Shown: positions 1-64,000 of the stretch, piece by piece
Layout of the letters: each line of letters opens with the position of its first letter
Numbering within the stretch: position 1 is the first letter of the stretch
Origin: Pseudomonadota bacterium
GTDB taxonomy: Bacteria > Pseudomonadota > Gammaproteobacteria > Burkholderiales > Sulfuriferulaceae
Reading direction: 5' to 3'
Assembly: GCA_021795395.1 (NCBI GenBank)
Contig: JAJYPN010000004.1
Coordinates: 1 to 64,000, forward strand
Length of the DNA stretch: 64,000 nucleotides
Program-made: the position numbers and the translations under genes
The notes under the pieces: generated by a model
What the model was told of the DNA's origin: nothing
The model's database searches: none
The model's input: the letters and a program-made list of their open reading frames with translations, nothing else

Positions 1-941
1 CCCAGCATGACATGCACCAGCGGATCGGCGACCAGGGCAATACCGGTGCATACCGGTAGCGCGACCAGCGCTATCGCAGCAAAGACATTCAGGTATCCCT
101 GCCGCAATATTTCCAGGTCATGCGCCATTTTTGCGTAACCGGGAAAAATGGCGCGGTTGATGGGCGCCACCAGATCGGTGGAGGGCAGGTTGGAGATTTC
201 GTACGCCAACGAGTATAAGCCGAGAGCGCTGGCGCCGGTGATTTTTCCCAGGATAAAAGTGGCGGATTGATGATTGGCGAAAAAAAGCAGGTTGTTGATG
301 AACATCCATTTGGAAAAATGAAACAATTCGTCTTTTTCAGCGAGAGAAAATCGTGGGCGGTAGGATTGGAGCATGAAACTGAATACGACGCCCATGAACC
401 TCGAAACCAGCATGCCACCGATCAGCGCCCAGTAATTTCTTAGCCAGAATGCCATGGATATGGTCACAATAAATGAAATGATTTTCTTGGCCAGCTGAAA
501 ATTGAAATCTTTGTGAAATTCAAGGTCTTTACGAAAAGCGACTATGCCGATATTCTCGAATCCCTGCACCAGCGTGCCTAATGCGAGCAGCTGAACGATC
601 AATATCAAACGGTGGTCGTTGTAAAAATGAGCTACCGACGGCGCGATCGCAAACAGTAATAATCCCTGGATCAGCGCTGCGACGATATTCAATGTCCAGG
701 CGGTATCGTAATGATCGCGATCGGCGTTCTGGTTGTGAATCAGCGTGACATCCAGGCTGAATGCGCCCAGCAGTTCGACTGCGCCGATAATGCTCATCGC
801 CATGGCCACCAGGCCGAAATCGGTAGGAATGAGCAGCCTGGCCAGAAAAACCGTACTGACCAGACCGATCCCGCGCACGACGAATCTGAGCAGGATCATC
901 CAGAATGCCCCTATGGCCATATTTTTGTTTATGGCATCCAT
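1..941 (-). CDS. Oligosaccharide flippase (Wzx/MOP-type), partial
   Basis: This is a membrane protein of the polysaccharide flippase (Wzx/MOP exporter) family, expected to move lipid-linked repeat units across the inner membrane. The frame is open from an ATG at 941 to the window edge, about 313 codons, so the C-terminus is missing; the ORF track lists only shadows here. The translation starts MDAINKNMAIGAFWMILLRF and has repeated hydrophobic helices, including LIPTDFGLVAMAMSIIGA near residue 35 and a family-typical stretch around FSKWMFINNLLFF. The ATG lies 1 bp after the stop of the preceding glycosyltransferase, so it is the last visible gene of the XrtA polysaccharide operon. The family call is firm; the substrate is inferred from context. 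Confidence 0.85.
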   Translation of the reverse strand, partial: MDAINKNMAIGAFWMILLRFVVRGIGLVSTVFLARLLIPTDFGLVAMAMSIIGAVELLGAFSLDVTLIHNQNADRDHYDTAWTLNIVAALIQGLLLFAIAPSVAHFYNDHRLILIVQLLALGTLVQGFENIGIVAFRKDLEFHKDFNFQLAKKIISFIVTISMAFWLRNYWALIGGMLVSRFMGVVFSFMLQSYRPRFSLAEKDELFHFSKWMFINNLLFFANHQSATFILGKITGASALGLYSLAYEISNLPSTDLVAPINRAIFPGYAKMAHDLEILRQGYLNVFAAIALVALPVCTGIALVADPLVHVML

Positions 942-942
942 T

Positions 943-2139
943 TTATGATCCCTTATGCATCGCCATGATCGCGCGGAACAATTCCAGTTGGCCCTGACTG
1001 ATTTCATCCCAGCCGTATTGGGCGGCGTATTTCCGGGTGGCTTCGCGCAATGGCGGTGCTGACAGCAATCGCGAGACGGCTTCCGCCAGCGCTTGCGGAC
1101 TGCGTTCATGCAACAACAGCCCGGCGGCGGGATCAGTGACGGCTTCCGGGGTGCCGCCGACAGCCGTGGCGACGACCGGAGTGCCGCAGGCCATGGCTTC
1201 GAGCAGGACATTGGCCCAGCCTTCGCGACTGGACGCAAGCACCATCACATCGGCGGCGCTGTAAAATTCAGGGAGTTTCGCCTGCGGAAGATTGCCCAGA
1301 AAATGCACCCGTTGAGTAATTCCTAATTCGCCAGCCAATTTTTGCAGGGCAGAGCGTTCCGGTCCTTCGCCTGCAATCGCCAGATGCACATCAGTCAGCA
1401 GCGCGAGCGCGCGCAAGGTCAAGTCGTGGCCTTTGGAAGTGACTAGGTTGCCCACGGACAATAATAACGGGCCGCGTATCCCCAGATCGGCGCGCAGGGT
1501 GTCGCGTTCGGCCGGACGGAAAAAATCCAGATCGACGCCGTTTCTCAGAACAATGATTTTTTTCGCATCGGCGCCGAGAGCGATCAACCTGTCGCGCAAT
1601 GCCGAGCTGACGGTAATCAGTCCTGCTGCCTGGCGCGCTGCCCACAGCATCATTTTGCGCGGTCTCGCATAGTCGGAAATCAGGTTCACATCGGAACCGC
1701 GCGAAGTTATGACCACGGGTTTGTTAAGTTGCCTGCCGAGCATGGCGGCCGCTATTCCGTCTGGGTAGAAATAATGCGCATCGATCAGATCGAAATCCTG
1801 TCCTTGGCGGATGCGTTGCCGCAACAAAGGCAGACATGCCGCAGCAATCGCGTTGGGTGCGAGGTTCATGCCGATTTTGGGTAACAGCAGGTAGCGCGGA
1901 TGAACTGTAGGAATCTGATAGCGGTTTTCAATGCGCGGAACTTGCGCAAAGCGGGCGTAATGGCCGAATCGGGGATGAGTGAAGGGAAACCACGGAACCG
2001 GCGCCATCACCGCCGGTTCGATCTGCCCGGTGCCGATCAGTTGACGCAATCGCGTTTCCACGAATATGCCGTGCCGCGGCATGACGGCATTCGGATACAG
2101 CGTGCTGAATGTCAGCAGTTTGATAGGGGTTTCAGACAT
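943..2139 (-). CDS. GT4 family glycosyltransferase, XrtA polysaccharide operon
   Basis: A family-4 (GT-B fold) glycosyltransferase that adds a sugar to the lipid-linked exopolysaccharide repeat. The donor-binding half shows LLLSVGNLVTSKGHDL, AGEGPERSALQKLA and the EGWANVLLEAMACGTPVVAT signature of GT4 enzymes; the N-terminal half carries the acceptor-side motif HGIFVETRLRQL. I place the start at the ATG at 2139 (MSETPIKLL), because the longer ORF from 2187 adds a basic leader that is simply the upstream gene read in another frame. The start overlaps the upstream glycosyltransferase by 8 bp and the stop is 1 bp from the flippase start, so translation is coupled. The sugar and linkage cannot be read from the sequence. 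Confidence 0.88.
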   Translation of the reverse strand: MSETPIKLLTFSTLYPNAVMPRHGIFVETRLRQLIGTGQIEPAVMAPVPWFPFTHPRFGHYARFAQVPRIENRYQIPTVHPRYLLLPKIGMNLAPNAIAAACLPLLRQRIRQGQDFDLIDAHYFYPDGIAAAMLGRQLNKPVVITSRGSDVNLISDYARPRKMMLWAARQAAGLITVSSALRDRLIALGADAKKIIVLRNGVDLDFFRPAERDTLRADLGIRGPLLLSVGNLVTSKGHDLTLRALALLTDVHLAIAGEGPERSALQKLAGELGITQRVHFLGNLPQAKLPEFYSAADVMVLASSREGWANVLLEAMACGTPVVATAVGGTPEAVTDPAAGLLLHERSPQALAEAVSRLLSAPPLREATRKYAAQYGWDEISQGQLELFRAIMAMHKGS

Positions 2140-3349
2140 GATGTCTGCCGACCAGCAGCGACCGGTAAATGGCCGGATAACGCGCAACGCTGGCGGTCCA
2201 GTTGCGGGTCTGCTCCACGAATTGCCGTCCGGCGCTGCGATAATCCGGCCAATGGTGCGACGCTTCGAGCAGGGCCAGGGTTTTTTCGGCCAGGTCGTGC
2301 AGATTGCCGGCCTGAAACAGCACGCCCGTTTTTCCGTCTTCGATCAGTTCGTGATGACCGCCTACATCGGACGCAATCAATAATTTTCCTTGCGCCATGG
2401 CCTCCAGCGGTTTGAGAGGGGTGACCAGTTCGGTCAGACGCATCGACAAACGCGGATAAATCAGTATGTCGATGAGATTGTAATAATCCTGTACCGACTG
2501 GTGAGGTACGCGACCGGTAAATATCACGCGATGAGCGATGCCGAGATGTTGGGCCTGCTGCCTGAGTCGCGTTTCTTCCGGACCGCCGCCGACCAGCAGC
2601 ACAAATACGTCTGGAGCGCGGCTTAAAATTTCCGGCAGCGATTGCAGCAGCAATTCCAACCCTTCGTAAGCGTAAAACGAACCGACAAAACCGAGTACGC
2701 GCGCGGCATTCAATCCCAGTCGGGTTTTCAGCTGGGCATCGGCTTCGCCGCCGGTGTGGAAGCTGTCGATATCCACTGCATTGGGAATAACCGTCACCTT
2801 GTCGCTGGCAATGCCGCGGGCGACGATATCTTGCCGTAAACCTTCGCAGATGGTGGTGACGGCATCGGCGCGTTTCAAGGCGTAAGTTTCAAGCATACGG
2901 GTAAGACGATAACGCAGACTGCCTTCGGTAGTGGTGCCGTGATCTACCGCCGCATCTTCCCAGAATGCCCGGACTTCATACACTACGGGAATATGGTAGC
3001 GTTTTCCGATGCGGATGGCGGGAAGTGCATTCAGTACCGGCGAGTGCGCGTGCAGGATATCGGGTTTGACCTGTCGCACCACTTCGTCCAAACGCTGTTC
3101 CAGCCTCTGCATGAGCGCCAGCAGATTGAGTACCGGCAGCCTGGACAGGAAGCCCGCGGCAGGAGGGGTGCGAAAGAAATCCCAGCCGTCTACGGTTTCC
3201 TGCGGTACCGTGCATCCGGTCTGTTTTTCGCTGGTGAGATGATACGTTTTCCACCCCAGCGCGTGCTGAGCGCGCAGTATGGAAAGCGTGCGAAACGTGT
3301 AACCGCTGTGTAGCGGCAGCGAATGATCAAGAATATGCAGGATGCGCAC
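2132..3349 (-). CDS. Exosortase A-associated GT4 glycosyltransferase (TIGR04063/Daro_2409-like)
   Basis: A GT4 glycosyltransferase resembling the family found beside exosortase A (TIGR04063, Daro_2409 type). The N-terminus MRILHILDHSLPLHSGYTFR is characteristic of that family, which supports a GTG start at 3349, right after the TGA of the amidotransferase gene. The ORF track extends in frame to an ATG at 3373 inside that gene. Donor-site features are VLGFVGSFYAYEGLELLL, VGGGPEETRLRQQA and TPLKPLEAMAQGKLLIASDVGG. It presumably adds one sugar of the repeat unit at the cytoplasmic face of the inner membrane. Overlaps on both sides indicate one translationally coupled operon. Confidence 0.87.
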   Translation of the reverse strand: MRILHILDHSLPLHSGYTFRTLSILRAQHALGWKTYHLTSEKQTGCTVPQETVDGWDFFRTPPAAGFLSRLPVLNLLALMQRLEQRLDEVVRQVKPDILHAHSPVLNALPAIRIGKRYHIPVVYEVRAFWEDAAVDHGTTTEGSLRYRLTRMLETYALKRADAVTTICEGLRQDIVARGIASDKVTVIPNAVDIDSFHTGGEADAQLKTRLGLNAARVLGFVGSFYAYEGLELLLQSLPEILSRAPDVFVLLVGGGPEETRLRQQAQHLGIAHRVIFTGRVPHQSVQDYYNLIDILIYPRLSMRLTELVTPLKPLEAMAQGKLLIASDVGGHHELIEDGKTGVLFQAGNLHDLAEKTLALLEASHHWPDYRSAGRQFVEQTRNWTASVARYPAIYRSLLVGRHHV

Positions 3350-3350
3350 G

Positions 3351-5252
3351 TCAGTTCCCGCTTTCTTCGGCATTGCTCAAAAAGGAGTCGAACATCAGCA
3401 GCGCCCACAATGGCGCGCTGTAATCGCGTCGCCCAGACTGATGTTCATCCACCAGATGAACGAGGTAGCGCTGGTTGAAGATGCCGCTTTCCATCAGTCG
3501 TCGACCCAATACAGATTGTCGTACCCGCTCGCGCAAGGGACCGCGGAACCAGTTGGCCAAAGGCACTGCAAACCCCATTTTGGGGCGATACAGGATATCG
3601 CCGGGCAGGTGTGCAGCCAGCGATTTTTTGAAAATATACTTGCCCTCGCTCCCGTGCAATTTATATTCCGGCGGCAGACCGGAAACCCATTCGACAAAGT
3701 GATGATCCAGTAGCGGTACGCGTACCTCCAGGGCATGAGCCATGCTGGCGCGGTCGACTTTGGTCAGTATGTCGCCCGGCAGATAGGTTTTCATGTCCAG
3801 GTATTGGATCAGCGACAACGGGTGATCGGTAGGCGATCTGGCGGCGTGAGTTTGCAATACTTCGACCGCGCGATAGCCCTGCAAACATTGCTGGAAATTC
3901 GGGCTGAACAGGGATTTGCGCATGTCGTCGCTTAACAGCGAGACGCTGTGAAAATAGGCCGCCACGCTGTCGCGCGCCAACGATTGAAAGGTGGTTTTGG
4001 CGCGGAATATCCTGGGCGCCCAATCGGCTTTGGGGTAAATTTCGCCCAACAAGCTGAATAGCGGGCGTCGTAGGCCCAGCGGCAGTCGGGATCGCATTTT
4101 TTCTTCGAGCATATGGAACCGGTAACGCCGGTAGCCAGCCAGGTTCTCATCGCCGCCATCCCCGGACAAGGCCACGGTGACATGTTTTTTAGCCAGTTCG
4201 CATACCCGGTATGTAGGCAGCGCGGAGCTGTCGGCATAAGGCTCATCGTATAAGCTGGCCAGTTGGTCGAGCAAAGCGAAGTCGTCGGGCGCGACAAATC
4301 CGGTGCTATGACGGGTACGGTAGCGATCGGCCACGCGCTGCGCATAATCGGCTTCATTGAATTTGGGATCGCCAAACCCGATGGAACAGGTATTTACTGG
4401 ATCGCTCGACAGTTCCGCCATCATGGCCACGACCGCGCCGGAATCCACGCCGCCCGATAAAAAGGCCCCCAGCGGCACTTCTGCCACCAATCGTATTCTG
4501 ACCGCTTCGCGCAGCCGATCGAGCAATTCGTGTTGTGCTTCGGTTTCGGAAATCAGGTTTTGCGGCTGGAAGGGGACATCCCAGAATTGTACCGGTTCTC
4601 TGAAAGGCTGACCTTTGACCAGCGCCAGGCTGTAGCCGGGCGGCAGTTTTTGCGTGCCCTGGTAAATGGTTCGCGGTTCGGGAACATAACCATAGGCAAA
4701 GTAGTCTTCCACTGCCCGGGGATCGATGGTTTTTTTAAAATCCGGGTAAGGCAACAGGGTTTTCAATTCAGAACCGAACAGAAAGACGCCGTTCGGCAAC
4801 AGACTGTAATACAGTGGCTTGACGCCCAGACGGTCGCGTGCCAGAAACAGGGTCTGGGTATTGCGATCCCAGAGCGCAAACGCAAACATGCCGCGGAACC
4901 GGCGTACGCATTCCGGTCCCCATTGCTCCCAGGCGTGAACGATGACCTCGGTATCGCAATGCGTGCGAAAGGTATGGCCGAGCGCTTGCAGTTCCGGCAT
5001 CAGATCGACGAAGTTGTAGATTTCGCCGTTGAACACCACCACCACGCTGCCGTCTTCGTTAAACAAGGGTTGCTGGCCTGAAGAGAGATCGATAATGGAC
5101 AGCCGGCGATGGCCGAGGCCCAGGCCGGGCTCCAGGTGCAGGCCGCCTTCATCAGGACCGCGATGGAATTGGGATTCATTCATTGCGGACAAGATATCGC
5201 GATCGATGCTTGCAGTCCCCTGGGTGTCAAAAATGCCTACGATTCCGCACAT
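3351..5252 (-). CDS. XrtA system-associated amidotransferase 1 (asparagine synthase-like)
   Basis: A 633-residue class II glutamine amidotransferase of the asparagine synthase (AsnB) type, matching the exosortase A-associated amidotransferase family (TIGR03108). The glutaminase domain begins with the catalytic cysteine directly after the initiator (MCGIVGIF) and contains GHRRLSIIDLSSGQQP and VFNGEIYN. The synthetase domain carries the ATP pyrophosphatase loop LSGGVDSGAV near residue 260 and ALSGDGGDENLAGY further on. In these clusters the enzyme is thought to amidate a sugar or peptide component of the exopolysaccharide rather than make free asparagine; that role is an inference from context. 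Its start overlaps the preceding glycosyltransferase by 16 bp. Confidence 0.92.
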   Translation of the reverse strand: MCGIVGIFDTQGTASIDRDILSAMNESQFHRGPDEGGLHLEPGLGLGHRRLSIIDLSSGQQPLFNEDGSVVVVFNGEIYNFVDLMPELQALGHTFRTHCDTEVIVHAWEQWGPECVRRFRGMFAFALWDRNTQTLFLARDRLGVKPLYYSLLPNGVFLFGSELKTLLPYPDFKKTIDPRAVEDYFAYGYVPEPRTIYQGTQKLPPGYSLALVKGQPFREPVQFWDVPFQPQNLISETEAQHELLDRLREAVRIRLVAEVPLGAFLSGGVDSGAVVAMMAELSSDPVNTCSIGFGDPKFNEADYAQRVADRYRTRHSTGFVAPDDFALLDQLASLYDEPYADSSALPTYRVCELAKKHVTVALSGDGGDENLAGYRRYRFHMLEEKMRSRLPLGLRRPLFSLLGEIYPKADWAPRIFRAKTTFQSLARDSVAAYFHSVSLLSDDMRKSLFSPNFQQCLQGYRAVEVLQTHAARSPTDHPLSLIQYLDMKTYLPGDILTKVDRASMAHALEVRVPLLDHHFVEWVSGLPPEYKLHGSEGKYIFKKSLAAHLPGDILYRPKMGFAVPLANWFRGPLRERVRQSVLGRRLMESGIFNQRYLVHLVDEHQSGRRDYSAPLWALLMFDSFLSNAEESGN

Positions 5253-6421
5253 GTCCGGTTCTCAGTCGTGTTTGTATTTGTCAATTGTGTGTCGTAAACT
5301 TGCAGGTAGGCATTCACCATCGCCTGCATGCTGTAATGGGTTTCTATATCCAGACGCGCCTTGCTGCCTTGGGAATCGATGAGCGCAGGGTAGTCGAGAT
5401 AGCGTTGCATGGCAGCGGTCAATGCATCGGCATCGCAGGCCGGCACCAATTGCCCGGTGACCTGGTCGCCGACCAGCTCCACATTGCCGCCGACCCGCGT
5501 GGCGATAACCGGCAAGCCCGTGGACATCGCTTCAAGTATGGTGTTGGATATGCCTTCAGCCAGAGAAGGCAGGACAAATACATCCATCTGGCGCATCAAT
5601 TCGGGCACGTCGTCGCGTCCTCCCGGTAGCCAGGCCATTTCTGCGCACCCTGCCGTAGCCAGCTGCGATAGCGCTTCCTGCCGCAGAGGGCCGTCGCCTA
5701 TGATCATCAGCCGTGCCGTAGCGCGGTATTCCTGTTTTGATCGGACGAGCGCGATGAAAGCGCGTATCAGCGTAGCATGATTTTTCACTGCCTGCATTCG
5801 GCCTACGCAGCCGAATACTACAAGTTTTTTTTCGGAAAAGGGCAAATCCGCGCGCTTGCTATCGGCCGGATGAAATGTGTCGGCGTCCACGCCATTATAA
5901 ATTTGCGTGATTTTCGCCGGCGGCAAGTGGATTTTTTCCAGTACGTACGATTCCAGGTCGCGCGACAGTGCGATCGTATGGTTGACAAAAGGCATCAGGC
6001 CGCGACGCAACAATATGTTTTTCCTGTTTTCGCCATTCAGGTCGCCCATATCGCGGCCGTGTTCGCCGTGTATGCGTACTTTGGCGCCCGCCAGGAAAGC
6101 CGGTACGGCCGCTTCCAGCGTTGCAAGGTTGCGGGTGTGCACGATTTGCGGTCGTATGGCGCGAAAAATGCGCCAGAGTCGCCAATATAGTCCAATATCC
6201 TGCCCTTCGCGTTTTCCGAGATCGAACAGCATTACGTCGTTCCTGCGTAGCCGTTGACGAAATTCGGTGTGCCCTTTGAGGCAGAGAATGGCGTGACGAT
6301 AACGGTTTTCCGGCATGTGATTGATCAGATTGACCAGCCCGTTTTCCAATCCGCCTGTGTCCAGACGATAGATGACATGAGCGATCAACGGCGGGCGAAC
6401 GGGAGTCGGTAGCTTGGACAT
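5237..6421 (-). CDS. PEP-CTERM/XrtA-associated sugar transferase Stp2 (TIGR03088-like, GT4)
   Basis: A GT4 glycosyltransferase of the XrtA-associated Stp2 type. Typical features are the N-terminal HVIYRLDTGGLENGLVNLIN, HTRNLATLEAAVPAFLAG around residue 95, the donor site FGCVGRMQAVKNHATLI, and EGISNTILEAMSTGLPVIATRVGG in the C-terminal half. It should act at the cytoplasmic membrane face during assembly of the lipid-linked repeat. It follows exosortase A after a 9-bp gap and overlaps the amidotransferase, which fixes its place in the operon. The donor sugar is not predictable here. Confidence 0.9.
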   Translation of the reverse strand: MSKLPTPVRPPLIAHVIYRLDTGGLENGLVNLINHMPENRYRHAILCLKGHTEFRQRLRRNDVMLFDLGKREGQDIGLYWRLWRIFRAIRPQIVHTRNLATLEAAVPAFLAGAKVRIHGEHGRDMGDLNGENRKNILLRRGLMPFVNHTIALSRDLESYVLEKIHLPPAKITQIYNGVDADTFHPADSKRADLPFSEKKLVVFGCVGRMQAVKNHATLIRAFIALVRSKQEYRATARLMIIGDGPLRQEALSQLATAGCAEMAWLPGGRDDVPELMRQMDVFVLPSLAEGISNTILEAMSTGLPVIATRVGGNVELVGDQVTGQLVPACDADALTAAMQRYLDYPALIDSQGSKARLDIETHYSMQAMVNAYLQVYDTQLTNTNTTENRTCAES

Positions 6422-6430
6422 CGCGGGAGG

Positions 6431-7999
6431 TTACCGGTCAGCGTAAGCGAGTGAACGATCAATACCGGGCAACATCTGCTGCAGGAAATCATGCAGATTG
6501 TTTTCGGCATCGATCCGATCATTGTAAGGAGTGGCGATCACGATAACCGCTGCGTCGTCCTTGCGATCCCAGAGTTTGAACTTGGCTTCTAGCAATTTGG
6601 CCAGGTAAGGATTATTGACACTATGCCCGTCAACCCAAAACCATTCCCACACCAGCAACTTATGGTTCCCGGAAATCAGTTTGTCTTCCGTCACGGGTAC
6701 GGCTTTGCCGTGGATAGAAACGTTGCGTTGGGTTGACTGCGTTTCCTGCCAGACCGGATCGCGGGTAGTGACTACCTTGTTGTCGATGGTGATCAGCTCC
6801 GTACCCGGATGCTGGTGGCGATAGTATGCCACAAACAGCGATACGAACTTGCCATCGGCCGTATAACCCTGCGTAACATGCGCCTTACTGCCGAGATAAT
6901 GAGGATGCAAGTTATCGATAACGGATGTGCTCTGTCGCCATACGCCTTGCGATGGCGGAGGGACAAGCGCGATATGGGCGGGAAGTTCCAGCTGTTGTCT
7001 GAGGTATCGGGCATATCCGGCGGGTATGAACGCCAATGCAAGGACAGCCGAGGCGGCCAGTATGAATTTACCGGCCGAAAATGCCCGGACCGGCATGATG
7101 GGAAGGGGAATACGATCCGTAGCGGCGCGCGCTACGGCTGATTCCTGGAACCATGAGCCCACCCAAAACAGCAGCAGCATTACAATACCGAAAAATATCC
7201 AGCCATAGATCAGATGATCGACACCGACCGCCAGCGTCATGTTACTCAGATGGCCGATCATGACGATCAGGTAGGCGCGCGCACCGTTGGCGAAAACGGG
7301 CACCAGCAGGGCGGCGAGTATGAACAGGAATTTTTTGAACCGGCTGCGGTAAGCCAGATGGGCGTACAGCACGCCCAGAGTGACCGATGCAACAAAATAG
7401 CGCAGACCGCTGCAAGCTTCGATTACTGACCAATTGCCGCTGGGTATGCTGATGAAATTGCCGTCGCGGTAAACCGGTATGCCGGTGAAAGCCAGGGCAT
7501 CGGCGGTAAAATTAGCGGTAAATTGGATCATTGCCGGGATCAACGATTCGCCAAACGGCACGGCGAAGAACAGAAACAGCAACGGGAAACGCAGTATGCG
7601 AAATACGGTATTGCCCAGCATTACCCATGCGGCGAGCACGATCATGCTGACCACGCTGTATTGCTGAACGACCATGGAACCCGATTGATAACCCGTTTCC
7701 CAGATGAAGCCTGCCAGCAGGAGCAGTAACAGCGGTCGGTAGGTGATGGCGGGCTGGACGACAGCCAGTTTGTCGCGTTCGCGCCAGATCAGCCAGCCGG
7801 AGATCAGCGGAATAAAAAAATCATGCATGTAGGTTTGATTGCCCAGCCAGGTTTCGACGGTAAATCGGGCCACAGCCTGATAGATGAGCAGGATAATCGC
7901 CGCCAGACTCAAAACGGTCACGGCATGGATAAGCCATACTGCATGCAGCCGCGGAGCGGCCTGTTGACCCGGTAGCGGAAAAGACGGGCTATTGCTCAT
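6431..7999 (-). CDS. xrtA: Exosortase A with C-terminal EpsI domain
   Basis: Exosortase A is a multi-spanning cysteine transpeptidase-like enzyme of the inner membrane that recognises the C-terminal PEP-CTERM signal of secreted proteins, cleaves it, and is thought to transfer them to a surface anchor. The 522-residue protein has about eight hydrophobic helices in the first 300 residues. The catalytic cysteine lies in VIEACSGLRYF (Cys196), the conserved arginine in FANGARAYLIV (Arg241) and the histidine in GVDHLIYGW (His262), so the active-site set is intact. Residues from about 310 to the end form the periplasmic EpsI domain, fused as usual in XrtA. It overlaps the upstream glycosyltransferase gene by 11 bp. 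Confidence 0.96.
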   Translation of the reverse strand: MSNSPSFPLPGQQAAPRLHAVWLIHAVTVLSLAAIILLIYQAVARFTVETWLGNQTYMHDFFIPLISGWLIWRERDKLAVVQPAITYRPLLLLLLAGFIWETGYQSGSMVVQQYSVVSMIVLAAWVMLGNTVFRILRFPLLFLFFAVPFGESLIPAMIQFTANFTADALAFTGIPVYRDGNFISIPSGNWSVIEACSGLRYFVASVTLGVLYAHLAYRSRFKKFLFILAALLVPVFANGARAYLIVMIGHLSNMTLAVGVDHLIYGWIFFGIVMLLLFWVGSWFQESAVARAATDRIPLPIMPVRAFSAGKFILAASAVLALAFIPAGYARYLRQQLELPAHIALVPPPSQGVWRQSTSVIDNLHPHYLGSKAHVTQGYTADGKFVSLFVAYYRHQHPGTELITIDNKVVTTRDPVWQETQSTQRNVSIHGKAVPVTEDKLISGNHKLLVWEWFWVDGHSVNNPYLAKLLEAKFKLWDRKDDAAVIVIATPYNDRIDAENNLHDFLQQMLPGIDRSLAYADR

Positions 8000-9218
8000 G
8001 GGAAGTGCCCGTCAGGTGGGTATTGATTCGTAACAGATTACGTTGCCAGTCATATTGTTCCACGATGGCTTGCCTGCCCGCAAGATTCGGCGATGGGGGA
8101 CTGCCGAGCAGAGCGATCGCTTGCGCCGCGAAGTCGCGGGACTGTGCGCCCACGGCACAATGAGCCTGGATCGTAGCGCTCACGCCGGCTATGGCCTGGG
8201 GAGTTGCGACTACGGATTTCGCCATGGATACCGCTTCAAGTACCTTGTTCTGTACTCCCCGGGCAATGCGCAGCGGGGCGACTGCGAAACGGGCATGCGC
8301 CAGATAAGGCCGCACATCGTCCACCTTGCCGGTGACGATTACGCCGGGTAAGCGAGCGAGTTGCCGCACCGTCTGTACCGGATTGGAACCGACGATATAA
8401 AAACGTGCGCTGCGATGCTGTTGCAGGATCAAAGGAAAAATCTCACGCGCGAACCAGTCGGCGGCATCGACGTTGGGCCAGTAATCCATTGCCCCGGTGA
8501 ATACCAGAGCCGATTCGCCGGGCAAATAGGGATTCGGGTAAGCATGTTCGGGAGAAAAATGGGACGCATCCACTCCGTTATTGAAATAATCTATTTTTTT
8601 GGCCGTATCGGGAGCCAGTCGCTGAAATAATTCTGCTTCCTGGGACGACACAAAAAATGAAGCGGTAAATTGCCGGGCAATATGGCATTCGTAATCGAAC
8701 AATCGCTTACCTTCTCGCCGGTAAATCTGGTGGTAGGGCCATTTTTTGGTCAAGGCGTATTGCTGCCATTTATCGGAATCGATGTCCACGAAATCCATGA
8801 TCCGTCTGGCCTGGCTATAGGATTCAACATACTGCGCCATGGCCGAGGAAAAAATTACCATGTCGAGGATATCGTATTTCGCTATGATCTCGTTGACCCA
8901 GGCCTGTAGCGTCTTGTCGCGATAATAGGGCAAGGACAGCGCTTCGCCGCTCAAGAAACCGGATAAGCTACGCAGTTTCCCCAGTCGGGGGGACAAGGGA
9001 CGCAGGCAGTATTCATCACTCAGCGCCTTGATGTCGGATTCATATTGCCAATCGGCCGGGTCGTCAATAAAACTGCCTATGTGCACCGTATAATTTTGCC
9101 GCAAATGCTGCAGCAAATGATAAGAACGTATCTTGTCGCCCTTGTTGGGGGGGAAGGGGATACGATGCGTCAGATAAAGCAGATGAGGTGACAAGGCTCT
9201 ATCCCAGATTTCTGACAA
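7989..9218 (-). CDS. PEP-CTERM/XrtA-associated sugar transferase Stp1 (TIGR03087-like)
   Basis: A 409-residue glycosyltransferase of the XrtA-linked Stp1 family. The diagnostic N-terminus LLYLTHRIPFPPNKGDKIRS is present, followed by the Rossmann donor domain with LVFTGAMDYWPNVDAADWF and RGVQNKVLEAVSMAKSVVAT. The ATG at 9218 gives a 20-bp overlap with the FemAB gene. A TTG at 9197, two bases after that gene's stop and preceded by GGGATAG, is an equally possible start and would give a more typical N-terminus. It adds a sugar in exopolysaccharide repeat synthesis; the exact sugar is unknown. Confidence 0.9.
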   Translation of the reverse strand: MSEIWDRALSPHLLYLTHRIPFPPNKGDKIRSYHLLQHLRQNYTVHIGSFIDDPADWQYESDIKALSDEYCLRPLSPRLGKLRSLSGFLSGEALSLPYYRDKTLQAWVNEIIAKYDILDMVIFSSAMAQYVESYSQARRIMDFVDIDSDKWQQYALTKKWPYHQIYRREGKRLFDYECHIARQFTASFFVSSQEAELFQRLAPDTAKKIDYFNNGVDASHFSPEHAYPNPYLPGESALVFTGAMDYWPNVDAADWFAREIFPLILQQHRSARFYIVGSNPVQTVRQLARLPGVIVTGKVDDVRPYLAHARFAVAPLRIARGVQNKVLEAVSMAKSVVATPQAIAGVSATIQAHCAVGAQSRDFAAQAIALLGSPPSPNLAGRQAIVEQYDWQRNLLRINTHLTGTSHEQ

Positions 9219-10230
9219 TGTGCGGGCCGAGGAAATTGGCCACAGGCATGGGTAAATTGCGCCACATTTTAATGAACAATTGATATTTCGGGTTAAGCGG
9301 GTTTTGATCGGGTATTTTCCGGCTGCGATGGAGCTGGTATTCGTAGCTTAGGGGCGCTGGTTCGAATCCCCAGTTTTTCTTGAAATCGAACGAACCGGTA
9401 CCCAATTTGCTCCGGCCATAATCAAATACGCGATATCCGCGTTCGCAAGCGCGGCGCATCAATTCCCAATATTTGAAATCGTTGGCGGCAAGGCTGCGCG
9501 CTTTCAGCGTGTCGCCCGCATAATAGGGCAGGACTTCATCGCGAAAATAAAAGCTCAAAACACTGCTGACAACTTCGCCCTCATGTACCACGGAGAGAAT
9601 TTCGCAATCGTCGCCAAAGATTTTTTTAAGCAGCGCAAAATACCGTTTGGGAAAAGCCGGGGTGCCATGGCGCAACATATTGTCGGAAAAAACCGAAAAA
9701 AAACGATCTACCGATAAATCGATTTCGCTGACCAGACCGTGCTTGATCCCGCTACGTACCATCGCGCGCTGTTTGCGCGGGATGTTTTTCATGTTTTGTT
9801 CCACATCGGGATCGATGGCCTTGCGAAAGGTGACGTACAGTTCCTTGGATGGCCAATCTGTGTGATGAGGCTGGACATTGCGGTATTCAAGGTAATCGAC
9901 GTTCAATTTGGCAGCCAGTTGCTGTGCCGCGCTATCGAGCCGTTGTTTTGCGATTTCGGTATCGGCTGCAATGCCGCCGTACACGCAAAACGGCAAGGAA
10001 GAAAGCGAATGGCCGAAATAGAAATGTTTGATCTCCACGAGGGGTAATATGCCATGGATGACTCCATCCTGCTCGACCAGCAGATAATGGGTGCGGTGGC
10101 CGAAAATTTGTTCTATCACGGTTTTCCAGCCCGATCGATGAAAAAACGTGGCGGTCGGACAGTTCTGTACGAATTCGTCCCAGGCGGAGGCATCATCGGG
10201 ACGCATGGCGCGCAATACCGGTTCAGTCAT
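9199..10230 (-). CDS. FemAB family XrtA/PEP-CTERM-associated protein (TIGR03019-like)
   Basis: A 343-residue GNAT-fold protein of the FemAB group that accompanies exosortase A. FemAB proteins in general transfer amino acids from aminoacyl-tRNA to a lipid-linked precursor, so this one may add an amino acid to the exopolysaccharide or its lipid carrier; the function in XrtA clusters is not experimentally settled. Visible features are the N-terminal CPTATFFHRSGWKTVIEQ, the substrate-proximal YLEYRNVQPHH, and in the second GNAT half VFDYGRSKLGTGSFDFKKNWG, which is typical of the family. It overlaps the deacetylase start by 8 bp. Confidence 0.9.
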   Translation of the reverse strand: MTEPVLRAMRPDDASAWDEFVQNCPTATFFHRSGWKTVIEQIFGHRTHYLLVEQDGVIHGILPLVEIKHFYFGHSLSSLPFCVYGGIAADTEIAKQRLDSAAQQLAAKLNVDYLEYRNVQPHHTDWPSKELYVTFRKAIDPDVEQNMKNIPRKQRAMVRSGIKHGLVSEIDLSVDRFFSVFSDNMLRHGTPAFPKRYFALLKKIFGDDCEILSVVHEGEVVSSVLSFYFRDEVLPYYAGDTLKARSLAANDFKYWELMRRACERGYRVFDYGRSKLGTGSFDFKKNWGFEPAPLSYEYQLHRSRKIPDQNPLNPKYQLFIKMWRNLPMPVANFLGPHIVRNLG

Positions 10231-11065
10231 GCAGCTTCCCTAAAAAAAGAGCATCCATTCTGTCCCATGCAAAGTCTGTCAGCAGCGTATGTATTTTTTT
10301 TTCCATGTGTGCAAGATTCACGTAATGGCGGAATCGGGTTTTAACTCCGATGCCGGTTTGCTGCGGTTGTTGCGGGTCGATTTCCCAGGGGTGAAAATAA
10401 AAAATACAGGATTCGTTGTCCAGTGTGTTGATGCGGTGTATCAGCCAGTGTGACAATGCGTAAGGGATCAAGCGGAAATAACCGCCTCCGGCAGCCGGCA
10501 GATTGCGTCCCAGCAGCGTAGCGGTCGTGACGGGAATTTCCAGTATGCCCTGCTCGCCGCGCGGCCGGAATTTGAAACGCGGCGCTTCCGGCATGCCGTA
10601 ATGGTCGTGACGGATGGGATAAATACTGGAGCTGTACAGGTAACCTGTTTCCAGCAAGGTATCGAATGCCCACAGATTATTGGCGCCTATCGAAAAACTG
10701 GGAGCGCGGTAACCTTTAATGCGCTGCCCGCTGATGTCTTCCAGCAAGGCTTTGCTGCTGTAAACGTCTTCATGAAATTCGGATCGCGATTGATCGCTGG
10801 CGCGGTAATGATGATAACCGTGACTCGCCAGTTCATGGCCATTTTCAGTGATGCGGCGTATCAGTTGAGGATAGCGTTCGGCTATCCAGCCCAGAGTGAA
10901 GAAGGTGGCATGTACATCGTGCCGGTGGAGCAATTCCAGGATGATATCCATGTTGCGTTCGATACGACATGGCAAGCTATCCCAGGCAGCACGAGAAATA
11001 TGATCGGAGAATGCCGATACCTGGAAATAGTCTTCCACGTCTATGGTCATGGCATTGACTGGCAT
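10223..11065 (-). CDS. XrtA system polysaccharide deacetylase (TIGR03006-like)
   Basis: A carbohydrate esterase 4 (NodB-type) deacetylase expected to remove acetyl groups from amino sugars of the exopolysaccharide. The metal-binding and catalytic pieces are in order: MTIDVEDYFQ (catalytic and metal aspartates), ELASHGYHHY (the His-x3-His metal motif), then GYRAPSFSIG and FYFHPWEID (C-terminal catalytic histidine). No signal peptide is seen, as is usual for this XrtA subfamily. At 280 residues it is full length. It starts 1 bp downstream of wecB and overlaps the FemAB-like gene, so the three are co-translated. Confidence 0.93.
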   Translation of the reverse strand: MPVNAMTIDVEDYFQVSAFSDHISRAAWDSLPCRIERNMDIILELLHRHDVHATFFTLGWIAERYPQLIRRITENGHELASHGYHHYRASDQSRSEFHEDVYSSKALLEDISGQRIKGYRAPSFSIGANNLWAFDTLLETGYLYSSSIYPIRHDHYGMPEAPRFKFRPRGEQGILEIPVTTATLLGRNLPAAGGGYFRLIPYALSHWLIHRINTLDNESCIFYFHPWEIDPQQPQQTGIGVKTRFRHYVNLAHMEKKIHTLLTDFAWDRMDALFLGKLHD

Positions 11066-11066
11066 G

Positions 11067-12242
11067 CTAGAGCTCTTTGCCTGCTTTGGTGGTCAACCAG
11101 GTGCGCATGTGCGCTAAAATTCGCTGGGCAGCGCGTCCGTCCCAATATTCCGGAATGTTGCCGGATTTGCCGCCAGTCTCGAATACGTCCCGAACCGCGT
11201 CGAGGATTTTCTGGCGGTCTTGTCCTACGATGGTGTTCGTGCCTTCATCGACGGTAATCTGCCTTTCCGTGTTATGGCGCAAGGTGAAACAGGGTACGCC
11301 CAGAGCCGTGGTTTCTTCCTGTATGCCGCCGGAATCGGTCAGAAAAAATCGGGCGTCTCGCATCAATCCCAGAATCTGCAGGTAGCCCATCGGCGGAAGA
11401 ATCAGAATATCGGCTTGCTGCAAAAGCTGTTCAAGCTGAAATTGCTCAATTTTGGCGCGGGTGCGCGGATGCAGGGGAAATGCGATCGGAATTTGCCGGC
11501 TGACTTCGACGACGGTTTCCAGGAGCGAGGTCAGCGTATCCGAATGATCGACGTTGGAAGGTCGATGCAGGGTCAATACCGCATAACTGCCTTTCATACC
11601 GGTAAACCGAGGCCCGGCTCCGACTTGCTGAAAGGTTTGTGGGGCTGGTATCGCATGTTCCAGATTATGGTACAGCGTATCGATCATGACATTGCCGACG
11701 AAATGGATGCGCTCGTCGGCAATCCCTTCACGCAATAGATTGTCGCGCGCTGTGCGTTCGGTAGTGAACAGTAAATCCGAAATCTGGTCAGTCAGCACGC
11801 GATTGATTTCTTCCGGCATGGCCCGATCGAAACTGCGCAACCCCGCTTCGACATGGATCACCGGTATTTCCTTTTTGGCGGCCACCAAAGCGCAGGCGAT
11901 GGTGGAGTTGACATCTCCCACCACCAGTATTGCCGAGGGTTGTTCCTGATCGAGTACCGGTTCGAAACGACGCATGATCTCCGCAGTCTGCACCGCATGG
12001 CTTGCTGAGCCGACTTCCAGGTTTATTTCCGGTGCAGGTATGCCCAGATCGGTAAAAAACTGATGATTCATGGCGGCATCGTAATGCTGTCCCGTATGCA
12101 CCAGTTTTACCTCCAGCGGCTGATCGCTGTTTTTGATCTCGGTCATTATGGGGGCGATTTTCATGAAATTGGGGCGAGCGCCTATGACGCATAGAATTTT
12201 ATGTGTGTCTTGAGTGGTTGTGATGAAGCTGTTTTTCATCAA
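11067..12242 (-). CDS. wecB: UDP-N-acetylglucosamine 2-epimerase (non-hydrolysing)
   Basis: This enzyme interconverts UDP-GlcNAc and UDP-ManNAc in the cytoplasm, supplying a ManNAc-type sugar nucleotide for the polysaccharide. The N-terminal IGARPNFMKIAPIM, the VVGDVNSTIACALVAAKK stretch with the catalytic acidic residues, HVEAGLRSFDRAMPEEINR, HRPSNVD and LTDSGGIQEETTALGVPC are all present in the expected order over 391 residues. Its place directly before a polysaccharide deacetylase fits a polymer that contains N-acetylated amino sugars. A short 36-bp gap separates it from the ATPase gene upstream. Confidence 0.95.
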   Translation of the reverse strand: MMKNSFITTTQDTHKILCVIGARPNFMKIAPIMTEIKNSDQPLEVKLVHTGQHYDAAMNHQFFTDLGIPAPEINLEVGSASHAVQTAEIMRRFEPVLDQEQPSAILVVGDVNSTIACALVAAKKEIPVIHVEAGLRSFDRAMPEEINRVLTDQISDLLFTTERTARDNLLREGIADERIHFVGNVMIDTLYHNLEHAIPAPQTFQQVGAGPRFTGMKGSYAVLTLHRPSNVDHSDTLTSLLETVVEVSRQIPIAFPLHPRTRAKIEQFQLEQLLQQADILILPPMGYLQILGLMRDARFFLTDSGGIQEETTALGVPCFTLRHNTERQITVDEGTNTIVGQDRQKILDAVRDVFETGGKSGNIPEYWDGRAAQRILAHMRTWLTTKAGKEL

Positions 12243-12278
12243 GTACTTTCTTCAGGGTGTCTGGCGAAAAAATTTCTT

Positions 12279-13349
12279 TCAGAAGTTGAATAATTGTTTC
12301 AATGTGGATTTCTTTTTCTTTTCAGTATCGAGAATCTTTTGATGTTTGTCCGGCGAATGAAAGAAAAACTTTCGTATCAGAAGATTGAGCAAGCGGTTCA
12401 GTGAGGTATCCATTTTTTTTATTTTTTGTTCCATCCGGTCGAGTGCTTCATGCAATGCGGCGTTGTCGGCTTCTTGCGCGATGGCAGTATGGATGGCCGG
12501 AATGGCATGAGGGGGATAACGAAGAACTTCGGTGTGAGTAGTTTCCTCATGGATATCCTTGATGACGATATCGACCAGGGCCTGGTCAAAGACATGTTCT
12601 TCCTCCAGCATGCCCAGCAGCATGATGCGATCGCATAGTGTATTGATTCTTCTTGGAATTCCGCCGGTGTATTCAAATATGCGGTGTAATGCTTCCGGCA
12701 TGAAGACCGGATCGCCTTTCCAGTCGACCTGATTCAGGCGGTGCTCGATGTATGCGCCTATTTCGGTTTCATCGATAGGCCCGAGATGGTAGGAAGCGAT
12801 GATCCGTTGGCGCAATTGCAGCATCTCGGGCGTTTGCAGGGTATGGCGGAATTCGGGTTGTCCCAGTAAAAAGCTTTGCAACAGCGGTTTATTGTCCAAT
12901 TGAAAATTGGACAACATACGGAGTTCTTCGATTGCGGTTTGAGTAAGATTTTGCGCTTCATCGACGATGAGTAAAACGCGTTTACCCTGATGCATGCATT
13001 GTTGCAAAAAGGTTTCCAGATTGTTCAGTACCGCAGCTTTGTTCAGTCCGGACTGCGGCAGGCCGAAGTTTGTGGCGACTGTGCGCAGCGTGTCGTCGGC
13101 ATCCAGTTGTGTGCTGACCAGATGGCCGGTAATGATATCGTCATTAACCATTTGAGCGCACAAATTTCTCACCAGCATGGTTTTCCCGGCGCCTACTTCG
13201 CCGGTAATCACGATGAAGCCTTCCGCCAAAGAAACGCCGTAATTCAGATAAGCCATCGCACGCTTGTGGCCGCGGCTGGCGTAAAAAAAACGCGGATCCG
13301 GGCTGAGCTGAAAAGGCTTGTTGGTCAAATGATAGAACGCCGTATACAT
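12279..13349 (-). CDS. XrtA/PEP-CTERM system-associated ATPase (TIGR03015-like, ExeA-type)
   Basis: An AAA+ ATPase of the ExeA/general-secretion type associated with XrtA exopolysaccharide loci. It shows the N-terminal FYHLTNKPFQLSPDPRFFY motif, Walker A GEVGAGKTML near residue 50, Walker B VLLIVDEAQNL near 125, and GGIPRRINTLCDRIML (sensor 2 region) near 230. Residues after about 285 form a heptad-like segment followed by a basic tail ending in KKKKSTLKQLF. The likely role is energising assembly or export in partnership with the outer-membrane and chain-length proteins encoded next to it; this is inferred from family context. Its stop lies 36 bp before the wecB start. Confidence 0.92.
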   Translation of the reverse strand: MYTAFYHLTNKPFQLSPDPRFFYASRGHKRAMAYLNYGVSLAEGFIVITGEVGAGKTMLVRNLCAQMVNDDIITGHLVSTQLDADDTLRTVATNFGLPQSGLNKAAVLNNLETFLQQCMHQGKRVLLIVDEAQNLTQTAIEELRMLSNFQLDNKPLLQSFLLGQPEFRHTLQTPEMLQLRQRIIASYHLGPIDETEIGAYIEHRLNQVDWKGDPVFMPEALHRIFEYTGGIPRRINTLCDRIMLLGMLEEEHVFDQALVDIVIKDIHEETTHTEVLRYPPHAIPAIHTAIAQEADNAALHEALDRMEQKIKKMDTSLNRLLNLLIRKFFFHSPDKHQKILDTEKKKKSTLKQLFNF

Positions 13350-13358
13350 AAATTCGCT

Positions 13359-14924
13359 TTAATAGAGATAGGTAAGGGAAGCGATCATGGCGTTTTCCGT
13401 GAAATTGTAACCATAGGAGCCCGAGTTCATGAGTTGATGACGCAAACTCAGATTGCCAAAAAATTTCGGATTGATTTTGCGCGTCAGTCCAACCATGACA
13501 AAATCGGTCGTGCCTATAGGTTCCTGGCTGCCAAAATCGATTTTGCTGTAATTGATATTGACATTGCTGCTTATTACGGCGCTTAGACGGTGGGCCCAGG
13601 AGAATGTACCGCCAGTCTGTGTCATGTTGCCGTAACCCAGATATCCGCTGCCCAGCAGGCTGACATTGTTTTGTTCCAGAGGATTGCTCTGGGTATTGTA
13701 CAGAGTGAGAAGAGCGGTATCTTTCGGCGTGTTCAATCCCATGCTTGCTTGCAGAGTCTTGGCTAAATAGATCAGGTTGGACATAATGTTCTGGCCGAAC
13801 AGGGCACCTTGCGGGGCCAGATTTGCCAGCAATTGCTGCACTTCCTGTTGGCGCGCAGTACTGTCCGGAATTTGCGCCTGCAGCAATTGATCGAGCGTGG
13901 TCGCCGTGGGTACGGATTCCTGCATCGCGCTGCTGACAACCGCTTGAATGTAACTGGCATTCCAGACCGTCATGCGGGTATAGTGACTGAAGTCGAAGGA
14001 ATAGGTGGAACCGTAAAATCGTTTGCCGGCGTTTATGTCGAATTTGGTTCGTTTAGACAAAGCCCAGCTGAAACCCGCATTCCAGAACAAGCCCTGTGGA
14101 CGGGGACCAAAATAAACGTAATTGTCGTTTTCATAACCGACTTGTGAAGTCAGCTGAAACCGGGGTGTGAGCAGGTAAGCCCAATTGGTGGTCAGTAAGG
14201 AAATAGTGGTGGTAGGGAAGCCTGAATAGGTATTCACGGAATTGTTGTAATCGATTCCCCAGCTCAGACGATCAAAGGCTGATCCGCTGTTCAGCTGAAA
14301 ATCTTCGGTGTCGGTATTGGTGGTAAAAACTCCCGGCGGTCCGTAGACGTAAGCGTAATTCGTAGTGTTGGCGCCGGGCGTTCCGCCATAACTGTATGTT
14401 GCATTGGTATGAGTAAACCGCGCAATGCCGGTGGAAAAGTTATCGAACTGATGCATCAGATAGGGGCTGATACTTACCGTATCGACATTGACGACGTTGC
14501 CGGATAAATTGGCGCTGTTGGCGCTGACGGGACCGAATGGCGTCAATGGCTGTTGCAGAATGGATGCGCTGGCATCGACAAACAGGGTATGTTTGACCAG
14601 TTCCACATTGGCATTGCTGTTTAATTGATTGTATAAAAGGTTTTGTAAGCCGTTTGCCGAATACGTCATATCTTCGAGCGCATAGTTCAGATTCAGTTTG
14701 AGCCGGTCGCTCTTGCCCAGTATGGAAATACCCGGCGTTATCGTGGAAATGAGCCCTGAGGTGGTTTGATTGCTTGGCGCCAGAAACATATTGTCCGAAT
14801 ACGTTTCATTGACATTGACAGTGGGCGTGATGAGCCAGTCGGCGGCAAAAGCGGACGTTTGGATGAGCAGGCTGGAGAATAGGCTGCACGATGCGATCGT
14901 AATCCTGTACCTATTCCTGACCAT
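13359..14924 (-). CDS. PEP-CTERM system-associated outer membrane beta-barrel protein (TIGR03016-like)
   Basis: A large outer-membrane beta-barrel of the family that co-occurs with exosortase A, proposed to act in export of the polysaccharide. After a signal peptide (MVRNRYRITI..., cleavage near TSAFA/ADW) it reads as alternating amphipathic strands with a mature start WLITPTVNVNETYSDN, and it ends with MIASLTYLY, a C-terminal aromatic typical of outer-membrane proteins. The ORF track starts at 14948 (MVMGMGTGMV); I prefer the ATG at 14924, which gives a clean signal peptide. Either way the start lies inside the 3' end of the tyrosine kinase gene, in another frame. The gene ends 9 bp before the ATPase start. 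Confidence 0.88.
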   Translation of the reverse strand: MVRNRYRITIASCSLFSSLLIQTSAFAADWLITPTVNVNETYSDNMFLAPSNQTTSGLISTITPGISILGKSDRLKLNLNYALEDMTYSANGLQNLLYNQLNSNANVELVKHTLFVDASASILQQPLTPFGPVSANSANLSGNVVNVDTVSISPYLMHQFDNFSTGIARFTHTNATYSYGGTPGANTTNYAYVYGPPGVFTTNTDTEDFQLNSGSAFDRLSWGIDYNNSVNTYSGFPTTTISLLTTNWAYLLTPRFQLTSQVGYENDNYVYFGPRPQGLFWNAGFSWALSKRTKFDINAGKRFYGSTYSFDFSHYTRMTVWNASYIQAVVSSAMQESVPTATTLDQLLQAQIPDSTARQQEVQQLLANLAPQGALFGQNIMSNLIYLAKTLQASMGLNTPKDTALLTLYNTQSNPLEQNNVSLLGSGYLGYGNMTQTGGTFSWAHRLSAVISSNVNINYSKIDFGSQEPIGTTDFVMVGLTRKINPKFFGNLSLRHQLMNSGSYGYNFTENAMIASLTYLY

Positions 14925-15972
14925 ACCTGTACCCATACCCATAACCATAATCGAGCATAGGTATGCGTTGGCTTTTGTTTAGCACGACCCCCGTCAAATT
15001 ACAGTATTCGATTAATGCCAGCGCATTTTGCAAAGCGGATTGAGGCGTACGCTCGGCTTCCACTACTATAACGATCTGACCCATATGCTTGGCCAGCACG
15101 CTCGATTCCGTGGTAACCAGCAAGGGAGGGGAGTCGAACAGGATAATGCGATCGTGGTAGCGTTGCGCCAGTTCCTCCAACAATTTTGCCATGGCGTCGC
15201 TGGCCAGTAATTCGGTTGCGTGTGGAACGTATTGACCGGCCGACAGGATAGTCAGGTTGGCGATGTTGGTTTTCATCAATACATCGGAAACACCGAGTGA
15301 ACTATCCTGCAGCAAATCCAGCAATCCTTTTTTGTCGTTTGACAAACCCAGGCTTTTCATCAAGCTGGGCTTGGCGACATCGGCATCCACCAACAGAACG
15401 GTTTTATCCATTTCCATGGAAATGCTCATCGCCAGATTGATGGCGCAGAACGTTTTGCCTTCGCCTGGCAACGAACTGGTAATCATGATGAGATTGCCGT
15501 GCGTGATATCCTGATCCAGCGCCTTGTTCAGCAGGGGGCGTTTGATCATTCGAAACTCATCCGCGGTGCTGGAATAATTGCCGTGAGGCGTAATGACGTT
15601 CAGGCTGCGCAACCGGTCGAGGTTGATATGGATCTTGCAGTCCGGTTCCGTGTCGCCATCGGAACCGAGCGGTTCGTCGTCCAGATCGTTGGATGCCGCA
15701 GGTTCTGCATACGGCCTGAGCGAAGGCGATGCGGAAGCGGGGATGCTTTCAATCGCAGGTTCGGTGAAACGGGCGTCCGAAGTCGGTCCGGCAGCGGGGA
15801 TGGACGACAGGGCGACCACATCGTTTAATTCCGAAAACGAGGAAGATGAACCGGTATGCAGTAGCGGTTTTGAATTGGCGTTTATAGCTTCTGCGCCTGA
15901 CAGCTCGGTCGCCTGTCGGGTTGCAGACAAAGGCGAGCCGAGTTTGTCAAAGGCTTTTTCGATTATGCTCAT
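14911..15972 (-). CDS. XrtA-associated tyrosine autokinase (BY-kinase, TIGR03018-like)
   Basis: A cytoplasmic bacterial tyrosine kinase of the CpsD/Wzc-C type that controls chain length by cycling phosphorylation. The first 140 residues are a low-complexity region; residues near 130 contain LNVITPHGNYSSTADEFRMIKRPLL. Kinase motifs follow: Walker A SSLPGEGKTFCAINLA, Walker A' VLLVDADVAKPSL and Walker B IILFDSPPLLV. The C-terminus is a tyrosine cluster (YGYGYGYRYGQE), the expected autophosphorylation site. It sits immediately downstream of the chain-length determinant, its expected membrane activator, and overlaps the outer-membrane protein gene. Confidence 0.94.
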   Translation of the reverse strand: MSIIEKAFDKLGSPLSATRQATELSGAEAINANSKPLLHTGSSSSFSELNDVVALSSIPAAGPTSDARFTEPAIESIPASASPSLRPYAEPAASNDLDDEPLGSDGDTEPDCKIHINLDRLRSLNVITPHGNYSSTADEFRMIKRPLLNKALDQDITHGNLIMITSSLPGEGKTFCAINLAMSISMEMDKTVLLVDADVAKPSLMKSLGLSNDKKGLLDLLQDSSLGVSDVLMKTNIANLTILSAGQYVPHATELLASDAMAKLLEELAQRYHDRIILFDSPPLLVTTESSVLAKHMGQIVIVVEAERTPQSALQNALALIEYCNLTGVVLNKSQRIPMLDYGYGYGYRYGQE

Positions 15973-15987
15973 TATTATGTCTCCCGG

Positions 15988-17517
15988 CTATACAGCTTTG
16001 GTCACGATAAGTTGCCATACCATTAGTACGCCGAAAGCACCCATCAGCGCGAGCGAAGCGGAAGAAAATGCGAACAATCCCTTACGGTTTTTTATACGCT
16101 GGGCGTGGGTCTTGATTAAACTGACGCTGCCGAGTATAGGCAGATCGGTTATCAACGAGATGTCATGTTTGTTGCGGATGCTCGGCCTGATCTGATTGAA
16201 AAGGAATGCCACTCCGATGCCGGCTGCCAGGCTTGCCAGTAAAGCCAGCGACATGAGCAGCGGACGGTTGGGAAAGGCGGGAGTCAACGGGACGCGAGGC
16301 GGGTCGATGATCTTGAAATCGACGATATCGGTTTTGGCGTCCAGTTCCCCTGATAGCTTGGCTGATTCGAGTCGTGCAAGAAGTGCATCGTAGTTTTTCT
16401 TGTACGTGTCATAATTGCGTGTGAGCGCAGTATATTGCTCTTCCACTTCAGGGATTTTATTGGCGGCTGCCTTGAGTTGGGCATACTGGCTCTGGTAACC
16501 GTCGAGGCGGGCTTGCATGGAAGCGACCTCGGCATCGGCGTCGGCTTCGGCCAGATTGAGATTTTGATAGTAGGTGTTTTGCGACAGCCCGGCTGACGGT
16601 TTATGTTGCATTGCGTCTTTTTTCCTGATGGCTTCCAGGCTTGCAATGACGCGTTTGGTAGCGACTATGTCGGGATAATCTTCGGTATAGCTCAAGCGTA
16701 GTTTGTCGAGATTTTTCCTGAGATTTTCGATTCGCGCATCGACCTCGGGAGTCGTGCTGATGGAGGTATCGGACAAGACAGTGGGATCGTCGCCGGATAG
16801 CTGGCGTTTAAACGAATCCCGTTTGTTTTTCGCTTCAATCAAGGCCATTTCCGTTTGGGTGATCTGGTCGTGTATCGTTGACAGTTCGGTATAATAATCC
16901 TTGCCTTCTTCTCCCGGTAAATACCCGATATTCTGGCGTTTGAATTCCTTTAACGCGCTTTCGGCTGCTATCAGCTTGGTTTCATAATCCTTGAGTTGAC
17001 CCTCGATAAATTTTTGGGATGACGAAATATCCTTGCGATTGCTGCCCAAACCGTTATCGACAAATATGGTCAGCAAGGCTTGAACGACCTTCTTGGCAAT
17101 GACGGGATCTCTGTTTTGATAATTGATGGTGTAGATATTTTTGGACCCGGAACCCTGAAGCGTGATGCCTGTCTCGAGACCGTTGAGAAGTTTTTCCAGT
17201 TGCGCCGGACTTTTGGCGCCGAGGTCGAGATCGGTCATGCGTGCGACTTTTTCCAGATTGGGACGATTGATGATCGTACTGGCCATGATGCCAATTTCTT
17301 CATTGGTATTCGGTTGTACGGTCAAACCTGCAAGTAGCGGCTTGAGCGGCGACTGGGTATCGACGTAAACTCGTGCCGAGGCTTGAAAGCGGTCCGGGAT
17401 ATAAAATATATAGGCCCAGATACCGACCGACAAAATCCAGGTAACAATCAGCACGATCCATCGACGTTGCCAGATTGCAACCGCATGTCCCATGATCTGT
17501 TCGAAAATTTCATGCAT
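15988..17517 (-). CDS. XrtA system polysaccharide chain length determinant (Wzz/GumC-like, TIGR03007)
   Basis: An inner-membrane polysaccharide co-polymerase that sets exopolysaccharide chain length and activates the adjacent tyrosine kinase. The 509-residue protein has a transmembrane helix near residues 17-38 (RWIVLIVTWILSVGIWAYI), a long periplasmic coiled-coil region (roughly 150-400), the GNVR-type segment with PRVPLTPAFPNRPLL near 420, a second helix right after it (LLMSLALLASLAAGIGVAFL) and a last hydrophobic stretch near the C-terminus. The kinase domain is a separate gene, as in other XrtA clusters. It follows the export lipoprotein after 105 bp containing a GC hairpin. Confidence 0.94.
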   Translation of the reverse strand: MHEIFEQIMGHAVAIWQRRWIVLIVTWILSVGIWAYIFYIPDRFQASARVYVDTQSPLKPLLAGLTVQPNTNEEIGIMASTIINRPNLEKVARMTDLDLGAKSPAQLEKLLNGLETGITLQGSGSKNIYTINYQNRDPVIAKKVVQALLTIFVDNGLGSNRKDISSSQKFIEGQLKDYETKLIAAESALKEFKRQNIGYLPGEEGKDYYTELSTIHDQITQTEMALIEAKNKRDSFKRQLSGDDPTVLSDTSISTTPEVDARIENLRKNLDKLRLSYTEDYPDIVATKRVIASLEAIRKKDAMQHKPSAGLSQNTYYQNLNLAEADADAEVASMQARLDGYQSQYAQLKAAANKIPEVEEQYTALTRNYDTYKKNYDALLARLESAKLSGELDAKTDIVDFKIIDPPRVPLTPAFPNRPLLMSLALLASLAAGIGVAFLFNQIRPSIRNKHDISLITDLPILGSVSLIKTHAQRIKNRKGLFAFSSASLALMGAFGVLMVWQLIVTKAV

Positions 17518-17587
17518 GACGTATGCTTTCCAAATATGTGACGTTTTTAATAAAAACCGTATGCAATCGTTCTATGGCAACTTGCTC

Positions 17588-17608
17588 CGGCGGCGAATCA
17601 TGCCGCCG
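17588..17608. other. GC-rich hairpin between export and chain-length genes
   Basis: A perfect 7-bp inverted repeat CGGCGGC/GCCGCCG with a 7-base loop lies in the 105-bp gap between the export lipoprotein and the chain-length determinant. No T-run follows on the minus strand, so it is not a standard intrinsic terminator; it may stabilise or attenuate the polycistronic mRNA. Confidence 0.4.
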
Positions 17609-17622
17609 CAGACAGCTTTGAA

Positions 17623-18252
17623 TTAAAAATAACTTTCCGGAATAATCAGAATATCGCCTGGCAACATCGGTACGTTGGCAGAGATATTTCCATCACGCAT
17701 CAAATCCTGGAGCCTGACACTGAGCTGTTCTTCCTTGCCATTGACCTTGCGAATGATCTTGGAACGGTTGCCTGCCGCAAAATCGGTGATGCCGCCAACG
17801 GCAATCATGACGTCCATTACGCTCATGTTTTCACGGTATTGCAAGGTTTGAGGTTTGGTAGCCTGGCCGATGACGCGTATTTGCTGGCTGTAAGGGCCTA
17901 CAAAACCCATCACGATAACGGTGACCACCGGATCCTGGATATATTTGGCCAGCGAGTGCTCGAGATCACGGGCCAGGGCTGACGGCGTTTTGCCCGCGGC
18001 CTGCATGTCATTCACCAGGGGGGTGGAAATCTTGCCGTCGGGGCGTACGGGAATGATTTCAGATAATTCCGGATTATGCCAGATAACGATGTTGACATTG
18101 TCTCCCGGACCGATTATGTAGTGATAATCGCTTATCTGTTTGACTGACTTGGGTGCCGGTTTCAAGGCGTTTCCTGCGCAACCGCCCAACGCGAGCGTTA
18201 GCAGTGTTAACAGAACAAGGAGATGTATGACACGGCTGCTGTAGGATTCCAC
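17623..18252 (-). CDS. XrtA system polysaccharide export lipoprotein (Wza-like, TIGR03027)
   Basis: A 209-residue outer-membrane auxiliary protein of the Wza family, the export channel component. The N-terminus is a lipoprotein signal with lipobox LGGC (cysteine at about residue 25), followed by the poly-export domain DYHYIIGPGDNVNIVIWHNPEL and a SLBB-like domain with IRVIGQATKPQTLQYRENMSVMDVMIAVGG. The start is GTG at 18252, preceded by AGGGG nine bases upstream. It is the first gene of the minus-strand XrtA operon, so the promoter must lie in the region to its right. Compared with Wza (about 380 residues) it is short, as usual for the XrtA subtype. Confidence 0.94.
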   Translation of the reverse strand: MESYSSRVIHLLVLLTLLTLALGGCAGNALKPAPKSVKQISDYHYIIGPGDNVNIVIWHNPELSEIIPVRPDGKISTPLVNDMQAAGKTPSALARDLEHSLAKYIQDPVVTVIVMGFVGPYSQQIRVIGQATKPQTLQYRENMSVMDVMIAVGGITDFAAGNRSKIIRKVNGKEEQLSVRLQDLMRDGNISANVPMLPGDILIIPESYF

Positions 18253-18968
18253 TATGATTACCCCTAAGATAAGCTTAAGACAGGATTACGTGTAACAATT
18301 TAATTTTCAAGCGCAAATGTATCATTATTTTGTTGTTATATTATTACGTTTTTTTTTATTTTCGGATGCTGGATCCTGCATCGAAAATAGGCTGATTACG
18401 AAAGCTCGGTCACTACAAATCACTATCCGGATCCTGACATGCGGCCATCAGCGAATTCTTGCAGGAACGATAGATTTTTCCTTACAAGGCGCTAATTTAT
18501 CCAAGGACTTGTAGGATAATTTCGGTGCTAATTGTATTAAGTATAATTTATTAAGTCAAACACAAAACAGGGGTTTGTTCTTTTATTTTTTTTCTCTCGC
18601 AATTGTTGTTTTTTTGTCTGTATTTTAGCGTGGAGCGAATTCGAATTTTGTGGATTGTTTTCCCGGATTATAAAAAATGAAACGTAGTCTGGTACACTCC
18701 TCGTCGTCAAAATCGGGCTGCACGTAAATTGAGGATTGCTGCCGCCATACGTCACTTTTGGACTGGAATCCGCTGGTTTGCGCTGACGCTGATTTTAAAA
18801 AAAACATCCGATAGACCAACATGCGTTTATTGTTATGAGACATGTTGTACTTGCCATTAAAATTCATCGGCTTGCTCTTGTATGATTTGCGTTCATACGA
18901 AGTTCGAAACGGGCATGGAATTTGCTGAGAACTTGCGATTCAATGCTGCAGGAAGTAACGGAGGGTAA
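18253..18968. other. Long AT-rich divergent intergenic region
   Basis: About 700 bases between the minus-strand export operon and the plus-strand sugar transferase gene, visibly richer in A and T than its surroundings. It should carry both divergent promoters. I searched by eye for a sigma-54 pattern (GG-N10-GC) suited to PrsR control and found no convincing one. An 80-codon minus-strand ORF (18625-18867) has no ribosome binding site and no family I recognise; I do not call it a gene. Confidence 0.5.
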
Positions 18969-19016
18969 ATGCGTATCCAGATTTTTGTGGCAATGATTAT
19001 GTGTTTGCATTGTTGA
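18969..19016 (+). CDS. Possible 15-codon leader ORF upstream of the sugar transferase
   Basis: A mini-ORF MRIQIFVAMIMCLHC follows a very strong ribosome binding site (CGGAGGGTAA just before the ATG). It ends 19 bases before the ATG of the XrtA sugar transferase, whose own binding site (TAAGG) is weaker. It could be a leader peptide that couples or tunes translation of the downstream gene. It is too short to judge by composition and may be chance. Confidence 0.25.
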   Translation: MRIQIFVAMIMCLHC

Positions 19017-19035
19017 CAGCGCTATAAGGTTAAAA

Positions 19036-20433
19036 ATGATTCGTTTATTTCGGCATTATATTTCGAGTAAGGCTTTGCTGCTCCTGGTGGTTGAGATGAT
19101 GATTTTTTTCATCTCGATTTATGCCGGTTCGGTGGTGCGCTTGGATACCGTGCATCCTTTGCTGACCGATGGCTCGCATAGTTTGTTTATGAATGCTCTG
19201 GCTTTTACCGCAATTATGCTGTTTGCGATGATTGCGTCCGGTCTTTATAATGATCTGGAATGGGAATTGGGCATGTGGGGAATGCTGCAGCGTATCGGTG
19301 CCGCGTTTTCCCTTGGCCTGGTATTGATGATACTGTTGTTTTATGTATTTCCGGTACTGTTTTTGGGACGCGGGCTGTTCTCCATTTCATTTGCCACCTC
19401 TGCCATCGCAGTCATTTCGTTTCGCTGGTTGGTATTCCATGGTTCAACCTGGCAAGGATTTAAACATCGCGTGCTGGTAATGGGAACGGGGACGCGAGCG
19501 GCGCAAATTGAATCGTTGAGTGCCAGTCCATCCATGCTCAAGCGTTTCCACGTTGTCGGTTATCTGGCATTTGGAGGGAATCAACACGCGGTAAGCAGCG
19601 AAAGGATCCTGCAAATGAAAACCAGTCTGCCCGATTTCGTGGCAGCGAACGATGTTGATGAAATCATCATGGCGGTGCGCGACCGCCGTGGTAATTTACC
19701 TTTCAGGGATTTGCTCGAATGCAAATTGATGGGTATCAAAATTATCGAATTGTCCGCATTTCTGGAAAGGGAAGTTGGGCAACTGAAACTGGAATCGCTT
19801 AATGCAAGTTGGATGATCAGTTCGGATGGATTTCCGAATGGTCTGGCGCGGGATTTGAATAAACGTATTTTCGATCTGATCGTAAGTGGTGCGTTGCTGA
19901 TATTTGCGATGCCGTTCATGGTTACTGCGGCATTATTTATTTTTTTCGAAACAGGTGCTCCGGTTATTTATCGCCAGGAAAGAGTAGGTTTGAACAATAA
20001 ACCCTATACGATTTATAAATTTCGCAGTATGCGTCTGGATGCGGAAAAAGGGGGCGTTGCCAGATGGGCATCCAAAAATGATGACCGGATTACCGCCGTA
20101 GGAAGGATTTTACGTAAGCTTCGCATCGACGAGTTGCCGCAGATTGTAAATGTATTCAAAGGAGATATGAGTTTCGTTGGTCCCCGCCCGGAGCGGCCGG
20201 TATTCGTCGAAACGCTCGCCGAGAAGATTCCTTATTATAAGGCCAGGCATACGATAAAACCCGGTATTACCGGATGGGCTCAAGTACGCTATGCCTATGG
20301 CGCCTCGTTGGAGGATGCCAGAGAGAAATTACAATACGATTTGTATTATGTAAAAAATCACAGTCTTTTTTTGGATATCCTGATTCTGTTCCAGACCATA
20401 CAAGTCGTATTGTGGGGGAAGGGTGCCCGTTGA
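19036..20433 (+). CDS. TIGR03013 family XrtA/PEP-CTERM system sugar transferase (initiating glycosyltransferase)
   Basis: A polyprenyl-phosphate sugar phosphotransferase (WbaP/EpsB type) that starts repeat-unit synthesis by moving a sugar-1-phosphate to undecaprenyl phosphate. The 465-residue protein has four N-terminal membrane helices (roughly 12-130), a CoA-binding-like domain with HRVLVMGTGTRAAQIESL, a fifth helix FDLIVSGALLIFAMPFMVTAALF near 280, then the catalytic bacterial sugar transferase domain with GAPVIYRQERVGLN, YKFRSMR, KLRIDELPQ, FVGPRPERPVF and GITGWAQVRYAYG. It is the first clear gene of the plus-strand block and faces away from the export operon. Confidence 0.94.
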   Translation: MIRLFRHYISSKALLLLVVEMMIFFISIYAGSVVRLDTVHPLLTDGSHSLFMNALAFTAIMLFAMIASGLYNDLEWELGMWGMLQRIGAAFSLGLVLMILLFYVFPVLFLGRGLFSISFATSAIAVISFRWLVFHGSTWQGFKHRVLVMGTGTRAAQIESLSASPSMLKRFHVVGYLAFGGNQHAVSSERILQMKTSLPDFVAANDVDEIIMAVRDRRGNLPFRDLLECKLMGIKIIELSAFLEREVGQLKLESLNASWMISSDGFPNGLARDLNKRIFDLIVSGALLIFAMPFMVTAALFIFFETGAPVIYRQERVGLNNKPYTIYKFRSMRLDAEKGGVARWASKNDDRITAVGRILRKLRIDELPQIVNVFKGDMSFVGPRPERPVFVETLAEKIPYYKARHTIKPGITGWAQVRYAYGASLEDAREKLQYDLYYVKNHSLFLDILILFQTIQVVLWGKGAR

Positions 20434-20460
20434 TGCCCGACTTATCCTTATAGATATTTA

Positions 20461-20596
20461 TGAGACCTGTGTCCGCTGTAGCGATTTCCGCTCAAGGCGA
20501 AACAAGCTGGGAAACCGGACGTACAAATTAGTACATGGTGATTTGGAATCTTTTTTCAACGAAACTGAGCAGCGCAGCGATCGTGCAAAGCTTTTC
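20461..20596 (+). repeat. Dispersed intergenic repeat, copy 2 (136 bp)
   Basis: This sequence, between the sugar transferase gene and prsK, aligns along its whole length with the reverse complement of 27660-27800. Shared blocks include GTAGCGA, CCGCTCA, GAAACCGGA, CGTACAA, TAGTACATG, AACGAAA, TGAGCA, GCGCAG and ATCGTGCAAAGCT. The ends are degraded terminal repeats (TGAGACCTGTG... and ...GTGCAAAGCTTTTC). It carries no coding capacity I can support. Confidence 0.8.
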
Positions 20597-20652
20597 TGTA
20601 GCCTGGAGAACCGTGAAATGCCGGCCTGTAGATTCAATCTCAATTCCACTCG

Positions 20653-22695
20653 ATGAATTTGCTTGTCATCAGCTATTTAACGACCGCAGTTTTCTTCTCT
20701 TTGCTGGGATCGGGCTTGCTGTTCAACCTCAAATGGCAACAGCGCAGTACCGCCTTGACCGCGGCATGCCTGATTACTGCGTTCTGGGGATTAACCAATG
20801 CGCTCGGAGTTCATAGTCTATTTTTCCAGTTTGTTTCCGAATTGTTGGAGATCTTGAGAGACGCGATGTGGCTGGCCTTTACCTGGGAAGTGTCTTCTGC
20901 TTCCGGTAAATCGCGCCCTCTGGAATTTATTACATCCGGTTCACGCCCCCGGTTTTTTTTTGCGGCGCTGATTCTTGTTGCAGTCTATATTCATTTCAGT
21001 AAACCGGTGCCGGTCAGCTTCCCATATCTTGCTTATATATTCATGCATGTAGTGCTTGCGGTTACAGGCATGGTATCGATCGAACAATTATTCAGAAATG
21101 CGCATCCCGACTCAAGATGGGGAATCAAATTCATGAGTCTGGGTGTAGGTATTATTTTCTCCTATGATTTCTATGTGTATTCCGATGCCATGCTGTTCCG
21201 CCATATCGATGCATCGTTATGGATAGCGCGCGGTTTTGTTGACGCGTTTGCCGTACCGCTGATTCTGGTTTCGGTAATACGTAATCCACAATGGAAACTG
21301 CGGGTACGAACTTCAAGGCAAGTGGTTTTCCATACCATGGCATTGTTCGGTTCAGGAGCCTACCTGCTGGTGATGGCCGCTGCGGGATATTACATACGGA
21401 TCATAGGCGGGACCTGGGGTGCGGTATTGCAGATCGCATTTTTTTTCGGCGCTACGGTCTTATTGCTGATTATTTTTTTTTCGGGGGGAGCACGCTCAAA
21501 ATTACGGGTTATGTTAAGCAAGCATTTCTTCAGTTACAAATATGATTATCGAGAAGAGTGGTTGCGGTTTACGCGCACCTTGCTGGCATCCAAACCCAAT
21601 GAACAGATTTACGAAGCGGCCATACAGGCTATTGCTGCACTGGTTGAATCGACTGGCGGCGCACTTTGGATGGAACAGGAAGTGGGGACGGGATTTGTGT
21701 GTCTGGCACATCATAACATGGCGATGCCTTCGCTGATCGTTCCCAGCCGCGACTCGATGATTCGTTTTTTGTTGCGCTCCAAATGGGTGATAAATATTGA
21801 TGAATATCGTCCTGATCCGGAGAAGTACGGTGATCTCATCATGCCCGATTGGCTACTGGCGCTGGATACGGCATGGCTGGTAGTACCCCTGATGCTGTAC
21901 GAACAAGTGTTGGGATTTATTGTGTTGGCAGCGCCGCGCACCGAAGTGCAGTTTAATTGGGAAGTCAGCGATCTGTTAAAGGCGGCCGGTCATCAACTGG
22001 CCAGTCATCTGGCGCAGAAACGTGCAAACGATGCGCTGGTGGTGGCGAAACAGTTCGATTCATTCAATCGTATGTCTGCCTTTGTGGTGCACGAATTGAA
22101 AAATCTGATCATGCAGCTGTCCTTGATGGTATCGAATGCGGAAAAACATGGCAATAATCCGGAATTCCAAGCTGATATGTTGTTGACCGTGGAAAATTCG
22201 GTACAAAAAATGAATCATCTATTGCAGCAATTCCATACCAACTCTGCAACCGGCGAGCAGCGAAAAGTAGTGGAACTCTATGCGTTGCTTGAAGAGGTGA
22301 TACAAGAAAAGGCCGCTTATCGGCCAACCCCCCGGTTATCGGGCGATCGCGGGATAACCTTGGTCGCCAACCGGGAAATGCTGGGCCGGGTGATCGGTCA
22401 CCTGATTCAGAATGCGTGCGAGGCAACGCAGAATGAAGGTAAAGTGGATGTGCGATTGAAATCCATGGGAGAATTTGTCCTGATCGAAGTGGAAGACAAT
22501 GGAAAAGGTATGGATGAGAATTTCATCCGCGAACATTTGTTCAGGCCATTCGATTCCACCAAACGATCCGGTATGGGGATAGGCGCGTATGAATGCCTGA
22601 CTTATGCGCATGAATCTGGCGGAACGCTGGAAGTCAGCAGTGTACCCGATCGGGGCAGTTTGTTTAAACTGACGCTGCCATTGGTCAAACCGTAA
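20653..22695 (+). CDS. prsK: XrtA/PEP-CTERM system histidine kinase PrsK
   Basis: The sensor kinase of the PrsK/PrsR two-component pair that controls PEP-CTERM/exopolysaccharide genes. The 680-residue protein has an N-terminal membrane region of about eight helices (to about residue 285), a GAF-like domain (about 310-450, e.g. TGGALWMEQEVG), then the kinase core: H-box FVVHELKNLIMQLSLMV with the phospho-accepting histidine, N-box HLIQNACEAT, G1 VEDNGKGMD and G2 GMGIGAYECL. Its cognate regulator follows after 66 bp. The ATG at 20653 has no obvious ribosome binding site; the space upstream is filled by an intergenic repeat. Confidence 0.95.
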   Translation: MNLLVISYLTTAVFFSLLGSGLLFNLKWQQRSTALTAACLITAFWGLTNALGVHSLFFQFVSELLEILRDAMWLAFTWEVSSASGKSRPLEFITSGSRPRFFFAALILVAVYIHFSKPVPVSFPYLAYIFMHVVLAVTGMVSIEQLFRNAHPDSRWGIKFMSLGVGIIFSYDFYVYSDAMLFRHIDASLWIARGFVDAFAVPLILVSVIRNPQWKLRVRTSRQVVFHTMALFGSGAYLLVMAAAGYYIRIIGGTWGAVLQIAFFFGATVLLLIIFFSGGARSKLRVMLSKHFFSYKYDYREEWLRFTRTLLASKPNEQIYEAAIQAIAALVESTGGALWMEQEVGTGFVCLAHHNMAMPSLIVPSRDSMIRFLLRSKWVINIDEYRPDPEKYGDLIMPDWLLALDTAWLVVPLMLYEQVLGFIVLAAPRTEVQFNWEVSDLLKAAGHQLASHLAQKRANDALVVAKQFDSFNRMSAFVVHELKNLIMQLSLMVSNAEKHGNNPEFQADMLLTVENSVQKMNHLLQQFHTNSATGEQRKVVELYALLEEVIQEKAAYRPTPRLSGDRGITLVANREMLGRVIGHLIQNACEATQNEGKVDVRLKSMGEFVLIEVEDNGKGMDENFIREHLFRPFDSTKRSGMGIGAYECLTYAHESGGTLEVSSVPDRGSLFKLTLPLVKP

Positions 22696-22761
22696 CGTGA
22701 TGGATGGGGTGATGGCTGTCTATCAGAAAAATTGCTGGTTTTCCTGCAGGAGAAATTCAAG

Positions 22762-24114
22762 GTGAGTTCATCAAAGAAAATATTGTTGCTGGTCGATGAC
22801 GATACGGGCTTGCAAAAACAATTGCGATGGACTTTGGACGCGTATGACATACAGGTAGCCAAGGACAGGGAAAGCGCCATTTCACAGGTTCGCCGTTTTG
22901 AACCGCCGGTGGTCCTGCTGGATTTGGGGTTGCCGCCCGATCGGGAGGGAGCTACGGAAGGGCTGGCGACTCTGGAGCAAATTCTGAAATTGATGCCGAC
23001 AGCCAAAATCATTGTGGTCACCGGCAATCAGGATCGTGAAAATGCGGTACGGGCAATCGGCATGGGGGCCTACGATTTTTATCAGAAGCCGTTTGAACCC
23101 GAAATGCTGAGCCTGATCGTCGGCCGGGCGATGCACGTGCATCAACTGGAACAGGAAAACCGGCAGTTGAAGCAGCCCGCCCTGAATGAATCCATGCAGG
23201 GGCTTTTGACGGGTGATATGCAAATGCAGAAATTATGCCGTACCGTCGAGCGTGTTGCGACTTCGGACGCCACGGTACTGGTTGTAGGTGAAAGCGGTAC
23301 GGGTAAGGAACTGATCGCGCGAGCCCTGCATGCATTCAGTTCGCGCGTAACGCAACGTATGGTCGCCATTAATTGCGCCGCGATACCCGAAAATCTGCTC
23401 GAAAGCGAATTATTCGGTTTTGAAAAGGGCGCATTCACCGGCGCTGCGAAACAGACCATAGGGCGTATCGAACATGCGCATGGAGGGACCTTGTTTCTGG
23501 ATGAAATCGGCGATTTGCCGATTTCCCTGCAAGCCAAGCTGTTGCGTTTTTTACAGGAGCGGGTTATCGAGCGTTTGGGCGGCAGAAATGAAATTGCTGT
23601 CGATGTCCGCGTCGTGTGCGCGACACACCAGAATTTGCAGGAGCTGATCAAACTGGGCCGTTTTCGCGAAGATTTGTATTACCGGTTGAGCGAGATTACG
23701 GTAAAAATTCCTCCGTTGCGCATGCGCGACGGCGATGCAGTGCTATTGGCGCATGCTTTTTTTGAGAAATTCAATCGGGAACAGGGACGTACGTTGCGCG
23801 GTTTTCATCCGGAAGCATTAAGCAGGATTGAAACGTATGCGTGGCCGGGAAATGTGCGGGAAATGGAAAATGTGATAAAACGTGCGGTGATCATGGCGGA
23901 TGGCCATTATATCGGCGCCGATGATCTTTCCATTGAATCCGTTCAGGAAGAAGCGATACCTGTCAATTTGCGGCAAGTGCGCGAAGACGCGGAACGCAAG
24001 GCCATTACCATGGCGATCGGGCGCAGCAACGGCAACATTGCAAAAGCGGCTGAAGCGTTGGGAATTACGCGGCCTACGCTGTATGATTTGATGACCAAAT
24101 ACGGAATGAAATAA
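22762..24114 (+). CDS. prsR: XrtA/PEP-CTERM system response regulator PrsR (sigma-54 dependent)
   Basis: An NtrC-type activator. The receiver domain has KILLLVDDD and the phospho-acceptor aspartate in VVLLDLGLP; the AAA+ domain has Walker A GESGTGKELIARALH, the sigma-54 contact loop GAFTGA, and GTLFLDEIGDLP; a Fis-type helix-turn-helix (NIAKAAEALGITRPTLYDL) ends the protein. It should activate sigma-54 promoters of PEP-CTERM genes when phosphorylated by PrsK. I choose the GTG at 22762, preceded by CAGGAG at nine bases, over the TTG at 22732 in the ORF track, since the TTG adds a leader not expected in the family. Confidence 0.95.
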   Translation: MSSSKKILLLVDDDTGLQKQLRWTLDAYDIQVAKDRESAISQVRRFEPPVVLLDLGLPPDREGATEGLATLEQILKLMPTAKIIVVTGNQDRENAVRAIGMGAYDFYQKPFEPEMLSLIVGRAMHVHQLEQENRQLKQPALNESMQGLLTGDMQMQKLCRTVERVATSDATVLVVGESGTGKELIARALHAFSSRVTQRMVAINCAAIPENLLESELFGFEKGAFTGAAKQTIGRIEHAHGGTLFLDEIGDLPISLQAKLLRFLQERVIERLGGRNEIAVDVRVVCATHQNLQELIKLGRFREDLYYRLSEITVKIPPLRMRDGDAVLLAHAFFEKFNREQGRTLRGFHPEALSRIETYAWPGNVREMENVIKRAVIMADGHYIGADDLSIESVQEEAIPVNLRQVREDAERKAITMAIGRSNGNIAKAAEALGITRPTLYDLMTKYGMK

Positions 24115-25257
24115 ATGGACTCGCACTATAGCGTGACGATATACCAACATATGGATGCTTTGCCGCCAGGTTGTGAAGAATTGTTTGAAGCGGAAGAACG
24201 GCTCAGCATTTTTTTTGGACGGCACTGGTTGCGAAATCTGGCGCAACACGGATTGGACGAAGGCGAGTCGTTACGAATTTATGTGGCCAGCGATGCAGAC
24301 GGAGTGCAAGGAATCCTGCCGATGCGTTATTCGATTCAGTCAGCGGGCCATACGCTCCGCCGGATTGAAGCGCTGGCCAATTATTACACTTCCCTGTTTC
24401 GTCCGCTCTTGCGCAAAGGCAACGAACAGGCGATATTATTGACTTTGGCTCATGCGCTGGCGCGGGATGCGCAACGATTCGATGTCGTCGACCTTCATCC
24501 TTTGCCTCAGGACGAGCCTCTGTATGGCTGGATGAAAAACGCCTTGCAGCAGGCAGGGATGCTGGTGCAGCCGTATTTTTGCTTTGGCAATTGGTATCTG
24601 ACCGTGGACGGGCGCAGCTATCGGCAATACCATGACACCTTTCCTTCCCAATTGAAAAATACACTGAAACGCAAGACCAAACAGTTCGAAGCCGATGCCA
24701 GTACGCGAATCCGGATCTTTACACGTTCGGAAGAGATGGATCGCGCAATTGCTGACTATGAAAAAGTGTATCATTCCAGCTGGAAAGTGCCCGAACCTCA
24801 TCCGCAGTTCATGCCTGGCCTGATCCGCTTTTGCGCTGAACAAGGCTGGCTCAGGCTGGGTGTAGCCTATGTTGAAGCAGAGCCGGTGGCGGCACAGGTT
24901 TGGATTGTGCATGATGGCATCGCGGCCATTTATAAACTGGCTTATGACGAAAACTATGCAAAGTTATCCGCCGGTTCGATATTGACGTCGAAATTGATGG
25001 AATATGTAATCGACGTCGACAAGGTTCGCGAAGTGGATTATCTGACCGGCGACGACGGTTACAAAAAAGACTGGATGAGCCATCGGCGCGAAAGATGGGG
25101 ACTGGCGGCTTATAATCTGCGCACGGTAAGTGGTTTGACCTATGGAATGGCCAGCCTGGGATGGAATATGATCAAAAAAACCCGGATACAATGTCGCAGA
25201 TGGTTTGCGAGAGCGAATCCGGAAACCGTGCTCACCAATTCAAATCGGAACGGATGA
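24115..25257 (+). CDS. GNAT/FemAB-like acyltransferase in XrtA locus
   Basis: A 380-residue protein of the GNAT superfamily (BioF2-like/Acetyltransf_6 type). The second half carries the recognisable acceptor and CoA-site pattern: LRLGVAYVEAEPVAAQVWIVHDG, AIYKLAYDENYAKLSAGSIL and the final VDYLTGDDGYKKDWM. In XrtA clusters proteins of this kind accompany prsR and probably acylate or aminoacylate a polysaccharide precursor; the substrate is unknown. The ATG overlaps nothing: it directly abuts the prsR stop (TAAATG), so the two are co-translated. Confidence 0.8.
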   Translation: MDSHYSVTIYQHMDALPPGCEELFEAEERLSIFFGRHWLRNLAQHGLDEGESLRIYVASDADGVQGILPMRYSIQSAGHTLRRIEALANYYTSLFRPLLRKGNEQAILLTLAHALARDAQRFDVVDLHPLPQDEPLYGWMKNALQQAGMLVQPYFCFGNWYLTVDGRSYRQYHDTFPSQLKNTLKRKTKQFEADASTRIRIFTRSEEMDRAIADYEKVYHSSWKVPEPHPQFMPGLIRFCAEQGWLRLGVAYVEAEPVAAQVWIVHDGIAAIYKLAYDENYAKLSAGSILTSKLMEYVIDVDKVREVDYLTGDDGYKKDWMSHRRERWGLAAYNLRTVSGLTYGMASLGWNMIKKTRIQCRRWFARANPETVLTNSNRNG

Positions 25258-25260
25258 ACG

Positions 25261-26052
25261 ATGAAAAACATCATCAATGACTACCGCACATTTTTCCTGG
25301 GAATGGTTTTGTTAGTATCGGCTACGATCTGCCAGCACGCCAATGCCGCAAGTTTTCCCGATACCGTAAGGCGGGTTAAACAATCCATAGTTGCCATAGG
25401 TACCGAAAGAACCGACCCCTTTCCGGAAACGAAGTTTATGGGCACAGGTTTTGTGGTGGGCGACGGGTCCTATGTCATGACTAACGCACATGTGATTCCT
25501 GCTGTGCTCGATCCGGAAAGCAAGGAGAATCTGACCGTATTCGTGGGCAATGGTCAGCAGGCAAAACCTGTAAAAGTCGAGGTGGTGAAGATAGATCATG
25601 AACATGATCTGGCTCTGTTGAAAATGAGCGGCATAACGTTGCCGTCATTGCATTTCGGTAATTCCGACACCGTGCGCGAGGGTGATTGGTTAGCCTTTAC
25701 CGGTTACCCGATCGGTATTGTGCTGGGTTTGTATCCCGCTACGCATCGCGCCACTTTATCCAGCATTACGCCTATCGTGATACCGGCCCGTCATGCCAGC
25801 GATCTGAACGCCAAATCGATTAAAAAACTCTTAACGCCGTTTACGGTGTTTCAGCTGGATGGAACTGCTTATCCTGGAAACAGCGGCAGCCCTTTGTATT
25901 TCCCCGATACGGGCGAAGTGATCGGAATCATCAATCTGGTGTTTGTGAAAAATACGAAGGAAAATGTATTGTCGCAACCTTCCGGTATCGCTTATGCCAT
26001 TCCGGGGCGATATATGGTGCAATTGATGCGGCAAGCAGGTGTCACTCCATAG
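25261..26052 (+). CDS. Secreted trypsin-like serine protease (S1/S1C)
   Basis: A 263-residue periplasmic or secreted serine protease. A signal peptide (about 30 residues, cleavage after QHANA) leads into a chymotrypsin fold with the full catalytic triad: histidine in MTNAHVIP, aspartate in DHEHDLALLKM and serine in YPGNSGSPLYF. No PDZ domain follows, unlike DegP/DegQ. It begins 3 bp after the acyltransferase gene, so it belongs to the prsK-prsR transcription unit; it may process or control the quality of exported PEP-CTERM proteins (inference). Its 3' end overlaps the convergent acyl-CoA ligase gene by 11 bp. Confidence 0.88.
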   Translation: MKNIINDYRTFFLGMVLLVSATICQHANAASFPDTVRRVKQSIVAIGTERTDPFPETKFMGTGFVVGDGSYVMTNAHVIPAVLDPESKENLTVFVGNGQQAKPVKVEVVKIDHEHDLALLKMSGITLPSLHFGNSDTVREGDWLAFTGYPIGIVLGLYPATHRATLSSITPIVIPARHASDLNAKSIKKLLTPFTVFQLDGTAYPGNSGSPLYFPDTGEVIGIINLVFVKNTKENVLSQPSGIAYAIPGRYMVQLMRQAGVTP

Positions 26053-27622
26053 CAGGATTATCCCGTTCGTAAAGCAAGGCGAGGTTTTTACGGTCGATCT
26101 TTCCATTGGGATTACGCGGCAAGACGGAATCATGAATGAGGATATGCGCAGGCACCATGTAAGCCGGCAAGCGGCGTTTGCATTCCATCATGAGTTCCGT
26201 AGTATCGAGCATTTCCCCGGGAGCGATGCTGACTACAGCGACTATGCATTGTCCGAGTTCAGGATGAGTAATGCCTAAGGCGGCAACTTCGCTGACCATT
26301 TTTGTGGTGTAAATGACTTCTTCGACTTCGGTGGGGCTGACCCGGTAACCGGAAGTCTTGATCATTTCATCGCGACGGCCGATGAAATATAAAAAACCTT
26401 CGTCATCGGTTTTTACCGTGTCGCCCGACCATACCGCCATTTCTGTAAGGGTGAGACCCTGTACGGATTGCGGTACCGGCTTGAAACGCTCTGCGGTTTT
26501 CTCCCGGTCATTCCAGTAACCCAGCGATACCAGCGCGCCCCGGTGCACCAGTTCGCCCGGTTCGCCCGGCTCGCAAAGCGAGCCGTCTTCGCGTACGACC
26601 AGTATTTCCGCATTCGGTATGGCCTTACCCATCGAGTCGGGCCGTCGGTCAACTTCTTCAGGATCCAGATAGGTAGAGCGAAACGCTTCGGTCAAGCCGT
26701 ACATGAGATAGGGCTGGACGTGAGGCAATCGCGCACGCAACGCCGCCAGGGTTGTTTTTGGCATCGCGCCGCCCGAGTTGGTGAAATATCGCAAACTCCG
26801 TCCGGCCGCTTCGGACCAGTCCAGTTGTGCCAGTTGGGTCCACAAGGGAGGAACGGCAGCCAAGCCGGTGATGCGCTCCTTGTCGATGATCCTGATGATA
26901 TCTCTGGGCAGCAAATGATTCATGAGTACCGCACAAGCGCCGGACAAAAACGCCGTCGTCAGCTGGCTTAGGCCATAATCGAAACTGAGGGGCAACACGG
27001 CAAGGATGCGATCGTCAGCGTTGTTGCACAGATAGCTGGCGACGCTGTGCGCTCCGGCGATCATGTTCTGATGCGACAACACGACTCCCTTGGGTTTCCC
27101 TGTGCTGCCCGAAGTGTAGAGTATGGCGGCCATGTCGTTGCCGATGGTGCGGTGAGGCGGGAGCTTCGAATCGACAGTCTGTTCCGGCCAGGGAACGATC
27201 GCAATGCGTAAATCGGGCAGCTTGTTTGGGCCGATCACGATAATCGTGTGCAGGTCCGGGCAATTGGGCAGGATGTCGGCCAGCGAGGCGAGCCGATCCG
27301 ATGATGTAACCAGAATGCGCACGTTGCAATCGGTGAGTATGTGCTCTGCTTGCTGCGGTTTGAGTACCGGATTGATAGGCACGAATACTCCGCCTGCGGC
27401 TGCGGCGCCAAATAATGCGACAACGGCTTCTATTCTTTTTTCGAGATATACAGCAATCCGGTCGGATTTTTTGAGTCCGAGATTCAGGTACAGTTTCGCG
27501 AGGGTAGCTGTGGATAGTGCCAGTTGCCGGTAATCCAGGCGTTCCTGCCGATAAACCAGCGCTTCGCGGTCTGGATAGCGGTACGCGGCATCCAGGATCA
27601 ATTCATGGATTAAAGTTATCAT
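26042..27622 (-). CDS. Acyl-CoA ligase (AMP-forming), exosortase A system-associated (TIGR03098-like)
   Basis: An ANL-superfamily adenylating enzyme, 526 residues, of the subfamily tied to XrtA loci. Motifs in order: the phosphate loop ILYTSGSTGKPKGVVLSH (about residue 165), YLMYGLTEAFRSTYL, the ATP-binding aspartate in WSGDTVKTDDEGFLYFIGR, DEMIKTSGYRVSPTEVEE, and the C-terminal catalytic lysine in NPNGKIDRKNL. It should activate a carboxylic acid and load it onto the acyl carrier protein encoded divergently next to it. The acid is unknown. The gene is transcribed away from the ACP gene. Confidence 0.93.
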   Translation of the reverse strand: MITLIHELILDAAYRYPDREALVYRQERLDYRQLALSTATLAKLYLNLGLKKSDRIAVYLEKRIEAVVALFGAAAAGGVFVPINPVLKPQQAEHILTDCNVRILVTSSDRLASLADILPNCPDLHTIIVIGPNKLPDLRIAIVPWPEQTVDSKLPPHRTIGNDMAAILYTSGSTGKPKGVVLSHQNMIAGAHSVASYLCNNADDRILAVLPLSFDYGLSQLTTAFLSGACAVLMNHLLPRDIIRIIDKERITGLAAVPPLWTQLAQLDWSEAAGRSLRYFTNSGGAMPKTTLAALRARLPHVQPYLMYGLTEAFRSTYLDPEEVDRRPDSMGKAIPNAEILVVREDGSLCEPGEPGELVHRGALVSLGYWNDREKTAERFKPVPQSVQGLTLTEMAVWSGDTVKTDDEGFLYFIGRRDEMIKTSGYRVSPTEVEEVIYTTKMVSEVAALGITHPELGQCIVAVVSIAPGEMLDTTELMMECKRRLPAYMVPAHILIHDSVLPRNPNGKIDRKNLALLYERDNPAME

Positions 27623-27659
27623 AATAGTTTAGCAGGCAGATGATATGCATAGTTTACTA

Positions 27660-27800
27660 TGAGAGCTTTGCACGATTACTGCGCTTGCTCATATTTCGTT
27701 AAAAATGGCTCAAAATCTTCATGTACTACTTGTACGTTCCGGTTTCTCGCCCTTTTTCGCCTCATCTGAGCGGCGCTCGCTACATTGTGCAAAGCTCTCA
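27660..27800 (-). repeat. Dispersed intergenic repeat, copy 1 (141 bp, intact terminal inverted repeats)
   Basis: The best copy of a repeat found three times in this window. It is bounded by a perfect 14-bp terminal inverted repeat, TGAGAGCTTTGCAC at the left and GTGCAAAGCTCTCA at the right. Inside is a GTAC-TACTT-GTAC hairpin core. It lies between the divergent acyl-CoA ligase and acyl carrier protein genes. It has the size and shape of a MITE-like element but no identifiable target-site duplication. Confidence 0.85.
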
Positions 27801-27973
27801 TTATATAAATGCAGCGGATTAATCGCTAACCTGTACACATGCACAGCCGATACCGTCGATATATCGGCTTTATTCCAACGCGAATGGAGAATTTCGGGCA
27901 AGAATTTTGATAGATAAAAATAATGATGTCAGCTAAAATCGGGCTTGCATTTATTAAGCAATGGCAGGGTGGT

Positions 27974-28222
27974 ATGGCTACAGTCGATGCTGTAAGAAAT
28001 ATTTTGGGGGAAGTGCTGCAATTGGGAGCAAGAGCGCAGACTTTGCAATGGGATACCGCATTATTGGGCAACATACCCGAATTCGATTCAATGGCAGTGA
28101 TCCAGTTGATTACCGCATTGGAAGAATATTTTGGTTTTACGGTGGACGACGATGAAATCAACGCCGATGTGTTCGCTACCCTGGGTAGTCTGACCGAGTT
28201 TGTCGATCAGAAATCAGGATGA
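27974..28222 (+). CDS. Acyl carrier protein, XrtA-associated
   Basis: A stand-alone acyl carrier protein. The phosphopantetheine attachment serine lies in PEFDSMAVIQL, and helix III ends DDDEINADVFATLGSLTEF, typical of ACPs. From the ATG at 27974 (MATVDAVRNILGE) it has 82 residues, the normal ACP size, and a GGGTGG binding site precedes it; the ORF track's start at 27923 would add an unusual 17-residue leader. It overlaps the hydrolase gene by 4 bp (ATGA), so it is the first gene of a coupled operon. It probably carries an acyl group activated by the neighbouring ligase. Confidence 0.9.
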   Translation: MATVDAVRNILGEVLQLGARAQTLQWDTALLGNIPEFDSMAVIQLITALEEYFGFTVDDDEINADVFATLGSLTEFVDQKSG

Positions 28223-29055
28223 CGAATCGGGGCATTGCGATCACTCCGCAAGCGTTTTTTCTGGATGCCTCCCCCGGTCGCCGGTTTTGCCTCTATTACC
28301 CGCCCGCTGGAATCTGTCGCGGCGGCTTGTTGTATGTGCATCCCTTTGCGGAAGAAATGAACAAATCCCGGCGCGCAGTTACCCTGCAGGCACTCGAAGC
28401 AGCGCGCTGCGGATATGCGGTATTGCTGATCGATTTGTTCGGCTGCGGCGACAGCGATGGGGATTTCGCTGATGCCCGATGGCAGATATGGCTGGATGAT
28501 CTGGCTGTCGCCGCGTCCTGGATGAAAGGAGTCTGCTCTGCGCCGATAACGTTGTGGGGCTTGCGCTTGGGGGTGCCGCTGATGCTGGAATATGCCCGTG
28601 ACAGCGGAGTAACGTTCAAAGGCTTTATTCTGTGGCAACCGGTAGTCACCGGCGACCACTTTCTGACCCAATTTCTGCGGTTGCGCCTGGCGAACGAGAT
28701 GTTGTCGGGCAGCGACACCAAAACCAGCGTGAAGGATTTGCGGCATGAACTGGCTGAAGGCCGCATTCTGGAAGTGGCAGGATATCCTGTCGCACCGCAA
28801 CTCGCTGCAGCTGTGGATGGTATCCGATTGAGCGAGTTGGTTGATGCCAGCGGTAGATATCACTGGTTCGAAGTGGCACCATCGGCGCGCCCGTTTCCTC
28901 CTGCCAGCAGCAAGACGATCTTGTCCTGGACCGAGCGTGGCGCCGCGGTGCACGAGCAACAGATCCTGGGTGAAAATTTTTGGCAAAGCCAGGAAATCAC
29001 GGTATGCCCCGAACTGTTTGCCGCCACGACACGATTGTTGACAAATGGAATTTGA
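28219..29055 (+). CDS. Hydrolase 2, exosortase A system-associated (alpha/beta fold, TIGR03101-like)
   Basis: A 278-residue alpha/beta-hydrolase-fold protein of the XrtA-linked hydrolase 2 family. It shows the oxyanion-region strand LLYVHPFAEEMNKSRR, the LIDLFGCGDSDGDF loop and the elbow position LWGLRLGVPLM, where the usual nucleophile GxSxG is replaced by GLRLG, so ordinary esterase chemistry is doubtful. It may act on acyl-ACP or acylated polysaccharide, given its position between the ACP and hydrolase 1; this is inference. Overlaps both neighbours (4 and 11 bp). Confidence 0.88.
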   Translation: MTNRGIAITPQAFFLDASPGRRFCLYYPPAGICRGGLLYVHPFAEEMNKSRRAVTLQALEAARCGYAVLLIDLFGCGDSDGDFADARWQIWLDDLAVAASWMKGVCSAPITLWGLRLGVPLMLEYARDSGVTFKGFILWQPVVTGDHFLTQFLRLRLANEMLSGSDTKTSVKDLRHELAEGRILEVAGYPVAPQLAAAVDGIRLSELVDASGRYHWFEVAPSARPFPPASSKTILSWTERGAAVHEQQILGENFWQSQEITVCPELFAATTRLLTNGI

Positions 29056-29899
29056 AGAAACCGCTCTGATGTTTTCGTGCGAAGGCGATGCTCTGGTTGG
29101 CATATTGACGCGACCCGCGGTTACGCAATCGCGCGGTGTACTGTTTATCGTCGGCGGACCTCAATACCGCGCCGGTAGCCATCGTCAATTTACCTTGCTG
29201 AGCCGGGGGTTGGCGCAGTCGGGCATTTCATCGTTACGGTTCGATTACCGGGGCATGGGCGACAGTGGAGGTAAACAGCGCGATTTCGAGCAGGTAAATG
29301 AGGATATCCGCGCTGCGGTAGATATTTTCTTCAGACATATGCCGCAAATGCGCGAACTTGTATTGTGGGGCTTATGTGATGGCGCCTCTGCCGCCATGAT
29401 GTATGCCTGCCGGGATGTACGCATCAGCGGTCTGGTTCTGATGAATCCATGGGTAAGAACCACTGAAGGATTGGCCAGGGCGCAGATCAAACATTATTAC
29501 TGGGCACGTTTGCGCGACGGCGAATTCTGGCGTAAATGTTTTTCGGGGCGTTTTGATTTGCTGGCATCGTTAAAAGGAATTTCAGGTAGCCTGGCTCAAA
29601 TCCTGAAGAAACCCCTCCGGCCGGAAACGGGGAAAGAAGCCGCTACTGTTTCATTACCGGAAAGAATGCGCAGGGCGCTGGAAAAATTCGATGGGCGGGT
29701 GCTGCTTATTCTCAGCGGCCAGGATTTGACCGCCCGTGAATTCGAAGATGTCGTACAGTCGTCGCCTGCCTGGCAGAAACGACTTCGTTTATCTACGGTG
29801 TCGCAACATCGTTTGCCGGAAGCCAATCACACCTTTTCACAGCGCATCTGGCGCGACCAGGTCCGGGACTGGACGGCGGAATGGGTGAAATCGTGGTAA
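29045..29899 (+). CDS. Hydrolase 1, exosortase A system-associated (alpha/beta fold, TIGR03100-like)
   Basis: A 284-residue alpha/beta hydrolase of the XrtA hydrolase 1 family. Features are GVLFIVGGPQYRAGSHRQF near residue 35, FDYRGMGDSGG, the elbow LWGLCDGASAAMMYA (aspartate in place of the usual serine nucleophile, as is common for this family), LVLMNPWVRT and the late histidine region PEANHTFS. Together with hydrolase 2 and the ACP it forms a compact acyl-handling operon. The true substrate is unknown. Confidence 0.9.
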   Translation: MEFEETALMFSCEGDALVGILTRPAVTQSRGVLFIVGGPQYRAGSHRQFTLLSRGLAQSGISSLRFDYRGMGDSGGKQRDFEQVNEDIRAAVDIFFRHMPQMRELVLWGLCDGASAAMMYACRDVRISGLVLMNPWVRTTEGLARAQIKHYYWARLRDGEFWRKCFSGRFDLLASLKGISGSLAQILKKPLRPETGKEAATVSLPERMRRALEKFDGRVLLILSGQDLTAREFEDVVQSSPAWQKRLRLSTVSQHRLPEANHTFSQRIWRDQVRDWTAEWVKSW

Positions 29900-31143
29900 A
29901 ACGGGTGCTGATGATTGCCTATCATTATCCGCCTTTACAAGGCAGCAGCGGAATACAGCGCACCTTGAAGTTTTCCCGGTATTTGCCCGAATCAGGCTGG
30001 GAGCCGATCATTCTCGGCGCGCATCCACGGGCTTTTCAGGCAAGCGGCGATGCGCAAATGGATGAAATACCCGTATCGGTACCTGTACATCGACCTTTTG
30101 CCCTGGATGCGGCCAAACATTGCGCTATCCGTGGTAAATATCCGTTATTACTCGCTTTGCCCGACCGATGGGCGTCCTGGTGGCTGGGAGCAGTGCCCGA
30201 AGGCTTGCGCATGATCCGCAAATACCGGCCTGACGCGATCTGGTCCACTTATCCCATCGCCACCGCGCATTGGATCGGTCTGACCTTGCACCGGCTTACC
30301 GGTATACCCTGGATCGCCGATTTCCGCGATCCCATGGCCGACGAAGACGTCGTCATGACCGGCACGCAACGCCGTGTTCATGAATGGATAGAGCGTAATA
30401 CCATACTACGCTGCACTCATGCAGTAATGACCACCCCCGGCGCGTTACGGATATACCGCGAACGCTATCCTGCGTTGCCGGCCAACAGATTCATCTGCAT
30501 TCCCAACGGTTTCGACGAGGAAAATTTTGCCAGCGCCGAAAAACTGCTGCCCAATCGCGATGCGGCGTCAACCGGGCCCGCGGTATTGCTGCACAGCGGC
30601 ATCGTGTATTCTTCGGAACGCAACCCGACGCATTTGTTTATGGCAATAGCCGCATTGATGCACGCCGGGAAAATTTCTGCGCAGACGTGCCGTATCGTGT
30701 TGCGGGCCACGCAAAACGATGATGCGCTAAAACTGATGATAGCGGAGTACGGCGTGGGCAGTATCGTGCAGCTGGCGCCGCACATACCGTATCGGCAAGC
30801 ATTGACCGAAATGCTGACCACAGATGGCTTATTGATTTTGCAAGCATCCAATTGCAATCATCAGGTACCGGCGAAGCTGTATGAATACCTGCGTGCGGGC
30901 AGACCGATCCTTGCCCTGACGGATCCGGCCGGGGATACGGCAAAGACATTGCGCGAAGCAGGAATGCATGCGATTGCGCCTTTGGACGACGTACGCGCGA
31001 TTCAGGATGGATTGCTGGACTTTTTGGCAGCGCTAAGGCAAGGCAGCAGCGAAAGCGCGTCGCCCGGTTACGTGGCGGGTTGTTCGCGCCAGGCCAGGAC
31101 TGTCGAGCTGGCGAAATTGCTGGATGAATGCATCGACCTGTGA
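29881..31143 (+). CDS. GT4-like glycosyltransferase closing the XrtA locus
   Basis: A 420-residue glycosyltransferase (GT-B fold, family 4-like). It begins VKRVLMIAYHYPPLQGSSGIQRT, a typical N-terminus, and has ATAHWIGLTLHRLTGIPWIADFRDP, RFICIPNGFDEENF and the C-terminal CNHQVPAKLYEYLRAGRPILALTDP donor-site region. The ATG at 29881 overlaps hydrolase 1 by 19 bp; a GTG at 29893 is an alternative start. It is the last gene of the XrtA locus; beyond it lie 130 bases without a gene and then the tRNA cluster. The sugar is not predictable. Confidence 0.87.
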   Translation: MGEIVVKRVLMIAYHYPPLQGSSGIQRTLKFSRYLPESGWEPIILGAHPRAFQASGDAQMDEIPVSVPVHRPFALDAAKHCAIRGKYPLLLALPDRWASWWLGAVPEGLRMIRKYRPDAIWSTYPIATAHWIGLTLHRLTGIPWIADFRDPMADEDVVMTGTQRRVHEWIERNTILRCTHAVMTTPGALRIYRERYPALPANRFICIPNGFDEENFASAEKLLPNRDAASTGPAVLLHSGIVYSSERNPTHLFMAIAALMHAGKISAQTCRIVLRATQNDDALKLMIAEYGVGSIVQLAPHIPYRQALTEMLTTDGLLILQASNCNHQVPAKLYEYLRAGRPILALTDPAGDTAKTLREAGMHAIAPLDDVRAIQDGLLDFLAALRQGSSESASPGYVAGCSRQARTVELAKLLDECIDL

Positions 31144-31207
31144 GCTGGCAGTTGAGCCGTCAATGGCCGTGTGAAAAAATTCCAAAGTTGAACTGCTGCG
31201 CAAAAAA

Positions 31208-31240
31208 GTATTAGACAAACATGGAGTTATTAGACAAAGA
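31208..31240. repeat. Short direct repeat TATTAGACAAA (two copies)
   Basis: TATTAGACAAA occurs twice with a 20-bp period in the spacer between the XrtA locus and the tRNA genes. Just to the right are two perfect palindromes, CGTTTTTAAAAACG (31241-31254) and AATCATATGATT (31260-31271). Together they could be a protein-binding site or recombination scar; nothing decides it. Confidence 0.35.
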
Positions 31241-31254
31241 CGTTTTTAAAAACG
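31241..31254 (-). terminator. Possible weak terminator of the tRNA operon
   Basis: A perfect 14-bp palindrome CGTTTTTAAAAACG lies about 20 bases past the 3' end of tRNA-His on the transcribed strand. It is AT-rich and followed by TCTTTGTC rather than a clean T-run, so termination here is only a possibility. Confidence 0.25.
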
Positions 31255-31274
31255 CATGTAATCATATGATTGGA

Positions 31275-31350
31275 TGGGGTGAATGATGGGGCTCGAACCC
31301 ACGACAACCGGAATCACAATCCGGGACTCTACCAACTGAGCTACATTCAC
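31275..31350 (-). tRNA. tRNA-His (GTG)
   Basis: On the minus strand GTGAATG pairs with CATTCAC to form the acceptor stem, with encoded CCA. The D-loop reads AGCTCAGTTGGTAGAG, the anticodon loop ATTGTGATT gives anticodon GTG, and the T-loop is GGGTTCGAGCC. A G at 31351 opposite the discriminator C fits the extra G-1 of tRNA-His. It is the last gene of a three-tRNA operon (Pro-Arg-His). Confidence 0.97.
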
Positions 31351-31380
31351 CACCGAAGACTGTTGCGTTTGGATCAATCT

Positions 31381-31457
31381 TGGCCTGCCCGACAGGAATC
31401 GAACCTGTAACCCCCAGCTTAGAAGGCTGGTGCTCTATCCGGTTGAGCTACGGGCAG
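31381..31457 (-). tRNA. tRNA-Arg (TCT)
   Basis: The minus-strand acceptor stem CTGCCCG pairs with CGGGCAG, with encoded CCA. The anticodon loop CCTTCTAAG gives anticodon TCT, and the T-arm GGTTCGATTCC is standard. At 77 bases it is full length and lies 30 bases after tRNA-His in the window. Confidence 0.97.
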
Positions 31458-31514
31458 CTCGTACACCGGCACCATGACTGCCTTTGAGAAAAAACCATAT
31501 CAGCCCGATAATTT

Positions 31515-31591
31515 TGGTCGGGGCGGAGAGATTCGAACTCCCGACATCCTGGTCCCAAACCAGGCGCGCTACCAGACTACGCTACGCCCCG
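31515..31591 (-). tRNA. tRNA-Pro (TGG)
   Basis: The minus-strand acceptor stem CGGGGCG pairs with CGCCCCG, with encoded CCA. The anticodon loop GTTTGGGAC gives anticodon TGG; the T-arm AGTTCGAATCT is standard. It is the first gene of the tRNA operon, directly downstream of a strong promoter. Confidence 0.97.
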
Positions 31592-31601
31592 AAAGCCCAG
31601 A

Positions 31602-31630
31602 ACTATACTCGGGGCGGTGCTTCAAGTCAA
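31602..31630 (-). promoter_or_regulatory. Sigma-70 promoter of the tRNA Pro-Arg-His operon
   Basis: On the minus strand TTGACT (-35) is followed by a 17-base spacer and TATAGT (-10), with a GC-rich stretch next to it. It lies about 11 bases upstream of the mature 5' end of tRNA-Pro. This is near consensus and well placed. Confidence 0.75.
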
Positions 31631-31719
31631 GTAATACGTGACATTCGCTTTCCGGCCTTGAATATTGCCAAGGATAAATGAGATGATAGCGTCTTTGTTT
31701 AGTCACCTCTATCGTAACC

Positions 31720-32571
31720 ATGCCAGCACAGTATCTAGATGGAAAAAGCTTGTCCGCGCAGATTGTCACCGACCTTCAAAAGCGCGTCGATGCGCGCATC
31801 AAGGCCGGATTGAGCAGGCCGGGGCTGGCGGTCGTATTGGTGGGCAGCGACGCGGCATCGGCCATTTACGTGCGCAATAAGCGCAATGCATGTGCCAGGG
31901 CGGAAATCCGGTCGGATTTATACGATATGCCTGCAACGACTACTCAAGCCGAATTGCTGTCATTGATCGATCGATTGAATGAGGACAAGACCGTACACGG
32001 TATTCTGGTGCAGATGCCTTTGCCGCCGCAGATCGATCCGGCGCTGGTGATCGAGCGTATCGACCCGGGCAAGGATGTCGATGGATTTCATCCTTATAAC
32101 ATCGGCCGGCTGGCGGTGCGGATGCCGACTTTGCGCTCGTGCACGCCGTACGGCGTCATGCGTTTGCTGTCGCTGGCGCATGCCGATCTGATGGGGATGA
32201 ACGCGGTCGTAGTCGGTTCGTCCAATCATGTAGGACGCCCGATGGGACTTGAGTTGCTGCTGGCAGGGTGTACCGTGACGACCTGCCATCGGTTTACCCG
32301 GAACCTGCACGATTTCGTCGCTGATGCCGATATTCTGGTGGTTGCAGTCGGCAAGCCCGATCTGATCAAAGGCGCCTGGATCAAACCCGGCGCTACCGTG
32401 GTGGATGTGGGGATCAACCGGATGGAAGACGGCACGCTGCGTGGTGATGTCGAAGCCGCTGCCTGCGAACGCGCGGCATGGGTTACGCCGGTACCAGGGG
32501 GCGTCGGCCCGATGACGGTAGCCATGCTGCTGGAAAATACCTTGCTGGCAGCTCAGCAAGGGATGTCCTGA
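31720..32571 (+). CDS. folD: Bifunctional methylenetetrahydrofolate dehydrogenase/cyclohydrolase FolD
   Basis: FolD catalyses NADP-dependent oxidation of 5,10-methylene-THF and hydrolysis of methenyl-THF to 10-formyl-THF in one-carbon metabolism. The 283-residue protein has [18 protein letters not shown] with the catalytic Tyr/Lys region, [28 protein letters not shown], the Rossmann motif [19 protein letters not shown] and [19 protein letters not shown]. It stands alone between the tRNAs and the convergent U32 gene, 31 bases from its stop. Start ATG at 31720 ([11 protein letters not shown]) matches the family. Confidence 0.97.
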
Positions 32572-32602
32572 ATCAGTAAAACACGGATTTTCCCCAGCGC
32601 GC

Positions 32603-33952
32603 TTAGCCGTTCAAAAAGCGCGTTACCATCGCCTGTTCGAGATTGGCTTGCAAGGGGATTTTTACCTTGTGACCGCTGCCCGGCGCTTCCTCTATGGGCG
32701 TTCCGTTCAGATCGAGCATCTGCGTCAGCGCCATGCTGCGATTGCCGGAAGGGTGGATGATTTCCAGTCTGTCGCCTACCAGGAATTTATTCTTGACTTC
32801 GATTTCCGCAAAGCCGCTCACGCTGTCGTAGCCGATCACATCGCCGACATACTGGCTGCGATGGCTTTCCGAATGGCCGCGCAGATAATTCTGGTATTCC
32901 TGCGTATGGTGGCGCTCGTAAAATCCGTCGGTATAACCCCGATTGGCAAGGCTTTCCAGATCGGAGAGCAAAGTGGTGTCAAACGGGCGGCCGGCTACCG
33001 CGTCGTCGATCGCTTTGCGATAGGTTTGGGCGGTGCGGGCGACATAGTATGCAGATTTGGTCCTGCCTTCGATCTTGAGCGAATCGACGCCTATATTTAC
33101 CAGTCTCGCGATATGCTCGACGGCGCGCAGATCCTTGGAATTCATGATATAGGTGCCGTGATCGTCTTCCATCACCGGCATCATTTCGCCGGGACGCTCT
33201 TTTTCTTCTATCAGATAAATCTTGTTCGCCAGCGGATGACGCTGCTGGCTGCCGCAATCGGAAAATTCGGTTGCTTCCATCGCTGCGCGGAAATCGAATT
33301 CGATTTTTTCAACGTCTCCGGTAGCGTCTTCGCTGGTATCGTGAACCTTGTAATCCCAGCGGCAGGAATTGGTGCACGTTCCCTGATTGGGGTCGCGATG
33401 GTTGAAATATCCCGACAGCAGGCAACGGCCGGAATAGGCGATGCACAATGCGCCGTGAACGAAGACTTCCAGTTCCATTTCCGGGCATTGCTGCTTGATC
33501 TCTTCGATTTCGTCGAACGACAGTTCGCGCGATAGGATGATGCGGCGCAAACCCAGACTCTGCCAGAATTTGACCGTCGCGTAGTTGACGGTGTTGGCCT
33601 GTACCGATAAATGTACCGGCATTTCCGGCCATTTTTCGCGGACCATCATGATGAGTCCCGGATCGGCCATGATGAGTGCATCGGGTTGCATGGCGACGAT
33701 CGGTGCCATATCGGCCATGTAGGTTTTAACCTTGGCGTTATGCGGCATCAGATTGCTGGCGACGAAAAATTTACGGCTCATGGCGTGCGCTTCGCGTATG
33801 CCGGTTTCCAGTTGCGCCATCTGGAATTCGTTGTTGCGAGCGCGTAATGAATAGCGCGGCTGACCGGCGTATACGGCGTCTGCGCCGAAACGGAAGGCGT
33901 AGCGCATTTTTTCGAGAGAACCGGCCGGAGCCAGAAGTTCGGGTATTTTCAT
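32603..33952 (-). CDS. trhP: U32 family peptidase-like tRNA hydroxylation protein (TrhP/YegQ)
   Basis: A 449-residue protein of the peptidase U32 family, YegQ/TrhP branch, which is needed for prephenate-dependent 5-hydroxyuridine formation in tRNA. The N-terminus ELLAPAGSLEKMRYAFRFGADAVYAG, the family signature ELEVFVHGALCIAYSGRCLLSGYFNHRDPNQGTC (shortened here to its key parts EVFVHGALC and SGRCLLSGY) and KIEGRTKSAYYVA are present with the conserved cysteines CTNSCRW. It lies 12 bases downstream of purB on the same strand. Assignment to TrhP rather than UbiU/V rests on length and sequence and is fairly sure. Confidence 0.87.
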   Translation of the reverse strand: MKIPELLAPAGSLEKMRYAFRFGADAVYAGQPRYSLRARNNEFQMAQLETGIREAHAMSRKFFVASNLMPHNAKVKTYMADMAPIVAMQPDALIMADPGLIMMVREKWPEMPVHLSVQANTVNYATVKFWQSLGLRRIILSRELSFDEIEEIKQQCPEMELEVFVHGALCIAYSGRCLLSGYFNHRDPNQGTCTNSCRWDYKVHDTSEDATGDVEKIEFDFRAAMEATEFSDCGSQQRHPLANKIYLIEEKERPGEMMPVMEDDHGTYIMNSKDLRAVEHIARLVNIGVDSLKIEGRTKSAYYVARTAQTYRKAIDDAVAGRPFDTTLLSDLESLANRGYTDGFYERHHTQEYQNYLRGHSESHRSQYVGDVIGYDSVSGFAEIEVKNKFLVGDRLEIIHPSGNRSMALTQMLDLNGTPIEEAPGSGHKVKIPLQANLEQAMVTRFLNG

Positions 33953-33964
33953 GCTGTCCTCGTA

Positions 33965-35563
<1,599 letters not shown>

Positions 35564-35599
35564 TTACACAAAACTGTCCATGAATGAGAAAATGCTTGC

Positions 35600-36289
35600 A
35601 TGAGAATGAATGTTTACCGTTACAATCCGGAAATCTCCGCTAAACCGTATAGTCAGGATTACGATCTGGACGAAACGGAAACGGGACCGATGCTGCTGGA
35701 TGCATTGTTGTATATCAAGGCGAATCTCGACGCAACGCTCGTATTACGCCGTTCCTGCAGGGAAGGCGTATGCGGATCGGACGGTATGAATATCAACGGC
35801 AGCAATGGCCTGGCCTGCATCACGCCGCTGGCAGACCTGGCGCAACCCATAGTGGTGAGGCCGTTGCCGGGACTGCCGGTAATACGTGACCTCGTCGTCG
35901 ATATGACGCCGTTAAACCGGCAATATCGTTCAGTGCAACCGTGGCTGATCAACAGTGAACCGGCTGTGCGGGAGCGTTTACAGTCGCCGGCGCAACGCGC
36001 CGAGTTCGATAACGCCGACGAATGCATACAATGTGGTTGTTGTTCCAGCGCTTGCCCCTCGTTCTGGTGGAATCCAGACAAATTTGTCGGTCCGGCAGGA
36101 TTATTGACGGCGTATCGTTTTATCGCCGATACCCGCGACGAAGCACGAGCTGTTCGGCTGGCTGAGTTCCAGGACGCTTATCGTTTATACCGCTGTCACG
36201 GTATCATGAATTGTGCCGCGGTTTGCCCCAAAAGGCTGAATCCCGCGGCGGCTATCGTTAAAATGAAGAATTTGATGCTGAAAATCTGA
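35600..36289 (+). CDS. sdhB: Succinate dehydrogenase iron-sulfur subunit
   Basis: The 229-residue SdhB carries the three electron-relay clusters of complex II: the [2Fe-2S] ligands in SCREGVCGSDGMNINGSN, the [4Fe-4S] ligands in CIQCGCCSSACPSFWW and the [3Fe-4S] ligands in CHGIMNCAAVCPKRLNP. All ligands look intact. The usual upstream partners sdhC, sdhD and sdhA are not here: purB is divergent only about 260 bases away. It is followed after about 88 bases by the sdhE-gltA frame. Whether the other subunits are encoded elsewhere cannot be told from this window. Confidence 0.95.
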   Translation: MRMNVYRYNPEISAKPYSQDYDLDETETGPMLLDALLYIKANLDATLVLRRSCREGVCGSDGMNINGSNGLACITPLADLAQPIVVRPLPGLPVIRDLVVDMTPLNRQYRSVQPWLINSEPAVRERLQSPAQRAEFDNADECIQCGCCSSACPSFWWNPDKFVGPAGLLTAYRFIADTRDEARAVRLAEFQDAYRLYRCHGIMNCAAVCPKRLNPAAAIVKMKNLMLKI

Positions 36290-36377
36290 TATGGTTCAGC
36301 ACCGGTTATAGAAATCTGAACGATACCCGTTTTTTTATCGAAGATAAATTGATGTGGTTCTATCGGAGGAACAAATA

Positions 36378-36647
36378 ATGATATCCACTGACAATCGGTT
36401 GCGCTGGCAATGCCGGAGGGGAATGCTGGAGCTCGATTCCTTGCTGCTGACATTTCTGGATACCCGGTATCGTTTTCTGTCGGCCTTGCAACAGCAAGCA
36501 TTTGCGGATTTATTGGCATTGGACGATATGGAACTCTGGGATGCCATAAAAAATGGCGCGACCAGCCTGTCGGCTCAAAATTGCCGGCCCGAATACGATG
36601 GCATGTTAACCGCTCTAAGCAACATTATTAACGATAAGGAACCGAGT
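36378..36647 (+). other. sdhE: SdhE-like domain, in frame with gltA and without its own stop codon
   Basis: Codons 1-90 of the frame encode an SdhE (FAD assembly factor) domain, with the diagnostic RGMLE motif (CRRGMLELD, residues 13-19) that contacts the flavoprotein SdhA, and [10 protein letters not shown] further on. The start ATG at 36378 follows GGAGGAACAAATA; the ORF track's 36354 start is upstream of this binding site. No stop codon separates it from the citrate synthase start at 36648, so the ribosome should run on into GltA. Confidence 0.85.
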
Positions 36648-37961
36648 ATGACAGCTCCCACCAAAGTAACCTTGAATTTCGACAATGGACAGCCGTCTAT
36701 CGAGTTGCCTGTATTGAAAGGAAATCTGGGTCCGGATGTGATCGATATACGGGAGCTCAGCAAATACGGTTATTTGACCTATGATCCGGGTTTCATGTCG
36801 ACGGCGAGCTGCAATTCCAGCATTTCGTTTATCGATGGCGAAGCGGGATTGCTTTATTATCGCGGATATCCGATAGAACAACTGGCGCAACAGTCTGATT
36901 TCATGGAAGTGACGTATCTGCTCCTGTATGGAGAATTACCCGATACGGAGCAAAAAATCGAGTTCGAAGACGGCGTACGGCGGCATACCATGTTGCATGA
37001 TCAGATCAATACCGTATTCCGGGGTTTTCGGCGCGATGCGCATCCGATGGCGGTAATGGTGGGTGTGATAGGAGCGCTATCGGCTTTCTACCACGATTCG
37101 ATCGATGTCTTCGACGCGCGCAACCGGCAAATTTCCGCCTTCCGCCTGATCGCGAAAGTACCGACGATTGCCGCCATGTCGTATAAGTACAATCGGGGCG
37201 AACCTTTCGCGTATCCTCAAAATCATTTGAATTACGCCGAAAATTTTTTATACATGATGTTTTCCACGCCCAGCGAACCATATGAGGTCAATCCTACCGC
37301 CGCCCGTGCGTTGGACAGGATATTCATACTCCATGCCGATCACGAACAGAATGCGTCGACATCTACCGTGCGGCTGGCAGGTTCGTCGGGCGCCAATCCG
37401 TTTGCCTGCATCGCGGCGGGTATGGCTTCCCTGTGGGGTCCGCTGCATGGCGGCGCGAACGAGGCGGTACTGAAAATGCTCGAAGATATCGGCGACATAT
37501 CGCGTATACCGGAGTATATCGAACGCGCCAAGGACAAAAGCAACTCGTTTCGCCTGATGGGTTTCGGTCATCGCATTTATAAAAATACCGACCCGCGCGC
37601 AGCAGTCATGCGCCAGACCTGTCATGAGTTGCTCGAAGAACTGAACCTGACCGAAGATCCGCTGTTCAAGATTGCCCTGGCACTGGAAAAAATTGCCGCA
37701 CAGGATGAGTATTTCATCAAACGCAAGCTTTATCCCAACGTCGATTTTTATTCGGGTATCGTGTTTCGCGCCCTGGGGATTCCGCCCTCGATGTTCACCG
37801 CCATTTTTGCGCTGGCGCGTACCGTAGGCTGGGTAGCGCAATGGAACGAAATGCTGTCCGACAGCACTCACCGTATCGGTCGGCCGCGCCAGCATTATAC
37901 CGGCGCAAAACGGCGCGATTACGTTCCCATGCAGAAACGGTGCCGAATTGAAACTCCGTGA
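36378..37961 (+). CDS. gltA: SdhE-citrate synthase fused reading frame
   Basis: Citrate synthase condenses acetyl-CoA and oxaloacetate, the entry step of the TCA cycle. The GltA part starts at codon 91 ([15 protein letters not shown] at 36648) and is a type II enzyme of about 437 residues with the catalytic histidines in HGGANE and GFGHRIYK and the aspartate region PNVDFYSG; it ends [15 protein letters not shown], six residues past the usual end. The first 90 codons are an SdhE domain with no stop between. A TAAGGA binding site seven bases before 36648 suggests GltA may also be made alone by internal initiation. The downstream sucA start overlaps the 3' end by 14 bases. Confidence 0.88.
36635..36650 (+). 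promoter_or_regulatory. Internal ribosome binding site for gltA
   Basis: TAAGGA lies about seven bases before the ATG at 36648, which is where citrate synthase homologues start. It decides the probable independent start of GltA inside the fused SdhE-GltA frame. Confidence 0.5.
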
Positions 37962-40683
37962 TTCGGACGCGACCGAAACGCCCGCCCTTTCAGTGCAGGT
38001 AGGGAGTGATTGGACTGAGGCGCTGTTTCGGCGGTATTTGAACGATCCGAGTTCAGTCGGCCAGGATTGGAACGATTATTTTACTGCACTGAGCGGGCAA
38101 ATTTCTTCAACGGGTTCCGCCCTTTCCACCGACCGGCGGCAAATCGCCGTCTTGCAGTTGATCAATGCCTATCGTTTTTTGGGAGGACGGCTAGCCGATC
38201 TGGACCCCTTGCATCGCTTTGACCGGGCTGAGGTGCCTGAGCTCGATCCCGCCTATTACGGTTTGACCGACGCCGATATGCGCGACCGGTTCGAAACGGG
38301 TTCGCTTTGCGCCACAGCGCAGGCGACGCTGGAAAATATAGTGCAGATCCTCCGTCGCGCCTATTGCGGCACCCTGAGTCCTGAATATATGTATATTTCC
38401 GACTACCCCCGCAAACGCTGGCTGCAACAGCGTTTCGAAGGCGAGCTGGAGGCGGTTTGTCCCATTGCGCAGGAGCAGATCATGCTTGATTTGACTGCCG
38501 CGGAGACGCTGGAAAAATTTTTGCATACGCGCTACGTCGGGCAAAAGCGGTTTTCACTGGAAGGAGCGGAGACGCTGGTTCCGATGCTGCGCCATCTGAC
38601 CGAAGCGGCAGCGGCCGAGGGCGTGCGGGAGATTGTGCTCGGTATGGCGCACCGCGGGCGCATCAATGTGCTGGTCAATATCCTCGGTAAACCCTTGCAG
38701 CAGATTTTCGGCGCTTTGCCGGCCGATACCGGCGATGCGCTGACGGGCGACGTCAAATATCATCAGGGTTTTTCTACCGATATCCAGACTTCGCACGGCA
38801 CGCTGCATCTGGCGCTGGCCTTCAATCCTTCGCATCTGGAAATCGTTCATCCGGTCGTTCGCGGCTCTGCCCGCGCCCGGCAACAGCGGCGCGGCGATAT
38901 GACCGGTACCGAAGTGATGCCCGTCATCATACACGGCGACGCCGCCTTTTCCGGGCAGGGCGTGGTAATGGAAAGCTTCAATATGTCGGAAACGCGCGGC
39001 TACGATACCGGCGGCAGCATACATATCGTGATTAACAACCAGATCGGCTTTACCACGTCCGATACGCGAGACAGCCGTTCATCGCTGTATTGCACCGATG
39101 TGGCGAAGCTGATCGAAGCCCCGGTGCTGCACGTTAACGGCGACGATCCGGAAGCGGCGGTGCGGGCGATCCAGGCAGCGCTCGATTACCGGCAAACCTT
39201 TCACAAGAATATTATCGTGGATCTGGTATGCTTTCGCCGGCACGGCCACAATGAGCAGGATGAACCCGCCGTGACCCAACCCTTGATGTACCATAAGATT
39301 GATGCGCATCCGGGCATACGTGCCCGATACGCCGAAAAGCTGGCTGTGGGGGGGAAATTCAGTCAGGCACAGGCGCAAGCGGCAATCGTAAGCTATCGAA
39401 GTCGCCTCGAGCGCGAACAGCGTATCGTGACCTCCGCGCAATCGTTGTATCAACGCAGTTATGCGGCCCATTGGCAATCGTATCGCCTGACGGACTGGCG
39501 GCATTCTGCGCCGACCTGCGTGTCGGCTAACAGGCTGGCCGAACTGGGCGAGAAACTATTGCAGGTTCCGGAAGGGTTTATGTTGCATCCGCGCGTGGAG
39601 AAAATCATGGCCGACAGGCGCGCCATGCTGTCCGGCGAGATTCCGCTCGATTGGGGCATGGCGGAAAATCTTGCGTATGCGACTTTGCTGCGCGACGGCT
39701 ATCCGGTCCGGATTTCCGGGCAGGACAGCGGTCGCGGTACCTTTTTCCATCGCCACGCCGTCCTGCACGATCAGTTTCGCGAGCGCTGGGATGCAGGCGA
39801 ATATTTGCCGCTGCAGCATATTTATCCGAATCAGCCACATTTTCTGGTGATCGATTCCTTATTGTCGGAACTGGCGGTGCTGGCGTTCGAGTACGGTTAC
39901 GCCACCGCCGAACCGGACGAACTGGTCATATGGGAAGCGCAGTTCGGCGATTTCGCCAACGGGGCGCAAGTCGTGATTGACCAGTTTATCGCCAGCGGCG
40001 AAGCAAAATGGGGCCGCTTATGCGGACTGACATTATTTCTGCCGCACGGTCAGGAAGGCCAGGGTCCCGAACATTCCTCGGCGCGGCTCGAACGGTTTTT
40101 ACAACTGTGCGCGAACGATAACATCCAGGTTTGCCAGCCGACGAATGCCGCGCAGATGTTTCATCTGCTGCGCCGGCAGATGGTGCGCCCCTATCGCAAA
40201 CCGCTGATCGTGATGACGCCCAAGAGCCTGTTGCGCGCCAAACAGGCCGGCGTTGGCCTGTCCAGCCTGACGCATGGCGATTTTGCCGTCGTCTTGGGCG
40301 AAACCAAAGTGCTGGAAGCAGAACGGGTCAAACGAATTGTGGTTTGTACCGGCAAGGTATATTACGATCTGTTCGATGCGCGCGAACAGCGCGGCATCGA
40401 CCATGTCGCGCTGTTGCGCCTGGAGCAGCTCTATCCGTTTCCCGACAAGGAACTGGTGGCAGCATTATCGTATTATCCCGCCGCGCAGGAACTGGTCTGG
40501 GCGCAGGAAGAACCACGCAATCAGGGGGCCTGGTTTGCGCTCGAATATCATTTGCGTTTGTGCATGCCGCCAGGACAAAACCTGCGCTATGCCGGCCGAC
40601 CTTTTTCGGCTGCGCCGGCGGTCGGCTATCCCGAAATATATCAGGCCCAGCGCCAGGCATTGATTGATGAGGCGTTATCGTGA
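37948..40683 (+). CDS. sucA: 2-oxoglutarate dehydrogenase E1 component
   Basis: The thiamine-diphosphate-dependent E1 subunit decarboxylates 2-oxoglutarate and passes the succinyl group to lipoyl-E2. At 911 residues it is near the usual 930. It starts with the family's [20 protein letters not shown], and has [17 protein letters not shown], the ThDP/Mg site [15 protein letters not shown] and INNQIGFTT, and [20 protein letters not shown]. The TTG at 37948 starts within the gltA 3' end; a GTG at 37993 is also possible. Stop and sucB start overlap by four bases (GTGA). It belongs to a coupled gltA-sucA-sucB operon. Confidence 0.95.
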
Positions 40684-41810
40684 TCATAGAGGTCAAGACT
40701 CCCGAATTATCGGATTCGATTACCGAAGGTACGTTACTGGAATGGCACAAGCAGCCGGGCGACAGAGTGGCTCGCGACGAGACCTTGATCGACCTGGAAA
40801 CCGACAAGGTGATACTGGAAATCGCTGCACCGGTTAGCGGCGTGCTGGTGGCACTGTTGCGCGACAACAATAGCGCCGTTACGGCCGGCGAAGTGATTGC
40901 GCATATCGATAATGGCGAAGCGGAATCGAAGACTGCTCCAACGCCTCCCGGTGTCGCTGTAGTCAAGCCGGCAGCGGCTACACCGGTTTCGGCCAACTTT
41001 TCTGCCGTAGCGCGCGCAGTCGCCCCGTCCTCCGGAAATTCCACGGCTCGGACCGGTAGCCAGCCTTCCGCTGCCGTAGAAGTCGATGTCAATACGTTGT
41101 ATCCTGCGGGCGAAACGCGCAGGCAGCCCATGAGCAGATTGCGTCAGCGCATTGCCGAGCGTTTGCTGTCGGCACAGCATTCCGCGGCGATTCTGACAAC
41201 ATTCAACGAAGTGAACCTGCACGCGGTAAAAGAAATACGGGCGCGCGAACAGTCGGAATTCATGCGTGTGCATCAGGTTAAGCTGGGTTTCATGGCATTT
41301 TTTGTCAAGGCGGCGGTGGCGGCGTTACAAAAATTTCCGATTGTCAATGCCATGATCGACGGCTCCGATATCGTATTCCACGACCGGTGCGACATCGGCG
41401 TCGCCATTTCCACCAGCCACGGTCTGGTGGTGCCGATACTGCGCTCGGCCGAGCACCTGGATTTTCCCGGCATCGAACGCGCCATTGCGGATTATGCGCA
41501 GCGCGCCGAAGCGATGGTTCTGCGGCTGGAAGAAATCAGCGGCGGGACGTTCACGATCAGCAACGGCGGCGTATTCGGCTCGCTATTGTCGACGCCTATC
41601 ATCAATCCGCCGCAATCCGCTATTCTGGGTATGCATGTCATTCAGGAACGCCCGGTGGCCGAAAACGGGGCAGTGGTGATCCGCCCCATGATGTATCTTG
41701 CGCTGTCGTACGACCATCGCCTGATTGACGGTCGTGATGCGGTGGGTTTTCTGACGGAAATAAAGACCCTGCTCGAGGATCCGATGCAACTGTTATCGCC
41801 GATGACGTAA
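40680..41810 (+). CDS. sucB: Dihydrolipoyllysine-residue succinyltransferase (E2), short form
   Basis: E2 of the 2-oxoglutarate dehydrogenase complex. Residues 1-77 are the lipoyl domain with the target lysine in DLETDKVIL (Lys43). From about residue 147 comes the catalytic domain ([30 protein letters not shown]), with the active-site histidine and aspartate in [15 protein letters not shown]. Between them, residues 80-146 are a plain Ala/Pro-rich linker: no peripheral subunit-binding (E3/E1-binding) domain is recognisable. The total of 376 residues is about 30 short of the E. coli enzyme, matching loss of that domain. No lpd gene follows. Confidence 0.93.
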
Positions 41811-41865
41811 CCCGGCCGAATCGGATTGTCCATCCCGATAAAGACAGCGTGACCGGCAGGGATAA

Positions 41866-43176
<1,311 letters not shown>

Positions 43177-43180
43177 CTAA

Positions 43181-44347
43181 TCAATGGGTTTGCGGACGAG
43201 GTTCGATGACCCAGTCTCCTTGAGAGTTTTGTTGCAAAATTCTGTCGTGATCGTATTCATGCCGGTGTGGCTCGTGGCCCGGCAAATCGACGATAACGAT
43301 TTCACCCGCGTCGCGCAGTTCGCCGATTTTTTCGGCCAGCCGGGCATTCTTGAGGTAGGGCGCCAGTATGGCTTTTGCGCCGGGAGCTCGCCAGAAATAA
43401 CTGGCGATTTCCTTGAGGTCGAGACTGAAACCGGTAGCCGCGCGGGCGCGGCCAAAACTTTTTCCTACTTCGTCGTAACGTCCGCCCTGCGCCAGCGGCT
43501 TCGGGTGATTGCTGGTATAGAGAGCGAATATGACGCCGCTATGATAGTGGTAGCCGCGCAGTTCGGCAAGGTCTATGTTGATTTTGGCGTGTCCTCTGAT
43601 CTCGTTGGTGATGGCGCGCAATTCTTCCAGAGCCTGGCTGATATTGAGCTGGCTGGGCAGTTGACGGAACGCCTCATCCAGGACTTCTATTCCGCCGTAT
43701 AAGTTGGCCAGGGCGCAAAACGCGTTTTGCAGTGATGGTTCGAGATGTGAAGTGAGAGAGCGGATGGCACTCACGTCTTTGATCTGCAGGGCGGTGAACA
43801 AAGGAATGGCCTGTTCCGCGTTTATTCGCGCGTATTCCAGCAAACCTCTGAATACGCCGACATGACCGATGTCCAGATACAAATCGTCGGCTCCGGTCAA
43901 TTTCAGGGCATCGATCATGAGCTTCTGGATTTCCATGTCGGCTTCATATCCGCTGTGACCGTAAAGTTCCGCGCCCACCTGCATGAGTTCTCGAGAGCGG
44001 TGCGTACCATCCGGCAATGTGTGGGCGACCGATCCGGCATAGCACAGCCGGGTAACGCCCTGCCGATTGAGCAGGTGAGCGTCGATCCGCGCGACTTGCG
44101 GGGTGATGTCGGCGCGCAGTCCCATGGTTTTACCGGAAATCTGGTCGACCAGTTTGAATGTTTTCAAATCCAGGTCGCTGCCGGCCCCCGTCAATAGCGA
44201 ATCGATATATTCGATCAGCGGCGGTGTGACCAGTTCATAGCCGTGCAGGCGAAACAGGTTAAGAATGCCGCGACGCAAATTTTCCATGCGTAAGGCCACG
44301 GGGGGTAATTGATCTTCTATGTATTCGGGCAGTAACCAGTTATGCAT
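43181..44347 (-). CDS. hisZ: ATP phosphoribosyltransferase regulatory subunit HisZ
   Basis: HisZ is a catalytically inactive class II histidyl-tRNA synthetase paralogue that complexes with the short form of HisG and makes the first histidine step feedback-regulated. The 388-residue protein has LLPEYIEDQLPPVALRMENLRRG at the N-terminus and the synthetase-derived motif 2 MGLRADITPQVARIDA. I use the ATG at 44347 (MHNWLLPEYI); the track starts five codons earlier at a TTG. Its presence implies a short-form hisG somewhere in the genome, though none lies in the his operon seen here. Confidence 0.93.
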   Translation of the reverse strand: MHNWLLPEYIEDQLPPVALRMENLRRGILNLFRLHGYELVTPPLIEYIDSLLTGAGSDLDLKTFKLVDQISGKTMGLRADITPQVARIDAHLLNRQGVTRLCYAGSVAHTLPDGTHRSRELMQVGAELYGHSGYEADMEIQKLMIDALKLTGADDLYLDIGHVGVFRGLLEYARINAEQAIPLFTALQIKDVSAIRSLTSHLEPSLQNAFCALANLYGGIEVLDEAFRQLPSQLNISQALEELRAITNEIRGHAKINIDLAELRGYHYHSGVIFALYTSNHPKPLAQGGRYDEVGKSFGRARAATGFSLDLKEIASYFWRAPGAKAILAPYLKNARLAEKIGELRDAGEIVIVDLPGHEPHRHEYDHDRILQQNSQGDWVIEPRPQTH

Positions 44348-44391
44348 TTGACGACTCGACAAGCAATGATTGATCCATACGCACTCCGTTC

Positions 44392-45264
44392 TTATTTGGC
44401 GACTTTAGGCGATTTCATATATCTGAAAAAATCGGTGTTGGGCTCGAGCACCAGTACATCGGTTTTATGATCGAAACTTTCCCGATAGGCTTCCATGCTG
44501 CGGTAAAAGGCATAAAATTCGGGATTTTGCGAGTAGGCCGTGGCATAAATAGTGCTCGCCTGGGCATCTCCTTCGCCTTTGACCAGTTGAGCGTCACGAT
44601 AGGCGTCGGCGACAATGACCTGACGCTGGCGATCGGCGTCGGCCCGTATCTGTTCGCCCTGAGCCGCGCCGGTCGAGCGCAGTTCGCTGGCAACGCGTTT
44701 ACGGTCGGCTTCCATACGTTTGTAGACGGAGGCGGTGACCTCATCGGGCAGATTGACATGCCTGATACGTACATCGACGACTTCCACCCCGATTTTTCGG
44801 GCATCCGCATCGGCCTTGTTGCGCAGTCTGGTCAGGATTTCATCGCGTTCGCCCGATATTACATCATGGATATCGTGTTTTCCGAGTTCGGCGCGCAAAC
44901 CGTCATTAATGGTTTGTTGCAGACGAGTCTGCGCTCGCATTTCATCGCCTCCGACACTGGTAAAATATTTCCTGGCGTCAACGATACGCCATTTGGCAAA
45001 ATAATCGATCAGGACCGTTTGCTTCCCGGCAGTGATAAAACGATCGGGATCAACCGGATTCAAGGTCCTGATCCGCATGTCGTAATAGCGTACACTCTGT
45101 ATGATCGGCAATTTGAAATATAGACCCGGTTTGTTGTGTATGGCAACCACCTGTCCTAATTGGAATACCATGGCAGACTGCCGCTGGTCGATTGTAAACA
45201 GCGACATGCTGGTCAATAACAGCAGGCCGAGAATAATGATGACGAAGGTATTGACGTTTTTCAT
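44392..45264 (-). CDS. hflC: HflC, SPFH-domain modulator of FtsH protease
   Basis: HflC forms with HflK a periplasmic-facing membrane assembly that surrounds and modulates FtsH. The 290-residue protein has a single N-terminal helix (FVIIILGLLLLTSMSLF), then the SPFH/band-7 domain with FTIDQRQSAMVFQLGQ, VLIDYFAKWRI, VEVVDVRIRHVNLPDEVTASVYKRM and a coiled-coil arm. The ATG overlaps the hflK stop by 4 bases, so the two are co-translated. Confidence 0.96.
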   Translation of the reverse strand: MKNVNTFVIIILGLLLLTSMSLFTIDQRQSAMVFQLGQVVAIHNKPGLYFKLPIIQSVRYYDMRIRTLNPVDPDRFITAGKQTVLIDYFAKWRIVDARKYFTSVGGDEMRAQTRLQQTINDGLRAELGKHDIHDVISGERDEILTRLRNKADADARKIGVEVVDVRIRHVNLPDEVTASVYKRMEADRKRVASELRSTGAAQGEQIRADADRQRQVIVADAYRDAQLVKGEGDAQASTIYATAYSQNPEFYAFYRSMEAYRESFDHKTDVLVLEPNTDFFRYMKSPKVAK

Positions 45265-46487
45265 GGTCTGTCCTCCCGGTCGCGGCTGCGCAAGACATTG
45301 CGGTTGCGGCCATCCGCAGCGGTTGCCTCTTCGGCTGCCGGTTTGGCGCTGCTGTCTGGCAACGGCGCAGCAGCAGGCATCGACGACGGCGCCGAGGCTG
45401 GAGGAGTGGGCGCAGGCGTCGCCGGATTGGCGGGGGGCGTTGCAGAGGCTTCCGTGGTTTTCATCAATTTGTCGAGTGGCAGATAGATCAGATTGTTGCC
45501 GCCCTTGCTGGTATCGATAAGGACTTTGCTCGTATTTTTGAGGACATGCTGCATCATGTCCAGATACATGCGGTCACGAGTGACAGCCGGCGCCTTATTG
45601 TATTCGACCAGGATCTGTTTGAAGCGGCTCGTATCTCCCTGCGCATTGGCTATAACCGCCTGTTTGTAGCCGTCCGCTTCTTCGGCCAGCCGAGCGGCAA
45701 TGCCGCGTGCCTTGGGAATGACATCATTGGCATAGGCCTGTCCATCGCTTTTCAGACGTTCCATATCCTGACTGGCTTTAACGGCATCCTCGAACGCAGG
45801 CAATACTTCCTGTGGTGGCTGGGCATTTTGCAAGGTGATCTTGCTGATGCCGATACCGCTTTTGTAACGGTCCAGTATTTTTTGTACGTGACGTGTGGCG
45901 CGTTCTGCAATGTCGGCGCGGCCGGCATAGAGCACGTAATCCAGCTGGCTTTTGCCTACGATTTCGCTCATGACGCTCTGGGCAACCTGCCGTACGGCGT
46001 CGTCCGGCGAACGGTCGTCAAACAGGTAATCTTCAGGATTCCTGATGGTATATTGTGCTGCAAACTGCACGTCCACGATATTGCCGTCGCCGGTCAGCAT
46101 GAGCGATTCTTTGAGCAGTCTGTTTCTGACATTATTGCGATAGCCGATTTCTACGGTCCTGACCTGATCGATATTGACGATATTGACGGTTTCAAGCGGA
46201 TAGGGGAGGTGCCAGTTGGGGCCCGGAGAGGATATGTCGGCAATTTTTCCGAATCGTAACACGACACCCCGTTCTCCGGTGTCGACGATATAAAACCCCG
46301 AAGCCAGCCATACGGCAAGAATGATGCCGAGAATGATAAGCAATATCCCTTTATTGAAAGGTTTGCCCGGGGATGAAGGTTTACCGCCGAACAGCTTGTT
46401 CAGCCTTTCATTGAAACTGCGCCAGATTTCATCCAGATCCGGCGGGCCGCCTTTTTTTTTGCCCCATTGGGGATCATTCCAAGCCAT
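45261..46487 (-). CDS. hflK: HflK, SPFH-domain modulator of FtsH protease
   Basis: The partner of HflC. The 408-residue protein starts MAWNDPQWGKKKGGPPDLDE (the usual Gly/Pro-rich cytosolic head), has one transmembrane helix (GILLIILGIILAVWLASGFYIV) near 65, the SPFH domain (VDTGERGVVLRFGK, VQFAAQYTIRNPEDYLF) and a low-complexity Ala/Pro tail. It lies 3 bases after hflX and overlaps hflC by 4 bases. Confidence 0.96.
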   Translation of the reverse strand: MAWNDPQWGKKKGGPPDLDEIWRSFNERLNKLFGGKPSSPGKPFNKGILLIILGIILAVWLASGFYIVDTGERGVVLRFGKIADISSPGPNWHLPYPLETVNIVNIDQVRTVEIGYRNNVRNRLLKESLMLTGDGNIVDVQFAAQYTIRNPEDYLFDDRSPDDAVRQVAQSVMSEIVGKSQLDYVLYAGRADIAERATRHVQKILDRYKSGIGISKITLQNAQPPQEVLPAFEDAVKASQDMERLKSDGQAYANDVIPKARGIAARLAEEADGYKQAVIANAQGDTSRFKQILVEYNKAPAVTRDRMYLDMMQHVLKNTSKVLIDTSKGGNNLIYLPLDKLMKTTEASATPPANPATPAPTPPASAPSSMPAAAPLPDSSAKPAAEEATAADGRNRNVLRSRDREDRP

Positions 46488-46490
46488 GCT

Positions 46491-47648
46491 TTAATCCAAT
46501 TCAGGGTGGTATTCATTATTGATAATGGTGGGCCGCGCCACAGCCGCTACCGGCTGTCGATAGGCCAGCCGGCTGATGCCCAATGCTGCGCGCAATGCCG
46601 GAACACCTGCACCGGTTCGTGCGCTCAGTCGAATAGAGGAGATTTTACCATACTCATCGCGTTCGATCCCGGGATGAATTGAGCAAAGATCTATCTTGTT
46701 CATAATCAGAATCTGCGGAATCTCGGCAGCGCCGATTTCCTTGAGCACCCGGTTGACCTCGCTGATATGTTTGTCGCGCATGGGGCCGGCAGCATCGACG
46801 ACATGCAGCAGCAAATCGGCCTGGATGGTTTCTTCGAGAGTGGCATGAAAACTATCGACCAGGGTATGAGGCAGACGGGTGATAAAACCGACCGTATCGG
46901 ATAAAACGATTTCTCCGGCTTCGGGCAGGAACAGTTGCCGTGTCGTGGTATCCAGCGTAGCGAACAACTGGTCGGCGACAAAACTTTGCGCATGCGTAAG
47001 ATGATTGAACAGCGTCGATTTTCCGGCATTGGTATAACCTACCAGCGAGATCGACATGATTTGCTTTCGCGTCCGCGCACGTCGCTGCACGGTGCGCTGA
47101 CGCTGCAATTTGTGCAGCCGGTCCTTGAGCAGTTTGACGCGCTTGCCGATCAGCCGTCGATCCGTCTCCAGTTGCGTCTCGCCCGGACCGCGCAGTCCGA
47201 TACCGCCTTTTTGCCGTTCGAGGTGCGACCAGCCGCGTATCAGGCGAGTGGAAATATGGGCGAGCTGGGCGAGTTCAACCTGCAGAATACCTTCGGCGCT
47301 TTTGGCGCGGCTGGCGAAAATATCCAATATCAGAGTGGTACGGTCGATGACGCGGCATTGCAGAGCCATTTCAAGGTTGCGTTCCTGCGCTGGGGAAAGC
47401 GCATGATTGAATATGACAATTCCAGCATTATGAGCACGAACCAGGGCTGTAATTTCTTCTACTTTGCCGCTACCGGCAAACAAGGCCGGATCGGGTCGCG
47501 CGCGTCGACCTTCGATCAAATCGACGATTTCGAGACCGGCGCTTTGTGCAAGCAGCCGCAATTCGTCCACGCTATCCCGATAACCGGTTTCACCGGTATC
47601 GATACAGGCGAGAATGACTCGCTCGTTGCCGTGATGGCGCTCAAACAT
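46491..47648 (-). CDS. hflX: GTPase HflX
   Basis: HflX is a ribosome-associated GTPase that splits stalled or heat-damaged 70S ribosomes. The 385-residue protein has the N-terminal HflX domain (ALFAGSGKVEEI, VIDRTTLILDIFASRAKSAEGILQV), a linker with GGIGLRGPGETQLETDRRLI, and the G domain: G1 GYTNAGKSTLFN, G3 DTVGF, G4 NKID. It follows hfq after 21 bases, the standard order. Confidence 0.96.
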   Translation of the reverse strand: MFERHHGNERVILACIDTGETGYRDSVDELRLLAQSAGLEIVDLIEGRRARPDPALFAGSGKVEEITALVRAHNAGIVIFNHALSPAQERNLEMALQCRVIDRTTLILDIFASRAKSAEGILQVELAQLAHISTRLIRGWSHLERQKGGIGLRGPGETQLETDRRLIGKRVKLLKDRLHKLQRQRTVQRRARTRKQIMSISLVGYTNAGKSTLFNHLTHAQSFVADQLFATLDTTTRQLFLPEAGEIVLSDTVGFITRLPHTLVDSFHATLEETIQADLLLHVVDAAGPMRDKHISEVNRVLKEIGAAEIPQILIMNKIDLCSIHPGIERDEYGKISSIRLSARTGAGVPALRAALGISRLAYRQPVAAVARPTIINNEYHPELD

Positions 47649-47669
47649 AGTGCGCCTTATCTGTAAGGA

Positions 47670-47924
47670 TCAGTGTGAAGCAATGGCGTCTACATGCAGC
47701 GGAACAGCGCGGGCGGGTACGATAGTGGAAATGGCATGTTTATAAACCATTTGAGTGACCATATTTTTTAATAAAACCACATACTGATCGTAAGACTCAA
47801 TCTGTCCCTGCAATTTGATTCCATTGACCAGATATACCGATACCGGAACGCTTTCCTTGCGTAAGGTATTAAGGAACGGGTCCTGGAGCAGGAGTCCCTT
47901 ATTTTTAGTTTTAGGTACGTTCAT
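47670..47924 (-). CDS. hfq: RNA chaperone Hfq
   Basis: The Sm-like hexameric RNA chaperone that mediates small-RNA regulation. At 84 residues it shows [11 protein letters not shown] (proximal-face region), [24 protein letters not shown] (Sm1) and [12 protein letters not shown] (Sm2). The short C-terminal tail is usual for betaproteobacteria. It is the first gene of a minus-strand operon running to purA. Confidence 0.98.
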
Positions 47925-47960
47925 GATGACATATATCCCAATATTGACGGTTGAAGGTGG

Positions 47961-47989
47961 ATTATGCGGATTTATTGATCATTCAGCAA
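47961..47989 (-). promoter_or_regulatory. Candidate sigma-70 promoter of the hfq operon
   Basis: On the minus strand TTGCTG, a 17-base spacer and CATAAT lie 37 bases upstream of the hfq start codon. The -10 is good and the -35 fair. Confidence 0.45.
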
Positions 47990-48179
47990 TATAATAAGCT
48001 GTTAATGAATCTCTGTGAGAGGAATTGTCGTGTCATCGCGTTATGTAAGAATAAATCTAGTCATTTCTGTTTATGAAAATGGAGCGGCATGAGAAATCAG
48101 GCATGAAGCGTTTGGAAAAAATATCCCAACGCATCGACAGATAGAATCGACTGCCGAATTTGATAATAGTTTAACAGTT

Positions 48180-48209
48180 TTGACATTGCCCATGTTCTGG
48201 CGGGATAAA
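48180..48209 (+). promoter_or_regulatory. Candidate sigma-70 promoter of pgi
   Basis: A consensus TTGACA is followed by a 17- to 18-base spacer and GGATAA/GATAAA. It would give a leader of about 230 bases before the pgi start codon. Confidence 0.5.
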
Positions 48210-48443
48210 AGAGCATGACGAAAGCGATTTGTTTTCCGATTATCTTTGTGGGGTTATACCTGTTTTCAGATCGACTGCCTGTATTTGCCAGTCGCGATCA
48301 AACATGAAATAGTTGATAACGGTCAGGATGCACAGTTTGAGTACCAAGGGATTTTGTGGCAGCATAATCCTGCAACGCTGATTCAGTGTAGCGAATTTGT
48401 CATAATTTGCCAACAACCCATTTCATGGCTACGGAGAAAAAAT

Positions 48444-50108
48444 ATGCCGGATTGCAGTCGTTTCCCTGCGTGGAAAAAGCTCAAGGAGCATCAAAAAGAT
48501 ATGCAACGGATTTCGATGCGCTATTTGTTTGCCGAAGACGCGAACCGATTCGAGCGATTTTCGCTGCAGGCCGGCGGCATATTGCTGGATTATTCCAAGA
48601 ACAGGATCACTGCGCTGACTGTTCGTTTATGGCTGGAACTGGCAAAAGAGGCGAGGCTGTCCGATGCAATCGAAGCCATGTTCAGCGGTCAGAAAATCAA
48701 TCGTACCGAGGATCGCGCCGTGTTGCATACGGCGCTGCGCAATCGTGATCATACGCCGGTGTTCGTTGATGGTCGCGACATCATGCCGGACGTCGATGGC
48801 GTGCTTGCGCGTATGCGAACCTTTACCGATGAGGTGCGCAACGGTAACTGGCTGGGTTATACCGGCAAACGCATTACCGATATCGTCAATATCGGCATCG
48901 GCGGTTCGGATCTGGGCCCAGTCATGGTGACGCAAGCGCTGAAACCATACTGGCACCGCGATTTGCGCGCGCATTTCGTCTCCAATGTCGATCCCAGCCA
49001 GATGATCGATACGCTGGCAGAAGTCGATCCGGAAACCACCTTGTTCATTGTCGCGTCGAAAACCTTTACCACTCCCGAAACCCTGCTCAATGCTCACGTG
49101 GCGCGGCGCTGGCTGATCGATCAGGCAGGCAGCGAAGCGGCCGTCGTCCGGCATTTCGTAGCGGTATCGACCAATACGGAAAAAGTCCAGGCGTTCGGTA
49201 TCGACAAGGAGCACATGTTCGAATTCTGGGATTGGGTGGGAGGACGGTATTCAATCTGGTCCGCTGTCGGCTTGCCTGTGGCGTTAATGGTAGGCATGGA
49301 TCATTTCGAGGATTTTTTGAGCGGCGCCCATGCCATGGACCAGCATTTCCGCACGGCATCCCCGGAGCGGAATCTGCCTGTCATCATGGGTATGCTCAGC
49401 CTCTGGCACAACGATTTCTGGAATGCCGAAAGCCAGGCGATTTTTCCGTACGATCAGTATCTGGCGCGATTTCCGGCGTATTTGCAGCAGCTGGAAATGG
49501 AAAGCAACGGCAAAAGCGTGACGTTTGACGGCAAGACCAGCCGCTGTCAGACCGGCCCGGTCATCTGGGGTGAACCGGGCGGCAACGGCCAGCACGCTTT
49601 TTTTCAGCTGCTGCATCAGGGTACGCGTACCGTTCCGGCCGATTTCCTGATTGCTGCCGAATCGCAACGACCGGTCGATCGTCAGCACGAAGTTTTGCAG
49701 GCGAACTGTTTTGCGCAAACCAAAGCGCTGATGCTGGGCAAGACGCGCGACGAAGCCAAGGCGGAGCTGATGCGCAACGGCGTAACCGGAAAAAGGCTGG
49801 AAATGCTGTTGCCGCACAAGGTTTTTCCTGGCAACCGCCCAACCACCACGCTGGTGTATCGCAAGCTGGACCCGTATACGCTGGGCGCTTTGATCGCGTT
49901 ATACGAACATAAGGTGTTTGTCCAGGGGGCGGTCTGGAATATCAATTCCTTCGATCAATGGGGAGTAGAGCTGGGCAAGCAGCTTACCGGCGGAATAGAA
50001 ACCGATCTGGCGGACGACAAGCAAATAACCGGTCACGACAGTTCGACCAACGGTCTGATCAATGCCTGCAAGCATTTGCGCCGGAACGGGAACGGCGCAA
50101 CCGGCTAA
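48444..50108 (+). CDS. pgi: Glucose-6-phosphate isomerase
   Basis: Pgi interconverts glucose-6-phosphate and fructose-6-phosphate and feeds sugar-nucleotide synthesis for the exopolysaccharide. From the ATG at 48444 (MPDCSRFPAWKKL), preceded by CGGAGA, it has 554 residues, close to the 549 of E. coli. Motifs: IVNIGIGGSDLGPVMV, FIVASKTFTTPETLLNA, the signature GEPGGNGQHAFFQLLHQGT and KVFVQGAVWNINSFDQWGVELGK. The 66-codon upstream extension in the track is excluded for lack of any counterpart. It converges with selO. Confidence 0.96.
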   Translation: MPDCSRFPAWKKLKEHQKDMQRISMRYLFAEDANRFERFSLQAGGILLDYSKNRITALTVRLWLELAKEARLSDAIEAMFSGQKINRTEDRAVLHTALRNRDHTPVFVDGRDIMPDVDGVLARMRTFTDEVRNGNWLGYTGKRITDIVNIGIGGSDLGPVMVTQALKPYWHRDLRAHFVSNVDPSQMIDTLAEVDPETTLFIVASKTFTTPETLLNAHVARRWLIDQAGSEAAVVRHFVAVSTNTEKVQAFGIDKEHMFEFWDWVGGRYSIWSAVGLPVALMVGMDHFEDFLSGAHAMDQHFRTASPERNLPVIMGMLSLWHNDFWNAESQAIFPYDQYLARFPAYLQQLEMESNGKSVTFDGKTSRCQTGPVIWGEPGGNGQHAFFQLLHQGTRTVPADFLIAAESQRPVDRQHEVLQANCFAQTKALMLGKTRDEAKAELMRNGVTGKRLEMLLPHKVFPGNRPTTTLVYRKLDPYTLGALIALYEHKVFVQGAVWNINSFDQWGVELGKQLTGGIETDLADDKQITGHDSSTNGLINACKHLRRNGNGATG

Positions 50109-50113
50109 CGCCG

Positions 50114-51577
50114 TTACGAAGAACAGCTGACGCTGATTGGCTGCGCTCCTTCCGGCGGCGCCGCGGCATATCTTTCCATGCCTGGATGCTCGTCGTAAGG
50201 CTGTTGCAATACCCTCATCAAACGGTCGATTTCGCTGGCGTCGTCATGATCGCGAGCAGCGATGATGGCTTGTTCCGCCAGATGGTTACGTAAAATATAT
50301 TTGGGATTGACCCGGCGCATGCGGGTTCCGCGTTCTGCATCGTTGGTTGAGAGGGCAAGCAATCGCCCGCGATACGTGGCCGCCCACGCATCGAACGCCG
50401 CACGATCGATGAACAGGTCGCGCAGGGGCGCATTGATGTTGTCCGGTTCGGTGCTGAAATCGCATAGCGTACGCATGAATATCGTGTAATCGATGCGGTT
50501 GGCCGCGAGCAGATCCAGCAGCTCGATGAGCAGCGGCACATGGCTTTTGTCGGCCGGCAAACCGAGTTTTGCGCAGAGCAGATCGATATAACTGCCGGCG
50601 AACAGCGCGGGATAGCGATCCAGTTCGGCCTTCGCCGCTTCGATCGGCATCAACGGTGTCAGCGCCTGCGCCAGCCGCGTCAGATTCCAGGCCGCCACGT
50701 CGGGCTGCTGATCGAACGCATAACGCCCGTTTTCGTCGGAGTGATTGCAGATAAAACCGGGATCGTAACGGTCGAGAAAACCGAACGGACCGTAATCGAG
50801 CGTCAAACCCAGCAAGGACATATTGTCGGTATTCATCACTCCGTGACTGAACCCCACGGCTTGCCATTGCGCCATCAGACGGGCCGTACTGGCGATGACA
50901 GTTCCCAGCAAGCGCGGATATTTATCGGCGGCGTCAGCGAATTCGGGGTAATGATGCTCGATGACGAAATCCGCCAGAGTGCGGACTTCTTCCGGCTGCC
51001 CGCGATAAAAAAATACCTCGAACGAACCGAAGCGAAGAAAGCTCGGGCTCATGCGCATGACTACCGCCGCCGTCTCCTCGGTTTCCCTGTAAACCGGCAA
51101 ATGGCTACCGACCAGAGACAAGGCGCGCGTCGTTGGTATGCCGAGGCCGAACATGGCTTCCGAACACAAATATTCGCGTATGCTCGAACGCAATACCGCG
51201 CGGCCGTCGCTGCCGCGCGAAAATGGGGTAGGGCCCGAGCCTTTCAGTTGCAGTTCCCATACGTCATCGGGGCCGCTCACATCGCCAAGCAGCAAGGCGC
51301 GGCCGTCGCCCAGTTGCGGAACGAAATAGCCGAACTGGTGGCCGGCGTACAATGCCGCCACCGGCACGGATCCGGGGAACAGGCGATTGCCGCAGAGATA
51401 GTCCGCTGCATCGGGGCGCTGCGCCTCGGCAGGATCAAGGCCGATCAGTTCGGCCGCCAGCGGATTGAAATGCAGCAGGCGCGGCTCGGGCACCGGTGTC
51501 GGCAACGTTTTTTTGTAGAAATGCGGCGGTAGGCCGGCAAACTGGTTGCCGATCGGTAGGGTGTCGAAGGTATGCAT
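50114..51577 (-). CDS. selO: Protein adenylyltransferase SelO (YdiU/UPF0061)
   Basis: SelO is a kinase-fold protein that transfers AMP from ATP to protein hydroxyl groups (AMPylation) and is linked to redox stress responses. The 487-residue protein has the family blocks YAGHQFGYFVPQLGDGRALLLGDV, ELQLKGSGPTPFSRGSDGRAVLRSSIREYL and GVMNTDNMSLLGLTLDYGPFGF (catalytic Asp/Asn). It ends SVSCSS, with cysteine near the C-terminus where eukaryotic forms carry selenocysteine. It is convergent with pgi (stops five bases apart) and otherwise stands alone. Confidence 0.94.
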   Translation of the reverse strand: MHTFDTLPIGNQFAGLPPHFYKKTLPTPVPEPRLLHFNPLAAELIGLDPAEAQRPDAADYLCGNRLFPGSVPVAALYAGHQFGYFVPQLGDGRALLLGDVSGPDDVWELQLKGSGPTPFSRGSDGRAVLRSSIREYLCSEAMFGLGIPTTRALSLVGSHLPVYRETEETAAVVMRMSPSFLRFGSFEVFFYRGQPEEVRTLADFVIEHHYPEFADAADKYPRLLGTVIASTARLMAQWQAVGFSHGVMNTDNMSLLGLTLDYGPFGFLDRYDPGFICNHSDENGRYAFDQQPDVAAWNLTRLAQALTPLMPIEAAKAELDRYPALFAGSYIDLLCAKLGLPADKSHVPLLIELLDLLAANRIDYTIFMRTLCDFSTEPDNINAPLRDLFIDRAAFDAWAATYRGRLLALSTNDAERGTRMRRVNPKYILRNHLAEQAIIAARDHDDASEIDRLMRVLQQPYDEHPGMERYAAAPPEGAQPISVSCSS

Positions 51578-51744
51578 GATTTAAGTCGGTGGTAAAGGAG
51601 GTATGGGCTATGATAACGTCAATAGGCCATTGATGGGAGCGGCTTGGCTATCTAGATGCTATGTCGAGTCGAATCACCTCGATCCGGCGGCCACAGTCCG
51701 GCGCAGAATGCGTAGCTATGCGCTGGTCCGGTCGCGTAGAGTCT

Positions 51745-52053
51745 TCAGTATTTTCTGCCTATCGTGAAACCCACCATCCCCGTTACCAGGCTGGCTAATA
51801 CACTCATCCAGATCTTCTTTTCATCGAGAGATTGATCCCCTAATGCGAGTATCCACAGGCAAATCAAAAAAAGCAGCCCTAAGCAGCCAATTCCAAACAA
51901 GAAAAGTATTTTATCCTTCCAGCGGCGATGATTTGCATCTTCCGCCGTTTCTTGCGGAGAGACCGAAACATCTACCGGCCCTGCGTTTTTTGCGAGGGCA
52001 AGCAAATCTACTGCGGGCGGCAATGATTGCGGCTGCCGCAGATCACTGGTCAT
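51745..52053 (-). CDS. Small two-TM membrane protein, uncharacterised
   Basis: I do not recognise a family. The 102-residue protein has about 45 hydrophilic N-terminal residues, then a helix (ILFLFGIGCLGLLFLICLWILAL), a short charged loop (GDQSLDEKK) and a second helix (MSVLASLVTGMVGFTIG) ending in a basic tail (RKY). The start overlaps the stop of the ribbon-helix-helix gene (TAATG), so translation is coupled and the two products probably work together. The pair could be a toxin-antitoxin-like or regulatory module; that is only inference. Confidence 0.65.
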   Translation of the reverse strand: MTSDLRQPQSLPPAVDLLALAKNAGPVDVSVSPQETAEDANHRRWKDKILFLFGIGCLGLLFLICLWILALGDQSLDEKKIWMSVLASLVTGMVGFTIGRKY

Positions 52054-52259
52054 TACACGCCTATGATTTCACGAAGTACGTGATGCTGACTATCCGTGAT
52101 CGCCAGTTTGTTTCCCTGACCACGTTCCGTTACTGCCAAATCGATCAATGCAATGGCTTTACGCAGCAACTCGCTTTTGGTTGTACCGTCTTTCGCAGCC
52201 AGTTCATCCAGTCGTGAATTTAGCGCTTCGGTAATGTTTACATTAAGTCTTACGTTCAT
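52053..52259 (-). CDS. Ribbon-helix-helix (CopG/Arc-type) transcriptional regulator
   Basis: A 68-residue protein with a ribbon-helix-helix fold: beta strand MNVRLNVNITEAL, helix A LNSRLDELAAKDG, turn and helix B TTKSELLRKAIALIDLAV, followed by a 25-residue C-terminal tail. Such proteins bind palindromic operators as dimers and often autoregulate two-gene operons. A palindrome lies inside the promoter just upstream (52293-52307). A GAGGTG ribosome binding site precedes the ATG. The downstream partner is a small membrane protein coupled by a TAATG overlap. Confidence 0.82.
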   Translation of the reverse strand: MNVRLNVNITEALNSRLDELAAKDGTTKSELLRKAIALIDLAVTERGQGNKLAITDSQHHVLREIIGV

Positions 52260-52287
52260 GATTCACCTCTTTGAGTGGGTTGCACTT

Positions 52288-52316
52288 ATTTTACTCATAA
52301 AATGAGTGTTATGTAA
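52288..52316 (-). promoter_or_regulatory. Promoter with operator-like palindrome for the RHH operon
   Basis: On the minus strand TTACAT (-35), a 17-base spacer and TAAAAT (-10) form a good sigma-70 promoter 29 bases before the RHH start codon. A perfect palindrome ACTCAT-N3-ATGAGT (52293-52307) fills the spacer and touches the -10, where a bound repressor would block polymerase. Autorepression by the RHH protein is the natural reading. Confidence 0.55.
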
Positions 52317-52371
52317 GTAGAATCCGCTTTTTTATGATTTTTTCGTAGTGCTAATGGTCATCTATATAAAG

Positions 52372-52476
52372 TAAGAGCTTCGCACGTAGCGTGCGCTGTC
52401 TGTACCAGTGATGCATGAGGGATCTTGAGCCTGTTTTTACGAGATGAGCAAGCGCAGAAAGTTGCAAAACTCTCTC
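52372..52476 (+). repeat. Dispersed intergenic repeat, copy 3 (about 105 bp, internal deletion)
   Basis: A shorter, diverged copy of the repeat at 27660-27800 (reverse complement). Shared blocks: AGAGCTT-GCAC, GTAGCG, CATGA...GATCTTGAGCC, TTTTTA, ATGAGCAAGCGCAG and TGCAAAACTCTC. It lacks about 35 bases of the middle. It lies about 90 bases upstream of hisD. Confidence 0.75.
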
Positions 52477-52566
52477 GCGATTTTTAGTGCGTCTTACCGT
52501 GTAGTGCTGTGAGCGAACCTGATTTGCCAGTATAATAAGTTTTTGTTAAAACTGCATGCTGTCGTC

Positions 52567-53871
52567 ATGATAACGATACAAACACTGGATACCCGTTCCG
52601 TGGATTTTCAAACCCGGCTGGATCATTTGCTGGCTTTCGAGAGCGGACAGGACGCGTCGATCGAGAGCGCTGTGGAGGAAATCTTGCGGCAGGTGCGCCG
52701 CGACGGCGACAACGCGGTACTGGACTATACGCGTCGTTTCGACCGTCTCGATGCGGCGGCAGTGAGCGAGCTCGAACTGCCGCCGGCGCGTTTGCAGACG
52801 GCGTTGGAGAAGCTGCCGCCCGAACAGCGAATGGCGCTGGAAGCCGCAGCGCAGCGGATACGCGATTATCATCAGCGACAGATCGTGCCGTCATGGAGTT
52901 ACGAGGAAGCTGACGGCACCCTGCTCGGTCAGCAGGTGACGGCGCTTGATCGCGTCGGCTTGTACGTGCCGGGCGGCAAGGCAGCCTATCCCTCGTCGGT
53001 GCTGATGAACGCAATTCCGGCTCATGTTGCCGGAGTGCGGGAATTGATCATGGTGGTGCCGACTCCGGACGGCATCCAGAATGAACTGGTGCTCGCGGCG
53101 GCGGCGGTGGCGGGGGTGACGCGCGTCTTCACCATCGGTGGCGCGCAGGCCGTTGCGGCGCTGGCTTACGGCACCGCGACGATTCCGCAGGTAGACAAGA
53201 TAGTCGGGCCGGGCAATGCGTACGTCGCTGCCGCCAAGCGCCGGGTGTACGGCACGGTCGGTATCGATATGGTGGCGGGACCGTCGGAAATCCTGATTAT
53301 CTGCGATGGCAAGACCGATCCCGACTGGATAGCGATGGATCTGTTTTCGCAGGCCGAGCACGACGAGCTGGCGCAGTCGATCCTGCTTTGTCCCGATGCG
53401 GCGTATATCGAGCAAGTCGTCGCCAGTATCCGTAAATTATTGCCCGACATGCCGCGTCGCACGGTTATCGAGACTTCGCTGCGCGATCGCGGCATATTGA
53501 TTGCCGTGCGCGATCTGGATGAAGCCGTGCGGATTGCCAATCATATTGCGCCCGAGCATCTGGAACTGTCGATGGAAAACGCCGATAGCTGGGTGGCGAA
53601 AATCCGGCACGCCGGTGCGATCTTTATCGGCCGCAATACCTGCGAAGCCTTGGGAGACTATTGCGCCGGGCCCAATCACGTCTTGCCTACGTCACGTACT
53701 GCACGCTTTTCCAGTCCGCTCGGCGTGTACGATTTCCAGAAGCGTTCGAGCCTGATTCGCGTTTCCCCGGCAGGCGCGCAAACGCTCGGCCGTATTGCCT
53801 CTACGCTGGCGTACGGCGAAGGATTGGCGGCGCATGCGCGTTCGGCGGAATATCGTTTGATTGAATCCTGA
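52567..53871 (+). CDS. hisD: Histidinol dehydrogenase
   Basis: HisD oxidises histidinol to histidine in two NAD-linked steps at a zinc site, the last reactions of the pathway. From the ATG at 52567 ([11 protein letters not shown]) it has 434 residues. Motifs: [18 protein letters not shown], the zinc-site region [14 protein letters not shown], and [13 protein letters not shown]. The track's TTG start eight codons earlier is unlikely. It is the first gene of the operon here; the hisG usually found just upstream in betaproteobacteria is absent. Confidence 0.97.
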
Positions 53872-53872
53872 T

Positions 53873-54976
53873 ATGAGCCGTTACTGGAGCTCCATTACGC
53901 GTCAGCTGACCCCGTACGTTCCGGGAGAGCAGCCGAAACTCGCCGATCTGATCAAGCTCAATACCAATGAAAACCCTTACGGCCCCAGCCCGCGCGTACT
54001 GGAGGCCTTGCATGCCGAGGTAGGCGATGGTCTGCGCTTGTATCCCGACCCCAATTGCGATGCGCTTAAAACGGTGATTGCCGGGCAATACGGAATGGCT
54101 GCAGAGAACGTATTCGTCGGCAACGGGTCGGACGAAATTCTGGCGCATGTGTTTCTGGCATTATTGAAGCACGACCTGCCGGTGTTGCTGCCCGACATCA
54201 GCTACAGTTTTTATCCGGTGTATTGCGGTTTGTACGATATTGCCTATACCGCAGTGCCGCTGGACGCCGATTTCCGCATTTGCGTAGACGATTACCTGCA
54301 ACCGAACGGCGGAATCGTCTTTCCCAATCCCAATGCGCCCACCGGTTGTCCGCTGGCGTTGTCCGAAATCGAACGCTTATTGCAGGCGAACCCCGACAGC
54401 GTAGTAGTCATCGATGAAGCGTATGTCGATTTCGGCGCCGAATCCGCGGTCGGTCTGATCGCCCGATATCCGCAGTTGCTGGTCGTGCATACCTTGTCCA
54501 AATCGCGCGGCTTGGCCGGATTGCGCGTCGGCTTCGCCCTCGGTAGTCCGGAACTGATTGCGGGATTGACGCGCGTGAAAGACAGTTTCAACTCCTATCC
54601 TCTCGACAAGCTGGCGCAGACCGGGGCGATTGCGGCGATACGGGATAGCGCTTACTTTGATGCGACGTGCAGGCAAATTGTCCGTAGCCGCGAAAAACTG
54701 GTTGCCGATGTAAGCCGGCTGGGTTTCGTCGTACTGCCGTCGGCGGCAAATTTCATTTTCGCCCGGCATCCCCGATTCGAAGGAGAGCGGTTGGCGGCAC
54801 TGTTGCGCGAGCGGCATATCATCGTTCGCCATTTTCGCCAGCCGCAACGCATAGCGCCGTTTTTGCGCATTACTGTCGGAACCGATGCGCAATGCCAGGC
54901 GCTGGCGGACGCGTTAGCTGAAATCGTGTACATGCCGCCAAAATCCATTGTGGCATCGGGCACCCCAAGTTGTTAA
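53873..54976 (+). CDS. hisC: Histidinol-phosphate aminotransferase
   Basis: A PLP-dependent class I/II aminotransferase that makes histidinol phosphate from imidazoleacetol phosphate and glutamate. The 367-residue protein has [53 protein letters not shown] and the PLP lysine in [16 protein letters not shown] take the ATG at 53873, one base after the hisD stop, rather than the overlapping TTG at 53861. Confidence 0.96.
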
Positions 54977-55007
54977 TTAACGAGCCCTAAGATAAACTGC
55001 CAACATT

Positions 55008-55595
55008 ATGCGCACAGCTCAAATTACCCGCAACACCCTCGAAACGCAGATCAGCGTCCAGCTCGATCTGGACGGTACAGGCAAAGGCAGCTTTAATACC
55101 GGTGTTCCGTTTCTGGATCATATGCTCGACCAGATCGCCCGTCACGGCATTATCGATATAAGCGTCGAGGCGGCAGGGGATTTGCATATCGACGCGCATC
55201 ACACCGTGGAAGATATCGGTATCACCCTGGGCCGGGCGCTGGCGCAGGCCATAGGTGACAAAAAAAGCCTGCGGCGTTATGGCCATGCCTATGTCCCGCT
55301 TGACGAGGCCTTGTCGCGCGTCGTGCTCGACCTGTCCGGGCGGCCCGGGCTGGAATATCGGGTGGAGTTTACCCGCGCCGCCATAGGCCAGTTCGATGTC
55401 GATTTAATTCACGAGTTTTTCCAGGGACTGGTGAACCACGCCGGCATCACGTTGCACATAGATAATTTGCATGGCGTCAATGCGCATCATCAGGCCGAAA
55501 CGATATTCAAGGCGTTCGGCCGCGCTTTGCGCATGGCTGTCGAGCTTGACCCGCGCATGAGCGGCGTTGTGCCTTCAACCAAGGGTACGCTGTAA
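55008..55595 (+). CDS. hisB: Imidazoleglycerol-phosphate dehydratase
   Basis: HisB removes water from imidazoleglycerol phosphate using two manganese ions. This monofunctional form (195 residues) has both metal-binding repeats: [17 protein letters not shown] with [15 protein letters not shown], and [15 protein letters not shown] with [18 protein letters not shown]. It lies 31 bases after hisC and 1 base before hisH. Confidence 0.97.
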
Positions 55596-55596
55596 G

Positions 55597-56304
55597 ATGA
55601 ACGCCAGAGCCGATATTGCCGTTATCGATTACGGCATGGGTAATTTGCGCTCCGTCTCCAAAGCGCTCGAACATGTAGCGCCGGATGCCGTCGTCGCAGT
55701 CACCGCCGACGCCGCCATCATCCGCGACGCCGCTCGCGTCGTTTTCCCCGGCGTAGGCGCGATGGCGGAATGCATGCGCGAATTGCAGCAGCGTGGTCTG
55801 GTGGAGGCGGTGCGGGACGCAGCCGCCCGCAAACCGTTTCTGGGCATCTGTCTGGGGATGCAGATGCTGTTCGAGCATAGCGAAGAAGGCGATACGGCGG
55901 GATTGGGCATATTGCCCGGACGCGTGCGCCGGTTCGCCGACGAGGCCATGTACGACAACCGTAACGAACGCCTCAAGGTGCCGCACATGGGCTGGAACGA
56001 AGTGCATCAGGCGATGCCGCACCCGCTCTGGCACGGCATAGCCGATGAAGCACGATTTTATTTTGTCCACAGCTATTATGTCGAAGCAAGCGATCCGGCA
56101 ATGGTCAGCGGCTATAGTCTTTATCCTTTTCCGTTCACTTGCGCGATCGCGGCTGACAATATCTTCGCCGTACAATTCCACCCGGAAAAAAGCCAGGAGG
56201 CGGGATTGGCTTTGCTTGCCAATTTTACGATATGGAATGGTAAAATGGTTGCACCGAGCGACGCTATTGCGCAGCCCGGCCGCTCAGGGCTTATCACCTC
56301 TTAA
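55597..56304 (+). CDS. hisH: Imidazole glycerol phosphate synthase, glutaminase subunit HisH
   Basis: HisH releases ammonia from glutamine for HisF. The glutaminase triad is visible: cysteine in FLGICLGMQML, and histidine/glutamate in AVQFHPEKSQEAGL. The start is the ATG at 55597, one base after hisB stop; the track's earlier start lies inside hisB. At 235 residues it is about 20 longer than usual because of a C-terminal extension (NGKMVAPSDAIAQPGRSG) beyond the normal end near ANFTIWNGK. Confidence 0.95.
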   Translation: MNARADIAVIDYGMGNLRSVSKALEHVAPDAVVAVTADAAIIRDAARVVFPGVGAMAECMRELQQRGLVEAVRDAAARKPFLGICLGMQMLFEHSEEGDTAGLGILPGRVRRFADEAMYDNRNERLKVPHMGWNEVHQAMPHPLWHGIADEARFYFVHSYYVEASDPAMVSGYSLYPFPFTCAIAADNIFAVQFHPEKSQEAGLALLANFTIWNGKMVAPSDAIAQPGRSGLITS

Positions 56305-56339
56305 TAATTTATGTTGATTGATTTAGATATCTCGTTATC

Positions 56340-57077
56340 ATGCTGATCATCCCTGCTATCGACCTGAAAGACGGTCATTGTGTGCGTCTCAAACAAGGTT
56401 TGATGGAGCAATCCACCGTATTTTCGGAAAACCCCGCCGAAATGGCGCAGCAATGGCTGGCGCAGGGTGTGAGGCGGTTGCATCTGGTTGATCTCAATGG
56501 TGCTTTTGCCGGCAAGCCCGTCAATGGCAAGGCGATTCGCGACATAGTCGATGCCGTCGGTTCCGAAGTACCGGTGCAACTGGGCGGCGGCATACGCGAT
56601 CTCGATACGATAGCGCGGTATCTGGACAGCGGTGTGCGTTACGTCATTATCGGCACGGCGGCAGTTAAAACGCCGGGATTTCTGCATGACGCGTGCAATG
56701 CGTTTCCGGGGCAGATCATCGTCGGGCTCGATGCCAAGGATGGTAAGGTTGCGGTGAATGGCTGGTCAAAACTTACACATCACGACGTCATCGATCTGGC
56801 GCAAAAATTTCAGAATTATGGCGTGGAAGCAGTGATCTATACCGATATCGGCCGCGACGGCATGCTCTCGGGCGTCAATATAGAGGCGACGGTGACGCTG
56901 GCGCGCGCGATTACCATACCGGTCATAGCCAGCGGCGGCATTACCAATCTGGACGACGTGCGCAATTTGTGCGCCGTCGAGCATGAAGGCATCAGCGGCG
57001 CGATTACCGGACGGGCGATATACGAAGGCACGCTCGATTTTGCCGCAGCGCAGGCGCTCGCGGACGAGCTGACGTAA
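56340..57077 (+). CDS. hisA: Phosphoribosylformimino-5-aminoimidazole carboxamide ribotide isomerase HisA
   Basis: A (beta/alpha)8 Amadori isomerase, the fourth step of histidine synthesis. The 245-residue protein begins [19 protein letters not shown] (catalytic aspartate), has [45 protein letters not shown] (second catalytic aspartate) and [12 protein letters not shown]. Its stop overlaps the hisF start by one base. Confidence 0.97.
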
Positions 57078-57838
57078 TGGGACTGGCCAGACGCATCATT
57101 CCATGTCTTGACGTCAGCGCCGGCCGCGTCGTCAAGGGGGTGCATTTCGCTGGTTTGCGCGATGCGGGCGATCCGGTGGAAATAGCCCGGCGCTACGACC
57201 GTGAAGGAGCGGACGAACTGGCGTTTCTGGATATTACAGCCAGTATCGAGCAGCGCGATCTGATCCTGCCCATCATAGAGGCCGTTGCCGCCGAAGTGTT
57301 CATTCCCTTGACGGTGGGCGGCGGAGTGCGCGAAGTGAACGATGTGCGCCGACTGCTCAATGCCGGCGCCGACAAGGTCAGCATTAATACCACGGCGGTG
57401 ACAAATCCGCGGATCGTCGCCGATGCCGCCGCACGCTTCGGATCGCAGTGCATAGTCGTCGCGATCGACGCCAAAACGAACGGGAACGGCAGCTGGGAAG
57501 TATTCATACACGGCGGCCGCACCGCTACCGGGCTCGATGCGATCGACTGGGCGGTCAAAATGCAGGCATTGGGAGCGGGAGAAATTCTGCTGACCAGCAT
57601 TGATCGCGACGGCACCAAAAGCGGCTTCAACATTCCGCTGACCAGCGCCGTCGCCGAAGCCGTCGGCATACCGGTCATCGCCAGCGGCGGCGTGGGCGAT
57701 CTGCAACATCTGTCCGACGGCATATTGTTGGGTGGAGCCGATGCCGTACTGGCTGCCAGCATCTTTCATTTCGGCGAATACACGATACACGATGCCAAGG
57801 CGCACATGAGGCGAAACGGAATAGAGGTGAGGCAATGA
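57077..57838 (+). CDS. hisF: Imidazole glycerol phosphate synthase, cyclase subunit HisF
   Basis: HisF uses ammonia from HisH to form imidazoleglycerol phosphate and AICAR. The 253-residue barrel has [19 protein letters not shown] (catalytic aspartate), [40 protein letters not shown] (shown in part), [14 protein letters not shown] (second catalytic aspartate) and [13 protein letters not shown]. It overlaps hisA and hisI, so the operon is tightly coupled. Confidence 0.97.
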
Positions 57839-58233
57839 CGGTGCAGGAACATCATTGGCTCAGCAAGATCAACTGGTCGGATATCGGTCTGGTGAACGTG
57901 ATCACCCAGGATGTGCATACCAATGCCGTATTGATGGTGGCTTGGATGAACCGTGATGCGCTGAAACGGACAGTGGTTTCGGGCGAGGCCGTATACTGGT
58001 CGCGTTCGCGGAAAAAGCTCTGGCACAAAGGGGAAGAATCCGGCCATATCCAGAAAGTCCACGAGATTCGCCTCGATTGCGACGGCGATGTGATTTTGCT
58101 GAAAGTTGAACAAGTAGGCGGTATTAGCTGTCATACTGGTCGTCACGATTGCTTTTTCCAGAAACTGGAAAATAACGAATGGATCGTCACGGAACCGGTG
58201 CTGAAAAACCCGGAAGAAATTTATAAATCATGA
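57835..58233 (+). CDS. hisI: Phosphoribosyl-AMP cyclohydrolase HisI
   Basis: HisI opens the adenine ring of phosphoribosyl-AMP at a zinc centre. The 132-residue monofunctional protein has [28 protein letters not shown], and the metal ligands in [10 protein letters not shown] and [13 protein letters not shown]. It overlaps hisF and hisE by four bases each; HisE is a separate gene, unlike the fused enterobacterial form. Confidence 0.97.
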
Positions 58234-58553
58234 ACGATATACTGGACAGGCTGGGCGCTATATTGATTGCGCGTAAATCCGCAGCGGCAGATTCGTCCTA
58301 CGTCGCCAGTCTGTATGCAAAAGGCCTGGACAGCATACTTAAAAAAATCGCCGAGGAAGCCGCCGAAACCATCATGGCGGCCAAGGACGGCGATAATGAA
58401 AAGATCGTGTACGAAATGGCGGATCTGTGGTTCCATGGCATGATACTGTTGGCGGATCGCGGACTCAGTCCACGGGATGTATTGAACGAGCTTGTCCGGC
58501 GCGAAGGCATATCCGGCCATAGCGAAAAAGCCAGTCGCAAGGATGTGACATGA
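58230..58553 (+). CDS. hisE: Phosphoribosyl-ATP pyrophosphatase HisE
   Basis: HisE hydrolyses phosphoribosyl-ATP to phosphoribosyl-AMP. The 107-residue all-helical protein has the MazG-like motif [18 protein letters not shown] and [18 protein letters not shown] with the metal-binding acidic residues. It overlaps both hisI and hinT by four bases. Confidence 0.96.
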
Positions 58554-58885
58554 ACGAATGCGTATTTTGTAAAATCGTCGACGGCGAATTGCCGAGCAGA
58601 AAAGTTTATGAAGACGAAGAGATATTGGCTTTTCACGATATCAGCCCGCTGGCGGCAGTACATGTTTTGATCATTCCAAAAATACATATCACTTCGCTGG
58701 CGGATTGTACTTCGAAACATCAGGATTTGCTGGGCCGGATGTTGTTGCTTGCACCGCGACTGGCTAAAGAGCACGGTCTGGATACCGGCTTTCGCACCAT
58801 TATCAATACCGGGCGCGGCGGCGGACAAACCGTATTCCATTTGCATATAAACATGTTCGGCGGTGACAGGCCGGCGCAAGCTTAA
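58550..58885 (+). CDS. hinT: HIT family nucleotide hydrolase (HinT-like) with altered triad
   Basis: A histidine triad protein that in related bacteria hydrolyses nucleoside phosphoramidates. The 111-residue protein has the family start [34 protein letters not shown] and [11 protein letters not shown]. The triad reads HLHIN instead of the usual H-x-H-x-H: codons CAT TTG CAT ATA AAC, so the third histidine is asparagine. The nucleophile histidine (second) is kept. Activity may be changed. It follows hisE in the usual betaproteobacterial order and precedes tatA. Confidence 0.92.
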
Positions 58886-58899
58886 TCGAAGGAGGCATC

Positions 58900-59112
58900 A
58901 TGGGCAGCTTCAGCATATGGCATTGGTTAATCGTTTTGGTGATCGTACTGGTCATATTCGGTACGAAGAAATTACGCAATATCGGCGGTGACCTCGGCGG
59001 CGCAGTCAAGAATTTCAAGGAAGCCATGAAAGAAGGCGAAGCTGGCCGGCTCGAAGAACAAAAAGCCCCGCATACAATGGAAGGCGAAGTCAAAGAAAAA
59101 ACCAGGGTATAA
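58900..59112 (+). CDS. tatA: Sec-independent protein translocase TatA
   Basis: The pore-forming subunit of twin-arginine translocation. The 70-residue protein has the N-terminal helix [21 protein letters not shown], the FG hinge and the amphipathic helix with [15 protein letters not shown], then a charged tail. A strong ribosome binding site (AAGGAGG) precedes the ATG. It is followed after two bases by tatB. Confidence 0.97.
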
Positions 59113-59114
59113 CC

Positions 59115-59594
59115 ATGTTCGGTGTGGGGTTTTCAGAACTGTTGCTGATAGGGGTAGTCGCTCTGATCGTGATCGGTCCGGAGCGTTTGCCCAAAGTTGC
59201 CAGAACTGCCGGATTGCTGCTTGGCCGGATGCAGCGTTATGTGGCGACGGTGAAGGCCGACATCGCGCAGGAAATCCAACTCGAAGAATTGCATCGAGCG
59301 AGCGCGGCGCTCAAGGAAAGCATGCAGACGACGCGGCAGGATATCGGTAGCGCCATCAGCGATCTGCATCAAACTATCCATACTGGCCGCTCCGCCGAGA
59401 ATATGGAAGCATCCGATACGCTATTTCCAGTCAACAGTACGGCAGTGGATGGCGACGCGGAAGAAAGCAGGCAAATCGAACTGCCGCTGGAGACGCCGGT
59501 CAATGCGTCTGCCAACGCCGAAGCGCCGACGGTAACACGTTCGTCTGCGGGAGAGTCGCCCGGCCATACCGATAAGGCGTCTCCTCACGCATGA
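59115..59594 (+). CDS. tatB: Sec-independent protein translocase TatB
   Basis: TatB docks with TatC and receives the folded substrate. The 159-residue protein begins MFGVGFSELLLIGVVALIVIG with the characteristic glutamate, PERLPKVARTAG hinge, a long amphipathic helix and a variable acidic tail. It overlaps tatC by four bases. Confidence 0.96.
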   Translation: MFGVGFSELLLIGVVALIVIGPERLPKVARTAGLLLGRMQRYVATVKADIAQEIQLEELHRASAALKESMQTTRQDIGSAISDLHQTIHTGRSAENMEASDTLFPVNSTAVDGDAEESRQIELPLETPVNASANAEAPTVTRSSAGESPGHTDKASPHA

Positions 59595-60397
59595 GCGATT
59601 CCGAACTGCAAGACAGCTTTATTTCCCATCTGGTCGAATTACGTAACCGCTTGTTGCGTGCGATATTGGCGGTAGTCATCGTATTTCTGGGTTTGTTTCA
59701 TTGGGCCAATCATCTTTATAGCCTATTGGCCCGCCCGTTATTGCGGGCATTGCCGAAAGGCGGCCAACTTATCGCCACCGAAGTGACGGCGCCATTTTTC
59801 GTTCCGCTAAAAGTCACCATGATGGCGGCTTTTCTTATTGCGTTGCCGTATGTTCTTTACCAAATATGGGCGTTTATAGCTCCGGGTTTATACGCCCACG
59901 AAAAGAAGTTGGGCATACCCTTGATCATTGCCAGTGTGATATTGTTCTTTTGCGGCATGTCCTTCGCCTATTTTCTGGTATTTCCCATCGTTTTCGGCTT
60001 CATCACCGGCGTTGCGCCCGCAGGGGTGGCAGTCATGACCGACATCAGCAAATATCTCGATTTCGTCCTTACCATGTTTCTGGCATTCGGCATCACGTTC
60101 GAAGTGCCGGTCGTCGTGGTACTGCTCGTTAAAGCCGGACTTGTCAGCGTCGCAAAACTGCGCGAAGTGCGGCCTTACGTCATTGTCGGTGCGTTTATCG
60201 TCGGCGCCATTTTCACTCCGCCCGATGTCGTTTCGCAAACCATGCTGGCGTTGCCGCTATGGCTATTGTATGAAGGAGGGATAATAGTCGCGAGTCTGGT
60301 AAGCCGTACTGTGCCGATAGAAGACGATTATCGGCCGCTCACCGACGCGGAAATGGCAAGCGAGCTCGATAAAAGCGAACATCCTCCCGGAAATTGA
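59591..60397 (+). CDS. tatC: Sec-independent protein translocase TatC
   Basis: TatC is the six-helix receptor that binds the twin-arginine signal peptide. The 268-residue protein has FISHLVELRNRLLRA (signal-peptide binding N-terminus), LYQIWAFIAPGLYAHEK, and FGITFEVPVVVVLLVKAGLV. It ends the his-hinT-tat gene run; the next gene is on the opposite strand after 145 bases. Confidence 0.97.
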   Translation: MSDSELQDSFISHLVELRNRLLRAILAVVIVFLGLFHWANHLYSLLARPLLRALPKGGQLIATEVTAPFFVPLKVTMMAAFLIALPYVLYQIWAFIAPGLYAHEKKLGIPLIIASVILFFCGMSFAYFLVFPIVFGFITGVAPAGVAVMTDISKYLDFVLTMFLAFGITFEVPVVVVLLVKAGLVSVAKLREVRPYVIVGAFIVGAIFTPPDVVSQTMLALPLWLLYEGGIIVASLVSRTVPIEDDYRPLTDAEMASELDKSEHPPGN

Positions 60398-60446
60398 ATC
60401 ATGGCATTTATCCTGCCCGAGGACGATTCATCAGCGTAACAAATTC

Positions 60447-60543
60447 GCCGGCTGTTGATACTGCATAGTGGGCGAACGCTGGCTTCTTACAAGGATGGAT
60501 TCCCACGCTTGACTGATTGGAGCCGGGTGTGACTACAGCCGGC
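60447..60543. other. Widely spaced 9-bp inverted repeat after tatC
   Basis: GCCGGCTGT (60447-60455) and ACAGCCGGC (60535-60543) are perfect inverted copies 79 bases apart, spanning the gap between tatC and the convergent DUF2288 gene. They could fold into a terminator-like stem, but the loop is long and there is no T-run. Confidence 0.25.
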
Positions 60544-60845
60544 TAGTGAGCGCGTTCCTGAACCAATATCCACGGCGCAAGGACTACCGTCCAGATAGCC
60601 GGTTTGCGCGTTTGCCAGTCGGCGGCTGTCGCGTCTTCGAGTTTGGCGATCTGGCCGTTCAACATCCAGTTTTTTACCGTTTCTGTGTGATCGCAGGCGA
60701 TATGGGCCGCCACATCGATCAAATCCAGCTGGCTATCGACGCGGATCAGTTGCCCCTTGGCGAAAAAAACCTCCAATTCAGTCCAGTCGGCTTTGGCGGT
60801 TTCGGTATTGAGTTTGGCGTGCATCAACTCCAGGGATGCGGTCAT
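60543..60845 (-). CDS. DUF2288 domain-containing protein
   Basis: A 100-residue protein of the DUF2288 family, whose function is unknown. It shows LHAKLNTETAKADWTELEVFFAKGQLI in part, VDSQLDLIDVAAHIACD and AIWTVVLAPWILVQERA, typical of that family, with no transmembrane helix or signal peptide. It lies 9 bases after rmuC on the same strand, so they probably share a transcript. No function is suggested by the context. Confidence 0.85.
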   Translation of the reverse strand: MTASLELMHAKLNTETAKADWTELEVFFAKGQLIRVDSQLDLIDVAAHIACDHTETVKNWMLNGQIAKLEDATAADWQTRKPAIWTVVLAPWILVQERAH

Positions 60846-60854
60846 CGGGGTTCC

Positions 60855-62309
60855 TTATTCTTCGTCCGGCAGCAAGGATGGCGCCGGACGCAGCTGTTCC
60901 AGATCGACGGATTCGATCTGGCTGAATCGCCGGCTGATTTTCTGGCTGGTAGTATGAACTTCAGCGGCGTCCTCGTGGGCTTGGCGGATATGGTCGGCCA
61001 GTTTTTTCATACGCAGGTCGAAACGGCTGAATTCCTTGCCCAGTTTGGAGAGTTCGTCTTTGATGATGTGTACCTGGCGGCGGGTTTCCACGTCCTTGAT
61101 GACAGCGCGAGCGGTATTGAGCACCGCCATCAGCGTCGTTGGCGAGACGATCCATACGCGGCGGTTCATGGCGTATTCGACAATATCGGCATGATAGGCA
61201 TGAATTTCCGCGAACACGGCTTCGGCGGGGATGAACATCACTGCTCCGTCGGAAGTTTCGCCTTCGATGATGTATTTGGACGCAATATCGTCGACGTGTT
61301 TTTTGATGTCGGCCTTGAATGCGCGCGTCGCCAGGGCGCGTTCGGATTCGGTGCTTTCGCGATTGCACATGCGATGATAATTTTCCAGAGGAAATTTGGC
61401 GTCGACCGATACTCGACAGGTAGGTTCAGGGAGCACGAGCACGCAATCGACGCGGCTGCCGTTCGACAGGCTTGCCTGAAATACGTAGGCATCGGGCGGC
61501 AGGATATTGCGCACCAGGCCTTCAAGCTGGACTTCGCCGAAGGCGCCGCGCGAGCGTTTGTCTCCCAGCAGAGCTTGCAGCGTGACGACATTGGTGGTGA
61601 GTCCGTCGATTTTTTTTTGCGCTTCGTCGATGGTGGCGAGGCGCGCCATGACGCTGGTAAAGGTTTCATTGGTTTTTTTAAAGCCATCGTCCAGCCGTTC
61701 GGCGACTTTGGCGGAGATTTCCGCCAGCCGGTTGTCTACGCCTTTGGCCAGCGATTCGACAGAGGCGGAAAGTTGGCCGCCTGCCTGCTGCATCGTAGTC
61801 TGTATCAATGCTTGTTCTGCGCGTCCTTGTTCTGCCAGTGTCTGCAAGGTCTTGCCGAGGAATTCGGATTGTGCGTTATGCAAGGAAGCGGCAAATTCCG
61901 TCAGCTGGGCATTGAGTGTGACACGGCTATTGGCCAGTTCGCTGGCCTGCGATTGCGTCAGGGCATGGATAGCCGTATGCATGGCTTCGCGGTTGGCTGC
62001 CAACTGCGTGGATTGCTCCAGTTGCAAGGCTTGTACCGCGCTACGGGTACCTGCGAGTTCGTTGCCCACCAAAGTGCGCAATCGTTCGGAGACATCCGTC
62101 AACGCGGCTTGGATACGGTCGGATTGCGTACTCAAGCCCAGATGCAAGTCGCTTAACATCGCCCGATGACGTGGTTCCATGCCCGAGTCGAGGCGCTGTG
62201 GAAGCTCCGCGAGCGTTGTTTGCAAGGAAGCGATACGCAAAATCAGCCAGACCAGAATGCCGATGACGATGACGATGGCAACGGCGATAAACGTGTAAAA
62301 CAGAGGCAT
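60855..62309 (-). CDS. rmuC: DNA recombination protein RmuC
   Basis: RmuC limits inversions at short inverted repeats and has a PD-(D/E)xK nuclease-like domain. The 484-residue protein has an N-terminal membrane helix (FYTFIAVAIVIVIGILVWLILRI), a long coiled coil (about 30-220), then the conserved domain with RGAFGEVQLEGLVRNILP, RVDCVLVLPEP, VDAKFPLENYHRM, and VWIVSPTTLMAVLNTARAV. Length and order match the family. DUF2288 lies just downstream. Confidence 0.95.
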   Translation of the reverse strand: MPLFYTFIAVAIVIVIGILVWLILRIASLQTTLAELPQRLDSGMEPRHRAMLSDLHLGLSTQSDRIQAALTDVSERLRTLVGNELAGTRSAVQALQLEQSTQLAANREAMHTAIHALTQSQASELANSRVTLNAQLTEFAASLHNAQSEFLGKTLQTLAEQGRAEQALIQTTMQQAGGQLSASVESLAKGVDNRLAEISAKVAERLDDGFKKTNETFTSVMARLATIDEAQKKIDGLTTNVVTLQALLGDKRSRGAFGEVQLEGLVRNILPPDAYVFQASLSNGSRVDCVLVLPEPTCRVSVDAKFPLENYHRMCNRESTESERALATRAFKADIKKHVDDIASKYIIEGETSDGAVMFIPAEAVFAEIHAYHADIVEYAMNRRVWIVSPTTLMAVLNTARAVIKDVETRRQVHIIKDELSKLGKEFSRFDLRMKKLADHIRQAHEDAAEVHTTSQKISRRFSQIESVDLEQLRPAPSLLPDEE

Positions 62310-62429
62310 TTAGGATGGCGGCGACCGAAAATATGATTCGGATATTTTACCTTATAAGGACACCTGAGGGTGGTTTTACAGTCTCGTCATTGCCGGTTTA
62401 TGCATCGTATCGCAAACGGGGCTGGCAGA

Positions 62430-62759
62430 TCAATGGGTAAATCCTTGCCCTTTACCTTTCGGATCGGTGCCGTCGAAAGGGTCGACGAGCTGGATAGCCT
62501 GAGTGTTCCCCCAAGCTTCCAGATCTTCGACTTCTACGCCCAGCCAAAAAAAATCGCCAGCGGAATCGTTGCTGCTGCCGCCTACTATTCGCTGATCGTC
62601 TTCCAGCAGAATATGCTGCGAGTATTCATGCGCATCGTCTTTATTACGAAATATCTTCCATAATACAATGCGTTCCTTTTGAGGGTCTTCAGGTAAATTT
62701 CTGGATTGGCTCAAAAGCTGATCGATGTTTACGTTCTTGCCCGATGATTTCGTAGTCAT
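62430..62759 (-). CDS. Uncharacterised 109-residue protein
   Basis: I do not recognise a family. From the ATG at 62759, preceded by an excellent GGAGG, the protein is 109 residues, hydrophilic and acidic, without a signal peptide or membrane helix. Short recognisable stretches are RIVLWKIFRNKDDAHEYSQHIL and FDGTDPKGKGQGF near the C-terminus. The track's start at 62825 adds 22 residues upstream of the ribosome binding site. It stands alone between rmuC and another small gene. Confidence 0.7.
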   Translation of the reverse strand: MTTKSSGKNVNIDQLLSQSRNLPEDPQKERIVLWKIFRNKDDAHEYSQHILLEDDQRIVGGSSNDSAGDFFWLGVEVEDLEAWGNTQAIQLVDPFDGTDPKGKGQGFTH

Positions 62760-63012
62760 AAAACCTCCATGAGAGACACGCGTAAAACGCGAACTTTTAC
62801 CATGCTGCGATCGGGTGGTTATCAAGCATCGACCGCCAGCACTATGGTATGAGAATTGCTGTATGTAAGCGAAAATCGTGTAATTTCATTTACCATTGCA
62901 ACTCGATGAGTAATCACATTTGTTAATCAATATGATACAGAGTCACACTTATGATGCAAAGAGGTTTGTGAGAGTAGGGTATGTAAGATAAACCCTGGAT
63001 AGGCTAATCGGC

Positions 63013-63384
63013 TTATACGATTTTGCAAGGGATCTCTGCATTGTCGTCAGTTTTATAAACCGCGCATAAGCGATGATAACCGTCAGCGATGATTACCACT
63101 CCGTTCGATGGATCGCGGACAAGCAATAAGGGCGACAAGGATATTCCATGGCGGATTTTTTTTCGGTCGGCTTCGACTTCGGTATTGCTGATCCCGAGTA
63201 ATGAAAGCCTGCTTGCCCTGAAAATGTCCTTGGCCTTGAAACGTTGCATGGAAGCTTGCTGCAGCTTCTGGACAATGCCGGTTACCGCATCCGGTTCATA
63301 GATTAAGCTTAGATACGAAGCCGCAGAAGGGTAATCGTGTTCGTCAGGCAGATCCAGCCATTTGATTTTATTATTCTTGCTCAT
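63013..63384 (-). CDS. ParB/sulfiredoxin-like small protein, uncharacterised
   Basis: A 123-residue soluble protein. The C-terminal half has the pattern of a ParB/Srx-like fold: ISLSPLLLVRDPSNGVVIIADGYHRLCAVY, where the DGYHR element resembles the DGxHR signature of ParB-like nucleotide-binding domains. It has no DNA-binding helix-turn-helix and no partner gene for partition, so a plasmid-segregation role is not supported. The start ATG at 63384 is preceded by GAG-rich sequence (ATGAGGATC lies on the other strand). Confidence 0.65.
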   Translation of the reverse strand: MSKNNKIKWLDLPDEHDYPSAASYLSLIYEPDAVTGIVQKLQQASMQRFKAKDIFRASRLSLLGISNTEVEADRKKIRHGISLSPLLLVRDPSNGVVIIADGYHRLCAVYKTDDNAEIPCKIV

Positions 63385-63422
63385 GAGGATCTATCTCGCG
63401 AAAAAAGAAGTGCTGGATGTGT

Positions 63423-63450
63423 CGAATTCCCGATAGTAACCGGGAATTCG
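63423..63450. terminator. Hairpin downstream of the PRC-barrel gene
   Basis: A perfect 10-bp stem CGAATTCCCG/CGGGAATTCG with an 8-base loop lies 10 bases past the stop codon of the minus-strand PRC-barrel gene. A T-rich run follows only after about 15 bases, so it is a terminator or 3'-stabilising stem of uncertain strength. Confidence 0.5.
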
Positions 63451-63459
63451 GGTTGTCGA

Positions 63460-63870
63460 TTATTGGTGAGCGTATTTGAACTCCGGCAATGCTTTCAATG
63501 CGGATTTGGTTGCACCCGGCAACAACAATTTGTTTCCCTTGGTACGCAGATGATTAAATGGAATCAAAACGCTGTGGCGGTCCATGCCGAGAAAGCCGCC
63601 AACGCCGATTACTGCATACGATACGGATTTTTCCGGAGAAACGATAATATCTTCGATCACTCCGATTTTTTTGTTGTCGTCGTTGTAGACGGCTTTGTGC
63701 AGAATTCTTTTTTCAGCACTCCATCCCAGTGCGGCTATTTTCGATTCTTCTATTGAAATTCCTATGGTTTCGGTACCTGCGACAGCCGCTGTGTTGGAGG
63801 CGGCGTATGCCAAGCTTGCCGTATTCATGACGGAACCCAGAACAATAACTGCGACAAATTTCAACTTCAT
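63460..63870 (-). CDS. Secreted PRC-barrel domain protein
   Basis: A 136-residue protein with a signal peptide (KFVAVIVLGSVMNTASLAYA, cleavage near AYA/ASN) and one PRC-barrel domain: ALGWSAEKRILHKAVYNDDNKKIGVIEDIIV, YAVIGVGGFLGMDRHSVLIPF and HLRTKGNKLLLPGATKSAL (each quoted in part). PRC barrels occur in RimM and photosynthetic reaction centres; periplasmic single-domain forms are common in proteobacteria and often stress-related. The function is unknown. A GGAG-type ribosome binding site (AAGGAGATGCAAC) precedes the ATG. Confidence 0.82.
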   Translation of the reverse strand: MKLKFVAVIVLGSVMNTASLAYAASNTAAVAGTETIGISIEESKIAALGWSAEKRILHKAVYNDDNKKIGVIEDIIVSPEKSVSYAVIGVGGFLGMDRHSVLIPFNHLRTKGNKLLLPGATKSALKALPEFKYAHQ

Positions 63871-63924
63871 GTTGCATCTCCTTGATTAAAAAACAAATTA
63901 ATATTCGATGGCGATGATGACAGC

Positions 63925-64000
63925 TTATGGATTGCCCTGATTTCGTTTATTCTTTTCGTCTTCGAAGGGTATGCGGCCATCCTGTTCGAACCGGCGACGA
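63925..64000 (-). CDS. C-terminal tail of a gene cut by the window edge, possibly CcoQ/FixQ
   Basis: Only the last 24 codons are inside the window: RRRFEQDGRIPFEDEKNKR then NQGNP and a TAA stop. The pattern basic-F-E-x-x-x-R-I-P-F-E-D resembles the cytosolic tail of the small cbb3 oxidase subunit CcoQ (FixQ), which usually ends with a sequence like F-D-E-A-A-x-L-P-L-E-D. The match is short, so the identity is tentative. The expected ccoP does not follow; the PRC-barrel gene does. Confidence 0.4.
   Translation of the reverse strand, partial: RRRFEQDGRIPFEDEKNKRNQGNP

Follow-up and report, generated by a model that had tools for sequence, protein, structure and literature searches.

A small gene for a ribbon-helix-helix (RHH) regulator and the membrane protein gene directly after it form a conserved two-gene module in the 64,000-nucleotide stretch of DNA analyzed here (the window). 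The pair is kept as a unit, with genes that overlap or nearly overlap; it evolves under purifying selection and is patchily spread across phyla and replicons, and inverted repeats are enriched at its promoters. Our tentative reading, which we regard as nearly but not quite probable, is that this is a mobile, autorepressed RHH/membrane-effector module, similar to a toxin-antitoxin (TA) system and with a growth-inhibitory membrane toxin as its second product. The features discussed below are as follows.

52259-52053, minus strand: RHH regulator gene, 68 aa; starts MNVRLNVNI and ends REIIGV, its TAA stop overlapping the next start
52053-51745, minus strand: membrane protein gene, 102 aa, directly after the RHH gene
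52051-52055, minus strand: TAATG stop/start overlap of the two genes, read from sequence, indicating translational coupling
52288-52317, minus strand: predicted sigma-70 promoter, CTTACA-N18-TAAAAT, a 9/12 match in a consensus scan, at chance frequency
52293-52307, no strand: candidate operator ACTCATAAAATGAGT, an inverted repeat with 6-bp arms (ACTCAT and ATGAGT) and a 3-bp AAA spacer
51620-52520, no strand: additional DNA between selO and hisD that contains the pair, approximate outer limits from gap comparison and GC
Membrane protein, by residue (hydropathy and AlphaFold2): predicted cytosolic N-terminus, TM1 at ~49-67, short loop, TM2 at ~81-99

The two gene products

The sequence-only reading had described an RHH regulator coupled through TAATG to a two-helix membrane protein. 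This description stands: both open reading frames, their strand and the TAATG overlap were checked in the window sequence, the first product matches an RHH family and the second has two hydrophobic segments. The match of the 68-aa protein is to Pfam RHH_1 (PF01402; E 1.2e-5, 25.5 bits against a gathering cut-off of 20.5). Its AlphaFold2 model (mean pLDDT 89) has helices at residues 11-24 and 28-46, followed by a C-terminal beta-hairpin with strands 52-55/61-65. DSSP assigned no N-terminal strand in this monomer model; the N-terminal strand of RHH proteins pairs in the dimer. Among solved structures, its closest folds are for the most part those of RHH antitoxins and repressors (ParD, ParG, AtaR, CopG, CopASO, KacA, TacA and VapB/VapB12), none of them below E 0.001. 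Given the PF01402 match, the two helices of the model and its closeness to RHH chains, the protein belongs to the RHH (MetJ/Arc/CopG) superfamily; the assignment is at the superfamily level of RHH_1, and no specific antitoxin family could be given. It is 26-44% identical to the 13 relatives compared, and a C-terminal EIxGL tail is common to most of them. The tails are kept even at loci that have no partner gene, so that toxin binding need not be what the tail serves.

The membrane protein has hydrophobic segments at residues 49-67 and 81-99 by hydropathy and is modelled by AlphaFold2 as a helical hairpin (pLDDT 72), probably N-in/C-in. Single members of its family share just 20-31% identity with the window protein. 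What the homologues have in common is an N-terminal [IV][DN]L segment (in its longer form I[DN]LxxL) on the cytosolic side, an E...R..KD motif preceding TM1 and the pattern EKKWAxSxLxxxxxGxVGYLxG at TM2. The curated families of Pfam and NCBIfam gave no match above cut-off, and PHROGs and PADLOC nothing relevant. TctB, Phage_holin_3_6 and DUF7937 appeared as weak Pfam matches of single members, below cut-off or inconsistent among members, and were rejected as identities; a structure search with the model returned only unrelated helical proteins. For the known type II toxin families (RelE/ParE, PIN, MazF, GNAT, HicA and others), too, the membrane protein had no profile match above cut-off in Pfam or NCBIfam and nothing relevant in PHROGs or PADLOC, and neither protein matched a known phage defence family in PADLOC at E up to 1. 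The earlier remark that neither product was recognised as a known TA family agrees with the searches, in which the membrane protein has no family match above cut-off and the regulator matches the RHH_1 superfamily only.

Distribution, gain and decay of the pair

Homologous pairs, RHH gene first and the two genes overlapping or within 14 bp, were found at about a dozen loci. Most of the other intact pairs overlap by 1-4 bp, and three (L011, L023, L036) have gaps of 3-14 bp. The RHH search returned relatives from plasmids and from a few genomes of Burkholderiales, the downstream neighbors of several being homologues of the membrane protein, and both families align along their length. Further pairs came from searches with the membrane protein (a Paracoccus plasmid, G916, G1441, G1236 and G1439). 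The hosts are beta- and alphaproteobacteria, alongside one cyanobacterial plasmid and two IMG/VR contigs; named carriers are B. glumae, Massilia (two) and Calothrix and Paracoccus plasmids. About a dozen pairs therefore present what is asked of a type II TA system, namely two coupled genes in which a DNA-binding protein is conserved with its partner. Phage records yielded no relatives, and no description of such an RHH/membrane pair was found within the open-access literature. The module had been called undescribed from the sequence alone, and we can retain the term for a pair that is conserved together, mobile and, on the membrane side, free of family matches above cut-off.

Several weaker membrane-protein matches were discarded as chance. 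These were a single 21-residue match from a scan of genome contigs, located in a contig of Clostridia and antisense to longer ORFs; L015-L017, which reached E about 0.005 within ORFs 203-326 aa long; and G1292 and G1414, where the matches lie inside frames of over 1000 aa.

The pair is rare and sporadic, occurring in ~0.3-6% of the genomes sampled: 1/18 in the window's genus, 2/62 in the Massilia genus, 1/43 in another family, 2/399 across the phylum (the window's own included) and ~5/385 among alphaproteobacteria, the last count including a decayed locus, G1489, with an intact RHH gene and a broken membrane frame. An RHH gene, or what is left of one, lies immediately upstream of every convincing membrane-protein match (E <= 1e-5). 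Solo RHH genes exist (L004, L007, L022), but no membrane gene without an RHH gene was seen among these convincing matches, which would be expected were the membrane protein costly on its own.

A few loci deserve separate mention. On the Paracoccus liaowanqingii plasmid the membrane gene (L035:3989-4258, about 149533-149802) is missing from the gene table, in which its RHH gene is listed. L004 and L007 are Massilia plasmids, and their RHH relatives, without a membrane partner, lie near partition genes. On the Nostoc plasmid pTCL26-01_A (L019:2477-2983) an RHH relative is followed after 3 bp by an 83-aa one-helix membrane protein with no clear similarity to the membrane family; exchange of the partner is possible at this locus.

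In the window, the pair lies between selO and hisD (50114-53871), which are divergent neighbors in six congeners too. The gap between them is 988 bp here and 181-225 bp in those six, so that the pair-bearing extra DNA amounts to ~0.76 kb; its GC is 0.40-0.53, lower than that of the flanks (about 0.55-0.67). In the other congeners no selO was found in the examined flank of hisD. The simpler reading, though not a proved one, is a gain of the extra DNA here as opposed to its loss in the congeners. The same genome has a second, decayed copy of the pair on contig 44, where only the RHH tail and both ends of the membrane gene remain. The decayed membrane gene is split by a MITE-like element of ~162 bp (L018/L026, G000:C44:40030-40191) with long terminal inverted repeats (ACTCGCTAATAAATAACTT...AAGTTATTTATTAGCGAGT); elsewhere, the genome has one short fragment of it and six more copies with 82-93% identity.

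Judged from substitution rates, both genes are under purifying selection, with dN well below dS in the comparisons, restricted to pairs with estimable dS. For L061/L062, dN is 0 against a dS of 0.08 (RHH) and 0.03 (membrane); for L009/L013, 0.31 against 0.66 (RHH) and 0.13 against 0.79 (membrane); and for the RHH genes of L006/L024, 0.08 against 0.84.

The settings of the pair range over plasmids, conjugative DNA and chromosomes, and raise the possibility that the second gene encodes an accessory membrane protein of plasmids or integrative elements, for entry or superinfection exclusion or for envelope modification, which is merely RHH-repressed and has no TA relation. The B. glumae pair has TrfA/ParG neighbors, other pairs are on MOBF/MOBP plasmids, and in one IMG/VR contig (L024) a likely conjugation gene, TraG-like by eye only, adjoins; plasmid genes are, moreover, commonly under RHH repressors. 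However, the pair also occurs in chromosomal housekeeping surroundings with no transfer genes in sight, next to gyrB in L061/L062 and between selO and hisD here, and exclusion proteins are not typically coupled strictly to a dedicated regulator. We consider this explanation possible but rather doubtful.

The promoter region

The sequence-only reading had a perfect palindrome filling the spacer of a sigma-70 promoter, and here it has to be amended. The repeat ACTCATAAAATGAGT, whose end lies 33 nt upstream of the RHH start codon, does cover most of the 18-nt spacer, together with the first base of the predicted -10, but its AAA center makes it an inverted repeat and not a perfect palindrome. The promoter is a weak match, at 9/12: the scan found one sigma-70-like match where shuffles average 1.5, and the promoter and terminator scan at the locus returned nothing above chance. 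Taken singly, the inverted repeat of the window locus is not significant, with p = 0.086 (~0.09) for spacers up to 5 and p ~0.22-0.23 for spacers up to 20 in dinucleotide shuffles. With these corrections the original observation largely holds, and the gene pair itself is real.

Over 12 family promoters, in contrast to the window repeat alone (p 0.09-0.23), inverted repeats are in excess, with a pooled p = 1e-4 by Fisher's method for promoters that are not fully independent, those of L006 and L024 being related. For example, the Calothrix pair (L011) has an inverted repeat with 16-bp arms just 5' of the RHH start (p = 0.001), and an ACTYA-N5-TRAGT core is common to this repeat and that of the window. 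Upstream repeats with 6-8 bp arms and 18-20-bp spacers are found around the presumed -10 in L006, L024, L060 and L061. Some of the upstream repeats may belong to terminators of the preceding gene. The enrichment of repeats across the 12 promoters points towards autorepression, and the operator that had been proposed as built into the window promoter, weak on the evidence of this locus by itself, is plausible from the family-wide excess.

The 15-mer ACTCATAAAATGAGT is the sole copy in the genome within one mismatch. This speaks against a wider regulon and bears on the idea of a membrane-tethered switch, in which the membrane protein would sense an envelope signal and sequester the RHH protein, the pair tuning its own expression or that of a neighbor. 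Such a switch would be in keeping with the cytosolic N-terminal segment and its conserved I[DN]LxxL and E...R..KD motifs, the strict pairing of both genes and an RHH tail outside the DNA-binding domain. However, the gene neighbors are not conserved across loci, and together with the unique 15-mer this leaves the switch quite unlikely. Finally, the promoter and inverted repeat of the window locus are each at chance level, as they would be if they were noise beside chance neighbors or non-coding ORFs, but co-conservation across phyla, the gene overlap and dN below dS make this reading scarcely credible as a whole and, from the sequence comparisons, already refute it for the gene pair.

Proposed mode of action and relation to known systems

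The layout, coupling, mobility, decay pattern and promoter repeats fit an autorepressed module of the TA type. In such a module, one or more dimers of the RHH protein would occupy the inverted repeat of their own promoter and repress both genes. The membrane hairpin would be the effector, growth-inhibitory when in excess over the RHH protein. Repression would be the chief means by which the RHH protein restrains it, with binding to the cytosolic N-terminal segment of the hairpin protein as a probable second one. The membrane protein would then be freed once the locus is lost or derepressed. The stronger form of this proposal, a new protein-antitoxin class in which the RHH protein directly neutralises an integral membrane toxin, located on proteobacterial and cyanobacterial plasmids and integrative elements, appears unlikely.

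The pair resembles type II TA systems with RHH antitoxins (ParDE, AtaRT/TacAT/KacAT, VapBC, CopASO) in having a small RHH gene first with an overlapping partner, an inverted repeat at the promoter, a mobile and patchy spread, and decay that spares the RHH gene. It differs in its partner, a membrane protein of two helices that matches none of RelE/ParE, GNAT, PIN or MazF, and in an RHH protein that cannot be assigned to a specific antitoxin family. The autorepressed TA system of the sequence-only reading is thus consistent with layout and mobile distribution and may be called TA-like by arrangement; for its alternative, a membrane-stress module, no specific support was found. Against the TA reading is the survey of Makarova et al. 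(2009; PMC2701414), in which repressor/membrane pairs were left out because type II systems with a membrane component or membrane toxin were not known at that time.

Like the small membrane toxins of type I (Hok/TisB) and type V (GhoT), the presumed effector of the pair is a small, hydrophobic protein of the membrane. Hok/TisB are checked by antisense RNA and GhoT by an mRNA-cleaving antitoxin, whereas control of the pair would be by an RHH protein from the same operon; its membrane proteins are also larger (85-127 aa), with a soluble N-terminal segment. Rfam gave nothing credible on the region, so that, within the scope of Rfam, a type I antisense system is not indicated. The RHH fold, the short inverted-repeat candidate operator and the plasmid setting are likewise those of the CopG/ParG/Arc-type plasmid and phage repressors, which differ in lacking a dedicated coupled membrane partner and the extra C-terminal beta-hairpin of the model.

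The pair constitutes a defined cross-phylum family with a clear sequence signature and is directly testable, and it gives meaning to genes now annotated 'hypothetical' or left unannotated. A membrane toxin would be added to the type II class if the membrane partner proves toxic and is neutralised by the RHH protein; if the pair is not a TA system, it would be a new accessory module of plasmids.
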